In this document: piece by piece, positions 1 to 64,000 of the stretch
Position numbering within the stretch: position 1 is the first letter of the stretch
Layout of the letters: each line of letters begins with the position of its first letter
Assembly: GCF_002196855.1 (NCBI RefSeq)
Contig: NZ_NIPW01000010.1
Span: 310,001 to 374,000, forward strand
Reading direction: 5' to 3'
DNA from: Haematobacter genomosp. 1
GTDB lineage: Bacteria > Pseudomonadota > Alphaproteobacteria > Rhodobacterales > Rhodobacteraceae
Length of the DNA: 64,000 nucleotides
Notes under the pieces: generated by a model
Told to the model about the DNA's origin: nothing
The model's database searches: none
Seen by the model: only the letters and a program-made list of their open reading frames with translations
Translations under genes and position numbers: made by a program

Positions 1-34
1 ACGCAATCCCAGCTCCATCCTCACCGGCCGCTAA
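1..34 (+). CDS. C-terminus of an MCE/PqiB-like protein (partial)
   Basis: Only the last ten codons of a gene entering from the left are visible, reading RNPSSILTGR and ending in TAA at 32-34. The ending NPSSxLxGR resembles the C-termini of MlaD/PqiB-type MCE substrate-binding proteins. The next gene is a pqiC-type lipoprotein starting ten bases later, which is the normal pqi operon order. The frame was read by eye; with so few residues the identity rests on context. Confidence 0.5.
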   Translation, partial: RNPSSILTGR

Positions 35-43
35 GGAGGTATC

Positions 44-604
44 ATGCGCCTGAAACCCGTTCTGCTGGTGGGGCTTGCTGCGCTCGCCGCCTGTTCCAAA
101 CCCGAGGATACGGCGCGATTCACGCTGGAGCCGCCACCGATGACGGCCACGGTTCCGAACCGCATCGGACGGGTGGAGGTGCGGGACGTGCAGCTTCCCG
201 ACTATGCCTCCGGGCAGGAGATCGGCTGGCAGACGGCGGATGGCGCGGTGCGCAGCAATCCGCAGAACATCTGGGCCGATACGCCGCAACGCGCCGTGAC
301 GCGGACGCTCGCCCGGCAGATAGAGGCTGCCAGCGGCGCCACCGCCATCGCCGAGCCGTGGCCCTTCGCCGAACCGCCCGCCCGGCGGCTGGAGGTCCGG
401 GTGTCGCGGATGCTGGCGGGGGCGGACGGGCTGTTCCGCCTGTCGGGGCAGTATTTCGTCTCGCCCGCCGGGTTCTCCGGCAGCGATCAGCAGCGCAGTT
501 TCGACATCACCGTTCCGCTCGCCGGTGAGGGGCCGGCCGCGATTGCCGCGGCGCAGGCGCGCGCCATCCAGATCCTCGCGACCCGGATCGCGCAGCTTTC
601 CTGA
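44..604 (+). CDS. pqiC: PqiC-like ABC-transport auxiliary lipoprotein (DUF330)
   Basis: A 186-residue outer-membrane lipoprotein. The N-terminus is a short signal peptide ending in the lipobox LAAC with the acylated Cys at residue 17. The rest resembles the ABC_trans_aux/PqiC family, which in E. coli docks the PqiB needle to the outer membrane for lipid transport between membranes. Start chosen because AAGGAGGT (33-40) lies at correct spacing. It follows directly on the tail of an MCE-like gene, so it is probably the last gene of a pqiAB-C operon. A small GC-rich hairpin follows the stop. Family assignment is fairly secure; the substrate is unknown. Confidence 0.8.
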   Translation: MRLKPVLLVGLAALAACSKPEDTARFTLEPPPMTATVPNRIGRVEVRDVQLPDYASGQEIGWQTADGAVRSNPQNIWADTPQRAVTRTLARQIEAASGATAIAEPWPFAEPPARRLEVRVSRMLAGADGLFRLSGQYFVSPAGFSGSDQQRSFDITVPLAGEGPAAIAAAQARAIQILATRIAQLS

Positions 605-612
605 GGCCGGGT

Positions 613-627
613 GCCTCATCCTGAGGC
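613..627 (+). terminator. hairpin after pqiC
   Basis: GCCTCA-TCC-TGAGGC forms a perfect 6-bp stem nine bases after the pqiC stop. It is followed by AAA rather than a T-run, so it is at best a weak or factor-dependent terminator. Confidence 0.3.
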
Positions 628-655
628 AAATGTCCCGGCACACCATTAGTTTATG

Positions 656-680
656 TCGCACGAGATTGCACTCTGTGCGA
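656..680. promoter_or_regulatory. inverted repeat upstream of the RND operon (possible operator)
   Basis: TCGCAC (656-661) and GTGCGA (675-680) are perfect inverted arms. With one bulged base the match extends to GAG/CTC inside the arms. The dyad lies 58 bases before the adaptor start, where a repressor of an efflux operon would bind. A second compact hairpin, GAAGGGT-CAG-ACCCTTC (698-714), lies in the presumed leader. No regulator gene is adjacent, so the role is inferred from position. Confidence 0.35.
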
Positions 681-737
681 AGAATCGGGGAGACAGGGAA
701 GGGTCAGACCCTTCTTCCCGCCAGCAGGAAAGCGCGC

Positions 738-1928
738 ATGAAACCGAGCCGTCAGATCGCCACCGCGCTTGTGCTTGCCATTGCGGGCGCCGCGGCCTGG
801 GCGCGGCTGGATCCGGGGGCGCAGGCGCGGCTGGAGCCGCTGGGGCTGGGGTGGCTTGCGGGCGCGCCCGCCGCGGAACATCAGGCCGACCTGCCCATGG
901 GCATCCCGTCGGTCGTGGCGGAGCCGGTGCGGCTGGCCGCCGTCGCCGACCAGATGACCGCCATCGGCGATGGTCGCGCCTTCCGCTCCGTCACGCTCCG
1001 CCCGGAAGTGTCGGGCCGTGTGGTCGCGGTGCCCGTCGCCTCCGGCGTGCGCGTCGCGGCGGGAGAGGTCATCCTGTCGCTGGATGATGAGGTGCAGCGC
1101 ATCGCGCTGGAACGGGCGCGGCTGGTGCGGGAGGATGCGCAGACCGCGCTGGAACGGATCGAGCGGCTGCATGCCAGCGGCACGACCAATGAAATACAGC
1201 TCATCGCCGCCCGGCTGACGGTGGAGACGGCGGAACTCGAACTGCGGGACGCGGCACATGCGCTGGAGCAGCGCACGATCCGCGCGCCGATCGCCGGTCA
1301 TGTGGGGCTGCTGGATCTCGACATCGGCGATCAGGTCAGCTCTGCGACGGACATCACGGTGATCGACGACCGGAGCCGGATTCTGGTGGAATTCCGCATG
1401 CCCGAGCGGTTTGCGGGCCGTGTGCGGGCGGGCGATGTGCTGACCGCGACCACGCTCTCCGTCATGGGGGCGGAGGCGGCGGAGGGCACGGTTCATGCCA
1501 TCGACAACCGGGTTGATCCCGCCTCCCGCAGCTTCCGCGTGCAGGGAGAGATCGGCAATGAGGACGACCGTTTCCGCTCCGGCATGGCCTTCCGCATAGA
1601 CATGCGGTTTCCGGGAGAGGACCTGCCTGCGGTGCCGCCGCTCGCGGTGCAATGGAACGCGGCGGGCTCCTATGTCTGGGTGGTGCGCGGCAACGTGGTG
1701 GAGCGCGTGGCCATCCGCATCCTGCAGCGCGATGCGGACAGGGTGCTGGTGCAGGCCGCGCTCGTCCCCGGCGATCTGGTGGTGAGCGAGGGCTCGCAGA
1801 CGCTGCGCCCCGGGCAGCAGGTGCATATTGCGCCGCCCGATGCGCCGACCACGGCGGCCTCCCGCGTTCCGGCGGGCACGGCGCCCGCAACCGAGACGAG
1901 GAGGGCCGATGGCGGACGCGACATCTGA
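738..1928 (+). CDS. RND efflux periplasmic adaptor (membrane fusion protein)
   Basis: A 396-residue HlyD/AcrA-type adaptor that links an inner-membrane RND pump to an outer-membrane channel. An N-terminal membrane anchor or uncleaved signal (about residues 6-22) is followed by a lipoyl half-motif (about 85-118), an alpha-helical hairpin (about 117-178), the second lipoyl half starting near IRAPIAGHVG (about 181), then beta-barrel and membrane-proximal domains. Start at ATG 738 because AGGAAAG lies just upstream; an open frame continues further upstream but looks non-coding. It overlaps the pump gene by 20 bases, so the two are translated together. Substrate unknown. Confidence 0.88.
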   Translation: MKPSRQIATALVLAIAGAAAWARLDPGAQARLEPLGLGWLAGAPAAEHQADLPMGIPSVVAEPVRLAAVADQMTAIGDGRAFRSVTLRPEVSGRVVAVPVASGVRVAAGEVILSLDDEVQRIALERARLVREDAQTALERIERLHASGTTNEIQLIAARLTVETAELELRDAAHALEQRTIRAPIAGHVGLLDLDIGDQVSSATDITVIDDRSRILVEFRMPERFAGRVRAGDVLTATTLSVMGAEAAEGTVHAIDNRVDPASRSFRVQGEIGNEDDRFRSGMAFRIDMRFPGEDLPAVPPLAVQWNAAGSYVWVVRGNVVERVAIRILQRDADRVLVQAALVPGDLVVSEGSQTLRPGQQVHIAPPDAPTTAASRVPAGTAPATETRRADGGRDI

Positions 1929-4900
1929 GGCCCATTCCGGCGTCGCACTGTTCATCCGGCGCCCGGTTCTTGCCTTCGTCCTGAATGCGCTGATCGTGCT
2001 GGCGGGGCTGGCCGCGCTTTTCGCCGTGGAGGTGCGGGAGCTTCCCTCCGTGGACCGTCCCGTGCTGACCGTCACCACGCGCTTTCCCTCCGCCTCCGCC
2101 CAGACCATCGACCGGGAGGTGACGGCGGAGATCGAGGGCGCGGCGGGCCGGGTGCCCGGTGTTTCCTCCATCTCCTCCACCTCCCGTTTCGGGCAGAGCC
2201 GCGTGACGGTGGAGTTCAATCAGGACGTCAACATCGACGTTGCGGCCTCCGATACGCGGGACGCGATCTCCCGCATCCGCAACAACCTGCCCGATGATGT
2301 GGAGGAGCCGCAGATCGTCAAGGCGGATGCGGATTCCGACCCGGTGATGCGGCTGGCCGTGCTCTCCGACACCCGCCAGATCGACGACCTGACGCGGCTT
2401 GTCGATGACGCGGTGGAGGATCAGCTCATCTCCGCGCCCGGCGTCGCCGACCTGCAGATCAGCGGCGACCGGGATCAGGTGTTCCGCATCGACATCGACC
2501 AGATGCAGCTTTCCGCCCGGGGCCTGACGCTGGCCGACATACGCAGCGCGGTCGGCAATGCCTCGCTCGATGCGCCCGCGGGCACGCTGCGGGCTGCGGC
2601 GCAGACGCTGGTCGTGCGCACCACTGCCCCGGTGACCACGCCGGAGGAGTTCGAGGCGCTGGAGCTGAAGGGGAACGTGCGGCTGGGCGATGTGGCGCGA
2701 GTGACGCTTGGCCCCGACATCGCCAATTCGGAGCTTCGCGTCGATGGCCAGCGCGGCATCGGCATCGGCATCATCCGGCAGGCACAGAGCAACACGCTCA
2801 TCATTTCTGAGGAGATCACCCGCATCGTCGCCGGGCTGAACCGGACCCTGCCGCCCGATGTGCGTATCGTCATCACGCAGGACAGCGCCTCCTTCATAGA
2901 GGGCGCGATCCATGAGGTGCAGATCGCCCTGATCCTGACGGTGCTGATCGTGGTCGGGATCATCTACCTGTTCCTTAGGGACTGGCGCGCGACGATGATC
3001 CCCGCCATCGCGATGCCCGTGGCGCTGATCGGCACGGTTGCGGCGATCTGGATCATGGGGTTTTCCATCAACATCCTGACATTGCTCGCCATCGTGCTGG
3101 CGACGGGGCTGGTGGTGGATGATGCCATCGTGGTGCTGGAGAACATCGTCCGCCGCAGGCAGGAGGGGCTCGGCCCCCGGGCGGCGGCAGTGCTCGGCAC
3201 GCGGCAGGTGTTCTTCGCCGTGATCGCGACGACGCTGACACTGGCCGCCGTGTTCGTGCCGATCTCCTTCCTGCCGGGCCAGACCGGCGGGTTGTTCCGG
3301 GAGTTCGGCTTCACGCTTGCCGTTTCCATCCTGCTTTCTTCCATCGTGGCTCTGACATTGTGTCCCGTCATGGCGAGCCGCCTTCCACAGACTGACATGA
3401 AAGAGGCGGAAGGCGGGAGAATATGGCATATGTTTCAAGGTGCTTATGACCGGACGTTGAAGTCTTGTCTGAACGCACCGGTTGTGGTGTTGACGGTGGC
3501 GGCGCTGTTCGGCTTTCTGGCCTTCCTCCTCTGGGGCCAGTTGCGGCAGGAGCTTACGCCGGAGGAGGATCGCGCAACGGTGATCCTCTCCGTCTGGGCG
3601 CCGCAGGGGGTCTCGCTCGACTTCACCGCCGCGAAGGTGGGGGAGATCGAGGATGCGCTGGCCCCGCTTCGCGCCGCGGGCGAGGTGCTTCACAGCTACG
3701 GCATCATCGGCGCGGCCAGTTCCCAGAACCGCGCCTTCATGGTGCTGACGCTTGCGCCCTGGGGGGAGCGGCAGCGGAGCCAGTCGGAGATCCTCGCCGA
3801 TCTGACGGAGCGGATGCGCGCCATCATCGGCGTGCGCATTTTCACCAACCAGCCGAACTCGCTCGGCATCCGGGGGGCGGGTCAGGGGCTGCGCTTCGCC
3901 CTGCTCGGGCCGACGTATGAGGAACTGGCCAAGGTCGCCGCACAGCTCGCGGAACGGATGGAGCAGGATCCCGGCTTCGGTCAGGTGCGGCTGGGCTACG
4001 AGACAACCGATCCGCAGCTGTTCATCGAGGTGGACCGCGACAGGGCGAGCGATCTTGGCGTGCCGATCGACGGGCTGGGCGAGGCGTTGCAGGCGATGCT
4101 GGACGGTCGGACAGTGGGCACCGTCTTCGTCGCCGACCGGAGCTTCGACATCAAGCTCGTGTCCACCGCCGATCCTGTCGATGACCCCTCCGATCTGGAG
4201 CGGATCTTCGTGCGGACCTCCAGCGGCGACATGGTTCCGGTATCGACCTTCGTCACCATGACGGAGCGGGCCGTGGCCCCCAATCTCGGGCGGGAGGACC
4301 GGCTCCGCTCGGTGGAGATCGCCGCGAACCTGACCCCGGAGAAGAGCCTCGGGGCGGCGTGGGAAGAAGTCCGCGCCCTCTCCGCCGAGACGCTGCCCGA
4401 GACGATGCGGGTCATCCCGCTGGCGGAGGCTGCGACGCTGGGGGAGACCTCGGCCGGGCTCATCACCACGTTCGGCTTCGCCCTGCTGATCGTGCTCCTG
4501 GTGCTCGCCGCGCAGTTCGAGAGCTTCGTCTCGGCGGTGATCGTGATGGCGACCGTGCCGCTCGGGCTGGCCTGCGCCGTGTTCGCCATGCTGCTCACCG
4601 GCACGTCGCTCAACGTCTATAGCCAGATCGGCCTTGTCCTGCTGGTGGGGATCATGGCGAAGAACGGGATTCTCATCGTCGAATTCGCCAACAGTCTTCG
4701 CGATAAGGGCCGGGACGTGCGCTCCGCCGTGGAGGAGGCCTGTTCCATCCGCCTCCGGCCGGTGGTGATGACCATGGCTGCCACCGTGCTGGGCGGCGTG
4801 CCGCTGGTGCTTGCCTCCGGCGCGGGGGCGGAGGCGCGGGCGGCGCTCGGCTGGATCATCGTGGGCGGGCTGGGGCTTGCCATGGTGACGACGCTTTATC

Positions 4901-5022
4901 TCACGCCGGTGGTCTATCTGCTGCTCGCCGGGTTCTCGCCAGCGAAGGCGGAGGAGGAGGCGCGGCTCGTGCGCGAACTCGCCGCAGCGGCTGAGACTGC
5001 AGCGGCTAAGACTGCGGGCTAG
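1909..5022 (+). CDS. RND efflux pump, AcrB/MexB-like inner-membrane transporter
   Basis: A 1037-residue hydrophobe/amphiphile efflux-1 family transporter of normal length. TM1 is near residues 18-38. The proton-relay motif GLVVDDAIVVLEN lies in TM4 with the paired aspartates at about 404 and 405. Large periplasmic loops follow TM1 and TM7, and a second TM block (about 850-1010) contains GLVLLVGIMAKNGILIVEF. Start at ATG 1909 with GACGAGGAGGG upstream, inside the end of the adaptor gene. No TolC-type gene or local regulator is visible, so an outer-membrane channel must come from elsewhere. Drug or metabolite specificity cannot be told from sequence. Confidence 0.93.
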   Translation: MADATSEAHSGVALFIRRPVLAFVLNALIVLAGLAALFAVEVRELPSVDRPVLTVTTRFPSASAQTIDREVTAEIEGAAGRVPGVSSISSTSRFGQSRVTVEFNQDVNIDVAASDTRDAISRIRNNLPDDVEEPQIVKADADSDPVMRLAVLSDTRQIDDLTRLVDDAVEDQLISAPGVADLQISGDRDQVFRIDIDQMQLSARGLTLADIRSAVGNASLDAPAGTLRAAAQTLVVRTTAPVTTPEEFEALELKGNVRLGDVARVTLGPDIANSELRVDGQRGIGIGIIRQAQSNTLIISEEITRIVAGLNRTLPPDVRIVITQDSASFIEGAIHEVQIALILTVLIVVGIIYLFLRDWRATMIPAIAMPVALIGTVAAIWIMGFSINILTLLAIVLATGLVVDDAIVVLENIVRRRQEGLGPRAAAVLGTRQVFFAVIATTLTLAAVFVPISFLPGQTGGLFREFGFTLAVSILLSSIVALTLCPVMASRLPQTDMKEAEGGRIWHMFQGAYDRTLKSCLNAPVVVLTVAALFGFLAFLLWGQLRQELTPEEDRATVILSVWAPQGVSLDFTAAKVGEIEDALAPLRAAGEVLHSYGIIGAASSQNRAFMVLTLAPWGERQRSQSEILADLTERMRAIIGVRIFTNQPNSLGIRGAGQGLRFALLGPTYEELAKVAAQLAERMEQDPGFGQVRLGYETTDPQLFIEVDRDRASDLGVPIDGLGEALQAMLDGRTVGTVFVADRSFDIKLVSTADPVDDPSDLERIFVRTSSGDMVPVSTFVTMTERAVAPNLGREDRLRSVEIAANLTPEKSLGAAWEEVRALSAETLPETMRVIPLAEAATLGETSAGLITTFGFALLIVLLVLAAQFESFVSAVIVMATVPLGLACAVFAMLLTGTSLNVYSQIGLVLLVGIMAKNGILIVEFANSLRDKGRDVRSAVEEACSIRLRPVVMTMAATVLGGVPLVLASGAGAEARAALGWIIVGGLGLAMVTTLYLTPVVYLLLAGFSPAKAEEEARLVRELAAAAETAAAKTAG

Positions 5023-5060
5023 GGCCTGCGGGCTAGCGCGGGCCGTTTCACGCCGGGGGT

Positions 5061-5080
5061 CGCGGGGGGCGTCCCCCGCG
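5061..5080 (+). terminator. GC-rich hairpin after the RND operon
   Basis: CGCGGGGG-GCGT-CCCCCGCG is a perfect 8-bp stem with a four-base loop, 38 bases after the pump stop codon. There is no T-run, so terminator strength is uncertain. Just before it, CTGCGGGCTAG occurs twice (5012-5022 and 5026-5036), the first copy ending at the stop codon. Confidence 0.45.
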
Positions 5081-5170
5081 CCGCCGGAGGCGCTGCGCCG
5101 TCCTTCGGGGCTTGCGGCGGAGAAGTGTCGAAACTAGGTTCCCCGCCGCAAGTCAGGGTCCGGAGACATC

Positions 5171-6331
5171 ATGGCCGATAAGCGCAAGACCCCAACCCGC
5201 GCCATCTTCGAAGAGGTCGCGACCGAAACCCGGATCGAGGCCGCGCGCCCCGGCCGCATCGGAGAGGGCCGCAGCGGTGCGCGCGGCGCCATCCGCATCT
5301 GGCTGCTGATCCTCTTTGCACTCGTCGCGGCGATGATCATCGTGGGCGGGCTGACACGCCTGTCCGACGCGGGGCTGTCCATTACCGAATGGCGCCCCGT
5401 CACCGGCGCGCTGCCGCCGATGAACGATGCGGCCTGGCTGGCGGAGTTCGAGAAATACCGCGCAAGTCCGCAGTATCAATACATGAACGCGGGCATGAGC
5501 CTTGAGGCGTTCAAGCAGATCTACTGGTGGGAATGGGGGCACCGCCTGCTGGGCCGCCTGGTGGGGCTGGTCTGGGCGCTCGGATTCTTCGGTTTCCTGA
5601 TCGCGCGCAAGATCCCCGCGGGCTGGACGGGCAGGCTGCTGCTTCCCGGCGTGCTGGGCGGGGTTCAGGGCGCGATCGGCTGGTGGATGGTCGCCTCCGG
5701 CCTGACGGGAGAGATGACCTCCGTCGCCTCCTACCGGCTGGCGATCCATCTTGGCCTTGCCTTCGTGATTCTCGGCTTCCTGTGGTGGTATGCGCTGCTT
5801 CTGGGCCGCTCGGAGGCCGATCTGCTTCAGGCCCGCCGCGCGCGGGAGCCGAAGTTGTTCTCCATGTCCACCGGCCTGATGCATTTCGCCTTTCTCCAGA
5901 TTCTCATCGGCGCGCTGGTCGCGGGGATCGACGCGGGCCGCAGCTTCACCGACTGGCCCCTGATGGATGGGGCGTTCTTCCCGCCCGGCGGGTTCTACAT
6001 CGAGCCGTTCTGGCGGAATTTCTTCGAGAATCCAGGCGTGGTGCAGTTCATGCACCGCATGGTGGCCTATCTGCTGTTCGTCTTCGGCATCGTGGTCTGG
6101 GCCCGCGGGCGGCGGAGCAGCCATGCAGCGACGCGTGCCGCGTTCAACATGGTGCTGGCGGCGCTGCTCCTGCAGGTGGTGCTGGGCATCGCCGCGGTGC
6201 TGACGGGCGCGCAGCTTCACGCGGCGATCACCCACCAGCTCGGCGCGATCCTGCTCTGGGTCACGATCATCCGGGCGCGGTATCTGTCGCAATATCCGAT
6301 ACAGACCTCCATCCGGGGGACGCGGGCATGA
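5171..6331 (+). CDS. ctaA: Heme A synthase, COX15/CtaA type 2
   Basis: A 386-residue multi-pass membrane protein that oxidises the C8 methyl of heme O to make heme A for aa3-type cytochrome oxidases. About eight transmembrane helices are visible. Conserved histidines sit in the EWGHRLLGR, AIHLGLAF, FMHRMVAY and ITHQLGAILL motifs (H124, H193, H295, H355), the expected heme ligands. The motif GGLTRLSDAGLSITEWRPVTGALPP near residues 59-83 marks the COX15 subfamily of alphaproteobacteria and mitochondria. Its stop overlaps the start of the carboxypeptidase gene (ATGA), implying coupled expression despite unrelated function. Confidence 0.93.
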   Translation: MADKRKTPTRAIFEEVATETRIEAARPGRIGEGRSGARGAIRIWLLILFALVAAMIIVGGLTRLSDAGLSITEWRPVTGALPPMNDAAWLAEFEKYRASPQYQYMNAGMSLEAFKQIYWWEWGHRLLGRLVGLVWALGFFGFLIARKIPAGWTGRLLLPGVLGGVQGAIGWWMVASGLTGEMTSVASYRLAIHLGLAFVILGFLWWYALLLGRSEADLLQARRAREPKLFSMSTGLMHFAFLQILIGALVAGIDAGRSFTDWPLMDGAFFPPGGFYIEPFWRNFFENPGVVQFMHRMVAYLLFVFGIVVWARGRRSSHAATRAAFNMVLAALLLQVVLGIAAVLTGAQLHAAITHQLGAILLWVTIIRARYLSQYPIQTSIRGTRA

Positions 6332-7806
6332 GCGCGCTGGCCGACCTGCTCGCCTTCCAGCGGGAGACGGAGGCGCTGGCCCAAGTGGCGGAGCGGCTGG
6401 GCTGGGATCAGGAGACCGTCATGCCACGCGGCGCCTATGCCCAGCGGGGGGAAGAGACGGCGGCGCTGGAGGGGGTGCTGCACGCGCGCCGCACCGATCC
6501 CCGCATCGGCGAATGGCTGGCGGCGCTCGATACCGTCCGGCTCGCTCCGGCGGAGGCGGCGCAGGTTCAGCGGATCCGGCGCGCGCATGAGCGGCAGATG
6601 CGTGTGCCGCTGCGGCTGGCCACGGCGCTGGCGCGCACCACGAGCATGGCGCAGGGGCTCTGGGCCGATGCACGGGCGCGGGAGGACGTGGCGGGCTTCC
6701 TGCCCACGCTCTCCGAAGTCGTCGCGCTGAAGCGTGAGGAAGGGCAGGCGCTGGCAGGGGGCGGCGACCCTTACGACGCGCTGATGGAGGATTACGAGCC
6801 CGGCGCAACGGGGGAGGAGACCGCCGCCCTGTTCGGGCGGATGCGGCCGCGCCTCGTCGCGCTGCGGGAGGCGATCCTTGCATCGGACCGCGGCGCCTCC
6901 GCCCTGTCGGGGCGGTTCGATGAGGCGGCCCAGATGGCGCTCGCCACAGAACTGGCGGGCGTTTTCGGCTATGACTGGGGGCGCGGGCGGCTGGACAAGG
7001 CCGTGCATCCCTTCTCCTCCGGCTCCGGTCAGGATGTGCGGATCACCACCCGCACCGATCCCGCCGATCCGCTGAACTGCATCTATTCGACCATCCACGA
7101 GACGGGCCATGCGGTCTATGAACAGGCGGTCGATCCGGCCTACCTGCTCACCGCCATCGGCCACGGCGCGTCGATGGGCGTGCATGAGAGCCAGAGCCGC
7201 ATCTTCGAGAACCAGCTTGGCCGCAGCAGCGCCTTTACCCGCTGGCTGTCCGGCCGCATGGTGGAGTTGTTCGGAGAGAACGCGCCTTCCGATCCGGCGG
7301 AGTTCGACCGCGCCGTCAACCGCGTCCACCCCGGCTTCATCCGCACGGAGGCGGACGAGGTGCATTACAACCTGCATATCATGCTGCGCTTCGATCTGGA
7401 ACGCGCGCTGATCCGGGGGGAGATGGAGGCGGCCGATCTGGAGGAGGCGTGGAACGCCCGCTTCGCCCGCGACTTCGGCCAGCAGGTCACCCGTCCGAGC
7501 CAGGGGGTGCTTCAGGATGTGCACTGGCCGGTGGGGCTGTTCGGCTATTTCCCGACCTACGCGCTTGGCAATGTCTATGCGGGCTGCCTTCATTCGGCGA
7601 TGCGCCGGGATCTGCCGCAACTGGACGGCGATCTCGCGCGCGGGGATCTCGCGGCGCCGCTGCACTGGCTGAAGGAGGCGGTTCAGCGGCATGGCGGCCT
7701 TTACGAGCCGCGCGACCTCATCGCCCGCGCCACCGGAGAGCCGCCGTCGGAGGGGCCGCTGCTCGACTATCTGGAAGCCAAGTTCGGGCGGCTTTACGAC
7801 CTCTGA
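6328..7806 (+). CDS. Metallocarboxypeptidase Taq, family M32
   Basis: A 492-residue zinc carboxypeptidase of the normal M32 length, cytoplasmic, removing C-terminal residues from peptides. The zinc motif HETGH lies at residues 257-261 and the downstream VHESQSRIFENQ segment supplies the third ligand region. The N-terminal WDQETVMP motif is also typical of the family. ATG at 6328 overlaps the ctaA stop. The 3' end overlaps the convergent GntR-family gene by 13 bases. Assignment is secure; the physiological peptide substrate is not known. Confidence 0.92.
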   Translation: MSALADLLAFQRETEALAQVAERLGWDQETVMPRGAYAQRGEETAALEGVLHARRTDPRIGEWLAALDTVRLAPAEAAQVQRIRRAHERQMRVPLRLATALARTTSMAQGLWADARAREDVAGFLPTLSEVVALKREEGQALAGGGDPYDALMEDYEPGATGEETAALFGRMRPRLVALREAILASDRGASALSGRFDEAAQMALATELAGVFGYDWGRGRLDKAVHPFSSGSGQDVRITTRTDPADPLNCIYSTIHETGHAVYEQAVDPAYLLTAIGHGASMGVHESQSRIFENQLGRSSAFTRWLSGRMVELFGENAPSDPAEFDRAVNRVHPGFIRTEADEVHYNLHIMLRFDLERALIRGEMEAADLEEAWNARFARDFGQQVTRPSQGVLQDVHWPVGLFGYFPTYALGNVYAGCLHSAMRRDLPQLDGDLARGDLAAPLHWLKEAVQRHGGLYEPRDLIARATGEPPSEGPLLDYLEAKFGRLYDL

Positions 7807-8501
7807 CCGGTCAGCGCCTCGCGCAGCGATCCCGCGGGCAGGGCGGGATGGCCGAGATCGAGGGAGGAGAGCAGGTCCGACAGGTGATGCGCCATCGCGA
7901 TCTCCGCCCGCGGGCCATCGCCTGCCGCAATGGCGTGCAGGATGTCACCATGCGCGTGGCTGTCGCAGATGGCCTGCCGCCGCTGCCAGTAGAGCGCGAT
8001 GATGAGCGATGAGCGCGACACGAGCGAGGCTACGAACTCGCAGATGATCGACTGTCCGGCGAGCCGCGCGACCTCCACGTGGAACCCGCCGGAGAGATAC
8101 AGCGCCCGCCCCGTATCGCCCGCCGCGAGAGCTGCCTGTTCCGCGGCGATATGGCCCGCCAGCCGGTCTATGTCCCCGGGCGTGGCCCGTCCGGCGGCCA
8201 GGCGGGCGGTGCGGGGTTCGAGGATCTGCCGGGCCTCGAACACCTCCTGGGCCTCGCGGGCGGAGGGCCGGGCCACAAAGGCGCCCCGGTTGCGTTTCAG
8301 GACGATCAGATGGTCATGCGCCAGCCGCTGAAAGGCCGCGCGCACCACCGTCCGGCTCACCCCATAGACCTCTCCCACCTCGTCCTCCGACAGTTTTGTC
8401 CCGGGCAGGACGCGGTGTTGATGGATGGCCTCCGCCAACCGGGCCGCGATGGCGTCGCTGCTCGCCGTGGAGGGGGAGGAGGGGGGTGCTGTCTGTTCCA
8501 C
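7794..8501 (-). CDS. GntR-family transcriptional regulator, FCD (FadR-C) subfamily
   Basis: A 235-residue repressor-type protein: winged helix-turn-helix (about residues 15-80, with LSEDEVGEVYGVSRTVVRAAFQRL) and an all-helical FCD ligand domain (about 85-220) with metal-site histidines (FHVEVARL, DSHAHGDILHAI, MAHHLSDLL). GTG at 8501 is chosen because GGAG lies eight bases upstream. A longer frame to ATG 8612 would place the operator palindrome at 8559-8570 inside the gene. Divergent from an importer/racemase operon that it probably controls, with the transported compound or a product as ligand. A local regulator is the likeliest reading; the ligand is unknown. Confidence 0.85.
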   Translation of the reverse strand: MEQTAPPSSPSTASSDAIAARLAEAIHQHRVLPGTKLSEDEVGEVYGVSRTVVRAAFQRLAHDHLIVLKRNRGAFVARPSAREAQEVFEARQILEPRTARLAAGRATPGDIDRLAGHIAAEQAALAAGDTGRALYLSGGFHVEVARLAGQSIICEFVASLVSRSSLIIALYWQRRQAICDSHAHGDILHAIAAGDGPRAEIAMAHHLSDLLSSLDLGHPALPAGSLREALTGQRS

Positions 8502-8558
8502 CCTTCCGACTCCACAGGTTCTGCAGGGTCTCGGCAAGAGGCGAAGATCGGCAACAGG

Positions 8559-8570
8559 ATTGTATACGAT
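8559..8570. promoter_or_regulatory. GntR/FCD operator palindrome
   Basis: ATTGTATACGAT is palindromic apart from one base pair (consensus ATYGTATACRAT) and matches the TNGTATACNA type of site recognised by many FCD-subfamily GntR proteins. It sits alone in the divergent gap between the regulator (GTG 8501) and the importer operon (ATG 8714). It could control both promoters. Confidence 0.7.
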
Positions 8571-8713
8571 TTCCGACGCGGCTTTGCGCGCTGCCGCCGG
8601 CTGCCTGCCCAAATTTGGCGCAAATCCTGTCTCGGCCTGCTGCAGGAGCGAAATCCGTTCGCGGGGCCGGAGGAGTCCCGCATGATCGCTGGGTCGCCAC
8701 CGGGAGCAGGGCC

Positions 8714-9688
<975 letters not shown>

Positions 9689-9710
9689 TCCAACGGAGAG
9701 GACAAGGAAC

Positions 9711-10976
9711 ATGAGCAAGATCGGTTACAGCCGGCGCGGTGTGTTGAAGGCGGGGGCGGCTGCGGCCGCGGCCTCCGCCTTTCCCGCGCCGATGATCTGG
9801 GCGCAGGAGATCAGGAACATCACGCTGCGCCAGTTCGGCACGGGGGTGTCCAACATCAACGAAGTGGCGCAGAAGGTGAAGGAGGACCTCGGGTTCACGC
9901 TGGAGATGACCGCGCTCGACAGCGACGCGGTGACGCAGCGCGCCGCGACCCAGCCCAACAGCTTCGACATCGCCGATATCGAATACTGGATCTGCAAGAA
10001 GGTCTGGCCGACCGGCAACCTTCAGGCGATGGATACGGCCAGGATCAAGCTCTACGACAAGATCGTGCCGCTGTTCACCACCGGCAAGCTCACGCCGGAG
10101 TCGGTGATCGCGCAGGGTACCGCGCCGCATACGGTCGGCTTCGTGGAGGCGCAGGGCTCCAAGACCTTCGCCAAGGAACCGACGCAGTGGATGACCCTCA
10201 TCCCCACGATCTACAACGCCGATACGCTGGGCATCCGCCCGGACATCATCAACCGCCCCATCACCCAGTGGAAAGAGCTGCTGAACCCGGAGTTCAAGGG
10301 CAAGGCCTCCATTCTCGACATCTCCGCCATCGGGATCATGGACGCGGCGATGGTCTGCGAGTCGATGGGGGCCATCAAATACGGCGACAAGGGCAACATG
10401 ACCCGCGAGGAGATCGACAAGACCCTTGCGATCTTCACGGAGGCCAAGCGCGCTGGACAGTTCCGCTCCTTCTGGAAGACCTTCGATGAAAGCGTGAACC
10501 TGATGGCCTCGGGAGAGGTGGTCATCCAGTCCATGTGGTCGCCGGCGATCACGGCGGTCAAGACGCGCGGCATCCCCTGCGTGTATCAGCCGCTGGAGGA
10601 AGGCTACCGCAGCTGGGGCGGCGGGATCGGCCTGTCCAAGGCGTTGGACGGGGCCAAGCTGGACGCGGCCTATGAGTATATCAACTGGTATCTCTCCGGC
10701 TGGGTCGGCGGCTTCCTGATGCGGCAGGGCTACTATTCCGCCGTGCCGGAAACCTCGAAGGAGCATATGGACGCCAACGAATGGGGCTACTGGTTCGAGG
10801 GCAAGCCCGCGACGGCCGATATCGCCAATCCCTATGGTCAGGTCATGGCCAAGGCGGGCGAAAGCCGCGATGGCGGTTCGTTCTACGAACGCATGGGCCA
10901 TGTCGCCTGCTGGAACTCCGTCATGGATGAAAACCAGTACATGGTAAGGAAATGGAATGAGTTCATCGCGGCCTGA
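9711..10976 (+). CDS. ABC importer substrate-binding protein with Tat signal (SBP_bac family)
   Basis: A 421-residue periplasmic binding protein of the PotD/putrescine-like class. The N-terminus carries a twin-arginine signal, SRRGVLKAG, then an Ala-rich hydrophobic stretch and an AxA-like site before QEIRNITL, so it is probably exported folded by Tat. Start ATG 9711 has GGAGAGGACAAGGA upstream. The C-terminus is reused by the next gene, overlapping 20 bases. It defines import specificity; nothing in the sequence alone distinguishes polyamine, opine, amino acid or hydantoin substrates. Confidence 0.88.
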   Translation: MSKIGYSRRGVLKAGAAAAAASAFPAPMIWAQEIRNITLRQFGTGVSNINEVAQKVKEDLGFTLEMTALDSDAVTQRAATQPNSFDIADIEYWICKKVWPTGNLQAMDTARIKLYDKIVPLFTTGKLTPESVIAQGTAPHTVGFVEAQGSKTFAKEPTQWMTLIPTIYNADTLGIRPDIINRPITQWKELLNPEFKGKASILDISAIGIMDAAMVCESMGAIKYGDKGNMTREEIDKTLAIFTEAKRAGQFRSFWKTFDESVNLMASGEVVIQSMWSPAITAVKTRGIPCVYQPLEEGYRSWGGGIGLSKALDGAKLDAAYEYINWYLSGWVGGFLMRQGYYSAVPETSKEHMDANEWGYWFEGKPATADIANPYGQVMAKAGESRDGGSFYERMGHVACWNSVMDENQYMVRKWNEFIAA

Positions 10977-11925
10977 GGTCTCTCCCCTTCAGGCGATGGC
11001 GGCGGAGGCGGCCCGGCAGGCCGTCTCCCCTTCCGGGCCGGACAGGGGCAGTCTGACGGCCCCCGTGCGGAGGGCGCGGTCGGCCAATTTCACCGGCTGG
11101 CTGCTGGCCTCGCCGCTGGCGGTGGTGCTGCTGGTCTTTCTGATCCTGCCCATCGCGATGATCGTGGCGGTGAGCTTCTGGAGCGCCACCGAATTTACCA
11201 TCGTTCCCGATTTTTCCTTTGAGAATTATGAATTCCTGTTCGGTTCGCCGGTGACCTACCGGGTCTTTCTCAACACGTTCAAATATGCGCTCATCACCTG
11301 GGCGGCGACGCTGCTCATCGGGTTCACCGTTGCCTATTTCCTGGCTTTCCACGTGCGCAGCCAGGGATGGCAGACCGTGCTGTTCCTGCTTTGCACGATA
11401 CCGTTCTGGACATCGAACATCATCCGCATGATCTCCTGGATCCCGTTTCTGGGGCGCAACGGGCTGGCCAATTCGGCGCTGATCTCCTGGGGGGTGATCG
11501 ACGAGCCGCTGGAGTGGCTGCTGTTCTCCGACTTTTCGGTGATCCTCGCCTTCGTGCATCTGTACACGCTGTTCATGGTCGTGCCGATCTTCAACACGAT
11601 GATGCGGATCGACCGTAGCCTGATCGAGGCGGCGAATGATGCGGGCGCCTCCGGCTGGCAGATCCTGTGGAACGTCATCATCCCGCTCTGCAAGCCCGGC
11701 ATCATGATCGGCACGATCTTTGTCGTGACGCTGGTGATGGGTGATTTCATCACCGTCCGGTTCATGTCCGGCTCACAATCGGCCAATGTGGGACGGCTCA
11801 TCTCCAACGACATCGCCCTGCTGCAATATCCGTCGGCCGCGGCGACGGCGGTGGTGCTGCTCTGCACGGTGCTGATCGTGATCGGCATCATGCTGCGCTT
11901 CGTCGATATCAGGAAGGAGCTGTGA
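10957..11925 (+). CDS. ABC importer permease, PotB type
   Basis: A 322-residue inner-membrane permease with six predicted helices. About 45 cytoplasmic N-terminal residues precede the first TM, a longer tail than E. coli PotB has. The ATPase-coupling EAA loop reads EAANDAGASGWQILWNVIIPLCKPG. ATG 10957 lies within the binding-protein gene (20-base overlap) and the stop overlaps the next permease start (TGATG). It pairs with the following permease to form the channel. Confidence 0.9.
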   Translation: MSSSRPEVSPLQAMAAEAARQAVSPSGPDRGSLTAPVRRARSANFTGWLLASPLAVVLLVFLILPIAMIVAVSFWSATEFTIVPDFSFENYEFLFGSPVTYRVFLNTFKYALITWAATLLIGFTVAYFLAFHVRSQGWQTVLFLLCTIPFWTSNIIRMISWIPFLGRNGLANSALISWGVIDEPLEWLLFSDFSVILAFVHLYTLFMVVPIFNTMMRIDRSLIEAANDAGASGWQILWNVIIPLCKPGIMIGTIFVVTLVMGDFITVRFMSGSQSANVGRLISNDIALLQYPSAAATAVVLLCTVLIVIGIMLRFVDIRKEL

Positions 11926-12761
11926 TGGAACGGCGTCCGTGGTCCTTCTATGCGCTGGCGGCGTTCTTTGCGCTGTTCCTGCTGTTTCTCTACGGGCCGA
12001 CCATCACCATCGCCATCCTGTCCTTTCAGGGGCCGGAGGGCGGGTTGACCTTTCCGATGCGCGGCGTCTCGCTCCACTGGTTCCGCGACCTGTTCGAGCA
12101 GCAGGCGGTCGGCGACATCTGGGGCGCCTTCCGGCGGAGCCTGGCGCTCGGCCTCATGGTGATGGTGGCGACGGTGGTGATCTCCGTCATGGGCGGTCTG
12201 GCGTTCCGCAAGCGGTTCACCGGGTCGGGGCTGGTGTTCTATCTCATCATCACCAGCCTCGTCATTCCCTCCATCCTCGTCTCGCTCGGGGTCGGGCTGA
12301 TCTTCTCCCAATCGGGGCTGACGGTGCATTGGGCGACATCGGGCTTCGGCGCGCAGTTGACATGGACGCTACCCTTCGGGCTGCTGATCATGTTCGCCAT
12401 CTTCAACCGCTTCAACCCGGCCTATGAGGAAGCGGCGCGCGATCAGGGGGCGACGGCATGGCAGACGCTCTGGCATGTGGTCATCCCGATCATCGCGCCG
12501 TCGCTGATCGGGGTGGCGCTGTTCGGCTTCACGCTCTCCTATGACGAATTCGCGCGGACGCTGCTGACGGCGGGCAGCTACAACACGCTGCCGCTGGAGA
12601 TCTACGGGATGACCACCAATGTCACCACGCCGGTGATCTTTGCGCTGGGGACGCTGACGACACTGTTTTCCTTCCTTGTGATCGGGGTTTTCGTTCTGGC
12701 TCTTGCCATTGCCGCGAAACGGCGGGCAAAGCTCCTCTCCGATGCGGGGAGAGGGGTCTAG
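11925..12761 (+). CDS. ABC importer permease, PotC type
   Basis: A 278-residue inner-membrane permease with six helices and the EAA loop EEAARDQGATAWQTLWHVVIPIIAPS. GTG 11922 and ATG 11925 are adjacent; ATG 11925 fits better with AGGAAGGAG six bases upstream and gives a TGATG junction with the preceding permease. The racemase gene begins three bases after its stop, so the importer and enzyme are one transcription unit. Confidence 0.9.
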   Translation: MERRPWSFYALAAFFALFLLFLYGPTITIAILSFQGPEGGLTFPMRGVSLHWFRDLFEQQAVGDIWGAFRRSLALGLMVMVATVVISVMGGLAFRKRFTGSGLVFYLIITSLVIPSILVSLGVGLIFSQSGLTVHWATSGFGAQLTWTLPFGLLIMFAIFNRFNPAYEEAARDQGATAWQTLWHVVIPIIAPSLIGVALFGFTLSYDEFARTLLTAGSYNTLPLEIYGMTTNVTTPVIFALGTLTTLFSFLVIGVFVLALAIAAKRRAKLLSDAGRGV

Positions 12762-12764
12762 GGT

Positions 12765-13412
12765 TTGCGACTGCTGTTCATCAATCCGAATGCCACGGTC
12801 AGCATGACGGAGGCGGTGGTGGCGACCGCCCGCGCGCTGACGACGGCAGAGGTCGCCGGCTGGACCAACCACGACGGACCTCCGGCCATCGAGGGGGCGG
12901 AGGACGGGGAACGCGCGGTTCCGGGCGTCCTCTCCCGGCTGGAGGCGGCGCGGGACTGGGGGGCGGATGCGATCGTCATCGCCTGTTTCGACGATACCGG
13001 GCTTGAGCGGATCCGGGCCAGTGCCCATTGCCCGGTGATCGGCATCGGCGAGGCCGCGTTTCACATGGCGGCCCTGATGGCGCCTCGCTTCCGGGTGATG
13101 ACCTCGGTGGAGGCGGCACTGCCGGTGATCGGGCAGAACATCTCCGCCTATGGGTTCGCGCCGCGGTGCGCGGGTCTGCATGCCAGCGGGATCCCGGTGC
13201 TGGACCTCGACAGCGGCACGGAGGAGGTGGTGGACCGCCTCGCCGCCGCGATCCGGGGCGCCGGTGGAGACGATCCCGTGGTGCTGGGCTGCGCGGGGAT
13301 GAGCGCGCTGCGCCCGCGGCTCGCCGCGCGGCTTTCCATGCCGCTGGTGGACGGGGTGGCCGCGGCGGCGCTGCTGGCGGAAAGCCTCGCCCGGCTCCGC
13401 AGCGCCGCCTAG
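12765..13412 (+). CDS. Asp/Glu/hydantoin racemase family protein
   Basis: A 215-residue cofactor-independent racemase of the hydantoin/allantoin racemase branch. The two active-site cysteines are visible: Cys74 in IACFDDTGLE and Cys176 in VLGCAGMS. The start is TTG at 12765, with GAGAGGGG upstream inside the permease end. Last gene of the importer operon, suggesting that the imported compound, or a product, is a chiral hydantoin-, allantoin- or amino-acid-like molecule that must be racemised before use. No hydantoinase or allantoinase lies nearby. The TAG stop (13410-13412) falls inside the left terminal repeat of a small intergenic element. Confidence 0.82.
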   Translation: MRLLFINPNATVSMTEAVVATARALTTAEVAGWTNHDGPPAIEGAEDGERAVPGVLSRLEAARDWGADAIVIACFDDTGLERIRASAHCPVIGIGEAAFHMAALMAPRFRVMTSVEAALPVIGQNISAYGFAPRCAGLHASGIPVLDLDSGTEEVVDRLAAAIRGAGGDDPVVLGCAGMSALRPRLAARLSMPLVDGVAAAALLAESLARLRSAA

Positions 13413-13554
13413 CAGGGTGCTGAAAAGGGCCTCCAGGTCTGCGCGGGAGCGGAAATCCTCCGCAATCCGGGGAAATCCAGCCCGAAATCCACGCATTGCC
13501 GGTAGTTCCGGGGCTGATTTCCGGATTTTTAAAGCTTATTCAGCAGCCTGCTAG
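13409..13554. repeat. Small TIR-bounded intergenic element, copy 1
   Basis: A 146-bp element between convergent genes. Left end CTAGCAGGGTGCTGAA (13409-13424) and right end TTCAGCAGCCTGCTAG (13539-13554) are 16-bp terminal inverted repeats with one mismatch. Inside, AATCCGG..AAATC..AGCCC (13464-13483) pairs imperfectly with GGGCTGATTTCCGGATT (13511-13527). The left half closely matches the element at 39846. The CTAG ends supply the stop codons of both flanking genes. It has no coding capacity; a MITE-like or REP-like element, probably also acting as a bidirectional transcript end. Confidence 0.75.
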
Positions 13555-14339
13555 ACCGCCCAGTCTGGTTTGCGCTTGTCCAGAAAGGCGCAGATACCCT
13601 CGTTCGTGTCGGCGTGGAGCATGTTCTCCACCATGACGCCACCGGCGAGGGCGTAGGCATCCTCCAGCGGCAGACCGATCTGGTCGTAGAAGGTCCGCTT
13701 GCCGATCCGCACCGCAGTGCCGAGCTTGCCTGCAACCGTGGCGGCAAGCCGCGCCGTCTCCTCCGACAGCCGTTCGGCCGCGACGACCCGGTTGACGAGG
13801 CCCAGCTCCCGCGCGCGGGCGGCGTCGATGAACTCCCCCGTGGTCAGCATCTCGAACGCCTGCTTCCGCGCGATGTTGCGGGTCAGCGCGACCATGGGCG
13901 TGGAGCAGAACAGCCCGATGTTAACCCCGTTCACGCCAAAGCGCGTGCCCTCCGCCGCCACCGCCATGTCGCAGGAGGCGACGAGCTGACAGCCCGCCGC
14001 CGTGGCGATGCCATGCACCTCGGCGATCACGGGCTGGGGCAGGCGGGGGATGGCGGTCATCACCCTTGCGCAACGGTCGAACAGGTCGGCAAAGGCCGCA
14101 GCCCCGCCATCGGGCGCTGCGCGCTTCGCCTGCATTTCCTTCAGGTCATGCCCTGCGCAGAACGCCTTGCCTGCTCCCCGCAGCACGACGGCACGGATGC
14201 TCTCGTCCTGCGAAAGCGCGCGGAATGCGTCGGAAAGGGCGGCCAGCATCGCATCCGACAGGGCATTGAGATTGGCCGGACTGTTCAGCGTGAGCGTGGC
14301 GACCCCGACGTCATCCGACCGCAAGAGTATATCATCCAT
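13551..14339 (-). CDS. Enoyl-CoA hydratase/isomerase family protein, ECHDC3-like
   Basis: A 262-residue crotonase-fold protein. CoA and oxyanion-hole motifs are present (FCAGHDLKEM at 60-69; HGIATAAGCQLVASCDMAVA at 109-128). The catalytic-loop segment reads RFGVNGVNIGLFCSTP, as in ECHDC3 proteins, and lacks the glutamates that drive water addition in true enoyl-CoA hydratases, so hydratase activity is doubtful. ATG 14339 is preferred because GGAGG lies seven bases upstream; ATG 14345 is too close to it. Divergent from a thioesterase gene, an acyl-CoA context. Its stop codon lies in the repeat element. Confidence 0.85.
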   Translation of the reverse strand: MDDILLRSDDVGVATLTLNSPANLNALSDAMLAALSDAFRALSQDESIRAVVLRGAGKAFCAGHDLKEMQAKRAAPDGGAAAFADLFDRCARVMTAIPRLPQPVIAEVHGIATAAGCQLVASCDMAVAAEGTRFGVNGVNIGLFCSTPMVALTRNIARKQAFEMLTTGEFIDAARARELGLVNRVVAAERLSEETARLAATVAGKLGTAVRIGKRTFYDQIGLPLEDAYALAGGVMVENMLHADTNEGICAFLDKRKPDWAV

Positions 14340-14394
14340 TGTCATTCCTCCCCGTTGCCGGAAGTGTAGCGCGCGAAAAACGGGGGAGGAAGCC

Positions 14395-14814
14395 GTGGCG
14401 CTGACAATGACGATGACCGGGCTTGATGCCTTTATGCACGCACAGTTCCCGCAGGTGGCGGCGGATTTCGCCATCGATGCCCTGGGGGAGGAGGAACTGG
14501 TCACCCGCCTGCTGGTGGGGGACAGGCATTTGCGGCCGGGCGGCACCGTCTCCGGCCCTGCGATGTTCGCGCTGGCGGATGTGTCGGTCTATCTCGCCAT
14601 CCTTGCCCGGATCGGGCCGAAGGCGCTCACGGTGACGACGAACTGCTCCATCGACTTCCTGCGCAAGCCCGTCTCCGGTGCGGACCTGATCGCGCGGACG
14701 CGGATACTGAAGCTCGGCCGGGTTCTGGCGGTGGGGGACGTGCTCGTCTTCTCCGACGGGCAGGAAGAGCCGGTGGCGCGGGCGACACTGACCTATTCGA
14801 TCCCGCCGAAATGA
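14395..14814 (+). CDS. PaaI-type hotdog thioesterase
   Basis: A 139-residue hotdog-fold acyl-CoA thioesterase. The family motif appears as GGTVSGPAMFALADVSVYLAIL, with the later strand VTTNCSIDFLRKPVSG. Start GTG 14395 is chosen because GGGGGAGGA lies immediately upstream; the in-frame ATG at 14407 is too far. Divergent from the ECHDC3-like gene with 55 bases between the starts. Substrate unknown; a housekeeping acyl-CoA hydrolase is likely. Confidence 0.82.
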   Translation: MALTMTMTGLDAFMHAQFPQVAADFAIDALGEEELVTRLLVGDRHLRPGGTVSGPAMFALADVSVYLAILARIGPKALTVTTNCSIDFLRKPVSGADLIARTRILKLGRVLAVGDVLVFSDGQEEPVARATLTYSIPPK

Positions 14815-14826
14815 CGTAAAATGTGG

Positions 14827-14840
14827 GGTATTATAATACC
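14827..14840. promoter_or_regulatory. perfect AT-rich palindrome upstream of rplM
   Basis: GGTATTATAATACC is a perfect 14-base palindrome starting 12 bases after the thioesterase stop and followed by TATTTTT. It may be a weak terminator for the thioesterase or an operator for the ribosomal operon. Confidence 0.35.
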
Positions 14841-14847
14841 TATTTTT

Positions 14848-14878
14848 CAAGTAATTGAAATCTATAAGGAATTACTTG
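14848..14878. promoter_or_regulatory. 9-bp dyad upstream of the rplM promoter
   Basis: CAAGTAATT (14848-14856) and AATTACTTG (14870-14878) are perfect inverted arms separated by 13 bases, just upstream of a possible -35 box at 14889. Position and AT-richness suggest a protein-binding site or an UP-like element; no known regulator is recognised. Confidence 0.4.
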
Positions 14879-14888
14879 CATCCCGTGC

Positions 14889-14916
14889 TTGACTGTGCGG
14901 CGAACTTCTATAGAAC
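14889..14916 (+). promoter_or_regulatory. possible rplM-rpsI promoter
   Basis: TTGACT (14889-14894) followed after 16 bases by TAGAAC (14911-14916), or after 14 bases by TATAGA. It lies 67-94 bases before the rplM start and is the best housekeeping-promoter match in the gap. The -10 element is ambiguous. Confidence 0.45.
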
Positions 14917-14982
14917 ACCGCAATCCGAATTCTCGGAGTCCGGTCCCGGCCGGGCTCTCTGCAAACGAACGGGATCTGGACC

Positions 14983-15447
14983 ATGAAGACCTTCACCGCG
15001 ACGCCTGCGGACATCGAGAAGAAGTGGATCCTGATCGACGCCGAAGGCGTCGTTCTGGGCCGCCTCGCCACGATCGTCGCCAACCGCCTCCGCGGCAAGC
15101 ACAAGCCGACCTTCACGCCGCACATGGACATGGGCGACAACGTGATCATCATCAACGCTGACAAGGTGCAACTCACCGGCACCAAGCGGGATGACAAGAA
15201 ATACTACTGGCACACCGGCTATCCGGGTGGGATCAAGGACCGCACCGCGCGCCAGATCCTCGAGGGCAAGTTCCCGACCCGCGTGGTCGAGAAAGCCGTG
15301 CAGCGCATGCTGCCGGGCGGCAAGCTCTCGCGCCAGCAGATGACCAACCTGCGTATCTATGCGGGCGCCGAACATCCGCATGAAGCCCAGCAACCCGAAG
15401 TGCTGGACGTCAAGACGCTGAACCCGAAGAACACCCGGAGCGCGTAA
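14983..15447 (+). CDS. rplM: 50S ribosomal protein L13
   Basis: A 154-residue L13, close to normal length, an early-assembly protein of the large subunit. Typical motifs are [27 protein letters not shown] and [19 protein letters not shown]. Four bases separate it from rpsI, the universal bacterial pairing. Transcribed from a probable promoter near 14889; the shared terminator follows rpsI. Confidence 0.98.
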
Positions 15448-15451
15448 GTAA

Positions 15452-15955
15452 ATGGCCGAAGACATCAAAACCCTCGATGACCTGAAATCGGTTGTCTCCG
15501 GGTCCGCCGCCGCCGTGGCCGACGAAGCCCCGCGTGAGCCCGTGCGTGACGAACTTGGCCGGTCCTACGCCACCGGCAAGCGGAAGGATGCGGTCGCCCG
15601 CGTCTGGATCAAGCCGGGTTCCGGCAAGTTCCTCATCCGCAACAACAAGGGTGAGTTCATCGACTACACCGCGTATTTCGCGCGCCCGGTGCTTCAGATG
15701 ATCCTGCGTCAGCCGTTCCAGGTCGCCAATGTCGAAGGTCAGTTCGACGTGATGGCCACGGTTGCGGGCGGCGGTCTTTCTGGTCAGGCCGGTGCGGTGA
15801 AGCACGGCATTTCCAAGGCGCTGCAACTCTACGATCCCACGCTGCGTTCGGCGCTGAAAGCTGCAGGTTTCCTGACCCGCGACAGCCGCGTCGTCGAACG
15901 GAAGAAATACGGCAAGGCGAAAGCCCGCCGGAGCTTCCAGTTCTCCAAACGCTGA
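15452..15955 (+). CDS. rpsI: 30S ribosomal protein S9
   Basis: A 167-residue S9. The conserved core starts near residue 40 ([15 protein letters not shown]) and ends in the basic tail [16 protein letters not shown], whose last residues reach the decoding site of the small subunit. The roughly 38-residue acidic N-terminal extension is usual in alphaproteobacteria. Cotranscribed with rplM and followed by a strong terminator. Confidence 0.98.
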
Positions 15956-15974
15956 TCTCACGTCGATATTCGGA

Positions 15975-16007
15975 AAGGCCCGCCCCCTGTGGCGGGCCTT
16001 TTTGTTT
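15975..16007 (+). terminator. Rho-independent terminator of rplM-rpsI
   Basis: AAGGCCCGCC (15975-15984), loop CCCTGT, GGCGGGCCTT (15991-16000), then TTTGTTT. A perfect 10-bp stem with a T-rich tail 20 bases after the rpsI stop. It also lies just beyond the 3' end of the convergent acyltransferase gene. Confidence 0.9.
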
Positions 16008-16039
16008 GCGCGCGTCGTGGGAACCTGCCTTGCCAACCG

Positions 16040-18043
16040 TCAGCGGCTGGCCTGCTCCCGATCAAGGGCGCGGATGGCGGCCACGATCTCCGGTGCGACC
16101 AGAGCCGCACCTTCCGGCGAGGGGTGATTGTCGTCGAAGTAGAACATCTTTCCGCCGAAGGCATTTGCGCAGCGGTTTGGAATGAATGTGTCGCAGAGCA
16201 GCCTGTCCGGGCGCACGCGGGCAATACGCGGGCTGTGGATCGCGTCAAAGGCGGTGATGACGGCATCGGAACGGCGATGGAAAAATGTCCTGCTGGTGGA
16301 GATTGCCGGCTGCGCCTCCGGGTCGAACATCAACTCCCGCGCAACGCGGAGCGGCACTTTCCATCCCGCCTCCGGATAGGGATAGACCAGAACGACGTTG
16401 AACCGCTCCGCCAGCGCGGCGACCTGCGCGGCATAGGCGGAAATGACCCGGGCCTCCCGCTCGCCGTCGAAGGGATTGCCGGGAGGGAGCGCGGCCACGT
16501 CCATCGGTATGGGCGGTCCCGGTTCATTGCCGCCCTCGCCATTTCGCGCCCTGAGCCCGCTCGCATAGACCGGCCATCGCGCGGCAAGGACCAACGTTCT
16601 GACGCCGGACTGTTCCAGCCAGTCCAGATAGGCGCGATTATATGCGTCGCAACTGCGCGAGGGCAGCTTGTCGAGCCGGACGAGACCGGGCACGGGCGGA
16701 CAACCGGCATATCCCGAAACGTAGCTGCCGATGCCCATCCCGGTCAGCATCGCCTGCAACGGCGGGGCGAGACTGGTGGCGTGGCTGTCGCCCATGATCG
16801 CGACCTGCGGGCCGGATTCACCGGCGGCACAGTTGCGGACCGGGTGGACGGGCGGGGGATCGTTGTCGGCGGTCAGACAATGGCCGCGATACCGCTCCCG
16901 CCCCGCCAGAAGCTCCGTGGCCCATGGCATACGCTCAGGGAACCCTTCCGCCTTGCGGATCCCGATGCCGGCGGCGGAGAAAAGCACGATCCCCACGACC
17001 GCCGTGGCAAGCGGCAGGCGACGCCCGGCGAGCAGGGGGGCGGCGCCGCGGAACGGCTGCTCCACCCAGCGCCAGCTCAGCCAGCCAAGCAGGACGGAGG
17101 CGATGACCAGCAGCGTCATCACGCCCGCACGGGGTTCCTCCGCCAGCCGAAGCCGCGTGAAGGCCATCAGCGGCTGGTGCCACAGATAAGTGCTGTAGCT
17201 GATGAGGCCGAGCCACACGACCGGCCGGAGCGAGAGGATCTGCCCCACCCGCGTGCCCTGACCGCCCCATACCAGCACCAGCACCGCCCCGAGAACCGGC
17301 AGCAGCGTCGCGAGCGACGGCGAGGGCATCCCCGGCAGCAAGAGGAGCGATACGAGGATCATCGCCAGCCCCAGCGCCGCGGGACCGCCACGCGGCGCCT
17401 GCGGGCGAAGGCGGATGCCGAGGGCTGCAAGCGACCCGGCCAGAAGCTCCCATATCCGCGACGGGGTGAAGAAGAAGTTCTCCTCCGGCCGGATGCGCCA
17501 GCCCACCTCCGCCAGCGCGAGGGAGGCAAGCGCGATCACGCCCAGCACGATGAGCGCGATCCTCCGTCCGCCGCGTGTGACCAGAAGGAAAAGGAGCGGC
17601 GGGAAGACCAGGTAGAACTGCTCTTCGATGGCCAGGCTCCATGTGTGAAGCAGGGGCTGCAACTCTGCCGCGGTGCTGAAATAATCCGCGTGTCGGGAGA
17701 AATGAACATTGGAAAGGAACACCGCTGCTGCCGCGATGCTCCGCCCGAAATCGGCGAAGTCCGCCGGAAGCATCCATACCCAGGCGACGGGAATGCAGGC
17801 CGCGAGCATCACGAAAAGCGCGGGAAGGATACGCCGCGCCCGGCGCACGTAGAACTCCGTCAGGCTGTAGCGACGCGCTTCGATGTCCTGAATGAGGATA
17901 CCGGTAATGAGAAAGCCGGAGATGACGAAGAAGATATCGACGCCGATATAGCCACCGCCGAAGAAGGGCGCACGCGCGTGGAACAGAACGACCGTCGCAA
18001 CGGCAATGGCGCGCAGGCCGTCGATCTCTGGGCGATATTTCAT
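16040..18043 (-). CDS. Membrane acyltransferase (AT3) with C-terminal SGNH domain
   Basis: A 667-residue OafA/OatA-like protein that probably O-acetylates a cell-surface polysaccharide or glycan. The membrane acyltransferase-3 domain (about 1-345, near ten helices) begins YRPEIDGLRAIAV and has the conserved VVLFHA histidine and EEQFYLVFP motif. The C-terminal SGNH esterase-like domain carries GDSHATS with Ser420 and DDNHPS with Asp637 and His640. Thus both halves look catalytically complete: acyl carried across the membrane, then transferred by the SGNH domain. Stand-alone gene, convergent with rpsI; no polysaccharide locus is adjacent, so the acceptor is unknown. Confidence 0.88.
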   Translation of the reverse strand: MKYRPEIDGLRAIAVATVVLFHARAPFFGGGYIGVDIFFVISGFLITGILIQDIEARRYSLTEFYVRRARRILPALFVMLAACIPVAWVWMLPADFADFGRSIAAAAVFLSNVHFSRHADYFSTAAELQPLLHTWSLAIEEQFYLVFPPLLFLLVTRGGRRIALIVLGVIALASLALAEVGWRIRPEENFFFTPSRIWELLAGSLAALGIRLRPQAPRGGPAALGLAMILVSLLLLPGMPSPSLATLLPVLGAVLVLVWGGQGTRVGQILSLRPVVWLGLISYSTYLWHQPLMAFTRLRLAEEPRAGVMTLLVIASVLLGWLSWRWVEQPFRGAAPLLAGRRLPLATAVVGIVLFSAAGIGIRKAEGFPERMPWATELLAGRERYRGHCLTADNDPPPVHPVRNCAAGESGPQVAIMGDSHATSLAPPLQAMLTGMGIGSYVSGYAGCPPVPGLVRLDKLPSRSCDAYNRAYLDWLEQSGVRTLVLAARWPVYASGLRARNGEGGNEPGPPIPMDVAALPPGNPFDGEREARVISAYAAQVAALAERFNVVLVYPYPEAGWKVPLRVARELMFDPEAQPAISTSRTFFHRRSDAVITAFDAIHSPRIARVRPDRLLCDTFIPNRCANAFGGKMFYFDDNHPSPEGAALVAPEIVAAIRALDREQASR

Positions 18044-18175
18044 GTGGGGGCGGCTCTCCTGACCGCGAAGAGACTGGTGGAGCTTCGGCTGTAGTCAAGG
18101 GGAGACGCCGCCTGTGTCTGGCAAAGCTTGACGCAACTCATCCCTGCAAGCGATGGTATCTGGCGGAGGTGCCCC

Positions 18176-19630
18176 ATGCGCGACATGATCGATTCCGAGA
18201 AACTCGTTACCCATTACGTCGATGGCCACTGGATCGCGCCGCTCTCCACGGAGGCGTTTCCCTTCGAGACGCCGCATGACGCGGCGGTGCGGGGAAGTAT
18301 CATCCTTGCCGGTGCGCAGGATGTGGCGCGCGCGCTCGATGCGGCGCGGCGGGCTTTCGCCGGTTTCTCCCGCACCTCCAAGGCGGAGCGGCTGGCATTG
18401 CTGCGGCGGATTCACGATCTGACGCAGGAGCGTATCGGCGACCTCGCCCAGGCGATTTCCCTGGAAATGGGCGCGCCGATCGACATGGCCCGCAGAGCGC
18501 AGGCGGGGGCGGGCGTCGGTCATGCCGCGGGCTTCATCGAGGCGCTGGAGGGGATGGAGGAGGAGGAACGGCTCACCAACGGCGACCTGCTGATCCGCGC
18601 CCCGGTGGGGATTTCGGGGCTCATCACGCCGTGGAACTGGCCGATCAACCAGATCTCGCTGAAGGTGCTGCCGGTGATCGCGACGGGCGGCACCTGCGTG
18701 CTGAAGCCGTCTGAATACACGCCGCTTTCCGCCATCGTCTATATGGAGATCCTCGACGCGGCAGGGGTGCCTGCGGGCGTGGTCAACATGGTGCAGGGGA
18801 ACGGGCCGGGAGCGGGCGTCGCGCTTTCCACGGACCCGTTGGTGAGCCATGTCTCCTTCACCGGCTCCACGCGGGCGGGGCGGGCCGTCGCCCATGCCGC
18901 GGCGGAGGACATCCGGCGCATCACGCTGGAACTCGGGGGCAAGTCGGCGAACCTCGTCTTTGCCGATTGCGGATCGGACCTCGAGCAGCGCGTGCGCGAC
19001 AGCGTGGCGGAATGCTTCCTGAACTCCGGCCAGTCCTGCGATGCTCCGACACGGATGCTGGTGGAGCGGGGCGTCTATGACCGGGTGGTGGAGATCGCGG
19101 CCGATGCGGCGGCGAACACCGCGCTCGGCCTGCCCTCGGAACCGGGCGATCACATCGGCCCGCTGGTCAACGCCACGCAGTTCGAGCGGGTGCAGGACCT
19201 GATAGCCGCCGGTGTGTCGGAGGGCGCGCGGGTCGTGGCGGGCGGGCCAGGCCTCGCGCCCGGTTTCAATGCGGGCTACTGGGTCCGGCCCACGGTTTTT
19301 GCCGACGTGAGCCCTGACATGCGGATCGCGCGGGAGGAGATTTTCGGCCCCGTCCTTTCCATCCTCCCGGTGGACGGGGAGGCGGAGGCCATCCGCATCG
19401 CCAACGATTCGCCCTATGGCCTCGCCGCCTATGTGCAGACCGGCGATATGGAGCGGGCCGGACGGGTCGGCCGCGCGCTCGACGCGGGGGCGATCCATGT
19501 GAACGGCACGGGCATGGGCTGGGGCTCTCCCTTCGGCGGCTGGAAGCAATCGGGCCTCGGGCGGGAGGGCGGCAGGCTCGGCATCGAAGCGTTCCAGGAG
19601 GTCAAGACCCTGCATCTGCCGCAGGGCTGA
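18176..19630 (+). CDS. NAD(P)-dependent aldehyde dehydrogenase
   Basis: A 484-residue ALDH-superfamily enzyme of normal length. The general-base Glu252 lies in TLELGGKSA and the nucleophile Cys288 in NSGQSCDAP; the Rossmann segment has VSFTGSTRAGRAV and the C-terminus SPFGGWKQSGLGREGG. ATG 18176 is chosen for GGCGGAGGT five bases upstream. Upstream of, but 502 bases from, a polyamine-type importer; an aminoaldehyde or betaine-aldehyde substrate would fit, but only context supports that. Confidence 0.9.
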   Translation: MRDMIDSEKLVTHYVDGHWIAPLSTEAFPFETPHDAAVRGSIILAGAQDVARALDAARRAFAGFSRTSKAERLALLRRIHDLTQERIGDLAQAISLEMGAPIDMARRAQAGAGVGHAAGFIEALEGMEEEERLTNGDLLIRAPVGISGLITPWNWPINQISLKVLPVIATGGTCVLKPSEYTPLSAIVYMEILDAAGVPAGVVNMVQGNGPGAGVALSTDPLVSHVSFTGSTRAGRAVAHAAAEDIRRITLELGGKSANLVFADCGSDLEQRVRDSVAECFLNSGQSCDAPTRMLVERGVYDRVVEIAADAAANTALGLPSEPGDHIGPLVNATQFERVQDLIAAGVSEGARVVAGGPGLAPGFNAGYWVRPTVFADVSPDMRIAREEIFGPVLSILPVDGEAEAIRIANDSPYGLAAYVQTGDMERAGRVGRALDAGAIHVNGTGMGWGSPFGGWKQSGLGREGGRLGIEAFQEVKTLHLPQG

Positions 19631-20132
19631 CAGCACCGCGCCCGGGTTGCACCCGCGGCTGGGGCCGTTTCGCGCGCTCGGACCGGTGGGAGCCTCTGCC
19701 GCCCGTTTCCGCCGAATGGCGGGGCGGCCACGCCCCCGGGACGCGTGTCTGGGGCTATGCGCAAGCTCGGGATCATGAGCAGGCACAGCAGGCCGGGAGA
19801 TGCGCCCGGCGCATGTGATGCCTCCATCACCACGGCCATCGCGCGCGAAACCTGCGATATGTCAGCAAGAGGCATATCCACGGTTGCCGCCCACCCGGAG
19901 ACGCGTCATGCAGTGGCGCCGCATCACATCTGGCTCGCCCCGCGACACGGATATCCCGCCGCATATCCGCCGCTCCCGCCCGACCGGGGGCGCGCCTGCA
20001 TGTGCCTTCGGATTGAGCAGCGGATGAAGAAAACGCCACCGGGGCGCAATGCCGCGCGGGAGCAGGCTTTTCTCCGGCGGTGGTTTCTGCCTAAATCGCC
20101 GGAAGGACCGGAAACGGCGCAGGGACAATGGG
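19631..20132. other. 502-base gap without a convincing gene
   Basis: No open frame here has credible coding character, start signal or recognisable motif on either strand. A binding-protein gene would be expected in front of the permease-permease-ATPase set, and no remnant of one was recognised. A weak stem CGGGT-TGC-ACCCG lies just after the dehydrogenase stop. The gap presumably holds the promoter of the importer. Confidence 0.5.
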
Positions 20133-21014
20133 ATGGCCAACAGGGTGAACCGCTTCAGCGAACCCGAAGTGAAGAGCGGCTATGCGCTGATTGCGCCGCC
20201 GTTCATCTACTCGGTGCTGCTTCTGGCGGTGCCGGTCGGGCTGATCGTGCTCTACAGTTTCTGGACGGACGGCTATCTGGAGATCATCAAGACCTTCACG
20301 ATGGAGAACTATATCGCCGCCTGGACGGATCCGCTCTATCGGCAGGTCATGCTCCGCTCCCTCGGTGTCGCGGCGATGGTGACGCTGGTGACGGTGGTGC
20401 TGGCCTATCCGGTGGCATATTACGTGTCCTTCCACGTCAGCGGCTCCAGGAAAGCGCTGTGGCTTTTCCTCATCACCATCCCCTTCTGGACGAGCTACCT
20501 GATCCGGGTTTTCCTCTGGAAGGTGATCCTTGGCTACAATGGCGTGCTGAACACCGGGCTGATGAAGCTCCGCCTGATTGATGAGCCGCTCACCTTCCTG
20601 CTCTACAATGTGAATTCGGTGGTCATCACGCTGGCCCATGCCTATGCGCCCTTCGCGATCCTGCCGATCTTCGTGGCGCTGGAGAAGATCGACCGCTCGC
20701 TGCTGGAGGCATCCCAGGATCTGGGGGAGGGCAAGGTGATGTCCTTCTTCCGGGTGACGCTGCCGCTTTCCATGACGGGGGTGATCGCTGCGGTGATGAT
20801 CGTGTTCATCCCCACCATCGGGGATTACGTGACGCCGAACCTCGTCGGGGGGCCGCAGGGGCAGATGATCGCCAACGTCATCCAGCTTCAATACATGCGG
20901 CTCGACAACTATCCGCTGGGATCGGCGCTGGCCGTCTCCGCCATGCTGATCGTCGCGGCGGTGTCGCTGGTGTTCCTGTTCCTCAACCGCCGCTTCCTGA
21001 AGGGGTCGAAATGA
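20133..21014 (+). CDS. Polyamine-type ABC importer permease, PotB type
   Basis: A 293-residue inner-membrane permease with six helices and the coupling loop EASQDLGEGKVMSFFRVTLPLSMTG. ATG 20133 has CAGGGACA upstream. The stop overlaps the next permease start by four bases. It closely parallels the permease at 10957 in layout but is distinct in sequence, so the two importers are separate systems of one superfamily. Confidence 0.9.
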   Translation: MANRVNRFSEPEVKSGYALIAPPFIYSVLLLAVPVGLIVLYSFWTDGYLEIIKTFTMENYIAAWTDPLYRQVMLRSLGVAAMVTLVTVVLAYPVAYYVSFHVSGSRKALWLFLITIPFWTSYLIRVFLWKVILGYNGVLNTGLMKLRLIDEPLTFLLYNVNSVVITLAHAYAPFAILPIFVALEKIDRSLLEASQDLGEGKVMSFFRVTLPLSMTGVIAAVMIVFIPTIGDYVTPNLVGGPQGQMIANVIQLQYMRLDNYPLGSALAVSAMLIVAAVSLVFLFLNRRFLKGSK

Positions 21015-21817
21015 AAGCGGGCGGCCTGCGTATCTACGCCTATCTCTACCTGCTGTTTCTGTACGCGCCGATCATTCTGCTGCCGCTGTTCGCCTTCAAC
21101 GACGGCACGATCATCGCCTTTCCGCTGAACGGCTTCACGACGAAATGGTTTGATGAGCTGTGGACCATTCCCGCGCTGCATCAGGCCGTCAAGAACAGCC
21201 TCATCATCGCGATTTCCTCGGCGGTGTTCTCCACCATGCTCGGCATCTTCGCAGCGCGCGCCATCACGCGCTACGACTTCCCCGGCAAGGCGGCGATGAG
21301 CGGGCTGATCATGCTGCCGCTGGTGCTGCCGGAGGTGATCGTGGCGGTGTCGCTGCTGGTCGTGCTGCTGGCCATGGGCATCCCGCTGGCCTTCTGGACG
21401 GTGATCTTCGGACATGTGCTGATCTGCACGCCCTATGCGGTGGCGATCCTGTCCTCGGCCTTCTCCTCGCTCGACCGTTCGCTGGAGGAGGCGTCCATTG
21501 ATCTGGGCGAGACGCGGATGTCCACCTTCCGCCTCGTCACGCTCCCGCTGGTGGCGCCGGGGATCGTCTCGTCGCTGCTGATCGGCTTCACCATCTCGCT
21601 CGACGAATTCATCATCGCCTACTTTCTCACCGGATCGCAGCCGACGCTGCCGGTCTATATCTTCTCCCAGTTCCGCTTCCCGGCGAAGGTGCCGGTGGTC
21701 ATGGCGCTGGGGACAATTCTCGTCATCCTGTCCGTCGTGCTCCTGACCCTCGCCGAGATGTTCCGCCGGCGCGGTGTCCGGCGGCGCGGCGGGGTCGATA
21801 CCGGAGGCTTCCTGTGA
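21011..21817 (+). CDS. Polyamine-type ABC importer permease, PotC type
   Basis: A 268-residue permease of usual PotC length, six helices, EAA loop EEASIDLGETRMSTFRLVTLPLVAPG. ATGA overlap with the upstream permease and GTGA overlap with the downstream ATPase show tight translational coupling. Forms the heteromeric channel with the preceding gene product. Confidence 0.91.
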   Translation: MKAGGLRIYAYLYLLFLYAPIILLPLFAFNDGTIIAFPLNGFTTKWFDELWTIPALHQAVKNSLIIAISSAVFSTMLGIFAARAITRYDFPGKAAMSGLIMLPLVLPEVIVAVSLLVVLLAMGIPLAFWTVIFGHVLICTPYAVAILSSAFSSLDRSLEEASIDLGETRMSTFRLVTLPLVAPGIVSSLLIGFTISLDEFIIAYFLTGSQPTLPVYIFSQFRFPAKVPVVMALGTILVILSVVLLTLAEMFRRRGVRRRGGVDTGGFL

Positions 21818-22968
21818 CGCTCTCGCCCGCTCCCACCTCCCGCACCCCCCGTCCGGGGCAGCGTGTGCAGCCTTCCGGCCGCCCGATCATCGAGTTGAGG
21901 GACGTCCAGAAATACTACGGCGATTACCACGCCCTCCGCGGCATCACCGCCGATATCCGGCAGGGGGAGTTCTTCTCGCTGCTCGGCCCGTCCGGTTGCG
22001 GCAAGACGACCCTGCTCCGCACCATTGCGGGGTTCGAGGACTTGTCCTCCGGCACCGTTCTGATCGACGGCAAGGACATGGCGGCCGTCCCCGCCAACCG
22101 GCGGCCCACCAACATGGTGTTCCAGTCCTATGCGATCTTTCCCCATCTTTCTGTGGAGGAGAACGTGGGCTTCGGCCTCCGTCGCGATCCTGGCACGAAG
22201 GAGGAGAAATTGCGTCGGGTGGGCGAGGCGCTGGAGATGGTCGGGCTTTCCGGCTACGGCAAACGGGCGGCGCATGCGCTCTCGGGCGGGCAGCGGCAGC
22301 GGGTGGCGCTGGCGCGCGCGCTCATCCTGAAGCCCAAGGTTTTGCTCTTGGACGAGCCGCTCTCCGCGCTCGACAAGAAGATGCGGGAGCAGATGCAGGT
22401 CGAACTCATCAAACTCCAGCGGCAAGTGGGGATCACCTTCATCCTCGTCACCCACGATCAGGAGGAGGCGCTGGTCATGTCCGACCGCATCGCCGTGATG
22501 TTCGAGGGGCAGATCGCGCAGATGGACGACCCCGAAGTGCTCTACCGGCGACCGAAGACCCGCGCCGTGGCGGATTTCATCGGCATGATGAACTTCCTGC
22601 CCGCGGAGGTGCTGTCCGATAGCGGGGGCCGGGCGGAGGTACAGTCACCGGGGCTTGGCCGGTTCACGCTGGAGGATGCACAGGCGCCGGGTGGCGTGCG
22701 GGTCGGCGCGGCCAGCATCGGCATCCGGCCGGAATCCATGTCGCTGATCTATGGCGACGAGGCGATCAATCCGGCCCAGCAGGTTTCCGAAGGCGTGGTG
22801 GACGAGGTCGTCTATTACGGTGATATGACCTATTACGACGTGCGTCTGGACGGGTTGGAGGAGCCGGTTCGCCTGTCGATGAAGAACCTGATCTCCCGTC
22901 CCGTGCTGGACCGCGGCGTGCGGACGCGGGTCGCCTGGGATCCGCGGTCCGCCGTGCTCTTCGTCTGA
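21814..22968 (+). CDS. Polyamine-type ABC importer ATPase, PotA type
   Basis: A 384-residue ATPase with Walker A GPSGCGKTT, Q-loop FQSYAIFPHLSV, signature LSGGQRQRVALARAL, Walker B VLLLDEPLSALD and switch VTHDQEEALVMSD, plus a full TOBE domain (about 290-384) as in PotA. GTG 21814 overlaps the permease stop. The cassette has no binding protein within the window; one may be encoded elsewhere or be shared. The gene ends two bases before the convergent acetyltransferase. Confidence 0.92.
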   Translation: MTLSPAPTSRTPRPGQRVQPSGRPIIELRDVQKYYGDYHALRGITADIRQGEFFSLLGPSGCGKTTLLRTIAGFEDLSSGTVLIDGKDMAAVPANRRPTNMVFQSYAIFPHLSVEENVGFGLRRDPGTKEEKLRRVGEALEMVGLSGYGKRAAHALSGGQRQRVALARALILKPKVLLLDEPLSALDKKMREQMQVELIKLQRQVGITFILVTHDQEEALVMSDRIAVMFEGQIAQMDDPEVLYRRPKTRAVADFIGMMNFLPAEVLSDSGGRAEVQSPGLGRFTLEDAQAPGGVRVGAASIGIRPESMSLIYGDEAINPAQQVSEGVVDEVVYYGDMTYYDVRLDGLEEPVRLSMKNLISRPVLDRGVRTRVAWDPRSAVLFV

Positions 22969-22970
22969 GA

Positions 22971-23381
22971 TCAGGGCAGCAGGATCGCCATGCCGATGGA
23001 CGCGGGCGCCACCGGCGCAAAGCCGTATTGCGCGTAGAGGTGGCGCGCCTCGCCATCGGCGATGAGGCTGACATAGGCACCGGGGGCCAGTTCCTTCAGG
23101 CGTGTCATGATCCGCGCCATGATCGCCTTGCCGAGCCCCTGGCCCTGATGACCCGGCTCCACCGCTATATCGACGATCTGGAACACGGTTCCCCCGTCAC
23201 CGATCACCCGGCCCATGCCGACGGTGCGCCCGGCCTCCATCACGCAGACCCCGAGGACGGAATTCGGCAGGCCGATCCGTGCGGCGGCAAGCGACTTCGG
23301 TGAGAGGCCGGAAACCTCGCGCAGACGGCAGAAGTCCTCCGCCGTGGGCAGGCTGTCGAGCAGGGTGTAGCGGTCGTTCAT
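22971..23381 (-). CDS. GNAT-family N-acetyltransferase
   Basis: A 136-residue single-domain GNAT protein. The acetyl-CoA-binding motif A is VDIAVEPGHQGQGLGKAIM (about 70-88) and motif B ends in ARHLYAQYGFAP. Acceptor substrate unknown; could be a small molecule or protein. Nine bases downstream of a TetR gene on the same strand, so possibly cotranscribed with it and PPK2. Confidence 0.85.
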   Translation of the reverse strand: MNDRYTLLDSLPTAEDFCRLREVSGLSPKSLAAARIGLPNSVLGVCVMEAGRTVGMGRVIGDGGTVFQIVDIAVEPGHQGQGLGKAIMARIMTRLKELAPGAYVSLIADGEARHLYAQYGFAPVAPASIGMAILLP

Positions 23382-23390
23382 GGTCTCACC

Positions 23391-24005
23391 TCAGTTATCG
23401 GGCGGCAGCAGGCCAAGCCCGCGAAGATAGATGCCGATCCCCGCTTCCAGGAGTTCCTCCGGCGGGAAGGGGGATCGGGCACCCGGCGCACCCCGGCCGT
23501 AAAGCTCCACCACGCCATGGCTCATCGCCCAGATATGCGCGCTGAACATGGAGGCGGGCGGGCGTTTCTCGGGGGGGATGTTTTCCGAAAGCCGCACTGC
23601 GGCCCGCTCCAGCACGCCCCGCGCGCGCGCCGCCGCGTCGGCAAGGCCGGGCGAGATGTTGGGGGAAATCCCGCTTTCGAACATGGCGATGTAGTGGCCG
23701 GGAAACTTGCGGGCAAAGGCGATGTAGGCGCGCCCCGTCGCCTCGAAGGCCGCGAGCGCCGTCGGCCCGCTGTCAAAGGCGAATTCCATCAGGTCGGCGA
23801 AGATTTCGTACCCATGCCGCGCGCATTCAGCGATCAGGTCGTCGCGCCCCGCAAAATGCCGATAGACCGCCGCAGGCGTCACACCGGCAGCCTTCGCGGC
23901 TTCCGACAGGGTGAAGCCCTGCGGTCCCTTCTCCTCTATCAGCTTCAGCGCCGCATCGACCAGCGCCTGACGGAGGTTGCCGTGATGATAGCCGCGCTTA
24001 AGCAT
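23391..24005 (-). CDS. TetR-family transcriptional regulator
   Basis: A 204-residue TetR/AcrR-like repressor. The N-terminus [21 protein letters not shown] and the helix-turn-helix [21 protein letters not shown] (about 34-54) are typical, followed by a helical ligand domain with the TetR_C-type segment [15 protein letters not shown] 24005 is chosen; a TTG at 24017 is possible. It overlaps the 3' end of the PPK2 gene by eight bases. Targets unknown; autoregulation or control of the ppk2 cluster is plausible. Confidence 0.85.
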
Positions 24006-24879
24006 CCAGCATGTCAAGCCCGCCGCAAATCTTCGGGTCGGGCTGGCCGATGGCCTTCTTGTCGCGCCCCTCGTAGTCGAGGCTGAGCAGGATGGACTGA
24101 ACCACCGCGATCCGCTCCCGCCGCTTGTCGTCGGAGCGCACGATGGTCCAGGGCGCGAAGTCGGTATGGCTGGTGATCAGCGTCTCGCGGATGGCGGCGC
24201 TGTAATCATCCCAGCGTTTCAGCCCCTCGACGTCGATATTGGAGAGCTTCCACTGCTTGAGCGGATCCTGTTCGCGCTGGAGAAACCGGCGGAGCTGCTC
24301 GGCTCGTCCCACGCTCAGCCAGACCTTCACGAAGGTGATCCCCTCGCTGACGATCATCTGCTCGAACGGCGGGAGCTGGCGGAAGAACTGGGCGCGCTCC
24401 ATGTCGGTGCAGAAACCGAAGACCTTCTCCACCACGCCCCGGTTGTACCAGCTCCGGTCAAAGAGCATGATCTCTCCGGCGGCGGGCAGGTGCTGCACAT
24501 AGCGCTGGAAATACCACTGCGTCGCCTCGCGGTCGGAGGGTTTGGACAGCGCGACGGTATGGGCCACGCGCGGGTTCATGTTCTCCGTCACCGCCGCGAT
24601 GGTGCCGCCCTTGCCGGCGGCATCCCGCCCCTCGAACAGGATCATGAGCCGTGACCCCTTGCGCCGCACATGCGAGACGAGCTTCGCCAGCTCTATCTGA
24701 AGCGGCTCCATCAGCGCGTCGTATTCGTCCCGGGAAAGCTCGGTGGGATAGGGATAGTCCTTGGCAAGGACATCCTTCTTGCCCGCTTTCTTGATCGCCT
24801 CGCGGACCTCCTTTGGAGCATCCTTTTCGTAGTAGGCAGAAATAGCACCATCGAATGGCAGCTTGTTTTTGTCAGTCAT
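23998..24879 (-). CDS. ppk2: Polyphosphate kinase 2 (PPK2 family)
   Basis: A 293-residue PPK2 that transfers phosphate between polyphosphate and nucleoside diphosphates. The P-loop [14 protein letters not shown], the NPR segment ([13 protein letters not shown]), the lid motif and the Walker B-like [19 protein letters not shown] are all present; length and motifs fit class I enzymes (nucleoside diphosphate phosphorylation). First gene of a minus-strand set ppk2-tetR-GNAT. Cytoplasmic; links phosphate storage to nucleotide pools. Confidence 0.93.
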
Positions 24880-24926
24880 GGCATTCCCCCGCTATGTCGC
24901 TGGCCCGGACATGCCCACTATCCAGA

Positions 24927-25898
24927 TCATCGCTCCGACGGCAATGGGCGTGCAGCGCCCGCGGAGCGAAGCCGCGCCCGTTGTATCGCGGCGATCACCG
25001 CGTCGGGGTGGGTGTGATGGAGCATGTGCCCGGCATGCGGGATCACGCTCAGCACCGCCGACGGCACATCGATCGCCAGCGCCTCGCCGTTGCGGCGAAC
25101 GGGCACGATGGCATCCGCATCGCCGTGGAGCACCTCCACCGGCAGGATCAGTCCGGGATACCCCTGCCGCAACCGGCGGAGCGCCCGGCTGAGGCCCGCC
25201 ACCTGCCGGGCATTGGCGGTGAAGCTCGCAGGGCGGAGCGTGAGCGCCAGCCCCGCTGTCTGCGCATAATCGCCGGGCGCGAGCTGGGGGGCAAACGCGG
25301 GGCCGAAGGCGGCGCGCATCATGCGCGGCGTGGACCATGCGGTGAAGAACGGCGCGGAAAGCCGACCGGCAAAGGCCGTGGCCAGCAGCCGCGTGGTGAG
25401 CGCGACGGGCCGGGGATACGGGTGAGTCGCCGCGCTGATCGCCACCACAGCCCTGACCCTGCCGGGACGCTGCATCGCCCAGGCAAGCGCCACGGCGCCC
25501 CCGTAGGAATGACCGACCAGGATCGGATTGCGGAGCCCCAGCTTGTCCGCGGCCGCGCTCAGGAACTCAGCCTGTGCCGCGGGATCGGTTTCCCGGTCGA
25601 TCCCGCCTGTCCAGCCGAGAGAGGGTCGGTCGAAAACGGTGACGCGGAACGCATCCACAAGGCGGGGCAACAACGCGGAGAAGTCGCGGTGATTGCCGCT
25701 CGCCCCGTGGATGAGCACCAGGTCCGGCCCATGCCCGCGGGTGACCGCCTCCACCCGTATGCCGTCTATGGTGAGCGGGGGACCGACGGCAGGATACTCC
25801 GCCTCCGCCCGCAGGGTGTTCCGCTTCGCCCGATGGCGGGTGAGGAGCGCGAAGCCCCCGCCTGCCACGAGGGCGATGAGGAGGCTACTGCTCGCCAA
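24927..25898 (-). CDS. Alpha/beta hydrolase with N-terminal membrane anchor
   Basis: A 323-residue alpha/beta-hydrolase. Residues 1-20 form a hydrophobic helix, likely a membrane anchor. Oxyanion region [12 protein letters not shown], nucleophile elbow VGHSYGGAV, acidic residue in [10 protein letters not shown] and catalytic His in [12 protein letters not shown]. Its start overlaps the metA stop by 14 bases, so it is the last gene of an operon with metA. Substrate unknown; an ester or lipid hydrolase or epoxide hydrolase-like role is possible. Confidence 0.85.
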
Positions 25899-26811
25899 TC
25901 TCTCTCATGTCATAAGAAGTGGACTGGTAGATTTCGTTGATCCAGTTGCCGTAGAGCAGATGGGCGTGGCTCCGCCAGCGGTTGACAGGCGGGCGGGCGG
26001 GATCGTCGTCGGGGTAATAGTTGAGCGGCACGTTGATGGATTTTCCCTGCACCACATCCCGGTCGTATTCTTCCTTCAGAGTATGAGTATCATACTCGAA
26101 GTGATTGAAGATATAGAGCGCGCGGTGGGCCGGATCCTCCACCAGACAGGGGCCGACCTCATGGGAGCCGAGGAGCGTGACCAGCCCTTCATGCGCGTCG
26201 ATCTCTGCCTGCCGCATCTCTGTCCAGCGGCTGACAGGAATGACGAAGTCGTCGGAAAAGCCGCGGAGATAGGGGGAGGAAGGCGACATGTTGGTGTGAC
26301 GGAAGCATCCGAAGGACTTGGCTGGCAGGAGGTGCTTCTGAACGCCGTGAAAGTGGTTGATCATCGCCATTCCGCCCCAGCATACGCCAAAGGTGGAGTG
26401 GACATTGCGCTGCGTCCAGTCGAAAACCTCGCGCAGTTCATCCCAGTAGGTCACATCTTCGAAGGCCAGATGCTCGATGGGCGCGCCGGTGACGAGCAGG
26501 CCGTCGAACTTCTCGCCCGATGCCTTCACATCCTGAAAGGGGCGGTAGAACTCCTCCATATGCTCGGCGGCGGTGTTCTTCGTCTGATGCTCTGACATGC
26601 GGATGAGGTGCAGGTCGATCTGCAGCGGGGTGGCGCCGATCAGGCGGGCGAACTGGTTCTCCGTCTGGATCTTCTTCGGCATCAGGTTCAGCAGCCCGAT
26701 ACGCAAGGGGCGGATGTCCTGCCGCGCGGCCCGATCGTCCGACATCACCATGACGCCCTCTCGCGACAGGACATCGTAGGCGGGCAGGTTCTCGGGCAGT
26801 TTGATCGGCAT
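25885..26811 (-). CDS. metA: Homoserine O-acyltransferase MetA (predicted acetyl-CoA type)
   Basis: A 308-residue MetA that acylates L-homoserine, the first committed step of methionine synthesis. The nucleophile Cys144 lies in FGVCWGGMA and the His/Glu pair lies further on in YIFNHFEYD. In the acyl-CoA specificity loop the sequence is [13 protein letters not shown]: a glutamate (Glu113) stands where E. coli MetA has glycine (TGAPLG), which in characterised MetA enzymes goes with acetyl-CoA rather than succinyl-CoA. Between a P-loop gene 26 bases upstream and the overlapping hydrolase. The gap is too short for its own riboswitch. Confidence 0.93.
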
Positions 26812-26837
26812 GATGCGGCTCCTTCCAGAGCGGCGAG

Positions 26838-27710
26838 TTATGCTCTCGCGCGTTTGTCCTCAAGTCCTCTCGCGACAAGGGCCGCGAAATCATCGGACGA
26901 TCTCACCCGCGCCACATCCTCCGCATCGAGGCTGATCCCCCAGTTCCGCGCCATGGCGGCATAGCGCGGCTGGCGGTGGGCGAGGGCGCGGGCATAGGTC
27001 CAGCGGACGAAAGCGTCGGGATCGACCTCCGTCTCACCCAGACCGGTATCAGTCAGATAGGTCGCCCAGGCGTCATGCAGGAAGGAGGGCTGGTAATACA
27101 TCGGCTTCGGCGCACGGTCGAAGCGCCGGACGAGTTCCGCGGTATGCGCCTCCGACCCCTTGATCCAGATGAGCAGGGCACGGGAGGCGAGCGCCGTCAG
27201 CACCGTGTCTTCCGGGTCGTCGGGTTCGACGACCTCGCAGATGGATCCGCCGGAGTCACAGACGAAATGCGGATAGCCGTAGATATCCTCTGACCGGTCG
27301 ATGAAGCGCCCGGTATCGAGCAGCGAGGCGATCTCCGCCTCCCGGTGCTGCTCCTGCCGCTTCATGTATTCGGCGAAGGGCAGGCCGCCCTTCTCCGGGT
27401 TGCCGGGTTTGCCGAGATAGGTCGAAAGCGGTGCGAGGTTGTCGAAGGTGATGTTGGAGCCGATGAAGATCGAGTCGCTCATCAGAAGCTCGCGCAGGAA
27501 CGGGTTCCGCATCGCTTCGCGCTTGAAGTTATCGACGATGTATTCGCCCATGTAGCGCGTGCCGATGCGATAATCGACGGAGTAGTGGAACCAGCGCCCA
27601 CTGTCGCGCAGGATGTTGGAAACATGGGTCTTGCCAAGCCCAGACATGCCGAACAGCAGCACCCGTTTCGCAGGCGCGTCGAGCCAGTCGCGGGCGGTGG
27701 CGTGGATCAT
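26838..27710 (-). CDS. P-loop ATPase/kinase-like protein of unknown function
   Basis: A 290-residue protein. A Walker A motif GMSGLGKT lies at 21-28 after a hydrophobic strand VLLF; motifs such as [18 protein letters not shown] and [12 protein letters not shown] follow. It looks like a conserved alphaproteobacterial ATPase without a known role. ATG 27710 has GGAGG four bases upstream; an in-frame ATG at 27755 also exists. First gene of a unit with metA and the hydrolase. The ribosome site lies in the 3' arm of a 10-bp hairpin, so translation may be conditional. I cannot assign a substrate. Confidence 0.75.
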
Positions 27711-27711
27711 G

Positions 27712-27736
27712 ATCCCTCCGGTTTTGCCGGAGGGAT
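27712..27736 (-). promoter_or_regulatory. hairpin sequestering the ribosome binding site
   Basis: On the minus strand ATCCCTCCGG (27736-27727), loop CAAAA, then CCGGAGGGAT (27721-27712): a perfect 10-bp stem ending one base before ATG 27710. The 3' arm contains the Shine-Dalgarno sequence GGAGG, which would be fully base-paired with CCTCC. This is the geometry of an RNA thermometer or other translation switch. There is no T-run, so it is unlikely to be a terminator. Confidence 0.6.
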
Positions 27737-27760
27737 AACCGCTTCGATCCGGCATGGGTA

Positions 27761-27784
27761 GCCCCGTTCGCGCGGGAACGGGGC
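27761..27784 (-). terminator. hairpin after fadL
   Basis: GCCCCGTTC and GAACGGGGC form a perfect 9-bp stem with a six-base loop, ten bases after the fadL stop on the minus strand. It lacks a T-run, so termination may be partial and read-through into the P-loop/metA unit possible. Confidence 0.5.
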
Positions 27785-27793
27785 GGTTGGCAA

Positions 27794-28872
27794 TCAGAAG
27801 GCGTAGCCCACTTTCATGGCGGCCAGCAGACCTTTCTGGTTGAAGGTCGCGGTATAGGCGCCACCGATGTTCGTCTCGCTGTCCCGCATGTCGAGATAGG
27901 AGAGGCCAGCCGTCACCTTCATCGGGCCGTGGGTATAGGTTCCGGCCAGGCCGATGCTCCGACGCCCGTTGGGCGGCCCGAGGTTGGAGGAATAGCCGTC
28001 CATCGCAGTCTCATAGCCGAACAGCACGGCGCCGGACCAGGTTTCGTTGAACTTGTGGCCAATGCCCACCACGACGGTCGTGGTATCGTCTTCATACCCC
28101 ACCAGCGGCCCGCCCGTCAGCATGTTGTAGGCCGGCGGATTGATATCGAATTTGGACCATTCCACCCAGCGGATGGAGCCGAAGGCCAGCCAGTCGGGCG
28201 CGATGCCGGTCTGAAACTCCAGCTGAACCGACTTCGGGATGGTGGTGGTGAAGCGCGTGTCGCCCACGAACGTATCCCGCGCCCCGAAATCATGATCGAT
28301 GGGGGAGGTATAGGTCAACGCGACCCGAACCGCATATTCCGGGATCTCGTAGGCCACCCCGGCCAGCCAGCCCAGATCGGTCTCCGAATCCGTCTGCAAT
28401 CCGTAGGTGAACCGCGGCGTGTTCAGATTCACGTGCCCGGACGTCCGCAGCACGCGCAGGCCGCCATAGATGCTGAAATTCTCGTTGAACTTGTAACGCG
28501 CCATCAGGGTCGCGCCGTTGGAGCGCACCTTGGCCCGCGTTCCCGCGAGGGGGTAATACGTGTCGGACGGATAGCTTACATCGGCGCCCACCGGCTGATC
28601 CAGCACGAGCGCCACGTCCAGATCCGGTGTGACGGGATATTTCAGCCCGAGGATGTAGGTGTTGAAGTTCCCCATCACGCCGCCGCCGGTTGACACCGGC
28701 AGGCCGTTCAACCGCCCGCTCGAGTCGAGATTCACCGTGCCGAGGCTCACTCCACATAGCGACCCTCTTCGAACAGGATCGAGGATGACGTGAAGGTGCG
28801 CTCGATAGCAGCAGCCTGTGCGAGAGTGGCGGACAACCCGAAAAAGGCCGTCGTGAGCAGCAGTCGTTTCAT
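27794..28872 (-). pseudogene. fadL: FadL/OmpP1-type outer-membrane porin, frameshifted
   Basis: A long-chain fatty-acid porin homologue. ATG 28872 (GGGGGGA upstream) opens a good signal peptide, MKRLLLTTAFFGLSATLAQA, then SSSILFEEGRYVE, but this frame stops at TGA 28747-28749. The rest of the barrel continues in the next frame from SLGTVNLDSSGRL to the C-terminal MKVGYAF, whose final Phe is the usual barrel-insertion signal. Adding one base near 28749 (GAG-CTG-AGC) restores YVELSLGTVN and a protein of about 360 residues. Either a recent one-base deletion, a phase-variable or decaying gene, or a sequencing error. The remaining barrel shows no other damage. Confidence 0.8.
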
Positions 28873-29293
28873 TTTCCCCCCTTTTGGGCGCGGCCTGCGG
28901 CACGCCCTTGTGATGAGGCTAGATAACGCATGCGAGCGGTCAACGGTAACCCAAGGGAAAGCAGATCGTTTTTTGCGCGCGCGGCGATGATGCTACACCT
29001 GTGGTTGCGTGAATTCCTGTGATGGCGAGTATTTCTCCGCCGCCGCCGAATCCGGGCGACCGTTCCGCAGTTGCGCCTGCGAGGCGGCGGATGTTCCGAC
29101 GGACGGCCAAGAGCAGGATTTTCTTTCTACGGGCCAGGAATGGTGAGTTGGTTGAAGGGATAGGTATTCTATAAAACGTAGTTCATATAGCATTTTATGC
29201 TTTCAACGGCGCCAAAATCGCCCATCCCGTTTCCTTGTTCAGGGTGTTCGCCGCCTCTAGCTTCCGTTGACCCGGAACCCGAGGACAATGGTA
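28873..29293. other. 421-base divergent gap between fadL and the sulfate importer
   Basis: No convincing gene on either strand. It contains a clear drop in GC around 29145-29205, a possible promoter for the sulfate operon, and arms ATAAAA (29171-29176) and TTTTAT (29193-29198) around the likely transcription start. About 110 bases of untranslated leader would precede cysA. No known riboswitch was recognised. Confidence 0.5.
29148..29175 (+). promoter_or_regulatory. possible promoter of the sulfate importer operon
   Basis: TTGGTT (29148-29153), 16-base spacer, TATAAA (29170-29175), in the AT-rich part of the gap. A hexamer inverted repeat overlaps the presumed start point. Sulfur-source control would be expected, but no CysB-type site could be identified by eye. 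Confidence 0.4.
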
Positions 29294-30403
29294 ATGGCTC
29301 TGATCATCGAAAGGCTCACCAAACGCTTCGGGACGACGGAAGTGCTGCGGGGAATCGGGCTGGAAATCGGCTCGGGGGAGCTTGTCGCGCTGCTGGGGCC
29401 GTCCGGTTCCGGCAAGACGACGCTGCTCAGGATCATCGCCGGGCTGGACTGGCCGGATGCGGGCGCGATTTCCCATGACGGGACGGATTGGCTGGCGCTG
29501 GACGCGCGGACCCGAAACACCGGGTTCGTGTTCCAGCATTACGCGCTTTTCCCGCATATGACGGTGCGCGACAACATCGCCTTCGGCCTGACAGTGCGCC
29601 CCCGCTCCAGCCGTCCCGCGAAGGCGGAGATCGCGGCGACGGTGACGGAGTTGCTGAACTTCCTGCAGATTGCGCATCTTGCCGACCGTTATCCGGCCGC
29701 TCTTTCCGGCGGGCAGCGGCAGCGGGTGGCGCTCGGACGCGCGATGGCCATCGGGCCGGAAGTCCTGCTGCTCGACGAGCCCTTCGGCGCGCTGGATGCC
29801 GCCGTGCGCCGCGATCTGCGCCGCTGGCTGCGCGAGGTGCACGAGGCGCGCGGCACGACCACGGTCTTTGTCACCCACGATCAGGAGGAGGCCTTTGAAC
29901 TGGCCGACCGGGTCGTGGTGATGGGCGAGGGGCGGATCGAGCAGATCGGCACGCCCGACGAGATCTACGACCATCCCGCGACACCCTTCGTGGCCCGTTT
30001 CCTTGGCGCGACGGTCGAACTGCCGGTCACGCTCAGGGCAGGGCGGGTGGAGGCTGCGGGCGTGGATGCGTCCCACCTGCCACGCGTGGCCTATCCCGAC
30101 GGGGCTGCGCGGCTGTTCCTGCGCCCCGGTGAGATCAGCCCGGCGGTGGATCGGACATCCCCGTTCACGGTCTCGACCATCGTCAGCACCGGCGCGACGC
30201 TCCGGCTGTGCGTGACCGGCCCGGGCGGGCTGTCCTTCGATATCGAGGTTCCGCGCCGGTCGAGCGGGGTCGCGGATATCCGCACCGGCACCCCGATCAG
30301 GCTGCGCCCCGAAGCGGGCCGCGTCTTCGCCGACGGAAAGCGCGCTCCCCAGGCCGCGCCGCTCGTCGCTCCCACCGCCATACTCAAGGAGAACCGTTCG
30401 TGA
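29294..30403 (+). CDS. cysA: Sulfate/thiosulfate ABC importer ATPase
   Basis: A 369-residue ATPase driving sulfate uptake for cysteine synthesis. Walker A GPSGSGKTT, signature LSGGQRQRVALGRAM, Walker B LLLDEPFGALD, switch VTHDQEEAFELAD, and a TOBE-like C-terminal region. ATG 29294 is chosen because GAGG lies nine bases upstream; ATG 29288 is also possible. Identity rests on the CysA-like sequence and on the following sulfate-type binding protein and CysT/CysW permeases. The ATPase comes first here, unlike the cysPTWA order in enterics. Confidence 0.9.
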   Translation: MALIIERLTKRFGTTEVLRGIGLEIGSGELVALLGPSGSGKTTLLRIIAGLDWPDAGAISHDGTDWLALDARTRNTGFVFQHYALFPHMTVRDNIAFGLTVRPRSSRPAKAEIAATVTELLNFLQIAHLADRYPAALSGGQRQRVALGRAMAIGPEVLLLDEPFGALDAAVRRDLRRWLREVHEARGTTTVFVTHDQEEAFELADRVVVMGEGRIEQIGTPDEIYDHPATPFVARFLGATVELPVTLRAGRVEAAGVDASHLPRVAYPDGAARLFLRPGEISPAVDRTSPFTVSTIVSTGATLRLCVTGPGGLSFDIEVPRRSSGVADIRTGTPIRLRPEAGRVFADGKRAPQAAPLVAPTAILKENRS

Positions 30404-31398
30404 AACACGCCCTTTTCGGAGCCGTCCTTGCCGCAGGGCTGGGCTTCGCCGCGCCCGTTCTGGCGCAGGACAAGCTGCTCAACGTGTCCTACGACATCGC
30501 ACGCGAGCTTTTCGCGGCCATCAATCCGGCCTTCGCCGAGAAGTGGAAAGCCGAAACCGGTCGCGACGTGACGATCGACCAGTCGCATGGCGGATCCTCC
30601 CGTCAGGCGCGCGCGATCCTTGAGGGGTTGCCCGCGGACGTGGTCACCTTCAATCAGGTCACCGATATCGACGTGCTGGCCGAAGGCGGTCTGATCGCGA
30701 AGGACTGGCGCGACCGGCTGCCGAACAATGCCTCGCCCTATTACTCGCTGCCGGCCTTCCTCGTGCGGCAGGGGAACCCGAAGAACATCAGGGACTGGTC
30801 CGACCTTGTCCGCGACGATGTGAAGGTGGTTTTCCCGAACCCCAAGACCTCCGGCAACGCGCGGTATACCTATCTCGGCGCCTATGCCTTTGCGCTGGAT
30901 CAGAACCGCGGCGATCAGGCGAAGGCGCAGGCTTTCGTGAAGAAGCTCTTCTCCAACGTCCCGGTGTTCGACACGGGCGGCCGCGCCGCCACGACGACCT
31001 TCGCCGAGCGCGAGATCGGCGACGTTCTCATCACCTTCGAGGCGGAGACCGGCGGCATCGCGCGGGAATATGGCGACAAGGGGTTCGAGCGTGTGACGCC
31101 CTCGCTCTCCGTCATGGCGGATTTTCCGGTGAGCGTGGTGGACGAGGTCGCCAAGAAGAACGGCACGGAGAAGCTGGCGGCGGACTATCTGGATTTCCTC
31201 TACGCGCCGGAGGGGCAGAAGATCCTCGCCGAGCATTTCTACCGCGTGCATGACGAAGCCGCAGCGGAAGAGTTCGCCGAGAACTTCCCGGAGGTGAAGC
31301 TGGTGACGGTGGACGACGTCTTCGGCGGCTGGGAAAAGGCACAGGCCGAGCATTTCGCCGAAGGCGGCATTCTCGACAGCGTGTTCGTCAACCAATGA
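30400..31398 (+). CDS. sbp: Sulfate ABC importer substrate-binding protein
   Basis: A 332-residue periplasmic binding protein. A Sec signal peptide (about residues 1-22) ends at VLAQ-DK. The mature start LLNVSYDIARELFAAINPAF and segments VTIDQSHGGSSRQARAI and VTFNQVTDIDVLAEGG are hallmarks of Sbp/CysP. Start is GTG 30400, overlapping the cysA stop, with AAGGAG eight bases upstream. Captures sulfate or thiosulfate; the two cannot be told apart from sequence. Confidence 0.93.
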   Translation: MKHALFGAVLAAGLGFAAPVLAQDKLLNVSYDIARELFAAINPAFAEKWKAETGRDVTIDQSHGGSSRQARAILEGLPADVVTFNQVTDIDVLAEGGLIAKDWRDRLPNNASPYYSLPAFLVRQGNPKNIRDWSDLVRDDVKVVFPNPKTSGNARYTYLGAYAFALDQNRGDQAKAQAFVKKLFSNVPVFDTGGRAATTTFAEREIGDVLITFEAETGGIAREYGDKGFERVTPSLSVMADFPVSVVDEVAKKNGTEKLAADYLDFLYAPEGQKILAEHFYRVHDEAAAEEFAENFPEVKLVTVDDVFGGWEKAQAEHFAEGGILDSVFVNQ

Positions 31399-32249
31399 GC
31401 CTCTCCGCCCCCTCCACCGCGCCGGTGCGGCCGAAACGGGTGCTTCCCGGTTTCGGCCTCTCCATCGGCGTGACGATGATCTACCTCACGGTGATCGTGC
31501 TGGTGCCTGTGGCGGCGCTGGTGCTGAAGGGGGCGGATATCGGCTTCGCGCGCTACTGGCAGATCGTCACCGGCCCGCGCACGCTTGCCGCGTTTCGGCT
31601 CACGCTGACGGCGGCGGCGATGGCGACGGTCGTCAACGCCGTCTATGGCCTGCTGATGGCATGGGTGCTGACGCGCTACGACTTTCCCGGCAAGCGGCTG
31701 CTGGACGCGCTGATGGATGTGCCCTTCGCGCTGCCTACGGCGGTGGCGGGCATCACGCTGACCGCGCTTTTCGCCGGAAACGGCTGGTTCGGCATGTGGC
31801 TGGAGGCCGCTGGCTTTCCGGTTGTCTATACGATCTGGGGCGTGGCCGTCGCGATGGCCTTCACCTCCATTCCCTTCGTGGTTCGCACGGTGCAGCCCGT
31901 ACTGGAGGATCTGGATCACGCGCTGGAGGAGGCCGCGACGACGCTGGGCGCGCGGCCGTTCACGATCTTCCGCAGGGTGATCTTTCCGGCGATCCTGCCC
32001 GCCTTTCTGGCCGGGGTGACGCTCTCCTTCGCGCGCTCGCTCGGGGAGTTCGGCGCCGTGGTGTTCATCGCGGGCAACCTGCCGTTCGAGACGGAGATCG
32101 CCTCGCTGCTCGCCGTCATCCGGCTGGAGGAATACGACTATTCCGGCGCTGCCGCCATTGCGCTGACGCTGCTGCTCTTTGCCTTCGTTCTGCTCGTGCT
32201 GTCCAACCTACTGCAATCCTGGGCGATGCGCCACAAGGAGGCCGCATGA
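31395..32249 (+). CDS. cysT: Sulfate ABC importer permease CysT
   Basis: A 284-residue inner-membrane permease, six helices, with the CysT motif DVPFALPTAVAGITLTALFA and EAA loop EEAATTLGARPFTIFRRVIFPAILPA. ATGA overlaps upstream with the binding protein and downstream with cysW. Forms the sulfate channel with CysW. Confidence 0.94.
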   Translation: MSLSAPSTAPVRPKRVLPGFGLSIGVTMIYLTVIVLVPVAALVLKGADIGFARYWQIVTGPRTLAAFRLTLTAAAMATVVNAVYGLLMAWVLTRYDFPGKRLLDALMDVPFALPTAVAGITLTALFAGNGWFGMWLEAAGFPVVYTIWGVAVAMAFTSIPFVVRTVQPVLEDLDHALEEAATTLGARPFTIFRRVIFPAILPAFLAGVTLSFARSLGEFGAVVFIAGNLPFETEIASLLAVIRLEEYDYSGAAAIALTLLLFAFVLLVLSNLLQSWAMRHKEAA

Positions 32250-33082
32250 CGGCCGCCGCCGCCGCCGCTGGCGCGCTTGCGCCTCGCCGGAGCCTGCTGG
32301 TTCCCCGGCTGCTGATCGGGCTGGCCGTGGCGATGACGCTGGCGCTTGTCGTCGTGCCGCTCGTCTATATCTTCTGGCGCGCCTTCGGGCAGGGATGGGC
32401 GGTCTGGCAGGCGAATATCCTGCATCCCAACACGCTGCACGCCATCTGGCTCACGACGCTCACCGCGCTCATCGTGGTGCCGCTGAATGTGGGATTCGGG
32501 CTTGCTGCTGCGTGGCTGGTGGCGCGTTTCCGCTTCCCGGGGCGCAAGTTCGTCATGGCGCTGGTGGAGATCCCGTTCTCCATTTCGCCGATCATCGCCG
32601 GTATCTGCTACCTGCTTCTCTATGGGCGGCAGGGGCTGTTGGGGCCTTGGCTTGCCGCGCATGACATCCAGATCCTCTTTGCCCTGCCGGGCATCATCAT
32701 GGTTACTCTGTTCGTCACCGCTCCCTTCGTTGCGCGGGAGGTGCTGCCGCTCATGCAGGCGCAGGGAAGCGAGCAGGAGCAGGCGGCCGTCACCCTCGGC
32801 GCGTCCGGCTGGCAGGTGTTCCGGCGGGTGACATTGCCGAACATCCGCTGGGCGCTGCTTTACGGTGCGGTGCTCTGCACAGCGCGGGCGGTGGGAGAGT
32901 TCGGCGCGGTTTCCGTTGTTTCGGGCAATATCCGCGGGCAGACGAACACGCTGCCCCTGCAGATCGAACTGCTCTACAACGACTACAACGCCGTCGGTGC
33001 CTTTGCTGCCGCCACCGTTCTGACGTTGATCGCTCTGCTCGCCCTCATCGCCAAGGCTTTCGTTGAGGCGCGTCGGTCATAA
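32246..33082 (+). CDS. cysW: Sulfate ABC importer permease CysW
   Basis: A 278-residue permease, six helices, with FSISPIIAGICYLLLYG and the coupling loop EQAAVTLGASGWQVFRRVTLPNIRW, then GEFGAVSVVSGNIRGQTNTLPL, characteristic of CysW. ATG 32246 has AAGGAGG upstream and overlaps the cysT stop. Last gene of the operon; recA follows after 150 bases. Confidence 0.94.
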   Translation: MTAAAAAAGALAPRRSLLVPRLLIGLAVAMTLALVVVPLVYIFWRAFGQGWAVWQANILHPNTLHAIWLTTLTALIVVPLNVGFGLAAAWLVARFRFPGRKFVMALVEIPFSISPIIAGICYLLLYGRQGLLGPWLAAHDIQILFALPGIIMVTLFVTAPFVAREVLPLMQAQGSEQEQAAVTLGASGWQVFRRVTLPNIRWALLYGAVLCTARAVGEFGAVSVVSGNIRGQTNTLPLQIELLYNDYNAVGAFAAATVLTLIALLALIAKAFVEARRS

Positions 33083-33130
33083 ACCTTCTGTTAACCTCGC
33101 CGTGAGATCGTCGATCCTCAGAGAATTCGA

Positions 33131-33159
33131 TTGATTTGTTCTCGTTTTGATCGCATAGA
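33131..33159 (+). promoter_or_regulatory. recA promoter
   Basis: TTGATT (33131-33136), exactly 17 bases, CATAGA (33154-33159). A degenerate LexA half-box pair GTTC-N7-GATC (33138-33152) lies between the two hexamers and a perfect box lies at the expected transcription start, as expected for an SOS promoter. Confidence 0.65.
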
Positions 33160-33165
33160 TGATGA

Positions 33166-33180
33166 GAACAATGAAAGAAC
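33166..33180. promoter_or_regulatory. LexA (SOS) box of recA
   Basis: GAAC-AATGAAA-GAAC is a perfect alphaproteobacterial SOS box (GTTC-N7-GTTC on the other strand), placed about +1 to +15 relative to the predicted recA transcript and 52 bases before the start codon. Confidence 0.88.
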
Positions 33181-33232
33181 TTCCGGCGAAGGTTGCCGGT
33201 CGCGGCAGGCTGTGACAAGAAGGGCGCATCAC

Positions 33233-34300
33233 ATGGCAATGGCGAACCTCCTCGACATGACGGACAAGCGCGTGAGCGACAAGCAAAAGGCCCTCGACTC
33301 GGCGCTCGCCCAGATCGAGCGGCAATTCGGCAAGGGCTCTATCATGAAGCTCGGGGTGGACAGCCCCGTGACGGAGATCGAGTCGACTTCGACGGGGTCG
33401 TTGGGCCTCGACATCGCCCTTGGTATCGGCGGTCTGCCGAAGGGGCGTATCGTGGAGATCTACGGCCCCGAAAGCTCCGGCAAGACCACGCTCACCCTTC
33501 ACGTGGTGGCTGAGGAGCAGAAGAAAGGCGGCGTCTGCGCCTTTGTGGATGCGGAACACGCGCTCGACCCCTCCTATGCGCGGAAGCTGGGCGTCAATCT
33601 GGATGAACTGTTGATCTCCCAGCCGGATACGGGTGAGCAGGCGCTGGAGATCGTGGATACCCTGGTCCGTTCGGGCGCTGTCAACCTGGTGGTGATCGAC
33701 TCGGTGGCCGCCCTCACTCCCAAGGCGGAGATCGAGGGTGACATGGGCGACAGCCAGGTCGGCGCTCAAGCGCGTCTGATGAGTCAGGCGATGCGGAAGC
33801 TCACCGCTTCGATCGGCCGGTCGAACTGCATGGTGATCTTCATCAACCAGATCCGCATGAAGATCGGCGTGATGTTCGGTTCTCCCGAAACCACTTCCGG
33901 CGGGCAGGCGTTGAAATTCTATGCCTCCGTGCGCCTCGACATCCGTCGGACCGGCTCCATCAAGGATCGGGATGAGGTGGTGGGCAACACCACGCGGGTG
34001 AAGGTGGTCAAGAACAAGGTCGCGCCGCCCTTCAAGCAAGTCGAATTCGATATCATGTACGGCGAAGGTATTTCCAAGACCGGCGAACTCCTCGATCTCG
34101 GCGTCAAGGCTGGGGTAGTGGACAAATCCGGCTCGTGGTTCTCCTACGGCGATGAACGCATCGGTCAGGGTAGAGAGAACGCCAAGCAGTTCCTGAAAGA
34201 CCACCCCGACGTTGCCTCTACCATCGAGGATCGTATTCGTGCTGCCCATGGTCTCGATTTCGCCATTGCAGAGAACGATGGCGACATGGTCGAGGATTGA
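33233..34300 (+). CDS. recA: Recombinase RecA
   Basis: A 355-residue RecA, normal length, the strand-exchange ATPase and LexA coprotease. Walker [10 protein letters not shown], Walker [13 protein letters not shown], and DNA-binding loop 2 region [19 protein letters not shown]; acidic C-terminus [16 protein letters not shown] 33233 is preferred (AAGAAGGG eight bases upstream); ATG 33239 is possible. Controlled by LexA through the box at 33166 and ended by a hairpin terminator. Confidence 0.98.
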
Positions 34301-34305
34301 GCAAG

Positions 34306-34330
34306 GAGGCCGCTTGAAAGCGGCCTCTTT
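34306..34330 (+). terminator. recA terminator
   Basis: GAGGCCGC-TTGAAA-GCGGCCTC (8-bp stem) followed by TTT, starting six bases after the recA stop. It also lies just past the convergent small lipoprotein gene and could serve both. Confidence 0.8.
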
Positions 34331-34333
34331 CAT

Positions 34334-34561
34334 TCAACGGGTCGAGGGACACCCATTGAATCCGCGACGTTGTACCTCTGTCAGCACACTAGCCTTCGTC
34401 TCCGGTTGTGTGCGCGGGTTGCCATAGAGCTTGCACAGATTGGTCAGGGACATGCCTGCGAGCTCCTGAGCGCGCTGCTCGGGCGTGTTGTTCTCCCGAT
34501 GATTGGACGAAGCCTGTCCACATCCGGCAAGCACTGCCATGACCAAAAGCATCTTTTTCAT
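34334..34561 (-). CDS. Small lipoprotein of unknown function
   Basis: A 75-residue protein with a signal peptide MKKMLLVMAVLAGC whose lipobox LAGC gives an acylated Cys14, followed by a short mature part with two more cysteines (LCKLYGNP and FNGCPS), which could form a disulfide. AAAGGA stands upstream of ATG 34561. It lies between recA and lexA, facing recA. I do not recognise a family. Confidence 0.65.
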   Translation of the reverse strand: MKKMLLVMAVLAGCGQASSNHRENNTPEQRAQELAGMSLTNLCKLYGNPRTQPETKASVLTEVQRRGFNGCPSTR

Positions 34562-35071
34562 CGTTCATCCTTTCCAAAATGACCGCTATGGGAGCATTTC
34601 ATTTGCTATGACCCCCGATAGCTTGTCCATCCGATGCTAGAGGCCGACTCAAGGAGAGCACCGGACATGAAGGGAGTACTCTGCCCCCTGAGAACTGGAC
34701 CGTTTGAAACTGGAGTTTTCGGCTAACCTTCCCTGGCTGGGAGAGTAGCTGAACACAGGCTGGTTCATGACGCGTGCTGACGAGCGCGAGAAGATGGCGG
34801 CTTGACTCAAGGCTACCATGAGGACGCCCTCACGGTGCGATCGGTTGCGAGACCCCGATCAGACCTCCCAAACTCCGCAGCAGAACTGGCCAGCTGCCTC
34901 GACAAAAGCCCGGAAATCCCAACCCCGGTCGACCCAAGGTTCGCTCTCGCACCGATGTTCGCTGATGCTCCATCGAAGCAAGCGCTGAACGTTTTCACGT
35001 CAGAGAAAGACGAAGGGAGCCTTAAAAACTTCAATCGGAAAGCCATAGAAAGCCGCCGATTATCTCCCCTG
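34562..35071. other. 510-base gap between recA and lexA with IS-like debris
   Basis: No credible gene. Base composition is less GC-rich than the neighbours. The part at about 34670-34800 looks like the left end of an IS3-type element. The remainder up to lexA shows no recognisable content; two open frames of about 95 and 120 codons there overlap lexA and have no motif. Confidence 0.5.
34670..34800 (+). mobile_element. possible relic of an IS3-family left end
   Basis: The stretch starting CTGCCCCCTGAGAACTGGAC (34682) followed by TTTGAAACTGGAGTTTT resembles the ends of IS3-family elements, and an ATG (34768) with MTRADEREKMAA sits where the orfA start would be, but it stops after 12 codons. 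No right end or transposase remains. Assigned from memory of IS ends only. Confidence 0.35.
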
Positions 35072-35758
35072 TCAGTAGCTTCGAATAAGCCCGACAAGCC
35101 GACCCTGCACCTTCACCTGATCATCACGGAGAAGGCGGGTTTCATAAGTCGGATTTGCCGCTTCTAGCGCGATCATCGAGCCACGCCGCCGGAAGCGTTT
35201 GAGCGTTGCTTCCTGACCCTCGACCAAAGCGACGATGATGTCACCATTATCTGCCGTGAGCTGTTCGCGAATCACCACGATATCACCGTCATTGATCCCG
35301 GCCTCGATCATGGAATCGCCACGCACCTCCAGGGCGTAGTGATTTCCGCGACCGGAAAGCATCTGCCCGGGCACCGCGACATGATGCGATATTTCACTGA
35401 TGGCCTCGATCGGAGTACCGGCGGCAATCCGTCCCATCACCGGCAGCTCCGTTGCGTGGATCGGGGTGACAGGGCGCGCACCCTTTGGCTGGGAGGGGCG
35501 ATCTCCGTCAATGACGCGGGGCGCGAAGCTTGCTTTCTCCATCGCCTCCGGCAACTTGAGGATCTCGATGGCCCGTGCGCGATGGGCGAGTCGGCGAATG
35601 AACCCGCGTTCCTCGAGCGCAGTGATAAGGCGATGAATCCCGGATTTGGAGCGGAGATCCAGAGCCTCCTTCATCTCATCAAAAGAGGGGGGAATGCCGT
35701 CGCGCTGCATTCTTTTATTGATAAAATCCAGAAGTTCCAATTGCTTGCGCGTCAGCAC
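35072..35758 (-). CDS. lexA: SOS repressor LexA
   Basis: A 228-residue LexA. N-terminal winged helix (about 1-65), Ala113-Gly114 cleavage site in GRIAAGTP, catalytic Ser149 in [10 protein letters not shown] and Lys187 in ATLKRF, so fully self-cleavable. Start is GTG 35758 with GGGAGA upstream. Its own promoter and overlapping LexA boxes lie between it and moeA, giving autoregulation. Typical alphaproteobacterial position behind moaC-moeA. Confidence 0.97.
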
Positions 35759-35778
35759 GGAAACTCTCCCGCCAGTAT

Positions 35779-35804
35779 GTTCCGTTTAAGTTCTAACGGT
35801 GTTC
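35779..35804. promoter_or_regulatory. two overlapping LexA boxes of lexA
   Basis: GTTC-N7-GTTC-N7-GTTC: half-sites at 35779-35782, 35790-35793 and 35801-35804, each spaced by seven bases, so two perfect boxes share the central half-site. On the minus strand the upstream box lies between -35 and -10 and the second runs from the -10 into the transcript start. Confidence 0.88.
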
Positions 35805-35818
35805 GTGCTTTGTGTCAA
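35790..35818 (-). promoter_or_regulatory. lexA promoter
   Basis: Minus strand TTGACA (35818-35813), 17-base spacer, TAGAAC (35795-35790). A near-ideal sigma-70 type promoter located right after the moeA stop (35821), so lexA can be expressed independently of the upstream operon. Confidence 0.75.
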
Positions 35819-35820
35819 AC

Positions 35821-37005
35821 TTAAAAAGGAAACCAAGTCACTGTTTCCCCGGCTTTTCTCGCCGGGTCGCCTATGGGGCGGAAGAGGAGTGCATTCGAAT
35901 CCGAAAGCACCACAATGAGCGAGCTGTCCTGACTTTCCGCCGGATGCAGCAGGGGAAGCGCTCCGGTCTCTTCGAGCCGGGCCCGCATGAAATGCGCGCG
36001 GTTACCGTTCCCGGCGATATCGCGGGCGAGGCGGGCGGTGCGAGGGCGTGGAAGGGGGTCCGGGTGGCCCTGCATCGCGCGCAGCATGGGGAGCAGAAAC
36101 AGCGCGGCGCAGACCATGGCGGAGGCCGGATTGCCCGGCAGCCCCAGAAGCGGCACGCTCCCCCTCCGTCCGGCCATCAGCGGTTTGCCGGGGCGGAGGG
36201 CAATGCGGTGGAACTCCAGATCAAGCCCGAGGTCTTCACCGCGTTGCGACATCAGGTCATGATCTCCGACGGAGGCCCCCCCGATCGTGACGATCAGGTC
36301 GGCGCCCGCCGTCAGGTCCAGCACCGTTCTCAGGGCATCGAATTCATCGCGGGCGAGGGGAAGGATGCGGGCGATGCCGCCCTCCGCCTCGATCATCGCG
36401 GCGAGGGCGAAGGAGTTGGCGGAGACGATCTGGTCTGGGCGCGGCGTCTCGCCGGGCATGACCAGCTCATCGCCGGTGGCGACGATGGCAACGACCGGGC
36501 GGCGATGGACGCGGACAGCGGGACGATTCATGGCGGCGATCAGCGCCAGATCGGCGGGAGAAAGGCGGCGTGGTGCGGCCAGCGTCGTGCCGACCGCGAA
36601 GTCACCCCCGCGCGGGCGGATGTAACTGCTCGCGGGATCAACATGGGCAAGCGTGACCAGCGTGCCATTCCGGCTCGTGTCTTCCTGCGGGACGACAGCA
36701 TCCGCGCCCTGGGGCACCGGCGCGCCGGTAAATATGCGGAGCGCCTCTCCTGGCGACAATCGACCTGCATGGGCATGTCCGGCGCCGGCTTCACCGATCA
36801 CACGGAGCTTTGCCCCGGCATGGTGATCGGCGGCGGTGATTGCATAACCATCCATCACTGAGGCATCGAAGGGCGGTTGATCGCGCTCTGCCAGCACGGG
36901 CTCCGCAAGCACCCGGCCGGCGGCCTCCCGGAGGGGCACCGTCTCCACCGCCAGCGGAAAGACGAGGGCCAGAACCCGGGCCTGCGCCTCCTCATGCGGG
37001 ATCAC
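35821..37005 (-). CDS. moeA: Molybdopterin molybdenumtransferase MoeA
   Basis: A 394-residue MoeA that inserts molybdate into adenylated molybdopterin. Characteristic segments: [31 protein letters not shown], the MogA-like [11 protein letters not shown] and [12 protein letters not shown] motifs and [13 protein letters not shown]. Start overlaps the moaC stop by four bases. Part of trpC-moaC-moeA; lexA follows from its own promoter. Confidence 0.96.
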
Positions 37006-37628
37006 GTGGCGTCTCCGGCGGTGTAGAGACCGGAGCGGCCGCCATCCTTCATCAGCAGGCGAATGTCGGAGATGACCATACCCCGCTCGACCGCCTTGAG
37101 CATGTCGTAAACGGTGAGCGCGGCGACCGTGACGGCGGTCAGGGCCTCCATCTCCACACCTGTCCGGCCAGTGGTCCGCACTGTCGCCTCGATCCTGAGG
37201 CCCGGAAGCGCGTGATCGGGCACGAGGTCCACGGCAACGCGGGAAAGCGGCAACGGGTGGCAGAGGGGGATCAGCTCGGCGGTGCGCTTGGCGGCCATGA
37301 TGCCCGCCAGACGGGCCACACCGATGACATCGCCCTTTTCCGCCGCACCGGTGAGGATGCGGGACAGCGTGGCTTCCGTCATCCTGACGCTGCCCGCAGC
37401 TGTCGCGGTGCGGGTGGTCACTTCCTTTTCGGTCACGTCAACCATATGGGCGCGGCCTTCCGCATCGAAATGCGTGAGGCGCTGGCCGATGCCTTCGCCG
37501 GCCGTGGCCCCGGTCATGGGGGCGGGCGGCTCTACGGGGGACTGGCTTGCTCCTCCGTCAGCAGCAGCCCGCGGGCCATTCCCGAGCGAACCGGCGACAG
37601 CGGAACCGGCGCGGGAAGGCTCGCTCAC
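37002..37628 (-). CDS. moaC: Cyclic pyranopterin monophosphate synthase MoaC
   Basis: A 208-residue MoaC, second step of molybdenum cofactor synthesis. The core starts near residue 52 ([20 protein letters not shown]) and includes [11 protein letters not shown] and [20 protein letters not shown] with the catalytic acidic and lysine residues near the end ([15 protein letters not shown]). GTG 37628 with GGAG eight bases upstream overlaps the trpC stop; this gives a Gly/Ala/Pro-rich 50-residue extension compared with the usual 160 residues. An internal ATG at 37517 has no ribosome site but would give a normal-length protein. Confidence 0.94.
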
Positions 37629-38434
37629 CCCATCGCTCCGACCATGGGGTTGGCCAGCAGAGTGCGCGTGGCGGAGGCGACATCCTCCTGCCGCATGAGG
37701 CTTTCCCCGATGAGGAAGCAGCGCGCGCCGTATTGCGCCAGATCGGCGAGATCGGCGGGCGTGGACATGCCGCTTTCTGCAACGATCGTGCGCTCCGGCG
37801 GGACAAGCCGCGAGAGGCGACGGGTCACGTCGAGACTGGTCTCGAACGTATGCAGGTCGCGGTTGTTGATCCCGATGAGCGGCGAGGTGAGGTGCTGGGC
37901 GCGGTCCAACTCCGCCTCGTCATGCACTTCGATGAGCACATCCATACCCCAGTCCTTCGCAGCGCCCTCCAGCTCCGCGGCAAGGCTGTCGTCCACCGCA
38001 GCCATGATGATGAGGATCGCATCGGCGCCAAGGGCGCGCGCCTCCGCCACCTGATAGGGGTCGAACAGGAAATCCTTGCGGAGCGCCGGAAGATCAACCG
38101 CTTCACGCGCCGCGATGAGGTAGCTGTCGTCCCCCTGGAAGGACGGTCCGTCCGTCAGCACCGACAGGCAGGTCGCCCCGCCCTCGGCATAGGCGCGGGC
38201 GAGAGCGGGCGGATCGAAATCGGCGCGGATGAGACCCTTTGAGGGACTGGCCTTCTTGATCTCCGCGATCAGGCCGTAGCCGCCGTTCGATGCCTCGATC
38301 AGCCGCTCGGCGAAGTTGCGGGGCGCGGAGGCGGCGCGCGCGTCGGCCTCCACATCGGAAAGCGGCCGCGCGGCCTTGCGGGCGGCCACTTCTTCGAGCT
38401 TGTAGGCCCGGATCTTGTCGAGGATCGTCGTCAT
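37625..38434 (-). CDS. trpC: Indole-3-glycerol phosphate synthase
   Basis: A 269-residue TIM-barrel enzyme of tryptophan synthesis. Motifs: [16 protein letters not shown] (catalytic Lys), [37 protein letters not shown] and IVAESGM. ATG 38434 gives the usual length; upstream codons are non-homologous. GTGA overlap with moaC. In most relatives trpD lies directly upstream; here an unrelated gene of opposite strand does, so the trp block is interrupted at this point. Confidence 0.96.
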
Positions 38435-38524
38435 GGCCGGAAGGTAGCGCCGCCGCGGCTCAAAGGAAAGGGCCGCGCGCGGATCGGGCTTGCGGGCGGG
38501 ACGACATGGCGGCAACAGTGCCGC

Positions 38525-38866
38525 ATGGCAGACACAGTTCCCTCCCTCGTGCTTGTGCCGGAAGTCTGGCGGAGCGCGGCCTGGCAGGCCGCTTTCGCGC
38601 CGCCCGCCCGGGAGGAACGGCCGCCTTTCGGCATCGGCCACAATGGCGGCCCTCCCTTGCAGGGCCTGGGAATGGTGCTGCGCTGGCAGGCGGAGGTGAA
38701 GGCCGCGTGGAAAGCCCCGGTCGAGGTGGTGCGGCGGCGGATGAAGCTCGCCGAGGCCTGCGGACTGACCTACCGGGAATACACGCTGGAGATACTGGAG
38801 CGGGGGCGCTGGCTCACGCCCGGACAGGACAGCGCGCGAATCGCGCAGATCATCGCGGGGCGGTGA
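38525..38866 (+). CDS. Small protein with IGHNGGPPL motif, unknown function
   Basis: A 113-residue soluble, basic protein. The motif [12 protein letters not shown] spans residues 35-46. Similar [15 protein letters not shown] motifs recur in small uncharacterised alphaproteobacterial and phage proteins. The C-terminal half (about 58-113) is helical and Arg-rich, with [25 protein letters not shown]. Divergent from trpC. Possibly DNA-associated, but no function can be assigned. A hairpin CCCCGG/CCGGGG follows at 38883-38900. Confidence 0.6.
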
Positions 38867-38882
38867 CAGAGCACGCTCCTAT

Positions 38883-38900
38883 CCCCGGCCAACCCCGGGG
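38883..38900 (+). terminator. GC-rich hairpin after the 113-residue gene
   Basis: CCCCGG (38883-38888), six-base loop, CCGGGG (38895-38900), 17 bases after the stop. No T-run; modest support. Confidence 0.35.
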
Positions 38901-39058
38901 AGCACGGCATCCGGCTTGCCGGGGGAAACAGCCGGACCCGGTTTCGCACGGCAGGCGGAAGACCCTCAGGGCCGGTCCCGCTGGCATCCGCAGAATGAGG
39001 CGCTTTCCTTATCCTTCCGCAGCCGCTATATGCGCGGGCTGATCGAAAGGAGCCTAGC

Positions 39059-39847
39059 ATGCGGGGCAGCGCCAATCTCAACCTGATGATCAAGGCCGCG
39101 CGGCGCGCGGGCCGGAGTCTTGTGAAGGACTTCCGGGAGGTGGAAAACCTTCAGGTCTCCTCCAAGGGGGCCGGGGATTTCGTCTCCAAGGCCGATATCG
39201 CCGCCGAGCAGATCATCAAGGAAGACCTTCTTGCCGGACGCCCGACCTATGGCTGGCTGGGCGAGGAGACGGGCGCCATCGCGGGCGCGGATCCGACCCG
39301 GCGGTGGATCGTCGATCCGCTCGACGGAACGACCAACTTCCTGCACGGGCTGCCGCACTGGGCCGTTTCCATCGCTCTGGAGCATAAGGGGGAGATCGTC
39401 TCCGCCGTGGTGTTCGACGCGGCCAAGGACGAGCTTTACTGGGCGGAGAAGGGCGCGGGCGCCTGGATGAACGAGCAGCGTCTCCGCGTCTCCGACCGTC
39501 GCACGATGATCGAGTGCATCTTTGCGACCGGTGTTCCTTTCGGCGGGCGCAGCACGCTGCCGGCGACGCTGAAGGATCTCGGGCGGCTCATGCCGGTCTG
39601 CGCCGGTGTGCGGCGCTGGGGGGCGGCGGCGCTCGACCTCGCCTATGTCGCGGCGGGGCGCTACGATGGCTATTGGGAACGCGGGCTGAACCCCTGGGAC
39701 ATGGCGGCGGGTCTGCTGCTGGTGCGCGAGGCTGGTGGCTTTGCGGAGGCCGTCCGCAAGGACGACGACCCGATCGAAAAGGGCACCGTTCTGGCCGCGA
39801 ACGCGAATATCTTCGACGGTTTCGCCAAGATCATCCGCGAAGCCTGA
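39059..39847 (+). CDS. suhB: Inositol monophosphatase family protein (SuhB-like)
   Basis: A 262-residue Mg-dependent phosphatase. Metal-binding motifs GEETG, WIVDPLDGTTNFLHGLPHWAVSIAL and WGAAALDLAYVAAGRYDGYWERGLNPWDMAAG are all intact. Could act on inositol-1-phosphate, on related sugar phosphates, or play the SuhB role in rRNA transcription; sequence does not separate these. ATG 39059 follows AAAGGAG. A TIR-bounded repeat element begins at its stop codon. Confidence 0.92.
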   Translation: MRGSANLNLMIKAARRAGRSLVKDFREVENLQVSSKGAGDFVSKADIAAEQIIKEDLLAGRPTYGWLGEETGAIAGADPTRRWIVDPLDGTTNFLHGLPHWAVSIALEHKGEIVSAVVFDAAKDELYWAEKGAGAWMNEQRLRVSDRRTMIECIFATGVPFGGRSTLPATLKDLGRLMPVCAGVRRWGAAALDLAYVAAGRYDGYWERGLNPWDMAAGLLLVREAGGFAEAVRKDDDPIEKGTVLAANANIFDGFAKIIREA

Positions 39848-40006
39848 CAGGCGGCAGGAAAAGGCTTTCAGGTCCGCGTTGGAGTGAAATCCTTCGCAAT
39901 CCGGCGAAATCCAGCCGGAGATCTGGACATTTCGGATCATTCATGGGCCGATTTGCCGATTTCCAGAACCTAGACATGAGACGCCTGAACCTTTGAGCAG
40001 CCTGCC
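39846..40006. repeat. Small TIR-bounded intergenic element, copy 2
   Basis: A 161-bp element starting at the suhB stop. Ends GACAGGCGGCAGGAAAAGG (39846-39864) and CCTTTGAGCAGCCTGCC (39990-40006) are imperfect inverted repeats. Its first 70 bases align well with copy 1 (shared GCAATCCGG-GAAATCCAGCC block). Internal arms 39898-39916 and 39945-39961 pair imperfectly, as in copy 1 although the right-hand sequences differ. No coding capacity. Confidence 0.7.
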
Positions 40007-40247
40007 AAGGAACCCTGCCCCGGGCAGGGTTTCAGTCTGGCACGCCAAGCGGTGCGCCTGCGGACGCAACGGCCGCGGACCGCCGAGCGACCGGTCTGCC
40101 CGCTCCGAGCGGGACCCCGACAAACGGCCGTGCCGCCGTCACCCGCTCGACGTGACCGTCATGTCATTCGGGGGGCGGAGCGGCAGGCAGGCTGATGGAC
40201 CGCAAGCGCCTGTTGACCTCCGCCCGGTGCGGCACTAGGCCAGCGCC
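40007..40247 (+). other. leader region of the ABC-F gene
   Basis: 241 bases without a gene. It contains a near-perfect hairpin AACCCTGCCC/GGGCAGGGTT (40011-40031) directly after repeat copy 2, followed by TTCAG, which may end transcripts from suhB. The rest presumably holds the promoter and leader of the ABC-F gene; nothing else is recognised. Confidence 0.45.
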
Positions 40248-42080
40248 ATGGCACGCGCTCCCCTTCTCCAGCTTTCTGGCATCTCTCTCACCTGGGGTGG
40301 AAACCCCGTTTTCGCAGGTCTCGACCTTGTGGTGCAGCCCGGCGACCGGCTGGCGCTCGTCGGTCGCAACGGCTCCGGCAAATCGACGCTCATGAAGGTC
40401 ATGGCGGGGCTGGTGGAGCCCGATGCGGGCGAAAAGGTGCTCTCTCCCGGAACGCATGTCGGCTACATGGAGCAGGAGCCTGACCTGTCGGGCTTTGCCA
40501 CGCTGGGCGACTTCGCGGCGGATGGCCTGCCCCCGGGTGAGGAATACCGTGTCGCGATGGCCGCCGAAGGGCTGGGCTTCCGCGCCGAAGCGCCGGTTGC
40601 CACGGCGTCGGGCGGGGAGAAGCGGCGCGCGGCGCTGGCAAAGCTTCTGGCGGGAGAGCCGGAACTGATGCTTCTGGATGAGCCGACCAACCACCTCGAC
40701 ATTTCCGCGATCGGCTGGCTGGAGGAGACGCTCTCCACCACGCGCTCGGCCTTTGTGCTGATCTCCCACGACCGGGCCTTCCTGCGCCGCCTCGCCCGTG
40801 GAATGCTGTGGATCGACCGGGGGGAGGTGCGCAGGCTGGATCAGGGCTTCGACGGTTTCGAGGACTGGCGCGACCGCATCTGGACGGAGGAAGACGCCGC
40901 CCGCCACAAGCTCGACCGCAAGATCAAGTCGGAGGCGAAATGGGCGGTGGAAGGCATCTCCGCCCGCCGCAAGCGCAATCAGGGCCGTGTCCGCGCGCTT
41001 GCCGCGCTGCGGGAGGAGCGGTCCTCCATGATCCGCCGTCAGGGCACGGCGGACCTCGCGCTGGAGGCCGGAAACCAGTCCGGGCGTCTTGTCGTGGAGG
41101 CCAGCCATATCTCCAAGACCTTTGGCGAGCGGACGATCCTGCGCGACTTCTCGCTCCGCATCCTCAGGGGCGACCGGGTGGCCTTCGTCGGACCGAACGG
41201 CGCGGGCAAGACCACCCTCATCGGTATGCTGACGGGGCAGATTCCGTCAGATACCGGCACGGTGCGACTCGGCACCAACCTTGAGATCGCGATCTTCGAT
41301 CAGGCCCGCGCGCAGTTGAACCCGGCACAGACGCTGTGGGAAAGCCTTACCGGCGACCCGGAGATGCGCGTCTCCGGCCAGTCGGATCAGGTGATGGTGC
41401 GGGGGCGGCCGAAACACGTGGTGGCCTATCTGAAGGACTTCCTGTTCGACGAGCGGCAGGCGCGCGCGCCGGTCAGCGCGCTGTCCGGGGGGGAGCGCGC
41501 GCGGCTTCTGCTGGCGCGGATCATGGCGCGCGAGTCGAACGTGCTGGTGCTCGACGAGCCGACCAACGACCTCGACGTGGAAACGCTGGACCTGTTGCAG
41601 GATCTGCTTGGCGAATATGAGGGCACGGTGCTGTTGGTCAGCCACGACCGCGACTTCATAGATCGTGTCGCGACCACGACCGTCGCGATGGAGGGGGACG
41701 GGCGCGCCACCGTCTATGCGGGCGGCTGGAGCGACTACCGCGCTCAGAAGGCGGGCGCGGCACCTGCGTCTGCCGATGAGCCGAGGGGCCAGCCCCGCAG
41801 GGCGGAGCCGAAGAAAGAGGACGCGCCCCGGCAGGAAAGCGCGGCGGATCGCACCGGTCTCAGTTTTACCGAGAAGCACCGGCTAGAGGCGCTGCCCGCC
41901 ATCATCGCGCGGCTGGAGGGGGAGATCGCGAAGCTCACCGATTTTCTCTCCGATCCCGAGCTATTCACGCGGGAGCCTGCCAAATTCGCAAAGGCCAGTT
42001 CCGCGCTGACGGAGCGGCAGGAGGCGCTGTCACTGGCGGAAGAGGAATGGCTGGCGCTGGAGGAACGCGCCTCCGGCTGA
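40248..42080 (+). CDS. ABC-F family ATPase (Uup-like)
   Basis: A 610-residue protein with two ABC domains and no membrane segments: Walker [10 protein letters not shown] (39-47) and GPNGAGKTT, signatures [15 protein letters not shown] and [15 protein letters not shown], Walker [13 protein letters not shown] and [12 protein letters not shown], joined by a basic linker, with a C-terminal coiled coil (about 535-610) as in Uup. ABC-F proteins act on the ribosome to resolve stalled translation; Uup also binds branched DNA. Function inferred from family only. Confidence 0.9.
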
Positions 42081-42117
42081 CGCGGGGTACGCCGGGGTTA
42101 AAAAAAGGGGGGATAGG

Positions 42118-43209
42118 ATGACGGAAGTGAATGGCCCGCTCGCGGGGATCAGGGTTGTCGAGTTCGCGGGGCTGGGACCGACCCCCTTCACCGCCATGCT
42201 CATGGCGGACATGGGGGCGGAGGTCATCCGCATCGAGAGACCCGGCAGCGAAAGCCTGCTTGGTCTGGATTACGACATCCTGAACCGGGGCAGGGGCTTC
42301 ATCCGGTTGGATCTGAAGAATGCGGAGGACAGAGCGACGGCCCGCGCCCTCGTCTCCCGCGCCGACGCGTTGATCGAAGGGATGCGGCCCGGTGTCATGG
42401 AAAGGCTGGGCCTCGGCCCGGACGATTTCCCTGAGAACCCGCGTCTCGTCTATGGGCGGATGACGGGCTGGGGGCAGACGGGGCCGCTCGCCCCCGCGGC
42501 GGGGCATGACATCAATTACATCTCGCTCTCGGGTGCGCTGCACGCGATCGGGCCGCAGGAGATGCCTGCGGTTCCTCTGAACCTGATCGGGGATTTCGGG
42601 GGCGGTGCGCTCTATCTCGCCTTCGGCATGGCTGCTGCGCTGCTGGAGGCTGCCCGCTCCGGCAGGGGGCAGGTGGTGGACGCCGCGATCACCGATGGCA
42701 CGGTGCATCTCATGTCGATGATCTACGGCATGCGCGCAGGCGGCCGCTGGCAGGACCGGCGTGGCGCGAATCTTCTGGACGGGGGCGCGCCCGAATATGG
42801 CTGCTATCGCTGTGCGGATGGCCGTTTCGTTTCGGTCGGGTCGCTGGAGCCGAAGTTCTATGCTGAACTGCTGGCGCGGCTCGGCCTGAATGCCGCTGAC
42901 CTGCCGGACCGCTCTGATCCCGCGAACTGGCCGAGCCTCAGGGAAACCTTCGCCGCCGTATTCGCGACGCGCAGCCGTGACGCGTGGTGTGCCGAGATGG
43001 AGGGGACGGATGTCTGCTTCGCCCCCGTCCTGTCGATCGACGAGGCGGCCAGCCATCCGCACAACGTCGCGCGTGGGGCCTTCGGGACGTGGGACGGTGT
43101 CGTGCAGCCCGCACCGGCGCCCCGCCTGTCTCGCACGCAAGGCGTGGTGCGTGAGACGAGTCAGACGGAGCCGCTGGCGGTGCCGGACATTCTGGCGCGC
43201 TGGGACTGA
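42118..43209 (+). CDS. CaiB/BaiF CoA-transferase family, alpha-methylacyl-CoA racemase-like
   Basis: A 363-residue family III CoA-transferase fold protein. N-terminal [37 protein letters not shown] and the downstream [25 protein letters not shown] with the AMACR-type His-Asp (GHDINY) indicate alpha-methylacyl-CoA racemase rather than CoA-transferase, supported by length below the usual 380-400 of transferases. Epimerises 2-methyl-branched acyl-CoA. Followed at once by repeat copy 3. Confidence 0.88.
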
Positions 43210-43379
43210 CCTCGCAGGCTGTCGAAAAAAGCCGGCCACCTCACCGGGCTTGTGTTGAAAGCCAGAACATCTGTCCGGTCACGCGCCAAAAACTGCGGTT
43301 TCCGGGGCGCTCCTCAACAATGTGGGAAAGATCTTCGCCCCAAGGCAACCGCGGAATGCTTTTTCAGCGGCCTGCAAGG
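43210..43379. repeat. Small TIR-bounded intergenic element, copy 3
   Basis: A 170-bp element beginning at the base after the racemase stop. Left end CCTCGCAGGCTGTCGAAAAA (43210-43229) and right end TTTTTCAGCGGCCTGCAAGG (43360-43379) are 20-bp inverted repeats with four mismatches. An internal hairpin pairs GCGGTTTCCGGGGCG (43295-43309) with CGCCCCAAGGCAACCGC (43336-43352). The interior is unrelated to copies 1 and 2, but ends and architecture are the same. Lies between convergent genes. Confidence 0.65.
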
Positions 43380-43416
43380 GGCGGCGGCGCGAAGGCGCCC
43401 TCCTCCTGCGCACCGG

Positions 43417-43875
43417 TCAGCGGGCGGTCACGCTCCGCTGGTTGGTTTCTCCGACGACGACGATATTGCGGATACCCTCAAGCTGATAAGCGTTGATGAA
43501 CCGCGCTGCCGTCACCTCACGCGCAGTGGTTGAGCCTGCGGGAACGGCCGTACCGGGCGGGACGGCGACGAACCGGTAGGTCATCGTGCCGTTTTCGGCC
43601 GGGCCCTGCGGAAGCAGCGCGACGTTCCAGTAGCCCTGGGTCGGCGGGAGCCCGGTGGCGCGGACGATCACGCCGCCCGGGGCCTGATCGATTGTCAGTC
43701 CCGTCACCTGCGCGACCAGCGGCCGGGTGTCCACGGTCGCGGCGGCATAGCCTTCCTCCGGCTCGAGCGTGTCCGGAGCCGAGTTCGACCCCGCCCAATT
43801 CATCGGATTCCAGCGCGAGGCGCAGCCACCAAGCGCGATGACCAGCGTCAGGGCGGCGAGCAGCGGTATCTTCAT
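43417..43875 (-). CDS. Putative lipoprotein, unknown function
   Basis: A 152-residue protein with signal MKIPLLAALTLVIALGGC (lipobox LGGC, Cys18) and a mature beta-rich domain without recognised motifs. ATG 43875 with GAGGGAC upstream; the frame extends further upstream without coding character. Convergent with the racemase across repeat copy 3. Resembles uncharacterised Rhodobacterales lipoproteins; function unknown. Confidence 0.75.
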   Translation of the reverse strand: MKIPLLAALTLVIALGGCASRWNPMNWAGSNSAPDTLEPEEGYAAATVDTRPLVAQVTGLTIDQAPGGVIVRATGLPPTQGYWNVALLPQGPAENGTMTYRFVAVPPGTAVPAGSTTAREVTAARFINAYQLEGIRNIVVVGETNQRSVTAR

Positions 43876-44138
43876 CGGACGTCCCTCGTTCTTGGCTTCT
43901 TCGGTAGCCGAAAGGGCGGCAGTTGGAAAGCCAATTCCCGCTCGGCCTTTGCGCCGCCGGACACAGGGGCCCGCTCGCGAGCCGCGGATGCAGACGCGCG
44001 GTTTCGGACGCCGGGTGGAGCGCTGGCCTCCGCGCGACGGAGACGCGATTGCCGGCCTCCCTTCCAAAGCTACTTCGGCGGCTGGGGCTGGACGAGGGGC
44101 GGCGGGACGCTTAGGTCCAGTGCCAAAGGAGACCTGCC

Positions 44139-44573
44139 GTGGCCACGCCAGCTTTTGAAGACATCGCCGACACGTTCGACTTCCTCGACGACTGGGAGGA
44201 CCGCTACCGCCATGTGATCGAACTGGGCAAGGCGATGCCGCCGCTCGACGATGCCTTCCGCGTGCCCGCGACCAAGGTGGATGGCTGCGCCAGTCAGGTC
44301 TGGATCCGTCCCGTCATGGAGGGCGCGGGCGCGGATGCGGTGTTTTCCTTTGAAGGCGACAGCGACGCGATGATCGTAAGGGGGCTGATCGCCATTCTCC
44401 ATGCGCTCTATTCCGGGTTGACCGTGGCAGAGGTGCGCAAGGTGGATGCACCAGGTGAGCTGAAGCGGCTCGGCCTTGACGAGCACCTGTCATCGCAGCG
44501 CTCGAATGGTCTCCGCGCCATGGTGCGCCGGATCCGCGACGTGGCGGATGCAGAGGCTGCCCGCGCCTCCTGA
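44139..44573 (+). CDS. sufE: SufE-like sulfur acceptor protein
   Basis: A 144-residue SufE that takes persulfide sulfur from SufS-type cysteine desulfurase during Fe-S cluster assembly. The acceptor Cys50 lies in KVDGCASQVW; FEGDSDAMIVRGLIAILHALYSG is also typical. Start is GTG 44139 with AAAGGAGA upstream. Stand-alone; no suf operon is visible here. Convergent with the DJ-1-like gene, three bases apart. Confidence 0.93.
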   Translation: MATPAFEDIADTFDFLDDWEDRYRHVIELGKAMPPLDDAFRVPATKVDGCASQVWIRPVMEGAGADAVFSFEGDSDAMIVRGLIAILHALYSGLTVAEVRKVDAPGELKRLGLDEHLSSQRSNGLRAMVRRIRDVADAEAARAS

Positions 44574-44576
44574 TCC

Positions 44577-45323
44577 TTATCCCGGACGCCGGAAGAGCGC
44601 GGGCGGAACCAGTTCCAGCGTCGGCTGCGCGCCCTGCATGTCCGCCAGCGCGCTCAGCACAAGGCGGGCCACCGGCGCCGCGGAGGCCGGATTCTGCCCG
44701 GTGACCAGTCCGCCGTCGCGAAGCGCATGGGGCCGGAACAGGTATTCGTTGCGGCCGATCCGCGCGCCGCGCTCTACCAATGCCGCTTCGATGGAATAGG
44801 GCGCGGGGCCTGCGGCGGAAAGCTCCGCATCCGGGGCGGTGCTGATCCGCCGCCGCCGTACTATCGGCTCTCCCTCTGCGTCCAGCGCCGTCAGAAGCGC
44901 CGCCGCTCCGGTGGAGACGGTCGCGACAATACCGCCCTTGGCCAGAACGGCCGAAACAAGCGCGCCGACCTCCGGGGTTTCGTGCAGATCCCACAGCGGC
45001 CCGACACCGCCCGGAAAGAACAGCGCGTCGAAATCCTCGGCCTTGGCGGCAACGATGGGCAGCGTGCCTTGCAGCAGCTCCATCTCTTGCCCGCGCTCCT
45101 GAAAGCGACGGACGGAGCGGGAGATGCGCCCATGCGGGCCATCGACCTCCGATCCGGGCAGACCCGTCGCCTCTCCGCCGAGAACCGATCCCACGACCAC
45201 CTCATGCCCCGCATCGCGGAAAGCCCAGTAGGGGGTGACGAACTCCTCCCAGTGGAAGCCTGCCGGTGTCCGGTTTCCGCCGGTTTCGCGCCGTGAGGTC
45301 AGGACGAAGAGGATGCGCGCCAT
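44577..45323 (-). CDS. DJ-1/PfpI superfamily protein lacking the nucleophilic cysteine
   Basis: A 248-residue Hsp31-like member. Fold motifs are present (YWAFRDAGHEVVVGS, FPGGVGPLWDL with the acidic partner near the N-terminal half). At the nucleophile elbow, where family enzymes have A-x-CHG-PAAL, it reads ATVSTGAAALL: Ser137-Thr138 replace Cys-His. Glyoxalase or deglycase chemistry is therefore unlikely unless the Ser substitutes; a binding or chaperone-like role is possible. Upstream gap shared with the SOS-controlled radical-SAM gene. Confidence 0.82.
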   Translation of the reverse strand: MARILFVLTSRRETGGNRTPAGFHWEEFVTPYWAFRDAGHEVVVGSVLGGEATGLPGSEVDGPHGRISRSVRRFQERGQEMELLQGTLPIVAAKAEDFDALFFPGGVGPLWDLHETPEVGALVSAVLAKGGIVATVSTGAAALLTALDAEGEPIVRRRRISTAPDAELSAAGPAPYSIEAALVERGARIGRNEYLFRPHALRDGGLVTGQNPASAAPVARLVLSALADMQGAQPTLELVPPALFRRPG

Positions 45324-45452
45324 GGAAACTCCTTTCGGGACTTTCCCCTGCTTAAGGGAGTGAAGCCCTCAGGGGAAACCCACAAGTGGGAGAGGTCGGC
45401 GGAAAGGGGCCGGTGCTCCCGCCTCAACCGGCGAAAGACCGCCGGAAGCCAG

Positions 45453-45481
45453 TTGTTATGTTCGCTAAATGTTCTAATACT
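45453..45481 (+). promoter_or_regulatory. promoter of the radical-SAM gene
   Basis: TTGTTA (45453-45458), 17-base spacer, AATACT (45476-45481). A perfect LexA box fills the spacer. The expected transcription start, about seven bases after the -10, falls at or next to the ATG at 45488, implying a leaderless mRNA, which fits the lack of a ribosome binding site there. Confidence 0.5.
45460..45474. promoter_or_regulatory. LexA (SOS) box upstream of the radical-SAM gene
   Basis: GTTC-GCTAAAT-GTTC, a perfect GTTC-N7-GTTC box, 14 bases before ATG 45488. Only the recA and lexA promoters have other perfect examples that I found in the intergenic parts of this window. Confidence 0.78.
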
Positions 45482-45487
45482 GCCCGC

Positions 45488-46579
45488 ATGGCGAAGATTG
45501 GCGATTCTCCTCTCCCTCCTCATCTGCGGCTCCGGGCGCGCGGGGCCGGCAGCAATGCCAGCGGCAGGTTCGAAGCGGAGCGGAGGGAGGTGTTCCATGA
45601 CGGATGGGACATCCCGGAGGAGGAGCGCCTGCTCCGCACCGAACTGCGGATCGAACGTCCGCGAAGCGCCATCACGCGCAACAAGTCACCCGACGTCGGC
45701 TTCGACCGCTCCATAAATCCCTATCGCGGGTGTGAGCATGGCTGCATCTACTGCTTTGCCCGGCCCACCCATGCCTATCTGAACCTCTCGCCCGGGCTGG
45801 ACTTCGAGACGAAGCTCATCGTGCGCCCCGGCATACATGAGGTGCTGGCGCGGGAGCTGTCTTCGCCGAGATATGCCTGCGCTGTCATCGCCATCGGCAC
45901 CAACACCGACCCCTATCAGCCGGTGGAGGCGAAGGAGCAGGTGATGCGGCGGGTGCTCGAAGTGCTCAGCGAATTCAACCATCCGGTGGCCATCGTCACG
46001 AAAGGCGCGCTGATCGAACGGGATATCGACATTCTCGCTCCCATGGCCGCTTCCGGCCTCGCCGCGGTCGGGGTGTCCGTCACCACGCTGGACCCCGACA
46101 TCGCGCGCAGGATGGAGCCGCGCGCGCCTGCGCCTGCCCGGCGGCTGGCTGCGATCCGCAGGCTGGCGGAGGCCGGCATCCCGGTGCGCGTCATGGCCTC
46201 TCCGATGATCCCGGCGCTCACCGATCATGAGATGGAAGCGATCCTCGAGGCCGGGCGCGACGCGGGTGCGACCACGGCCAGCATGATCCCGCTCCGCCTG
46301 CCGCGGGAAGTGGCCGACCTGTTCCGCGACTGGGCGGAGCGGAGCTTTCCCGACCGTGCCGGCCGGATCATGGGACGCGTGCGGGAGCTGCACGGCGGGC
46401 GCGACTACGATCCGGCCTTCGGCAAGCGGATGCGGGGGGAGGGACCATGGGCCGACCTCATGTCCGCCCGGTTCCGCGTTGCCGTGACGCGTCTCGGCCT
46501 CACGCGGGAGGGGCGGGCGCTCCGCACCGACCTGTTCCGCGTTCCACCGCGCCCGGGCGATCAGCTTTCGCTGTTCTGA
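45488..46579 (+). CDS. PA0069/SplB-like radical SAM protein
   Basis: A 363-residue radical S-adenosylmethionine protein. The [4Fe-4S] motif CEHGCIYC (Cys82, Cys86, Cys89; spacing CxxxCxxC) follows SINPYRG, as in the Rv2578c/PA0069 family related to spore photoproduct lyase. N-terminal RGAGSNASGRFE and later IGTNTDPYQPVE are family features. ATG 45488 is chosen with the promoter in mind; ATG 45458 is in frame but would place the LexA box in the gene. SOS control suggests a DNA-repair or damage-response role, which remains inference. Confidence 0.88.
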   Translation: MAKIGDSPLPPHLRLRARGAGSNASGRFEAERREVFHDGWDIPEEERLLRTELRIERPRSAITRNKSPDVGFDRSINPYRGCEHGCIYCFARPTHAYLNLSPGLDFETKLIVRPGIHEVLARELSSPRYACAVIAIGTNTDPYQPVEAKEQVMRRVLEVLSEFNHPVAIVTKGALIERDIDILAPMAASGLAAVGVSVTTLDPDIARRMEPRAPAPARRLAAIRRLAEAGIPVRVMASPMIPALTDHEMEAILEAGRDAGATTASMIPLRLPREVADLFRDWAERSFPDRAGRIMGRVRELHGGRDYDPAFGKRMRGEGPWADLMSARFRVAVTRLGLTREGRALRTDLFRVPPRPGDQLSLF

Positions 46580-46782
46580 CTGTCAGGGATGGAGGCTTCG
46601 GAACCTGCGAAAACCCGCGCTTTCCACATCACAGATACGCGGGAACCCGCACGGAGCCGCCGCTTCGGCATTGATGGCGGCACAGAGGAAATGGTATTCG
46701 ATCCGCTGCGCGCGAGGTTCCTCCGCGCCGACGGCCCTTTGACGACGCCGTCGCATGTTGCCAGCCAGCAGGAACACCGACG

Positions 46783-48402
46783 ATGTCCATCCGCCTTACC
46801 CGACGCAGCCTCCTTGGCGCCGCCGCGGCCACTGCGCTGATGCCACCCCTGCTCGGTATGTCATCGCGCGGCGCCCGCGCGCAGGAAAACAGCCTCCACC
46901 TCGGGACCGCGCAACCCTTCACCTTCGAAACGCTGATTCAGCGGGCCGAGGCCGCGGCAAAGACCGCCTATCGCTCGCCGTACCGGCCCGCGCCGGAGGT
47001 CACGCAGGAAATCGACTACGAGGCCTGGGGCAAGATCAAGTTCAACACGGACCTCTCGCCCTATGCGCGCGAAGGGTCGGGCGGGGCCTATCCGGTCGTC
47101 TTCTTCCACCTCGGCCAGTATTTCCAGAAGTCGGTGCGGATGCACCTCGTTCAGGACAGCACGGCGCGGGAGGTGATGTATTCGCCCTCCTATTTCGCCA
47201 TGCCGGACGACAGCCCGGCGCGCCGCCTGCCGGAGGATTCGGGTTTCGCGGGCTTCCGGCTTCAGGAATGGTGGGGGGCGGACGACTGGCGGACGCAGGA
47301 TTGGGTGGCTTTCCTGGGTGCCTCCTATTTCCGGGCGATCGGTGCGCTCGGGCAATACGGCTTGTCGGCGCGGGGCGTGGCCATCAACCCGGCGGTCCCG
47401 GATGCGCCGGAAGAATTTCCCGATTTCACCGATTTCTATATCGCGGAATCGCCCGATCCCGAGCAACCCGTGACGGTCTATGCCCTGCTTGACGGGCCGA
47501 GCGTGACCGGTGCCTACCGCTTCACCATGACCCGCGGGCAGGACCGCTCCAAGGGCGTGCTGATGGATATCGAATGCACGCTTTTCCTGCGGGAGGACGT
47601 GAAGCGCCTGGGCCTCATGCCGCTCACCTCCATGTTCTGGTACGCGGAATACGGGCGCGCACGGATGGAGGATTGGCGGCCGGAGGTACATGATTCCGAT
47701 GGTCTTGCCCTCTGGACCGGCGCGGGCGAGCGTATCTGGCGCCCCCTTCGCAACCCGACGGAAACGCGCATATCGGCCTTCGGCGATGATAGTCCGAAGG
47801 GGTTCGGCCTGCTCCAGCGGGACCGGAACTTCGACCATTACCGCGATGGTGTGTTCTACGACCGCCGCCCGAGCCTCTGGGTGGAACCGCTGAAGCCGCT
47901 TGGCAGGGGAAGTGTACAGCTTCTCGAAATCCCTACGGATGACGAGATCCATGACAACATCGGCGCCTTCTGGGTGCCTGAGGAAGCGGCGGTGAAGGGG
48001 AGCCGCTACGACCTGTCATACCGGCTTCACTGGGTGGATCAGGAGCCGTTCCCGGCGACAAACGTGGCGCAGGTGATCTCCACCCGCTATGGGCGCGGCG
48101 GCCAGCCCGGCAAGCCGCGTCCGCAGGGCGTTTACAAGATCGCCATCGAATTCGACAATCCGCCCGTGCTGACCCAGATCCCCTATGGCGTCTTCCCGAC
48201 AATCGAGGTCACGACCAGCCGGGGAGAGATCACCCGCACGCTGGTGGAGCCGGTGCCGGGGGGGAACGTCTGGCGCGCGATATTCGACCTGACCGTGGCC
48301 GGGACCGACATTGTGGAGATGCGCGGTTACATGGCGCTCGACGGAAAGCCCCTGACGGAGACGTGGCTCGCCCAGTTCGCCCCCAACAATCCGGGGGGCT
48401 GA
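46783..48402 (+). CDS. opgG: Osmoregulated periplasmic glucan biosynthesis protein OpgG/OpgD
   Basis: A 539-residue periplasmic protein of normal length needed to make beta-glucans. It has a twin-arginine signal (TRRSLLGAAAATALMPP, cleavage near ARAQ at 31-34), the form seen in OpgD and many alphaproteobacterial OpgG. Domain start FTFETLIQRAEAAAKTAYR and segments FHLGQYFQKSVRMH, YSPSYFAMPD and GLLQRDRNFDHYRD are typical. The partner glycosyltransferase gene opgH, usually adjacent, is absent on both sides. Confidence 0.93.
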   Translation: MSIRLTRRSLLGAAAATALMPPLLGMSSRGARAQENSLHLGTAQPFTFETLIQRAEAAAKTAYRSPYRPAPEVTQEIDYEAWGKIKFNTDLSPYAREGSGGAYPVVFFHLGQYFQKSVRMHLVQDSTAREVMYSPSYFAMPDDSPARRLPEDSGFAGFRLQEWWGADDWRTQDWVAFLGASYFRAIGALGQYGLSARGVAINPAVPDAPEEFPDFTDFYIAESPDPEQPVTVYALLDGPSVTGAYRFTMTRGQDRSKGVLMDIECTLFLREDVKRLGLMPLTSMFWYAEYGRARMEDWRPEVHDSDGLALWTGAGERIWRPLRNPTETRISAFGDDSPKGFGLLQRDRNFDHYRDGVFYDRRPSLWVEPLKPLGRGSVQLLEIPTDDEIHDNIGAFWVPEEAAVKGSRYDLSYRLHWVDQEPFPATNVAQVISTRYGRGGQPGKPRPQGVYKIAIEFDNPPVLTQIPYGVFPTIEVTTSRGEITRTLVEPVPGGNVWRAIFDLTVAGTDIVEMRGYMALDGKPLTETWLAQFAPNNPGG

Positions 48403-48403
48403 G

Positions 48404-48433
48404 AAAAGGGGCGCCCGCTGTTGGGGCGCGCCC
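48404..48433 (-). terminator. terminator after the ATPase zeta gene
   Basis: Minus strand GGGCGC (48433-48428), 13-base loop, GCGCCC (48414-48409), C, then TTTT. The stem begins at the last base of the zeta stop codon. Also serves as a barrier between the convergent opgG and zeta genes. Confidence 0.45.
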
Positions 48434-48750
48434 TATTGCAGATCGTCAAGAACCTCCCGGCGCGCCCGGGTGGTGCATTCGTTGAGCTTGTCGCGTATAT
48501 CCGCCTCCGCCGCACTGCCGGAGAGTTGCTCCACCAGATGCGCGACCACGTCGGCCTGGCCGCCGCTCAGAAGATCGGTACGAACAATTGCGGCGGCGAA
48601 GGCGCTGGCCTCCGGGCCGGTCTTGCCGAGGACATCCGCAGCCCACAGGCCGAGCAGCTTGTTCCGCCGCGCCTCCACCCGGAACTTGAGTTCGGCGTCA
48701 TGCGCGAACTTGGCTTCAAACGCGCGCTCACGGTCGGCAAACATGGTCAT
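48433..48750 (-). CDS. F1-ATPase inhibitor zeta subunit family (DUF1476)
   Basis: A 105-residue protein of the alphaproteobacterial zeta family, which in Paracoccus denitrificans inserts its N-terminus into F1 and blocks ATP hydrolysis. The FADRERAFEAKFAHDAELKFR start and KLLGLWAADVLG segment are characteristic; the rest is a four-helix bundle. ATG 48750 has GAGG eight bases upstream. Divergent from purC, as in many relatives. Confidence 0.9.
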   Translation of the reverse strand: MTMFADRERAFEAKFAHDAELKFRVEARRNKLLGLWAADVLGKTGPEASAFAAAIVRTDLLSGGQADVVAHLVEQLSGSAAEADIRDKLNECTTRARREVLDDLQ

Positions 48751-48910
48751 GACTGCAACCTCCTCGCATCTTGGTTATAGGGCCCACAATACACATATGT
48801 TCGTCACGGCCACGGTCGCAAGTCCGCGACCGGCTTGCGGGAAGGGCCTTATTATCCTATGACGCAGCCAAGGGCGACGGGTGCGACCGCCGCCGGCCGA
48901 CGGAGAATTC

Positions 48911-49675
48911 ATGGCACGGCGCAACAAGATTTACGAAGGCAAGGCAAAGATCCTCTACGAAGGGCCTGAGCCGGGTACCCTGATCCAGTACTTCAAGGAC
49001 GATGCAAAAGCGCAGAACGCGCAAAAATCCACCGTGGTGGAAGGGAAGGGTGTGCTGAACAACCGCCTTTCCGAGTTCTTCATGAACGGCCTCAACGCGA
49101 TTGGCGTTCCCACGCATTTCATTCGCCGGATCAACATGCGTGAGCAACTGATCCGTGCTGTGGAGATGATCCCGCTGGAGGTTGTCGTGCGGAACTTCGC
49201 CGCGGGGGAGATCTCCCAGCGGCTGGGCATTCCGGAGGGAACCGCGCTGCCGCGGCCCATCGTGGAGTTCTACTTCAAGGACGACGCGCTCGGTGACCCG
49301 CTGGTGTCCGAGGAGCATATCATCGCCTTCGGCTGGGCCGCGCAACAGGACCTGGACGATATGGTGGCGCTCGCGCTCCGGGTGAACGACTTCATGTCGG
49401 GCGTGATGATGGGCGTCGGCATCCGGCTGGCCGATTTCAAGATCGAGATCGGACGCATCTGGGATGGCGACTATCAGCGGCTTGTGGTGGCGGATGAGAT
49501 CAGCCCCGACAGCTGCCGTCTTTGGGACATGAAATCTCCCGTCGAGCGGCTGGACAAGGATCCGTTCCGGCGCGAGGCTTCCAACCTCTCCGAAGCCTAT
49601 ACGGAGATCGCGCGGCGTCTCGGCGTCCTTCCGTCCAACGTGACCCATGCGACGAAGCCGACCCTCATCAACTGA
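48911..49675 (+). CDS. purC: Phosphoribosylaminoimidazole-succinocarboxamide synthase
   Basis: A 254-residue SAICAR synthetase of de novo purine synthesis. Motifs [40 protein letters not shown] and [35 protein letters not shown] 48911 preceded by CGGAGA gives the conserved [13 protein letters not shown] start. First of purC-purS-(lipoprotein)-purQ. Confidence 0.97.
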
Positions 49676-49772
49676 GGCGGTTTCGGCGTAAGCGGGCTTT
49701 CTTTTCCGCGCTGAACCGCCTAGGAGAGCGGCGAATGCCGGGGGGCCGGCGACTGTCCAGGAGAGCGATCCC

Positions 49773-50012
49773 ATGAAAGCCCGCGTCCACGTCATGTTGA
49801 AAGACGGTGTGCTCGACCCGCAGGGCGAAGCCGTGCGCCACGCGCTCGCGACGCTCGGGTTCGGGGGCGTGGAAGGTGTCCGCCAGGGCAAGGTGATCGA
49901 ACTCGACTTGGCAGAGACGGATCGCGCCGCCGCTGAGAAAGCCGTCCGCGAGATGTGCGAAAAGCTTCTCGCGAATACGGTCATCGAGAAATATACTGTC
50001 GAACTGAGCTGA
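49773..50012 (+). CDS. purS: Phosphoribosylformylglycinamidine synthase subunit PurS
   Basis: A 79-residue PurS, the small subunit bridging PurL and PurQ. KARVHVMLKDGVLDPQGEAVRHALATLGF and the VRQGKVIELDL strand are family hallmarks. It ends three bases before an antisense lipoprotein gene, and purQ resumes 540 bases downstream, so the purSQ pair is split. Confidence 0.96.
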   Translation: MKARVHVMLKDGVLDPQGEAVRHALATLGFGGVEGVRQGKVIELDLAETDRAAAEKAVREMCEKLLANTVIEKYTVELS

Positions 50013-50015
50013 TCA

Positions 50016-50402
50016 CTAGCGGCAGGCCATTGTCACGTTGATCGGGTTTGGCACGAGTTCCTGCGATGCCCCTGTGGCAGCGTCGATGCCAAGCCCGATG
50101 ATGCCGCCTGCAAGGATGTTGCCCGCGAGGGCGGCCCCGCCGCTGCCCGATGTCTTGTGCGTGACATTCACCTCTGTCGGCTCGCATTTTTCTCTGGTGA
50201 GCGAGACGGCGAATTCCGACCGGCGCGGCATCTTGATCGCGCAGGGCGTGCTTGCACAGCTGTAACCATTGCTTGTCTGGACGGTGGCGCCGGGCGGCAG
50301 CGTGATGATCTCGAGCACATCGCTTTTCCCGCGTGTGACGGTGGCGCATCCGCTTATGAGCAATGCAATCGGCAGAAAAAGGGCAACGGAAACCATGTTC
50401 AT
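50016..50402 (-). CDS. Putative lipoprotein between purS and purQ
   Basis: A 128-residue protein with signal MNMVSVALFLPIALLISGC (Cys19 lipobox ISGC) and a mature part with a PEGA-like strand LPPGATVQTSNGYSCASTPC, then a Gly/Ala-rich segment GGAALAGNILAGGIIGLGIDAATG that could associate with membrane. AGGAG precedes ATG 50402. Opposite strand to the pur genes. Function unknown. Confidence 0.8.
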   Translation of the reverse strand: MNMVSVALFLPIALLISGCATVTRGKSDVLEIITLPPGATVQTSNGYSCASTPCAIKMPRRSEFAVSLTREKCEPTEVNVTHKTSGSGGAALAGNILAGGIIGLGIDAATGASQELVPNPINVTMACR

Positions 50403-50552
50403 GAGAAACTCCTGTTTAGTGAGCAGAAGAAATCACCAAGAAGTGAACATTAAGTGAACAAGTCGCGCGGTTTCTCGACCCCCGTTGCCTGAGGAGGCGT
50501 TTGGCGCTACAGCATCGGCCATCCCGCATCGACATCCTTCGAGGAGCCCGCC

Positions 50553-51224
50553 ATGAAGGCCGCCGTCATCGTTTTTCCCGGATCGAACTGTGATCGCGAT
50601 CTTGCCGAAGCGTTCCGCAAGGTGGACGGGATCGAACCCGCGATGGTCTGGCACAAGGAAACCGCGCTTCCGCCCGGGATTGACGTGGTGGGGGTGCCCG
50701 GCGGCTTTTCCTTCGGGGATTATCTGCGCTGCGGGGCGATTGCCGCGCGCTCGCCCATTGTTTCCGCCGTCCGGGAGTTCGCAGAGCGGGGCGGCTACGT
50801 TCTGGGGATTTGCAACGGCTTCCAGGTGCTCACGGAAACCGGCCTGCTGCCGGGTGCGCTGATGCGCAATGCGGGGCTGAAATTCCTGTGCAAGCCCGTT
50901 GATCTGACCGTTGCCACGACTGACAGCGCTTTCACCTCCGGCTGGGAAAAGGGCGCGCGGGTGTCCATCCCGATCGCACATCACGATGGAAACTACATCG
51001 CCGATGCCGCGCTGCTGGACCGGCTGGAGGCGGAGGACCGCATCGCCTTCCGCTACGCCGACAACCCCAATGGCTCGACCGGCGACATCGCAGGCGTTCT
51101 GTCGGAGAACCGCCGTGTCCTCGGCATGATGCCGCATCCCGAGCGCGCCGTGGAAGCGATCCAGGGCGGAACGGACGGGCAGGCGCTGTTCCGGTCGCTC
51201 GCCGGCCTGATGGCGGTGGCCTGA
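50553..51224 (+). CDS. purQ: Phosphoribosylformylglycinamidine synthase subunit PurQ (glutaminase)
   Basis: A 223-residue class I glutamine amidotransferase giving ammonia to PurL. Nucleophile Cys87 in [11 protein letters not shown], His and Glu in [10 protein letters not shown]. Start [17 protein letters not shown] is typical. Purines pathway partner of purS and purC; purL is not in the window. Seventy-five bases separate it from dctB. Confidence 0.97.
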
Positions 51225-51299
51225 CGTCATTGGCGGCGGAGCGCCTATCTGCCGCAGGCGTGAGTTGAGCCTGCCCGCGCCTGTGGCTAGAGTGCCGCA

Positions 51300-53060
51300 A
51301 TGACGGCAATAGATGAAATGAGCCTTGCAGAACGTGCGGGTCGCATGCCTTGGGTGATGCGGACCGTCATTGCGCTGTTCGTCGTCGGCGCGGTTGCTGT
51401 TGTCTGGCTCACCAATCACCTGCTGACCGATCGTCTGACCGATACCACCCGCAACCGGGCAGAGCTTCGGCTCGTTCTCTATGCGGGCAACGTGGCGAGC
51501 GAGTTGCAGCGGAATTCCGTGGTTCCGCTGCTGCTGGCGCGCGATCCGGCGTTGATCGGCGCGCTGCAATCGGGCGATTTCTCGGTGACGACGCAGCGGC
51601 TGATGTCTTTCCAGACGGAAATCGGCTCCGCCGCGCTGACGCTGATGGACAATGACGGACGTGTGGTGGCGGCGACGAACCGGAACCTGCTCGGCACCAA
51701 TCATTTCGACGATCCCGCCTTTGCGGAGGCGCAGAAGGCCAAGGAAACCGTGTTCACCGTCGCCGAGACGGAGACGCAGGGCTATCAGTTCAATTTCTCG
51801 CGCGCCGTTCTATCCGACAGCCGTCCCATCGGGGTCGTCTCGGTGAGTGTCGATCTGAGCAAGTATGAGCGGTCCTGGGGCGGCTTCTCCGACGCCGTTT
51901 CGGTGATCGACAGCGAGGGCAAGATCATCCTCTCCACCGAGCCGCGCTGGCGGGGGCTGACAATGGAGGAGGCACTGGCCGTCCGCTCCGCGCCCTCCGC
52001 CATTCAGCGCGCGCTGCAGGCGACGACGGATTGGGCGCAGGCGCCCCCCGATGCCTATCTCCGGGGCGAGGCGGTGATGCGCAATGAGACGCGCATTCCG
52101 TTCCGGGGCTGGAAGCTCGTCTCCTACACCCGCTACGACAGTGTGCGGGAGGGGGTGAACACCATCCTCGCGCTGGAGATCATGGGCTTTGCCATTCTCC
52201 TGGCGCTGATCTTCTACATGTTTTCCCGCAGGGCGTGGTCGCAATCGGCCAGCCTTAAGAAGGAATCGGCAGAGTTGCGCATTCTGAACGCCCGCCTCCA
52301 AAGGGAGATCGCGGAGCGGGAGAAGGTGCAGAAGGATCTCGCGGTGGCGGAACAGACGCTGGCCCAATCCTCGAAACTGGCGGCTCTGGGGGAAATGTCC
52401 GCCGCCGTCAGCCATGAGTTGAACCAGCCGCTCGCCGCCATGAAGACCTATCTCGCCGGCGCGAAGCTTCTTCTGCAACGCAAGCGGCCGGACGAGGCGC
52501 TGTCCTCCTTCCAGCGGATCGACGACCTCATCGAACGGATGGGCGCGATCACCCGGCAGCTCAAGAGTTTTGCGAGAAAAGGCGGAGAAGCCTTTGAGGC
52601 TATTGATTTTCGTTCGTCCGTTTCCACGGCACTTTCCATGATGGAGCCGCAGCTCAAGACCCGTGCCGTCAAGATCACGCGTGGCCTGCCGCGGCAGCCG
52701 GTTATGGTAATGGCGGACCGGATCAGGCTGGAGCAGGTCATCATCAACCTGCTGCGGAACGCGCTGGACGCGACGAAGGACTCCAGCCAGCCGCAGATAG
52801 ACATCCTCCTCTCCGCCGGGGAGACGGCGACCCTGACCGTGCGCGACAACGGCCATGGGATCGAGGACTTGGACAATCTTTTTGAACCTTTCTATACCAC
52901 GAAGAAACCGGGAGACGGGACAGGGCTCGGCCTCGCCATCTCCTCCGGTATCGTGACCGATCTCGGCGGTCGTCTGACGGCGCATAATGCGTCCGGCGGC
53001 GGCGCCGTATTCGAGGTGCAGATCCCGCTCCTCGATCAGCAAGCTGCAGCAGCGGAATAG
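51300..53060 (+). CDS. dctB: Sensor histidine kinase, DctB-like (C4-dicarboxylate sensing)
   Basis: A 586-residue membrane kinase. TM1 about 20-42, a periplasmic double-PAS/dCache-like sensor (about 45-285), TM2 about 290-310, a coiled coil, then dimerisation/phospho-acceptor His372 in SHELNQPLAAMKTYL and an ATP-binding domain with N (VIINLLRNALDA), G1 (DNGHGI) and G2 (GTGLGLAI) boxes. The NQPLAA H-box is typical of DctB. Seven bases from the response regulator. Dicarboxylate ligand is inferred by homology; no dctP/dctA transporter is nearby. Confidence 0.88.
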   Translation: MTAIDEMSLAERAGRMPWVMRTVIALFVVGAVAVVWLTNHLLTDRLTDTTRNRAELRLVLYAGNVASELQRNSVVPLLLARDPALIGALQSGDFSVTTQRLMSFQTEIGSAALTLMDNDGRVVAATNRNLLGTNHFDDPAFAEAQKAKETVFTVAETETQGYQFNFSRAVLSDSRPIGVVSVSVDLSKYERSWGGFSDAVSVIDSEGKIILSTEPRWRGLTMEEALAVRSAPSAIQRALQATTDWAQAPPDAYLRGEAVMRNETRIPFRGWKLVSYTRYDSVREGVNTILALEIMGFAILLALIFYMFSRRAWSQSASLKKESAELRILNARLQREIAEREKVQKDLAVAEQTLAQSSKLAALGEMSAAVSHELNQPLAAMKTYLAGAKLLLQRKRPDEALSSFQRIDDLIERMGAITRQLKSFARKGGEAFEAIDFRSSVSTALSMMEPQLKTRAVKITRGLPRQPVMVMADRIRLEQVIINLLRNALDATKDSSQPQIDILLSAGETATLTVRDNGHGIEDLDNLFEPFYTTKKPGDGTGLGLAISSGIVTDLGGRLTAHNASGGGAVFEVQIPLLDQQAAAAE

Positions 53061-53067
53061 GAGACCC

Positions 53068-54405
53068 ATGGCCCGCACGATGAAGATCGCCATCGTCGAT
53101 GACGAACAGGACATGCGTCAGTCGATCAGCCAATGGCTGGCACTTTCGGGCTTCGATACGGAAACCTACGCCTCCGCGGAGGAGGCGCTCAAGGTCATCG
53201 GGCCGGACTGGCCCGGCGTGGTGGTGTCCGACATTCGCATGCCCGGCATGGATGGCATGGCGTTTCTGAAACGTCTGATGAGCATGGATTCCGGCCTGCC
53301 CGTCATCATGATTACCGGTCATGGCGACGTGCCGATGGCAGTGGAGGCGATGCATGTCGGCGCCTACGACTTCCTTGAGAAGCCGTTCAACCCCGACCGC
53401 ATGACCGAACTGGCAAAGAAGGCCACCCAGACCCGCCGCCTCGCGCTCGACAACCGGACCTTGCGGCGGGAGCTGTCCGACGGCACGACGATGATGAAGA
53501 AGCTCATCGGCGGTTCCCCGGTGATGGACCGGCTGCGGGAGGATATCCTCGATCTGGGGCAGGCGGATGGCCACGTCCTGATCGACGGTGAAACCGGCAC
53601 GGGCAAGACGCTGGTGGCCCACGCGCTCCATGCCGTGGGGCCGCGCGCAGGCAAGAAGTTCGTCTCGCTTTCCTGTGCCGCGCTTGGAGAGGACCAGCTT
53701 TCCCAGCGGCTGTTCGGACCGATGGAGGAGGGCGCGTCCAGCCTTCCAGCGGTGGAGGAGGCGCGGGGCGGCACGCTGGTTCTGGAGGATGTGGAGGCGC
53801 TCAGCCCGGCGGCGCAGGCACGCCTGCTGGAGTTCATCAACGATCAGGGCACGCCCGCCGCGACCCGTATCATCGCCATCGTCAATCAGCATGAGGCCGG
53901 CCGGACGGTGGAGGACGTTCTGCGCTCCGATCTCTACTACCGGCTTGCCGCGCTGAAGATCACTCTGCCGCCGCTCCGCCAGCGGGGGGAGGATATCCTG
54001 ACGCTCTTCACCCGCTATGGCGAGCAATTCTCCGAGGAATACGGTTGCGATGCGCCGCAGGTCACGGCGCAGGAAGCGGCGCAGCTTCTGCAGGCGCCCT
54101 GGCCCGGAAACGTCCGTCAGCTCATCAATATCGCAGAGCGTGCGGTGTTGCAGAACCGGCGCGGCTCCGGCTCCATCGCCTCGCTGCTGATGGCTGACAG
54201 CGACGACAACTCCTCTCCCGCAATGACGACGGAGGGCAAGCCGCTCAAGGAATATGTCGAGGCGTTCGAGCGGATGCTGATCGACAACACCATGCGGCGA
54301 CACAAGGGATCCATCGCCGCGGTGATGGACGAGTTGTGCCTGCCGCGCCGGACGCTGAACGAGAAGATGGCGAAATACGCCCTGTCGCGTACCGATTACC
54401 TGTAA
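53068..54405 (+). CDS. dctD: DctD-like response regulator lacking the sigma-54 GAFTGA loop
   Basis: A 445-residue NtrC-type regulator: receiver (1-120, phospho-acceptor Asp55 in VVVSDIRMPGMDG), AAA+ domain (Walker A GETGTGKT at 174-181; Walker B altered to TLVLEDVE), and a Fis-type helix-turn-helix near the C-terminus (GSIAAVMDELCLPRRTLNEKM). Where sigma-54 activators have GAFTGA, this protein reads FGPMEEGASSLPAVEEA with no such motif. It therefore probably does not activate sigma-54 promoters, as with Rhodobacter capsulatus NtrC. AGGAGA precedes ATG 53068. Confidence 0.88.
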   Translation: MARTMKIAIVDDEQDMRQSISQWLALSGFDTETYASAEEALKVIGPDWPGVVVSDIRMPGMDGMAFLKRLMSMDSGLPVIMITGHGDVPMAVEAMHVGAYDFLEKPFNPDRMTELAKKATQTRRLALDNRTLRRELSDGTTMMKKLIGGSPVMDRLREDILDLGQADGHVLIDGETGTGKTLVAHALHAVGPRAGKKFVSLSCAALGEDQLSQRLFGPMEEGASSLPAVEEARGGTLVLEDVEALSPAAQARLLEFINDQGTPAATRIIAIVNQHEAGRTVEDVLRSDLYYRLAALKITLPPLRQRGEDILTLFTRYGEQFSEEYGCDAPQVTAQEAAQLLQAPWPGNVRQLINIAERAVLQNRRGSGSIASLLMADSDDNSSPAMTTEGKPLKEYVEAFERMLIDNTMRRHKGSIAAVMDELCLPRRTLNEKMAKYALSRTDYL

Positions 54406-54980
54406 CGCAATGATTCGGTCGGCCATGGGCTCACCGTGCGCCCGCCTCCGGCTGGAGGAGCGATCGACGGCGGGGCAAGGGCCGCGCAGCACCGGAGAGA
54501 TCTTTGCGATCCATGCCTGGCGCCCCGTTTCGGGACGCTGGCATCGGCGACCTGCGATGCCTATGTAGCGCATAACCTGCGGGCGGATGAATTTTGGCGT
54601 TGGCAATCGCCGGGATACCCCGTTAGTGTTGCAGTTATCTGGAGTGCGCGGTTTCCGCCCTCCGGGCAAAGATTTCGCCGCGAACGATGCGAAGGCAGGG
54701 CGTCCCGAGTATCCGTTCGTCGGAGGATTTGGCCGAAAGGCCGGAGCAGCGCCTCACGCATCAAGCACGGGGCGCACATTGGGGGCGCGGCAGACCGCGT
54801 CCAGGATTTGAAATGCGATGGACCGAGTCATGAGGAAAGGACAGCCGAGCGTGCAGACCCCGTCTGCCGCCGCCCTTGCCATGACACGCCTCGCCCCAGC
54901 CAGTCACCACCCGGAACCTGTCCGCCCGCCCGTTCGCATGCCGATCGGGCTTTCGGGTTGCCGCGGTGCAACGAGAGATC
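54406..54980 (+). other. 575-base leader/intergenic region before rne
   Basis: No convincing gene on either strand. Given that rne mRNA is controlled through a long 5' leader in several bacteria, this stretch probably contains a distant promoter and a structured untranslated region. The less GC-rich part around 54585-54640 is the best place for a promoter. Short inverted repeats occur (for example GCCGATCGGGC near 54941), but no known Rfam-like structure was recognised. Confidence 0.45.
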
Positions 54981-57623
54981 ATGACAAAGAAGATGCTAAT
55001 CGATGCCACGCACGCGGAAGAAACCCGCGTCGTGGTCGTGGATGGGAACAAGGTCGAAGAGTTTGACTTTGAGACCGTAAACAAGCGCCAGCTCGCGGGG
55101 AACATCTACCTCGCCAAGGTGACGCGCGTGGAGCCTTCGCTTCAGGCGGCCTTCGTGGATTACGGCGGGAACCGGCACGGCTTTCTGGCCTTCGCCGAAA
55201 TCCACCCGGATTACTACCAGATCCCGGTGGCCGACCGTCAGGCGCTGATCGCCGAGGAACGTGCGCTGGCCGAGCAGCAGGAAGCCGATGAGGCCCGCCG
55301 CGGCCGCCGCCGCTCCAGGGCTGCCCGGGCGGAAGGGGATGGCGACGCCGTTGCCCAGTCGGAGGCGGATGCCGAACCGACGGGTATGGATGTCGTCGAT
55401 CTCGGTGAGCCGATGGAGGCCGACCTGTACGTCGCGCCCGACCGGTCCGAGGATGAGGGCGCCTATGCCGCCGTGGATACGGCCTCCGAGACGGATTCCG
55501 ACATCGAGTCCATCGCGGAGGAGGACGTCTCCGAGGAGCTTCCGCCGCCGCCGAAACAGCGTGCCCGCCGCTACAAGATCCAGGAAGTGATCAAGGTCCG
55601 GCAGATCATGCTGGTCCAGGTCGTGAAGGAGGAGCGAGGCAACAAGGGTGCGGCGCTCACCACTTATCTGTCCCTGCCGGGCCGCTACTGCGTTCTCATG
55701 CCGAACACGGCGCGGGGCGGTGGTATCAGCCGCAAGATCACCAATGCCGCCGACCGCAAGAAGCTGAAAGAGATCGCCTCCGAACTGGAAGTGCCGGAAG
55801 GCGCGGGTCTCATCATCCGCACCGCGGGCGCGCAGCGCACGAAATCCGAGATCAAGCGCGATTATGAGTATCTGATGCGGCTCTGGGAACAGATCCGCGA
55901 TCTGACGCTCAAGTCCATCGCTCCCGCGCCGATCTATGAAGAGGGCAACCTCATCAAGCGCGCGATCCGCGATCTTTATGAATCCGGTATCGAGGAAGTG
56001 CTGGTCGAGGGAGACGCGGGCTATCGCACCGCACTCGACTTCATGAAGATGATCATGCCGCCGGATGCGGGAAAGGTCGTCCACTACCATGACACCATGC
56101 CGCTGTTCGCGCGGTATCAGGTGGAAAGCTACCTGTCGGGCATGTTCAACCCCGTGGTGCAGCTCAAGTCGGGCGGTTACATCGTCATCGGTGTGACGGA
56201 AGCGCTCGTCGCCATTGACGTGAACTCCGGCCGCGCGACCAAGGAAGGCTCGATCGAGGATACCGCGCTCAAGACCAACCTTGAGGCGGCGGATGAGATA
56301 TCCCGCCAGCTTCGTCTGCGCGACCTTGCCGGGCTGATCGTCATCGACTTCATCGACATGGAGGAGCGTCGCAACAACGCCTCCGTCGAGAAGCGGCTGA
56401 AGGAAAAGCTGAAGACCGACCGTGCCCGTATCCAGGTCGGCCGCATCTCCGGCTTCGGTCTGATGGAAATGTCGCGCCAGCGGCTCCGCCCCGGCATGAT
56501 CGAGGCGACGACGGCACCCTGCCAGCACTGCCACGGCACCGGGCTCGTCCGCTCGGACGACAGTCTCGCGCTCGCCATCCTGCGGCAGATCGAGGAAGAG
56601 GGGACGCGCAAACGCTGCCGCGAGGTGGTGCTGAAGGCGCCCGTGGGCGTGGTCAACTTCCTCGTCAACCAGAAGCGGGAGCATATCGCGCAGATCGAAG
56701 CGCGCTACGGCATGTCCGTGCGCATCGAGGCCGATCCCTTCATGATCAGCCCCGATTTCTCCATCGAGAAGCTGAAGACCGCGACCCGCGCGCTGCCGGA
56801 AGCACCGAGTGCGGTGATCTCCCTCGATACGACGGAAGCGATGCCGGAGTATGAGGAAGAGGTGGCCGAGGTGGAGGAAACTCCCGTGGCCATCGCCGCT
56901 GCTCCGGTTGCGGAGGAACCCCGCGAAGAGGGCGAAGGGCCGGCGCGTAAGAAGAAGCGCCGTCGGCGGCGTCGGCGGAACGGCCAGAACGGTGAGGGCA
57001 ACGCCACGGCTCAGGACACTGACGCCGAAGGTGATGAGGGCGACGACGAGGCCTCGGAAGCCGAAGCTGAAGTCGTGACCGCTGAACCGGCTGCGGAAGA
57101 AGCTCCCGTCGTGGCTGAGCCTGAACCTGTTGTCGCCCCGGTTGAAGCCGAAGCGCCGGTGGTTGAGGTTGCGGCTGTTGCTGTCGAAGCCGTGGCCGAA
57201 ACGGTGACCGCCGAGGTGGCGCCCGCCGAAGAACCGAAGGCCGAAGCCGAACCGCCGAAGAAGAAGCCGCGCACCCGCCGCAAGAAGGTGGAACCGGTTG
57301 CCGAGGCGCCTGCCGAGGCCGTGGAAGCTCCGGCGGAGGCTGAGCCGCCGAAGAAGAAACCGCGCACCCGCCGCAAGAAGGTGGAAACACCCGCGGAGGC
57401 AGTGACAACCGAAATCGCCCCCGAAGCGACTCCGGTGTCCGAGGCGACGCTTCCCGCGGATCTGGAGACGGCGGAGCCTGCTCCCGCAGCTCCGGTGTCG
57501 GAAGCGACCGCACCCGCTCCTGCAGAGGAGGAGACGGTGACGGCGGAACCGGCGCTCGCGGAGGGAGAAGATGGTGAAAAGCCCGCATCGAAACGGCGCG
57601 GCTGGTGGACGGTCAACACCTGA
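54981..57623 (+). CDS. rne: Ribonuclease E
   Basis: An 880-residue RNase E, the endonuclease core of the RNA degradosome. The S1 domain (about 35-210) is split by a long acidic insert (about 95-190), usual in alphaproteobacteria. Catalytic Asp413 (AIDVNSGR) and Asp456 (VIDFIDMEE) coordinate Mg; the Zn-link cysteines are Cys514 and Cys517 (CQHCHG). After about residue 640 comes a disordered scaffold with a basic patch (KKKRRRRRR) and long Ala/Glu/Val/Pro runs, including two copies of PPKKKPRTRRKKVE. ATG 54981 gives the conserved MTKKMLIDATHAEE start. Confidence 0.97.
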   Translation: MTKKMLIDATHAEETRVVVVDGNKVEEFDFETVNKRQLAGNIYLAKVTRVEPSLQAAFVDYGGNRHGFLAFAEIHPDYYQIPVADRQALIAEERALAEQQEADEARRGRRRSRAARAEGDGDAVAQSEADAEPTGMDVVDLGEPMEADLYVAPDRSEDEGAYAAVDTASETDSDIESIAEEDVSEELPPPPKQRARRYKIQEVIKVRQIMLVQVVKEERGNKGAALTTYLSLPGRYCVLMPNTARGGGISRKITNAADRKKLKEIASELEVPEGAGLIIRTAGAQRTKSEIKRDYEYLMRLWEQIRDLTLKSIAPAPIYEEGNLIKRAIRDLYESGIEEVLVEGDAGYRTALDFMKMIMPPDAGKVVHYHDTMPLFARYQVESYLSGMFNPVVQLKSGGYIVIGVTEALVAIDVNSGRATKEGSIEDTALKTNLEAADEISRQLRLRDLAGLIVIDFIDMEERRNNASVEKRLKEKLKTDRARIQVGRISGFGLMEMSRQRLRPGMIEATTAPCQHCHGTGLVRSDDSLALAILRQIEEEGTRKRCREVVLKAPVGVVNFLVNQKREHIAQIEARYGMSVRIEADPFMISPDFSIEKLKTATRALPEAPSAVISLDTTEAMPEYEEEVAEVEETPVAIAAAPVAEEPREEGEGPARKKKRRRRRRRNGQNGEGNATAQDTDAEGDEGDDEASEAEAEVVTAEPAAEEAPVVAEPEPVVAPVEAEAPVVEVAAVAVEAVAETVTAEVAPAEEPKAEAEPPKKKPRTRRKKVEPVAEAPAEAVEAPAEAEPPKKKPRTRRKKVETPAEAVTTEIAPEATPVSEATLPADLETAEPAPAAPVSEATAPAPAEEETVTAEPALAEGEDGEKPASKRRGWWTVNT
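57246..57386 (+). repeat. tandem basic repeat in the RNase E scaffold
   Basis: Two 48-base units (57246-57293 and 57339-57386), nearly identical at DNA level, encode AEPPKKKPRTRRKKVE. Separated by 45 bases of Ala/Glu-rich coding sequence. Probably RNA-binding patches; the DNA similarity suggests recent duplication. Confidence 0.8.
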
Positions 57624-57643
57624 TCGCCGCTGGAACTATCGAG

Positions 57644-57671
57644 AAAGGGCGCCCCGGTGGCGCCCTTTTTT
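57644..57671 (+). terminator. Rho-independent terminator of rne
   Basis: GGGCGCC (57647-57653), loop CCGGT, GGCGCCC (57659-57665), then six T. A preceding AAA pairs with the first T residues, making it bidirectional for the convergent TusA-like gene. Twenty-one bases after the rne stop. Confidence 0.92.
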
Positions 57672-57679
57672 CGTCCTCG

Positions 57680-57907
57680 TCACCCGCGGGCCTGTATGAG
57701 GAACGTTATCTCGACCCCGTTTTCATGACTTTCGAGCAGCCTGTGCCCGGTCTCGGTGCAGAAATGTGGAATGTCTATTCGAGCCATCGGGTCGGTCGCG
57801 AGCACGCGAAGCACCTTGCCGGGGGACAGACGGGCCAGCCGCTTCTGCGCGCGCAGCGCAGGCAGGGGGCAACGCAGGTCTCGCGCATCGAGGTCTTCAT
57901 CCCACAT
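57680..57907 (-). CDS. TusA/SirA-like sulfurtransferase family protein
   Basis: A 75-residue small two-layer protein with the CPxP motif DLRCPLPALRAQ (Cys13), the persulfide carrier site of the TusA family. ATG 57907 with AGGA seven bases upstream. Divergent from ccdA. May carry sulfur in tRNA thiolation or other sulfur traffic; no tus partners nearby. Confidence 0.87.
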   Translation of the reverse strand: MWDEDLDARDLRCPLPALRAQKRLARLSPGKVLRVLATDPMARIDIPHFCTETGHRLLESHENGVEITFLIQARG

Positions 57908-57951
57908 ATTCAATCCTTTCGCGGCTGTGCTCTGCCTACCTTCGACTGGCA

Positions 57952-57997
57952 GGCCACGGCAAGCACCGGCAGGCCACGGCACGAATGGGCCACGGCA
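57952..57997. repeat. three short direct repeats upstream of ccdA
   Basis: GGCCACGGCA occurs at 57952-57961, 57972-57981 and 57988-57997, the first two within a longer shared GGCAGGCCACGGCA. They lie between divergent tusA-like and ccdA genes. Could be repeated binding sites or a small slippage duplication. Confidence 0.5.
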
Positions 57998-58049
57998 AGG
58001 TGACATTGGTCGCAGGTGACGGGGGCGTCGGAAGCGGCTAGGAGAAGAC

Positions 58050-58799
58050 ATGTTCGGAATCGATCTCTTCGACGCAGCCCTTTTGCCCGCGATGCTCGTC
58101 GCGCTGGTAGCGGGTGTGCTGTCCTTCCTGTCGCCCTGCGTTCTCCCCATCGTGCCGCCCTATCTTGCGTATATGGGCGGGGTCAGGATGCACGAAATGA
58201 CCGAAGGGAGCCGAAGTCGCGCCGCGATCCTGCCCGCGCTGTTCTTCGTCATGGGGCTGTCCACGGTGTTCCTGCTGCTGGGCTTCACGGCCTCGGCGCT
58301 CGGCACGTTCTTCCTGCGCAATCAGGAGATGTTCACCCGGATCTCCGGGGCGATCGTCATCATCTTCGGTCTGCATTTTCTGGGCGTGTTCCGCATCCCG
58401 ATCCTGGATCGCGAGGCGCGGCTGGATGCCGGCGACAGGGGGGGATCGGCTCTCGGCGCCTATGTTCTGGGGCTGGCCTTCGCCTTTGGCTGGACCCCCT
58501 GCATCGGCCCGCAGCTGGGGGCGATCCTGTCGCTTGCCGCCTCGGAGAGTTCGGTGACGCGGGGAACGGTGCTGCTTGGCGTCTATGCGGCAGGGCTGGG
58601 CATTCCGTTCCTGCTTGCGGCGGTGTTCATCCAGCGCTCCATCGGGCTCATGAACCGGCTGAAGAAGCATATGAAGGTGATCGAGCGGGCAATGGGCCTG
58701 CTTTTGATCCTCGTTGGGCTGGCGCTGGTGTCGGGGGCATTCTCCGCCTTTTCCTGGTGGCTTCTGGAGACATTCCCCGCGCTCGGGCGAATCGGCTAA
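58050..58799 (+). CDS. ccdA: Cytochrome c biogenesis protein CcdA (thiol-disulfide transmembrane transporter)
   Basis: A 249-residue membrane protein with six helices that moves reducing equivalents from cytoplasmic thioredoxin to the periplasm for cytochrome c maturation. The redox cysteines are Cys30 (LSPCVLPIVPPYL) and Cys151 (GWTPCIGPQLG). ATG 58050. Its stop overlaps the stop of the convergent ribbon-helix-helix gene. Confidence 0.94.
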   Translation: MFGIDLFDAALLPAMLVALVAGVLSFLSPCVLPIVPPYLAYMGGVRMHEMTEGSRSRAAILPALFFVMGLSTVFLLLGFTASALGTFFLRNQEMFTRISGAIVIIFGLHFLGVFRIPILDREARLDAGDRGGSALGAYVLGLAFAFGWTPCIGPQLGAILSLAASESSVTRGTVLLGVYAAGLGIPFLLAAVFIQRSIGLMNRLKKHMKVIERAMGLLLILVGLALVSGAFSAFSWWLLETFPALGRIG

Positions 58800-59014
58800 C
58801 GGGTGAGCGCCCGCTCCAGCACCCAGACCCGGATGGCGGAGGCGAGGCCGACATCCGGCGCGCGGGCCGCGTCGATTTCCGCCGCCAGCGCATTGATTGC
58901 GCGGCCATCCTCCTCCGCGTAACGGCGGAACGCGCGCCAGAAAGCCTCCTCCAGCGAGACGCTCGTTCTGTGGCCGTTGAGGGTGAGCGAATGCTTGACG
59001 GGGCGCCCCTTCAC
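58796..59014 (-). CDS. Ribbon-helix-helix domain protein
   Basis: A 72-residue protein resembling the RHH_4-type family: VKHSLTLNGHRTSVSLEEAFWRAFRRYAEEDGRAINALAAEID is the ribbon-helix-helix motif. Likely a small DNA-binding protein. GTG 59014 overlaps the upstream gene's stop, with GGAG nine bases before. The fumC-DUF4169-RHH order recurs in Rhodobacterales. Target unknown. Confidence 0.8.
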   Translation of the reverse strand: MKGRPVKHSLTLNGHRTSVSLEEAFWRAFRRYAEEDGRAINALAAEIDAARAPDVGLASAIRVWVLERALTR

Positions 59015-59625
59015 CGCCGCCGCTCCATCGTCACCGTGCGCTCCCCCTCGAAGTTCCGCTCGCCCGTCGCCACGAAGCCGAGCGCGGCGTAGAAGTCCAC
59101 CGCCGACAGGGAGGCATCGAGCCGCAGCACCGGCACCTCCTTCGCCTCCGGTGCGGAGAGCAGGGTTTGCATCAACGCGCCGCCGATTCCACGGCCCTGA
59201 TGGGCAGGATCGACGAAGACGCTCCGCACCCGATCCCCCTCCAGCGCGGCAAGCCCGACCGGATGGCCCCCAGACAGCGCCACGTGGCAACAGGGTCCGG
59301 CGATCAGCGCCGCGATTCGCTGGACGGTAAAGGCGGTGACGAGCCGTTCGATGACGGCGGGCGGGTAATCTCTGGCATTGGTCTGCCGCAAGGCCCGGTG
59401 GATCACTTGCAGCAGAGCACTCGTATCCCCGGCCTCTGCGCGGCGGATTTCCGGTTGCAGACGGTGGCCATCGAGAAAGGCGCGCTCCTTTCCGGCGCGC
59501 GCCTCCTCCATCTGACGTTCGGCCTTGGTCCGGCCGAATTTCGCAGCGTTGGCGTCTCCCTCCGCGCGGCGGGTGGCCCGCTCGCGCGCCTTCCGTGCCT
59601 CGCGGAGATTGACGACCTTCGCCAT
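59011..59625 (-). CDS. DUF4169-GNAT fusion protein
   Basis: A 204-residue protein. Residues 1-54 match stand-alone DUF4169 proteins of about 60 residues ([22 protein letters not shown]...NAAKFGRTKAERQ...FLDGHR). From residue 57 a complete GNAT acetyltransferase domain follows (VRSVFVDPAHQGRGIGGALMQ at about 133-153; AVDFYAALGFVATGERNFEG near the end). The junction is in frame with no stop. Starts within the fumC stop (TGATG) and overlaps the RHH gene (GTGA). Confidence 0.85.
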   Translation of the reverse strand: MAKVVNLREARKARERATRRAEGDANAAKFGRTKAERQMEEARAGKERAFLDGHRLQPEIRRAEAGDTSALLQVIHRALRQTNARDYPPAVIERLVTAFTVQRIAALIAGPCCHVALSGGHPVGLAALEGDRVRSVFVDPAHQGRGIGGALMQTLLSAPEAKEVPVLRLDASLSAVDFYAALGFVATGERNFEGERTVTMERRR

Positions 59626-61019
59626 CAGTCCTCCGGGCCGACCATCTTTTCGGGCCGCACCACCTCGTCGAAGGTCTTCTCGTCCACGAAGCCGAGGGCG
59701 ATGGCCTCTTCCTTGAGCGTGGTGCCGTTCTTGTGCGCCGTCTTGGCCACTTTCGTCGCGTTGTCGTAGCCGATCGTGGGCGCGAGCGCCGTGACCAGCA
59801 TGAGCGACTCCTTCATCAGCTTGTCGATCCGCGGCTTGTTGGCTTCGATCCCGACGACCATGTTGTCGGTGAAGGATCCCGCCGCATCGCCCAGAAGCTG
59901 CATGGACTGCAGGACGTTGTAGCTCATCATCGGGTTATAGACGTTGAGTTCGAAATGCCCTTGCGAACCCGCGAAGCCCACCGCCGCGTCATTGCCCATG
60001 ACATGCGCGCAGACCATGGTCAGCGCCTCTGCCTGCGTCGGGTTCACCTTGCCCGGCATGATGGAGGAACCGGGTTCGTTTTCCGGCAGGATCAGTTCGC
60101 CCAACCCCGACCGCGGGCCGGAGCCGAGCAGGCGGATGTCGTTGGCGATCTTGAAGAGCGAGGCCGCCACCGTCTTCAGCGCGCCGGAGAACATGACCAT
60201 CGCGTCATGCGCAGCCAGCGCCTCGAACTTGTTGGGGGCGGTGACGAAGGGCAGGGCGGTGATCTCCGCGATCTTGCCGGCGATGGCGGTGTCCCAACCC
60301 TTCTTGGTATTGAGCCCGGTGCCGACGGCGGTGCCGCCTTGCGCCAGCTCGTAGATGTCGGGCAGGCAGGCTTCGACCCGCTGGATCCCCTTGGCCACCT
60401 GATGCGCATAGCCGGAGAATTCCTGGCCCAGCGTCAGCGGCGTCGCATCCTGCGTATGGGTCCGGCCGATCTTGATGATGTCCTTGAACTCCTCCGCCTT
60501 GGCGTCCAGCGCGGCATGGAGCTTCCTCAGCCCCGGGAGCAGCACGTCACGCGCCTGCGTGCCGATGGCGACATGCATGGCCGTCGGGAAGGTGTCGTTG
60601 GAGGACTGGCCCATGTTCACATGGTCGTTCGGGTGAACGGGCTTCTTCGACCCCATCTTGCCGCCCAGGATCTCGATGGCGCGGTTGGAGATGACCTCGT
60701 TCGCGTTCATGTTCGACTGGGTGCCGGAGCCGGTCTGCCATACGACCAACGGGAAGTTGTCGTCGAATTTGCCGGCCACGACTTCCTTCGCCGCTTCCAC
60801 CATCGCATTGCCGATCTCGGGCGACAGGTTGCCGGTGGCCATGTTGACCTCCGCCGCCGCCTGCTTGATGACGCCGAGCGCGCGGATGATCGGCACGGGC
60901 TGTTTCTCCCAGCCGATCGGGAAGTTCTGGATCGAACGCTGCGTCTGCGCCCCCCAATACTTGTCGGCAGGAACCTCCAGCGGGCCGAAGCTGTCGGTTT
61001 CGGTGCGGGTCGCGGTCAT
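59625..61019 (-). CDS. fumC: Fumarate hydratase, class II
   Basis: A 464-residue iron-independent fumarase of the citric-acid cycle, interconverting fumarate and malate. Signature [20 protein letters not shown], the [16 protein letters not shown] segment with the catalytic His. ATG 61019 is chosen because AAGGAG lies six bases upstream; two upstream ATGs are less likely. First gene of fumC-DUF4169/GNAT-RHH. Confidence 0.97.
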
Positions 61020-61149
61020 CTCGGACTCCTTCATGGACACCGGGCCGGTTTAGCGACTCCCGCCGAAAAGGCAATCCGGCGTTACCGCTAGCGTTGAGAC
61101 AATGCAGAATCTCATGCTACCCTTCGACCATTGGGAGAAGGAGAATCTT

Positions 61150-61815
61150 ATGAAAATCTGTATCTTGTGCGCTGCAGCAGGCCTCGGGATGGCGACGCCT
61201 GCGGTTGCCGCGACATACACTTACCATGGCAGTCAATTCACCTGCAGTTACGCCTACGACCTCAACACGGGGGAGATGCTGGACGGCTGTCCGACCGGAG
61301 AAGTCGCGGCGGCCGCCAAGGCGAGCATCGAGATAGATGAGACCAAGGTCCCCGGCGGCAGTCTTGCGGGCCTCACGGTCAGCCTTTCCTTTGACTGGGA
61401 CTTTCCTGCGCCCGCGATACCGGAATATCTGATCTCCGTTTCGGCCACCTCTCCGCTTTACTTCGGGGGTGGGGACAGGTCGATCTTTGAATTGGGCTAT
61501 GGAAAGCCGGCACCGTGGCTACCCGGTATGCTCTATCTGAAATTCGATGAAGCGGAGAATTTGATCAGCTATTACATGGGATTGTTCATCGAATACGACA
61601 GTATGATCGCCAGCGGGGGGGATGCCATCGCGGGCTTCCTCACGCGCAGCCCGACGGGAAGCACGGATGTGGTCGCATACTATCATGCTCCGGCTGGTTA
61701 TTGGGAGCGCGGGGAGCCAAGCCCGGTTCCGCTGCCCGCGGCGGGGTCTTTGCTGCTGGCGGGGCTGGGCCTGACGGGAGCGGTCAGCTACCGGAAAGCT
61801 CGCGCGCGGGGATGA
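61150..61815 (+). CDS. VPLPA-CTERM sorting-domain protein
   Basis: A 221-residue exported protein. Signal peptide MKICILCAAAGLGMATPAVAA, a beta-rich middle without known domain, and a C-terminal VPLPAAGSLLLAGLGLTGAV helix with the basic tail SYRKARARG: the VPLPA-CTERM signal processed by exosortase-type systems in Rhodobacterales. ATG 61150 has GGAGAAGGAG upstream. The 3' end overlaps the convergent DUF1285 gene by 32 bases. Probably surface or extracellular-matrix related; no exosortase gene is in the window. Confidence 0.85.
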   Translation: MKICILCAAAGLGMATPAVAATYTYHGSQFTCSYAYDLNTGEMLDGCPTGEVAAAAKASIEIDETKVPGGSLAGLTVSLSFDWDFPAPAIPEYLISVSATSPLYFGGGDRSIFELGYGKPAPWLPGMLYLKFDEAENLISYYMGLFIEYDSMIASGGDAIAGFLTRSPTGSTDVVAYYHAPAGYWERGEPSPVPLPAAGSLLLAGLGLTGAVSYRKARARG

Positions 61816-62395
61816 TCGGGAAGAAGCTGCGGCCTGACCACAGGCCCAGCCAATCCTCACCCTCCCGCTCCTCCACCGTGGCGATTTCCACCAGCCTGTA
61901 GAAGCTCTTGCGGTCTATCAGCGCCTCCAGCCCGCGGCGGATATGGACATAGGGGGACGGCTCGCCGGTGGCGGGATCGCGCACGACGCGGATCGGATGC
62001 TCCTCTCCCGCGACGACGATGTCGCCGACCTGCGTGGTGAAGGTGAGGCTCTGGTCCTTGCCTAGCCCCTCGCGCTCGAAATCGACGGCGACGAAGGGGG
62101 CGTCATCCACGGTGATGCCCACCTTCTCGCCCGGCGTGACGAGGAAATATTTCCCGTCCTCCAGCTTGAGGATGGAGGAAAAGAGCCGCACCAGTTCCGG
62201 CCGTCCAATAGGGGTGCCGAGGTAGAACCACGTTCCGTCCCGCGCGATCCGCATGTCCAGATCGCCGCAGAACGGTGGGTTCCACAGATGCACGGGCGGC
62301 AGGCCCTTCTTGCCGCCCTGCGCCGCCGAAACGCTCTTTGCGAGGCCATCCGCCGAAAGTTCTGCCATCTGTTCCTCCGGTAACGGTTTTGCCAT
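61784..62395 (-). CDS. DUF1285 family protein
   Basis: A 203-residue cytoplasmic protein. PPVHLWNPPFCGDLDMRIARDGTWFYLGTPIGRPELVRLFSSIL at about 33-76 is the DUF1285 hallmark. Function unknown; in alphaproteobacteria it usually lies divergent from moxR-DUF58 genes as here, suggesting a link to that locus. Confidence 0.9.
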   Translation of the reverse strand: MAKPLPEEQMAELSADGLAKSVSAAQGGKKGLPPVHLWNPPFCGDLDMRIARDGTWFYLGTPIGRPELVRLFSSILKLEDGKYFLVTPGEKVGITVDDAPFVAVDFEREGLGKDQSLTFTTQVGDIVVAGEEHPIRVVRDPATGEPSPYVHIRRGLEALIDRKSFYRLVEIATVEEREGEDWLGLWSGRSFFPIIPARELSGS

Positions 62396-62465
62396 TTGTG
62401 CCAGTCACGTTATCTGGCTCTAATGTTGGTATAACCTACAATCACCCGGCAAAAGGGGGAGCGCC

Positions 62466-63473
62466 GTGACCGAGGAAACCGATCTTGTGGCGGGCATCGA
62501 AGCGCTGGCCGGGAAGCTCGCGGAGGCGCGGTCCTCCATCGACCGGCGGTTCATCGGGCAGGAAAGGGTAGTGGAACTGACGCTCGCCGCGCTGCTTTGC
62601 GGCGGACATGCGCTGCTCGTGGGGCTTCCGGGGCTGGGGAAGACGCGGCTCGTCGATACGCTGTCCACGGTGATGGGGCTGAAGGGCAGCCGCATCCAGT
62701 TCACCCCCGATCTCATGCCGGCCGATATTCTCGGCTCCGAAGTGTTGGAAACGGGCGGCGACGGCTCCCGCGCGTTCCGCTTCATCGAGGGCCCGATCTT
62801 CTGCCAGTTGCTGATGGCCGACGAGATCAACCGCGCATCCCCCCGCACCCAGTCCGCGCTGCTGCAGGCCATGCAGGAGCAGGAGGTGACGATCGCCGGG
62901 CAGCACCGGCGGCTCGGCCCGCCGTTCCACGTGCTCGCCACCCAGAACCCCATCGAGCAGGAGGGCACCTATCCCCTGCCGGAGGCGCAGCTTGACCGGT
63001 TCCTTGTGCAGGTCGATGTCGAATACCCCGACCGCAAGACGGAGAAGGATATCCTGATCGCCACCACCGGGGTGGAAGAAGGCGCGGTGCATCAGGTCTT
63101 TGCGGCGGAGGAACTGATGGCTGCGCAGCGCCTCGTCCGCCGGATGCCGGTCGGGGATTCCGTAGTGGAACTGATCCTCGATCTCGTCCGGTCCTGCCGC
63201 CCCGGCGAGCCCGAGGCGCTGGCCGTGGTGCGGGAAAACGTGAGCTGGGGTCCCGGTCCCCGCGCGGCTCAGGCGCTGATGCTGACCGTCCGAGCGCGGG
63301 CGCTGCTGGAGGGGCGGCTGGCGCCTTCGGTGGAGGACGTGCAGGCGCTGGCAAGGCCGGTGCTCATCCACCGGATGGCGCTGAACTTCGGGGCTCGAGC
63401 GCGGGGCGTGCAGCTTTCCGATGTCATCGCCACTGCCGTCGAGCGCGTTGCGGGCATCGAGGCCGCGGCGTGA
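62466..63473 (+). CDS. moxR: MoxR-family AAA+ ATPase
   Basis: A 335-residue chaperone-like AAA+ ATPase. Walker A GLPGLGKT, Walker B LLMADEINRASPRTQSALLQAMQE, sensor ATQNPIEQEGTYPLPEAQLDRF. MoxR proteins work with VWA/DUF58 partners on protein maturation or stress. Start is GTG 62466 with GGGGGAG upstream. GTGA overlap with the DUF58 gene. Confidence 0.94.
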   Translation: MTEETDLVAGIEALAGKLAEARSSIDRRFIGQERVVELTLAALLCGGHALLVGLPGLGKTRLVDTLSTVMGLKGSRIQFTPDLMPADILGSEVLETGGDGSRAFRFIEGPIFCQLLMADEINRASPRTQSALLQAMQEQEVTIAGQHRRLGPPFHVLATQNPIEQEGTYPLPEAQLDRFLVQVDVEYPDRKTEKDILIATTGVEEGAVHQVFAAEELMAAQRLVRRMPVGDSVVELILDLVRSCRPGEPEALAVVRENVSWGPGPRAAQALMLTVRARALLEGRLAPSVEDVQALARPVLIHRMALNFGARARGVQLSDVIATAVERVAGIEAAA

Positions 63474-64000
63474 GCGAGGCCGCCCATCTACGCGAAAGCG
63501 CCGAAAATCTGGCGGGCGGGTTGCCGCCGCTGCTTGCCGCGGCAGAGCAGCTGGCGGCGACGGTTCTGCTTGGCCCGCACGGGCGGCGGCGCTCCGGCAT
63601 GGGCGAGGAATTCTGGCAATACCGTGCGTTCCAGAACGGCGATGAGGCGCGGTCGATCGACTGGCGGCGTTCCGCGCGTTCGGACACTCATTTCGTGCGC
63701 GAGCGGGAGTGGCAGGCGGCGCAGAGCGTCATGGTCTGGATCGACCCGGGCCGTTCCATGGCTTTCAGCGGGACGCCGAACCGGCCCGAGAAACGCGCGC
63801 GCGCAGAGCTTCTGGCGCTCGCCCTGTCCGTCCTGATGATCCGGGGCAATGAGCGTGTGGGCCTGCTGGGTGCCGATGCGCCGCCCCGCGCGGGACAGGC
63901 GCAACTTCTGCGTCTGGCCGATGCGCTGACCCGGACGGAGGTTGGCGGCGACCATGCCGACCCCGACGGGCGCGCCCTGGCCGCACATTCCCGCGCGGTG
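63470..64000 (+). CDS. DUF58 domain protein (partial, runs off the window)
   Basis: The first 177 residues of a DUF58 protein: GRRRSGMGEEFWQYRAFQNGDEARSIDWRRSARSDTHFVREREWQAAQSVMVWIDPGRSM is the family core, leading into a VWA-like fold. GTG 63470 overlaps the moxR stop. Normally about 290-300 residues and followed by a membrane VWA gene; the rest lies beyond the window. Confidence 0.92.
   Translation, partial: MSEAAHLRESAENLAGGLPPLLAAAEQLAATVLLGPHGRRRSGMGEEFWQYRAFQNGDEARSIDWRRSARSDTHFVREREWQAAQSVMVWIDPGRSMAFSGTPNRPEKRARAELLALALSVLMIRGNERVGLLGADAPPRAGQAQLLRLADALTRTEVGGDHADPDGRALAAHSRAV

Follow-up and report, generated by a model that had tools for sequence, protein, structure and literature searches.

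A radical-SAM gene behind a conserved LexA-type operator, with a probable leaderless start, in Haematobacter and other Alphaproteobacteria

We analyzed a stretch of 64,000 nucleotides from Haematobacter genomosp. 1 (the window) and propose that it carries a single-gene SOS unit. The gene would be repressed by LexA and transcribed as a leaderless message, and its product would be a radical-SAM enzyme with a core like that of spore photoproduct lyase (SPL), likely engaged in the repair or processing of DNA lesions, yet distinct from a canonical SPL. As a whole we hold this reading to be probable. Its regulatory part, control by LexA within the SOS response, is very well supported by sequence comparison. 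According to this model, LexA bound to a GTTC-N7-GTTC box between the -35 and -10 elements would keep RNA polymerase off the promoter. RecA filaments would then trigger self-cleavage of LexA, and transcription would start from the A of the ATG at 45488 or within 1–2 bases of it. The leaderless message would be translated without a Shine-Dalgarno sequence, and the product would, most likely, act on a DNA (nucleobase) lesion, either repairing or processing it. The elements of the locus are the following.

45453–45458, plus strand: -35 hexamer TTGTTA, read from the sequence; a TTGCAA-like column consensus stands at -8 to -3 from the box start in 118 aligned Rhodobacteraceae loci.
45460–45474, plus strand: candidate LexA operator GTTC-N7-GTTC, GTTCGCTAAATGTTC, within the 17-bp spacer 45459–45475; a perfect box is present at 136/148 Rhodobacteraceae loci.
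45476–45481, plus strand: -10 hexamer AATACT; the column consensus is TATTTT directly 3' of the box in the 118 aligned loci.
45482–45490, plus strand: 6-nt gap GCCCGC and the ATG at 45488, the predicted (leaderless) transcript start; the in-frame ATG spacing is kept.
45488–46579, plus strand: PA0069-family radical-SAM protein of 363 aa with Cx3Cx2C at residues 82–89, matched by the NF033668 and PF04055 profiles.

The preliminary description had read the box at 45460–45474 between TTGTTA and AATACT, and every one of these elements is present at those positions. It had also noted an ATG at 45488 without a ribosome binding site; indeed, AGGA, GGAG and GAGG are all absent from the 20 nt that precede this codon. 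A simple consensus promoter scan reported nothing of the sigma-70 type between 45300 and 46800. The scan requires at least 9 of 12 consensus matches, and the TTGTTA/AATACT pair falls short of this. Because the pair is weak by the sigma-70 consensus, the promoter call rests on conservation and not on consensus strength. Rfam lists no RNA element at 44000–47000.

We wondered whether the box might have arisen by chance and lack any regulatory role. The window contains 7 copies of GTTC-N7-GTTC versus 1.38 expected, and none of 100 shuffles reached 7. Genome-wide, the pattern was found 129 times versus 48 times for a reversed control pattern. A lone box is thus weak evidence, since the control alone occurs 48 times, and this is what a chance match has in its favor. 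However, the combined pattern box-YA-N9-11-ATG has one occurrence in the whole genome (4.2 Mb), at the radical-SAM gene, and its control has none. A strict version of the combined pattern gave 61 matches in 61 Rhodobacteraceae genomes, 45 of which have the gene over the NF033668 cut-off: 38 matches were assigned by hand to the radical-SAM gene and 23 lie elsewhere, versus 8 matches of the control. The uniqueness of the combined pattern in the genome, the perfect box at 136 of 148 loci and its mostly fixed spacing from the start codon (both described below) make a chance match exceedingly improbable.

If the box were an operator, it should be conserved upstream of orthologues, and the preliminary description had staked its proposal on this comparison. 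A search of 199 genomes of the same family with NF033668 matched 150, of which 147 scored over the cut-off, and the Haematobacter genome holds one match. We compared 148 loci, one per genus, made up of all 147 over the cut-off and one split match (G099), with the other sub-threshold matches left out. At 136 of the 148, the 350 nt upstream of the HMM match contain a perfect GTTC-N7-GTTC box. Of the twelve loci without one, seven have a box with one mismatch 26–27 nt from an in-frame ATG, and another (L124) has a box with two mismatches 27 nt from its ATG. The box of L087 is perfect but inverted, as judged by eye from the sequence; the upstream regions of L076 and L171 are cut by a contig end, which leaves 66 nt and 46 nt; and no clear box was seen in the 210 nt upstream of L177. 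The operator is thus conserved across the family.

A second sample, the best 80 of 594 relatives, which may overlap the first and in which family membership was read from record titles, gave a perfect box at 31 of 34 Rhodobacteraceae loci and 41 of 46 others, with a spacing of 26–28 at 26 of the 34. At one locus (L072) we found two overlapping GTTC-N7-GTTC boxes offset by 11 nt, as at several lexA promoters. In Ruegeria arenilitoris (L368 and L386), the direct box is absent and the matched region is instead preceded, ∼20 nt from its start, by an inverted box.

The distance between box and start codon is also conserved. At each of the 136 loci with a perfect box we measured from the box start and scored whichever in-frame ATG came closest to 27 nt: the distance is 27 at 95 loci, 26 at 11 and 28 at 12, while at the remaining 18 the spacing is scattered from 21 to 105 or there is no such ATG. 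A spacing of 26–28 was therefore found at 118 of the 136 loci, versus 1.72 expected when the leaders were shuffled. Despite this fixed spacing, the distance from the box to the HMM start (the conserved part of the protein) ranges between 48 and 150 nt. When the 118 loci were aligned on the box, the columns read TTGCAA at -8 to -3, TATTTT at 15 to 20 and ATG at 27. These columns leave 6 nt between the -10 element and the ATG, and the usual start site would therefore be located on or beside the A of the ATG.

A Shine-Dalgarno-like tetramer was detected at 1 of the 118 loci with a spacing of 26–28, a low count that is partly forced at spacing 27 because the -10 element occupies the place of the motif, and at 6 of the 11 loci with a spacing of at least 30. 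The same test scored 15 of 27 lexA loci and is a crude one, since recA, with its box more than 100 nt upstream, likewise reached just 4 of 30. The leaderless start, which had been proposed from one sequence, is borne out by this fixed promoter-to-ATG distance across genera, and we regard it as well supported at the sequence level.

The gene could also be under LexA control with a transcript that starts a few bases upstream of the ATG, so that the message would have a very short leader and would not be truly leaderless. The -10 element can be read as TAATAC (45475–45480), one base further upstream, and a 6-nt gap permits a start 1–2 nt before or after the A. Longer spacings also occur at a minority of loci, and it is among those at 30 or more that 6 of 11 carry a Shine-Dalgarno-like motif. 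However, an unconstrained leader should differ in length between loci, as it does at lexA, where the distance from box to HMM start runs from 35 to 202 nt, whereas the ATG of the radical-SAM gene is at 27 in 95 of 136 loci and at 26 or 28 in 23. The 6-nt gap is moreover the same in many other alphaproteobacteria in which the operator is placed differently. A short leader is therefore unlikely, with perhaps one chance in five, and we infer a leaderless start, its exact base still subject to the latitude of the 6-nt gap.

We then compared loci from outside the family. An NF033668 search of the class matched 82 of 144 genomes, 78 of them over the cut-off. The wider alphaproteobacterial sample held 86 loci, the 57 best-scoring and 29 chosen down the list, several of them from one genus; one locus (L231) belongs to the Rhodobacteraceae, and one (L195) could not be framed and was dropped, which left 85. 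A perfect box was present at 75 of these and missing at 10. Here the first in-frame ATG lies 36–41 nt from the box start at 53 of the 75 loci, and the spacing is different at 22. The -35 element lies inside the box, with TTG at box positions 4–6, at 56 of 75 loci versus 7 of 136 in the Rhodobacteraceae. A -10-like hexamer was found 26–29 nt from the box start at 47 of 75 versus 9 of 136 loci, and directly after the box at 12 of 75 versus 98 of 136. When the 53 loci with this ATG spacing were aligned on the ATG, the -10 element again ended 6 nt before it. The aligned positions of -10 element and box thus show that the two layouts share the -10-to-ATG distance and hold the operator in two places ∼12 bp apart.

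Leaderlessness is not obligatory, because the named Rhizobiaceae loci are an exception, with a start codon 54–132 nt after the box. Eight of these loci (L369, L373, L374, L387, L389, L406, L412 and L414) keep the box and a TAGGAA-like -10 element. They have ATCAT or ATCAG at the leaderless position and an in-frame ATG 76–132 nt after the box, an apparent loss of the leaderless start as judged from these sequences.

The operator itself changes beyond the class. A phylum-level search with NF033668 matched 90 of 199 genomes, 84 over the cut-off. At all 31 over-cut-off loci from other classes, which are presumably beta- and gammaproteobacterial, we looked for CTGT-N8-ACAG upstream of the gene and found it at 22 but not at 9. 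In Aeromonas caviae (L442), the first base of this motif lies 31 nt before the ATG of the PA0069-type gene. LexA-type control thus appears to survive a change of operator, since CTGT-N8-ACAG precedes the gene at 22 of the 31 loci. Among actinobacterial relatives, just four in number and taken from a plasmid collection, a GAAC-N4/5-GTTC-type site precedes the gene in every case, once with a mismatch; three of them have a start codon 22–23 nt from the start of the site.

The window also holds the presumed repressor and recA, each with boxes of its own:

35078–35758, minus strand: lexA, presumed repressor, ∼10 kb from the radical-SAM gene (TIGR00498, 189 bits; PF01726, PF00717).
35779–35804, plus strand: two overlapping GTTC-N7-GTTC boxes upstream of lexA, found by pattern search.
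33278–34240, plus strand: recA, HMM-matched part (TIGR02012, 573 bits; PF00154).
33166–33180, minus strand: GTTC-N7-GTTC box upstream of recA, in the opposite orientation to the gene, found by pattern search.

The three genes with their boxes lie within ∼13 kb (33166–35804 and 45460–46579). In at least three relatives (G002, G022 and G027), lexA and the radical-SAM gene are likewise at most ∼10 kb apart. Perfect boxes were found at 27 of 30 recA and 30 of 30 lexA loci of the Rhodobacteraceae (L296–L355). These boxes run opposite to the gene, with one recA locus also showing a direct box, and they lie at -35 to -202 (lexA) and -106 to -131 (recA) from the HMM start. Unlike them, the boxes of the radical-SAM gene run with the gene. 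G025, the only one of 31 genomes without a lexA match, is also without the radical-SAM gene, a single case.

Two further boxes in the window were noted. A gene at 50016–50402 (minus strand) has a perfect, AT-rich box at 50445–50459 (minus strand), which begins 57 nt ahead of its ATG. The 128-aa product of this gene reads as lipoprotein-like and has no Pfam match, and its leader has an ordinary AGGAG; it is possibly another SOS gene. A perfect box at 14902–14916 (minus strand), GTTCTATAGAAGTTC, lies in reverse orientation ∼70 nt upstream of an ORF whose translation reads as rplM-like, and may be a chance match.

Does the radical-SAM gene have functional partners at its locus? We compared the neighbors at 80 named loci with flanks of up to 4 kb. 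At 24 of 34 Rhodobacteraceae loci and at none of 46 others, the radical-SAM gene had a homologue of the window's sufE, its purC or its gene at 48433 nearby. This pattern looks like family synteny, and we rejected its reading as an operon or a functional neighborhood. Nor did we assign the box to the divergent DJ-1/PfpI gene or to the downstream mdoG, as neither turned up at any of the 80 loci. No operon partner of the radical-SAM gene was seen in this comparison.

The product belongs to the PA0069 family of radical-SAM proteins, with 497.2 bits against NF033668 (cut-off 360) and 74.5 bits against PF04055 (cut-off 29.5). It is not a member of the Rv2578c family (NF038135, 238.9 bits, cut-off 430) or of the SPL families, against whose models it scored 10.4 bits (TIGR04070, cut-off 400) and 11.9 bits (TIGR03886, cut-off 437.55). 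Searches of PDB sequences up to E 10 returned no SPL chain, only weak rows with NifB first. The CxxxCxxC cluster of the preliminary description is found at C82, C86 and C89, and these three cysteines are invariant in 167 of 167 proteins. Among the same 167 proteins there is no fourth invariant cysteine, the commonest other Cys column reaching 44. Position 88 is Tyr in all 167; at position 90, 154 proteins have Phe and 13 have Tyr. Going by the numbering of the cluster, positions 88 and 90 may be the counterparts of SPL Y97 and Y99.

We predicted the structure of the product with AlphaFold2 from 43 sequences (pLDDT 82.5, pTM 0.81; residues 1–48 below pLDDT 50). With this model, the six best Foldseek rows are all spore photoproduct lyase, at E values from 3.7e-9 to 3.1e-8. 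In VIA-align 2, SPL reaches Z scores of 19.1–19.4 versus 15.2 for NifB, the next fold. NifB is followed by SuiB, PFL-activase, lipoyl synthase and SkfB, with RlmN lower. The closest solved fold is thus that of SPL (PDB 4FHC and others), with 4FHF superposing at Z 19.4 and 3.5 Å over 267 residues, at 14% identity. The relation is visible by fold only. The earlier label of the product as SplB-like accordingly stands for the fold, where SPL is the top match of the model, but not for family membership, where the SPL models stay far below their cut-offs. As far as the model goes, the enzyme is structurally nearest to SPL but is not a canonical SPL.

These data bear on what the enzyme might do. In a true SplB-type photoproduct lyase, SOS induction would bring about direct reversal of a thymine photoproduct. 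In favor, no fold matches better than SPL (Foldseek E 3.7e-9; Z 19.4), the radical-SAM cluster motif is present, and all 167 proteins have Tyr directly before the last cluster Cys. The available parts of two papers make this proposal, one for 'splB' (PMC3323433) and one for Paracoccus (PMC3925955). On the contrary, the SPL models fail to recognize the protein, the PDB sequence searches up to E 10 returned no SPL chain, none of its cysteines beyond the cluster three is invariant, and Phe stands in 154 of 167 proteins at the presumed place of the SPL relay Tyr. SPL is described as using a cysteine H-donor, C141, and two tyrosines, and the spore photoproduct as a lesion of endospores (both from the accessible part of PMC5368176). 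We therefore consider a true SplB-type lyase improbable, somewhat more so than a short leader.

Alternatively, the enzyme could be SOS-induced and modify RNA or protein, not DNA, in the service of stress tolerance. The folds that follow SPL, namely NifB, SuiB, PFL-activase, lipoyl synthase, SkfB and RlmN, are compatible with this, and a fold match does not show function. However, SPL stands ∼4 Z units above every other listed row, and the gene is preceded by more than one kind of LexA-type site, depending on the group, as expected for a damage-response gene. An RNA or protein substrate thus seems rather unlikely to us, about as much so as a short leader. A DNA-lesion role is the most likely one for the radical-SAM enzyme, on the grounds of its regulation and fold. 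Its 5'-deoxyadenosyl radical may act on a nucleobase as in SPL, with a different ending of the reaction, because the family, if the cluster tyrosines do correspond, keeps one relay Tyr and usually has neither the other Tyr nor the Cys.

SOS control of a SplB-like gene is already known in kind. A 2012 study predicted, in the part available to us, that a SplB homologue is controlled by LexA in alpha- and betaproteobacteria, and read it as SOS-controlled photoreactivation (PMC3323433). Its 'splB' is likewise a SplB homologue with a LexA box, and its species set includes Rhodobacter sphaeroides and Paracoccus denitrificans. It is probably the same gene, because in P. denitrificans a perfect box precedes the ATG of a PA0069-type gene by 27 nt. 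The available part of that paper calls the gene a photolyase and makes no mention of leaderless transcription or operator geometry; it gives the trait as absent from gammaproteobacteria, yet Aeromonas caviae has CTGT-N8-ACAG before its PA0069-type gene. The tie between this radical-SAM family and the DNA-damage response is supported by the conservation of the box, but it is not new in kind.

Radical-SAM or SplB genes also occur in other SOS networks. In Streptomyces venezuelae, the radical-SAM gene vnz_31145 shows LexA ChIP enrichment and ∼20-fold induction by mitomycin (PMC9380542, available part); it is likewise a radical-SAM gene, and differs by its actinobacterial operator. The Rv2578c family, against which our protein scores 238.9 bits, is a further near system, alongside the four actinobacterial relatives that have the GAAC-N4/5-GTTC-type site. 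SplB (COG1533) is placed in inferred Bacteroidetes SOS networks and called SOS-regulated in several species, with the different motifs GGA-N5-TCC and CTAA-N5-TTAG and, in the part of the source at hand, no subfamily stated (PMC8565304). SplB-like proteins have also been linked to SOS gene neighborhoods (PMC3765255, available part). The terms radical SAM and lyase had no match in PMC12700426 or PMC6120978.

A literature search found no pairing of PA0069 with LexA or of Rv2578c with DNA damage, and PA0069 by name gave unrelated matches only. Cirz et al. 2006 reportedly place PA0069 among the genes of the LexA regulon in P. aeruginosa. In searches on leaderless messages with LexA or SOS and on splB, no title or abstract opening among the matches listed describes the gene as leaderless. 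The conserved leaderless geometry seems to be the new part of the finding.

Taken together, these results suggest that the PA0069 family is widespread and has stayed under LexA-type sites even where the operator changed, an argument for a role in the response to DNA damage. We tentatively extend this: the PA0069 and Rv2578c enzymes may form a core SOS repair enzyme shared across phyla, with a chemistry of its own other than the lysis of spore photoproduct, whose message is kept leaderless by selection while the operator changes position and sequence. This is possible but doubtful. If true, leaderlessness would have been kept through two alphaproteobacterial operator layouts and three operator types (alphaproteobacterial, CTGT-N8-ACAG and actinobacterial), and the leaderless message would be translatable at once during the damage response.

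The literature, in the parts available, calls the gene a photolyase or UV-repair enzyme without an activity test. The enzyme is a good candidate for an unrecognized DNA-repair tool, and the substrate of the PA0069 family is directly approachable by simple mutants. For a stress regulon, a leaderless start conserved in two operator layouts would be unusual, and the series of loci with the two layouts may serve as a clean natural set for the study of leaderless translation under DNA damage.
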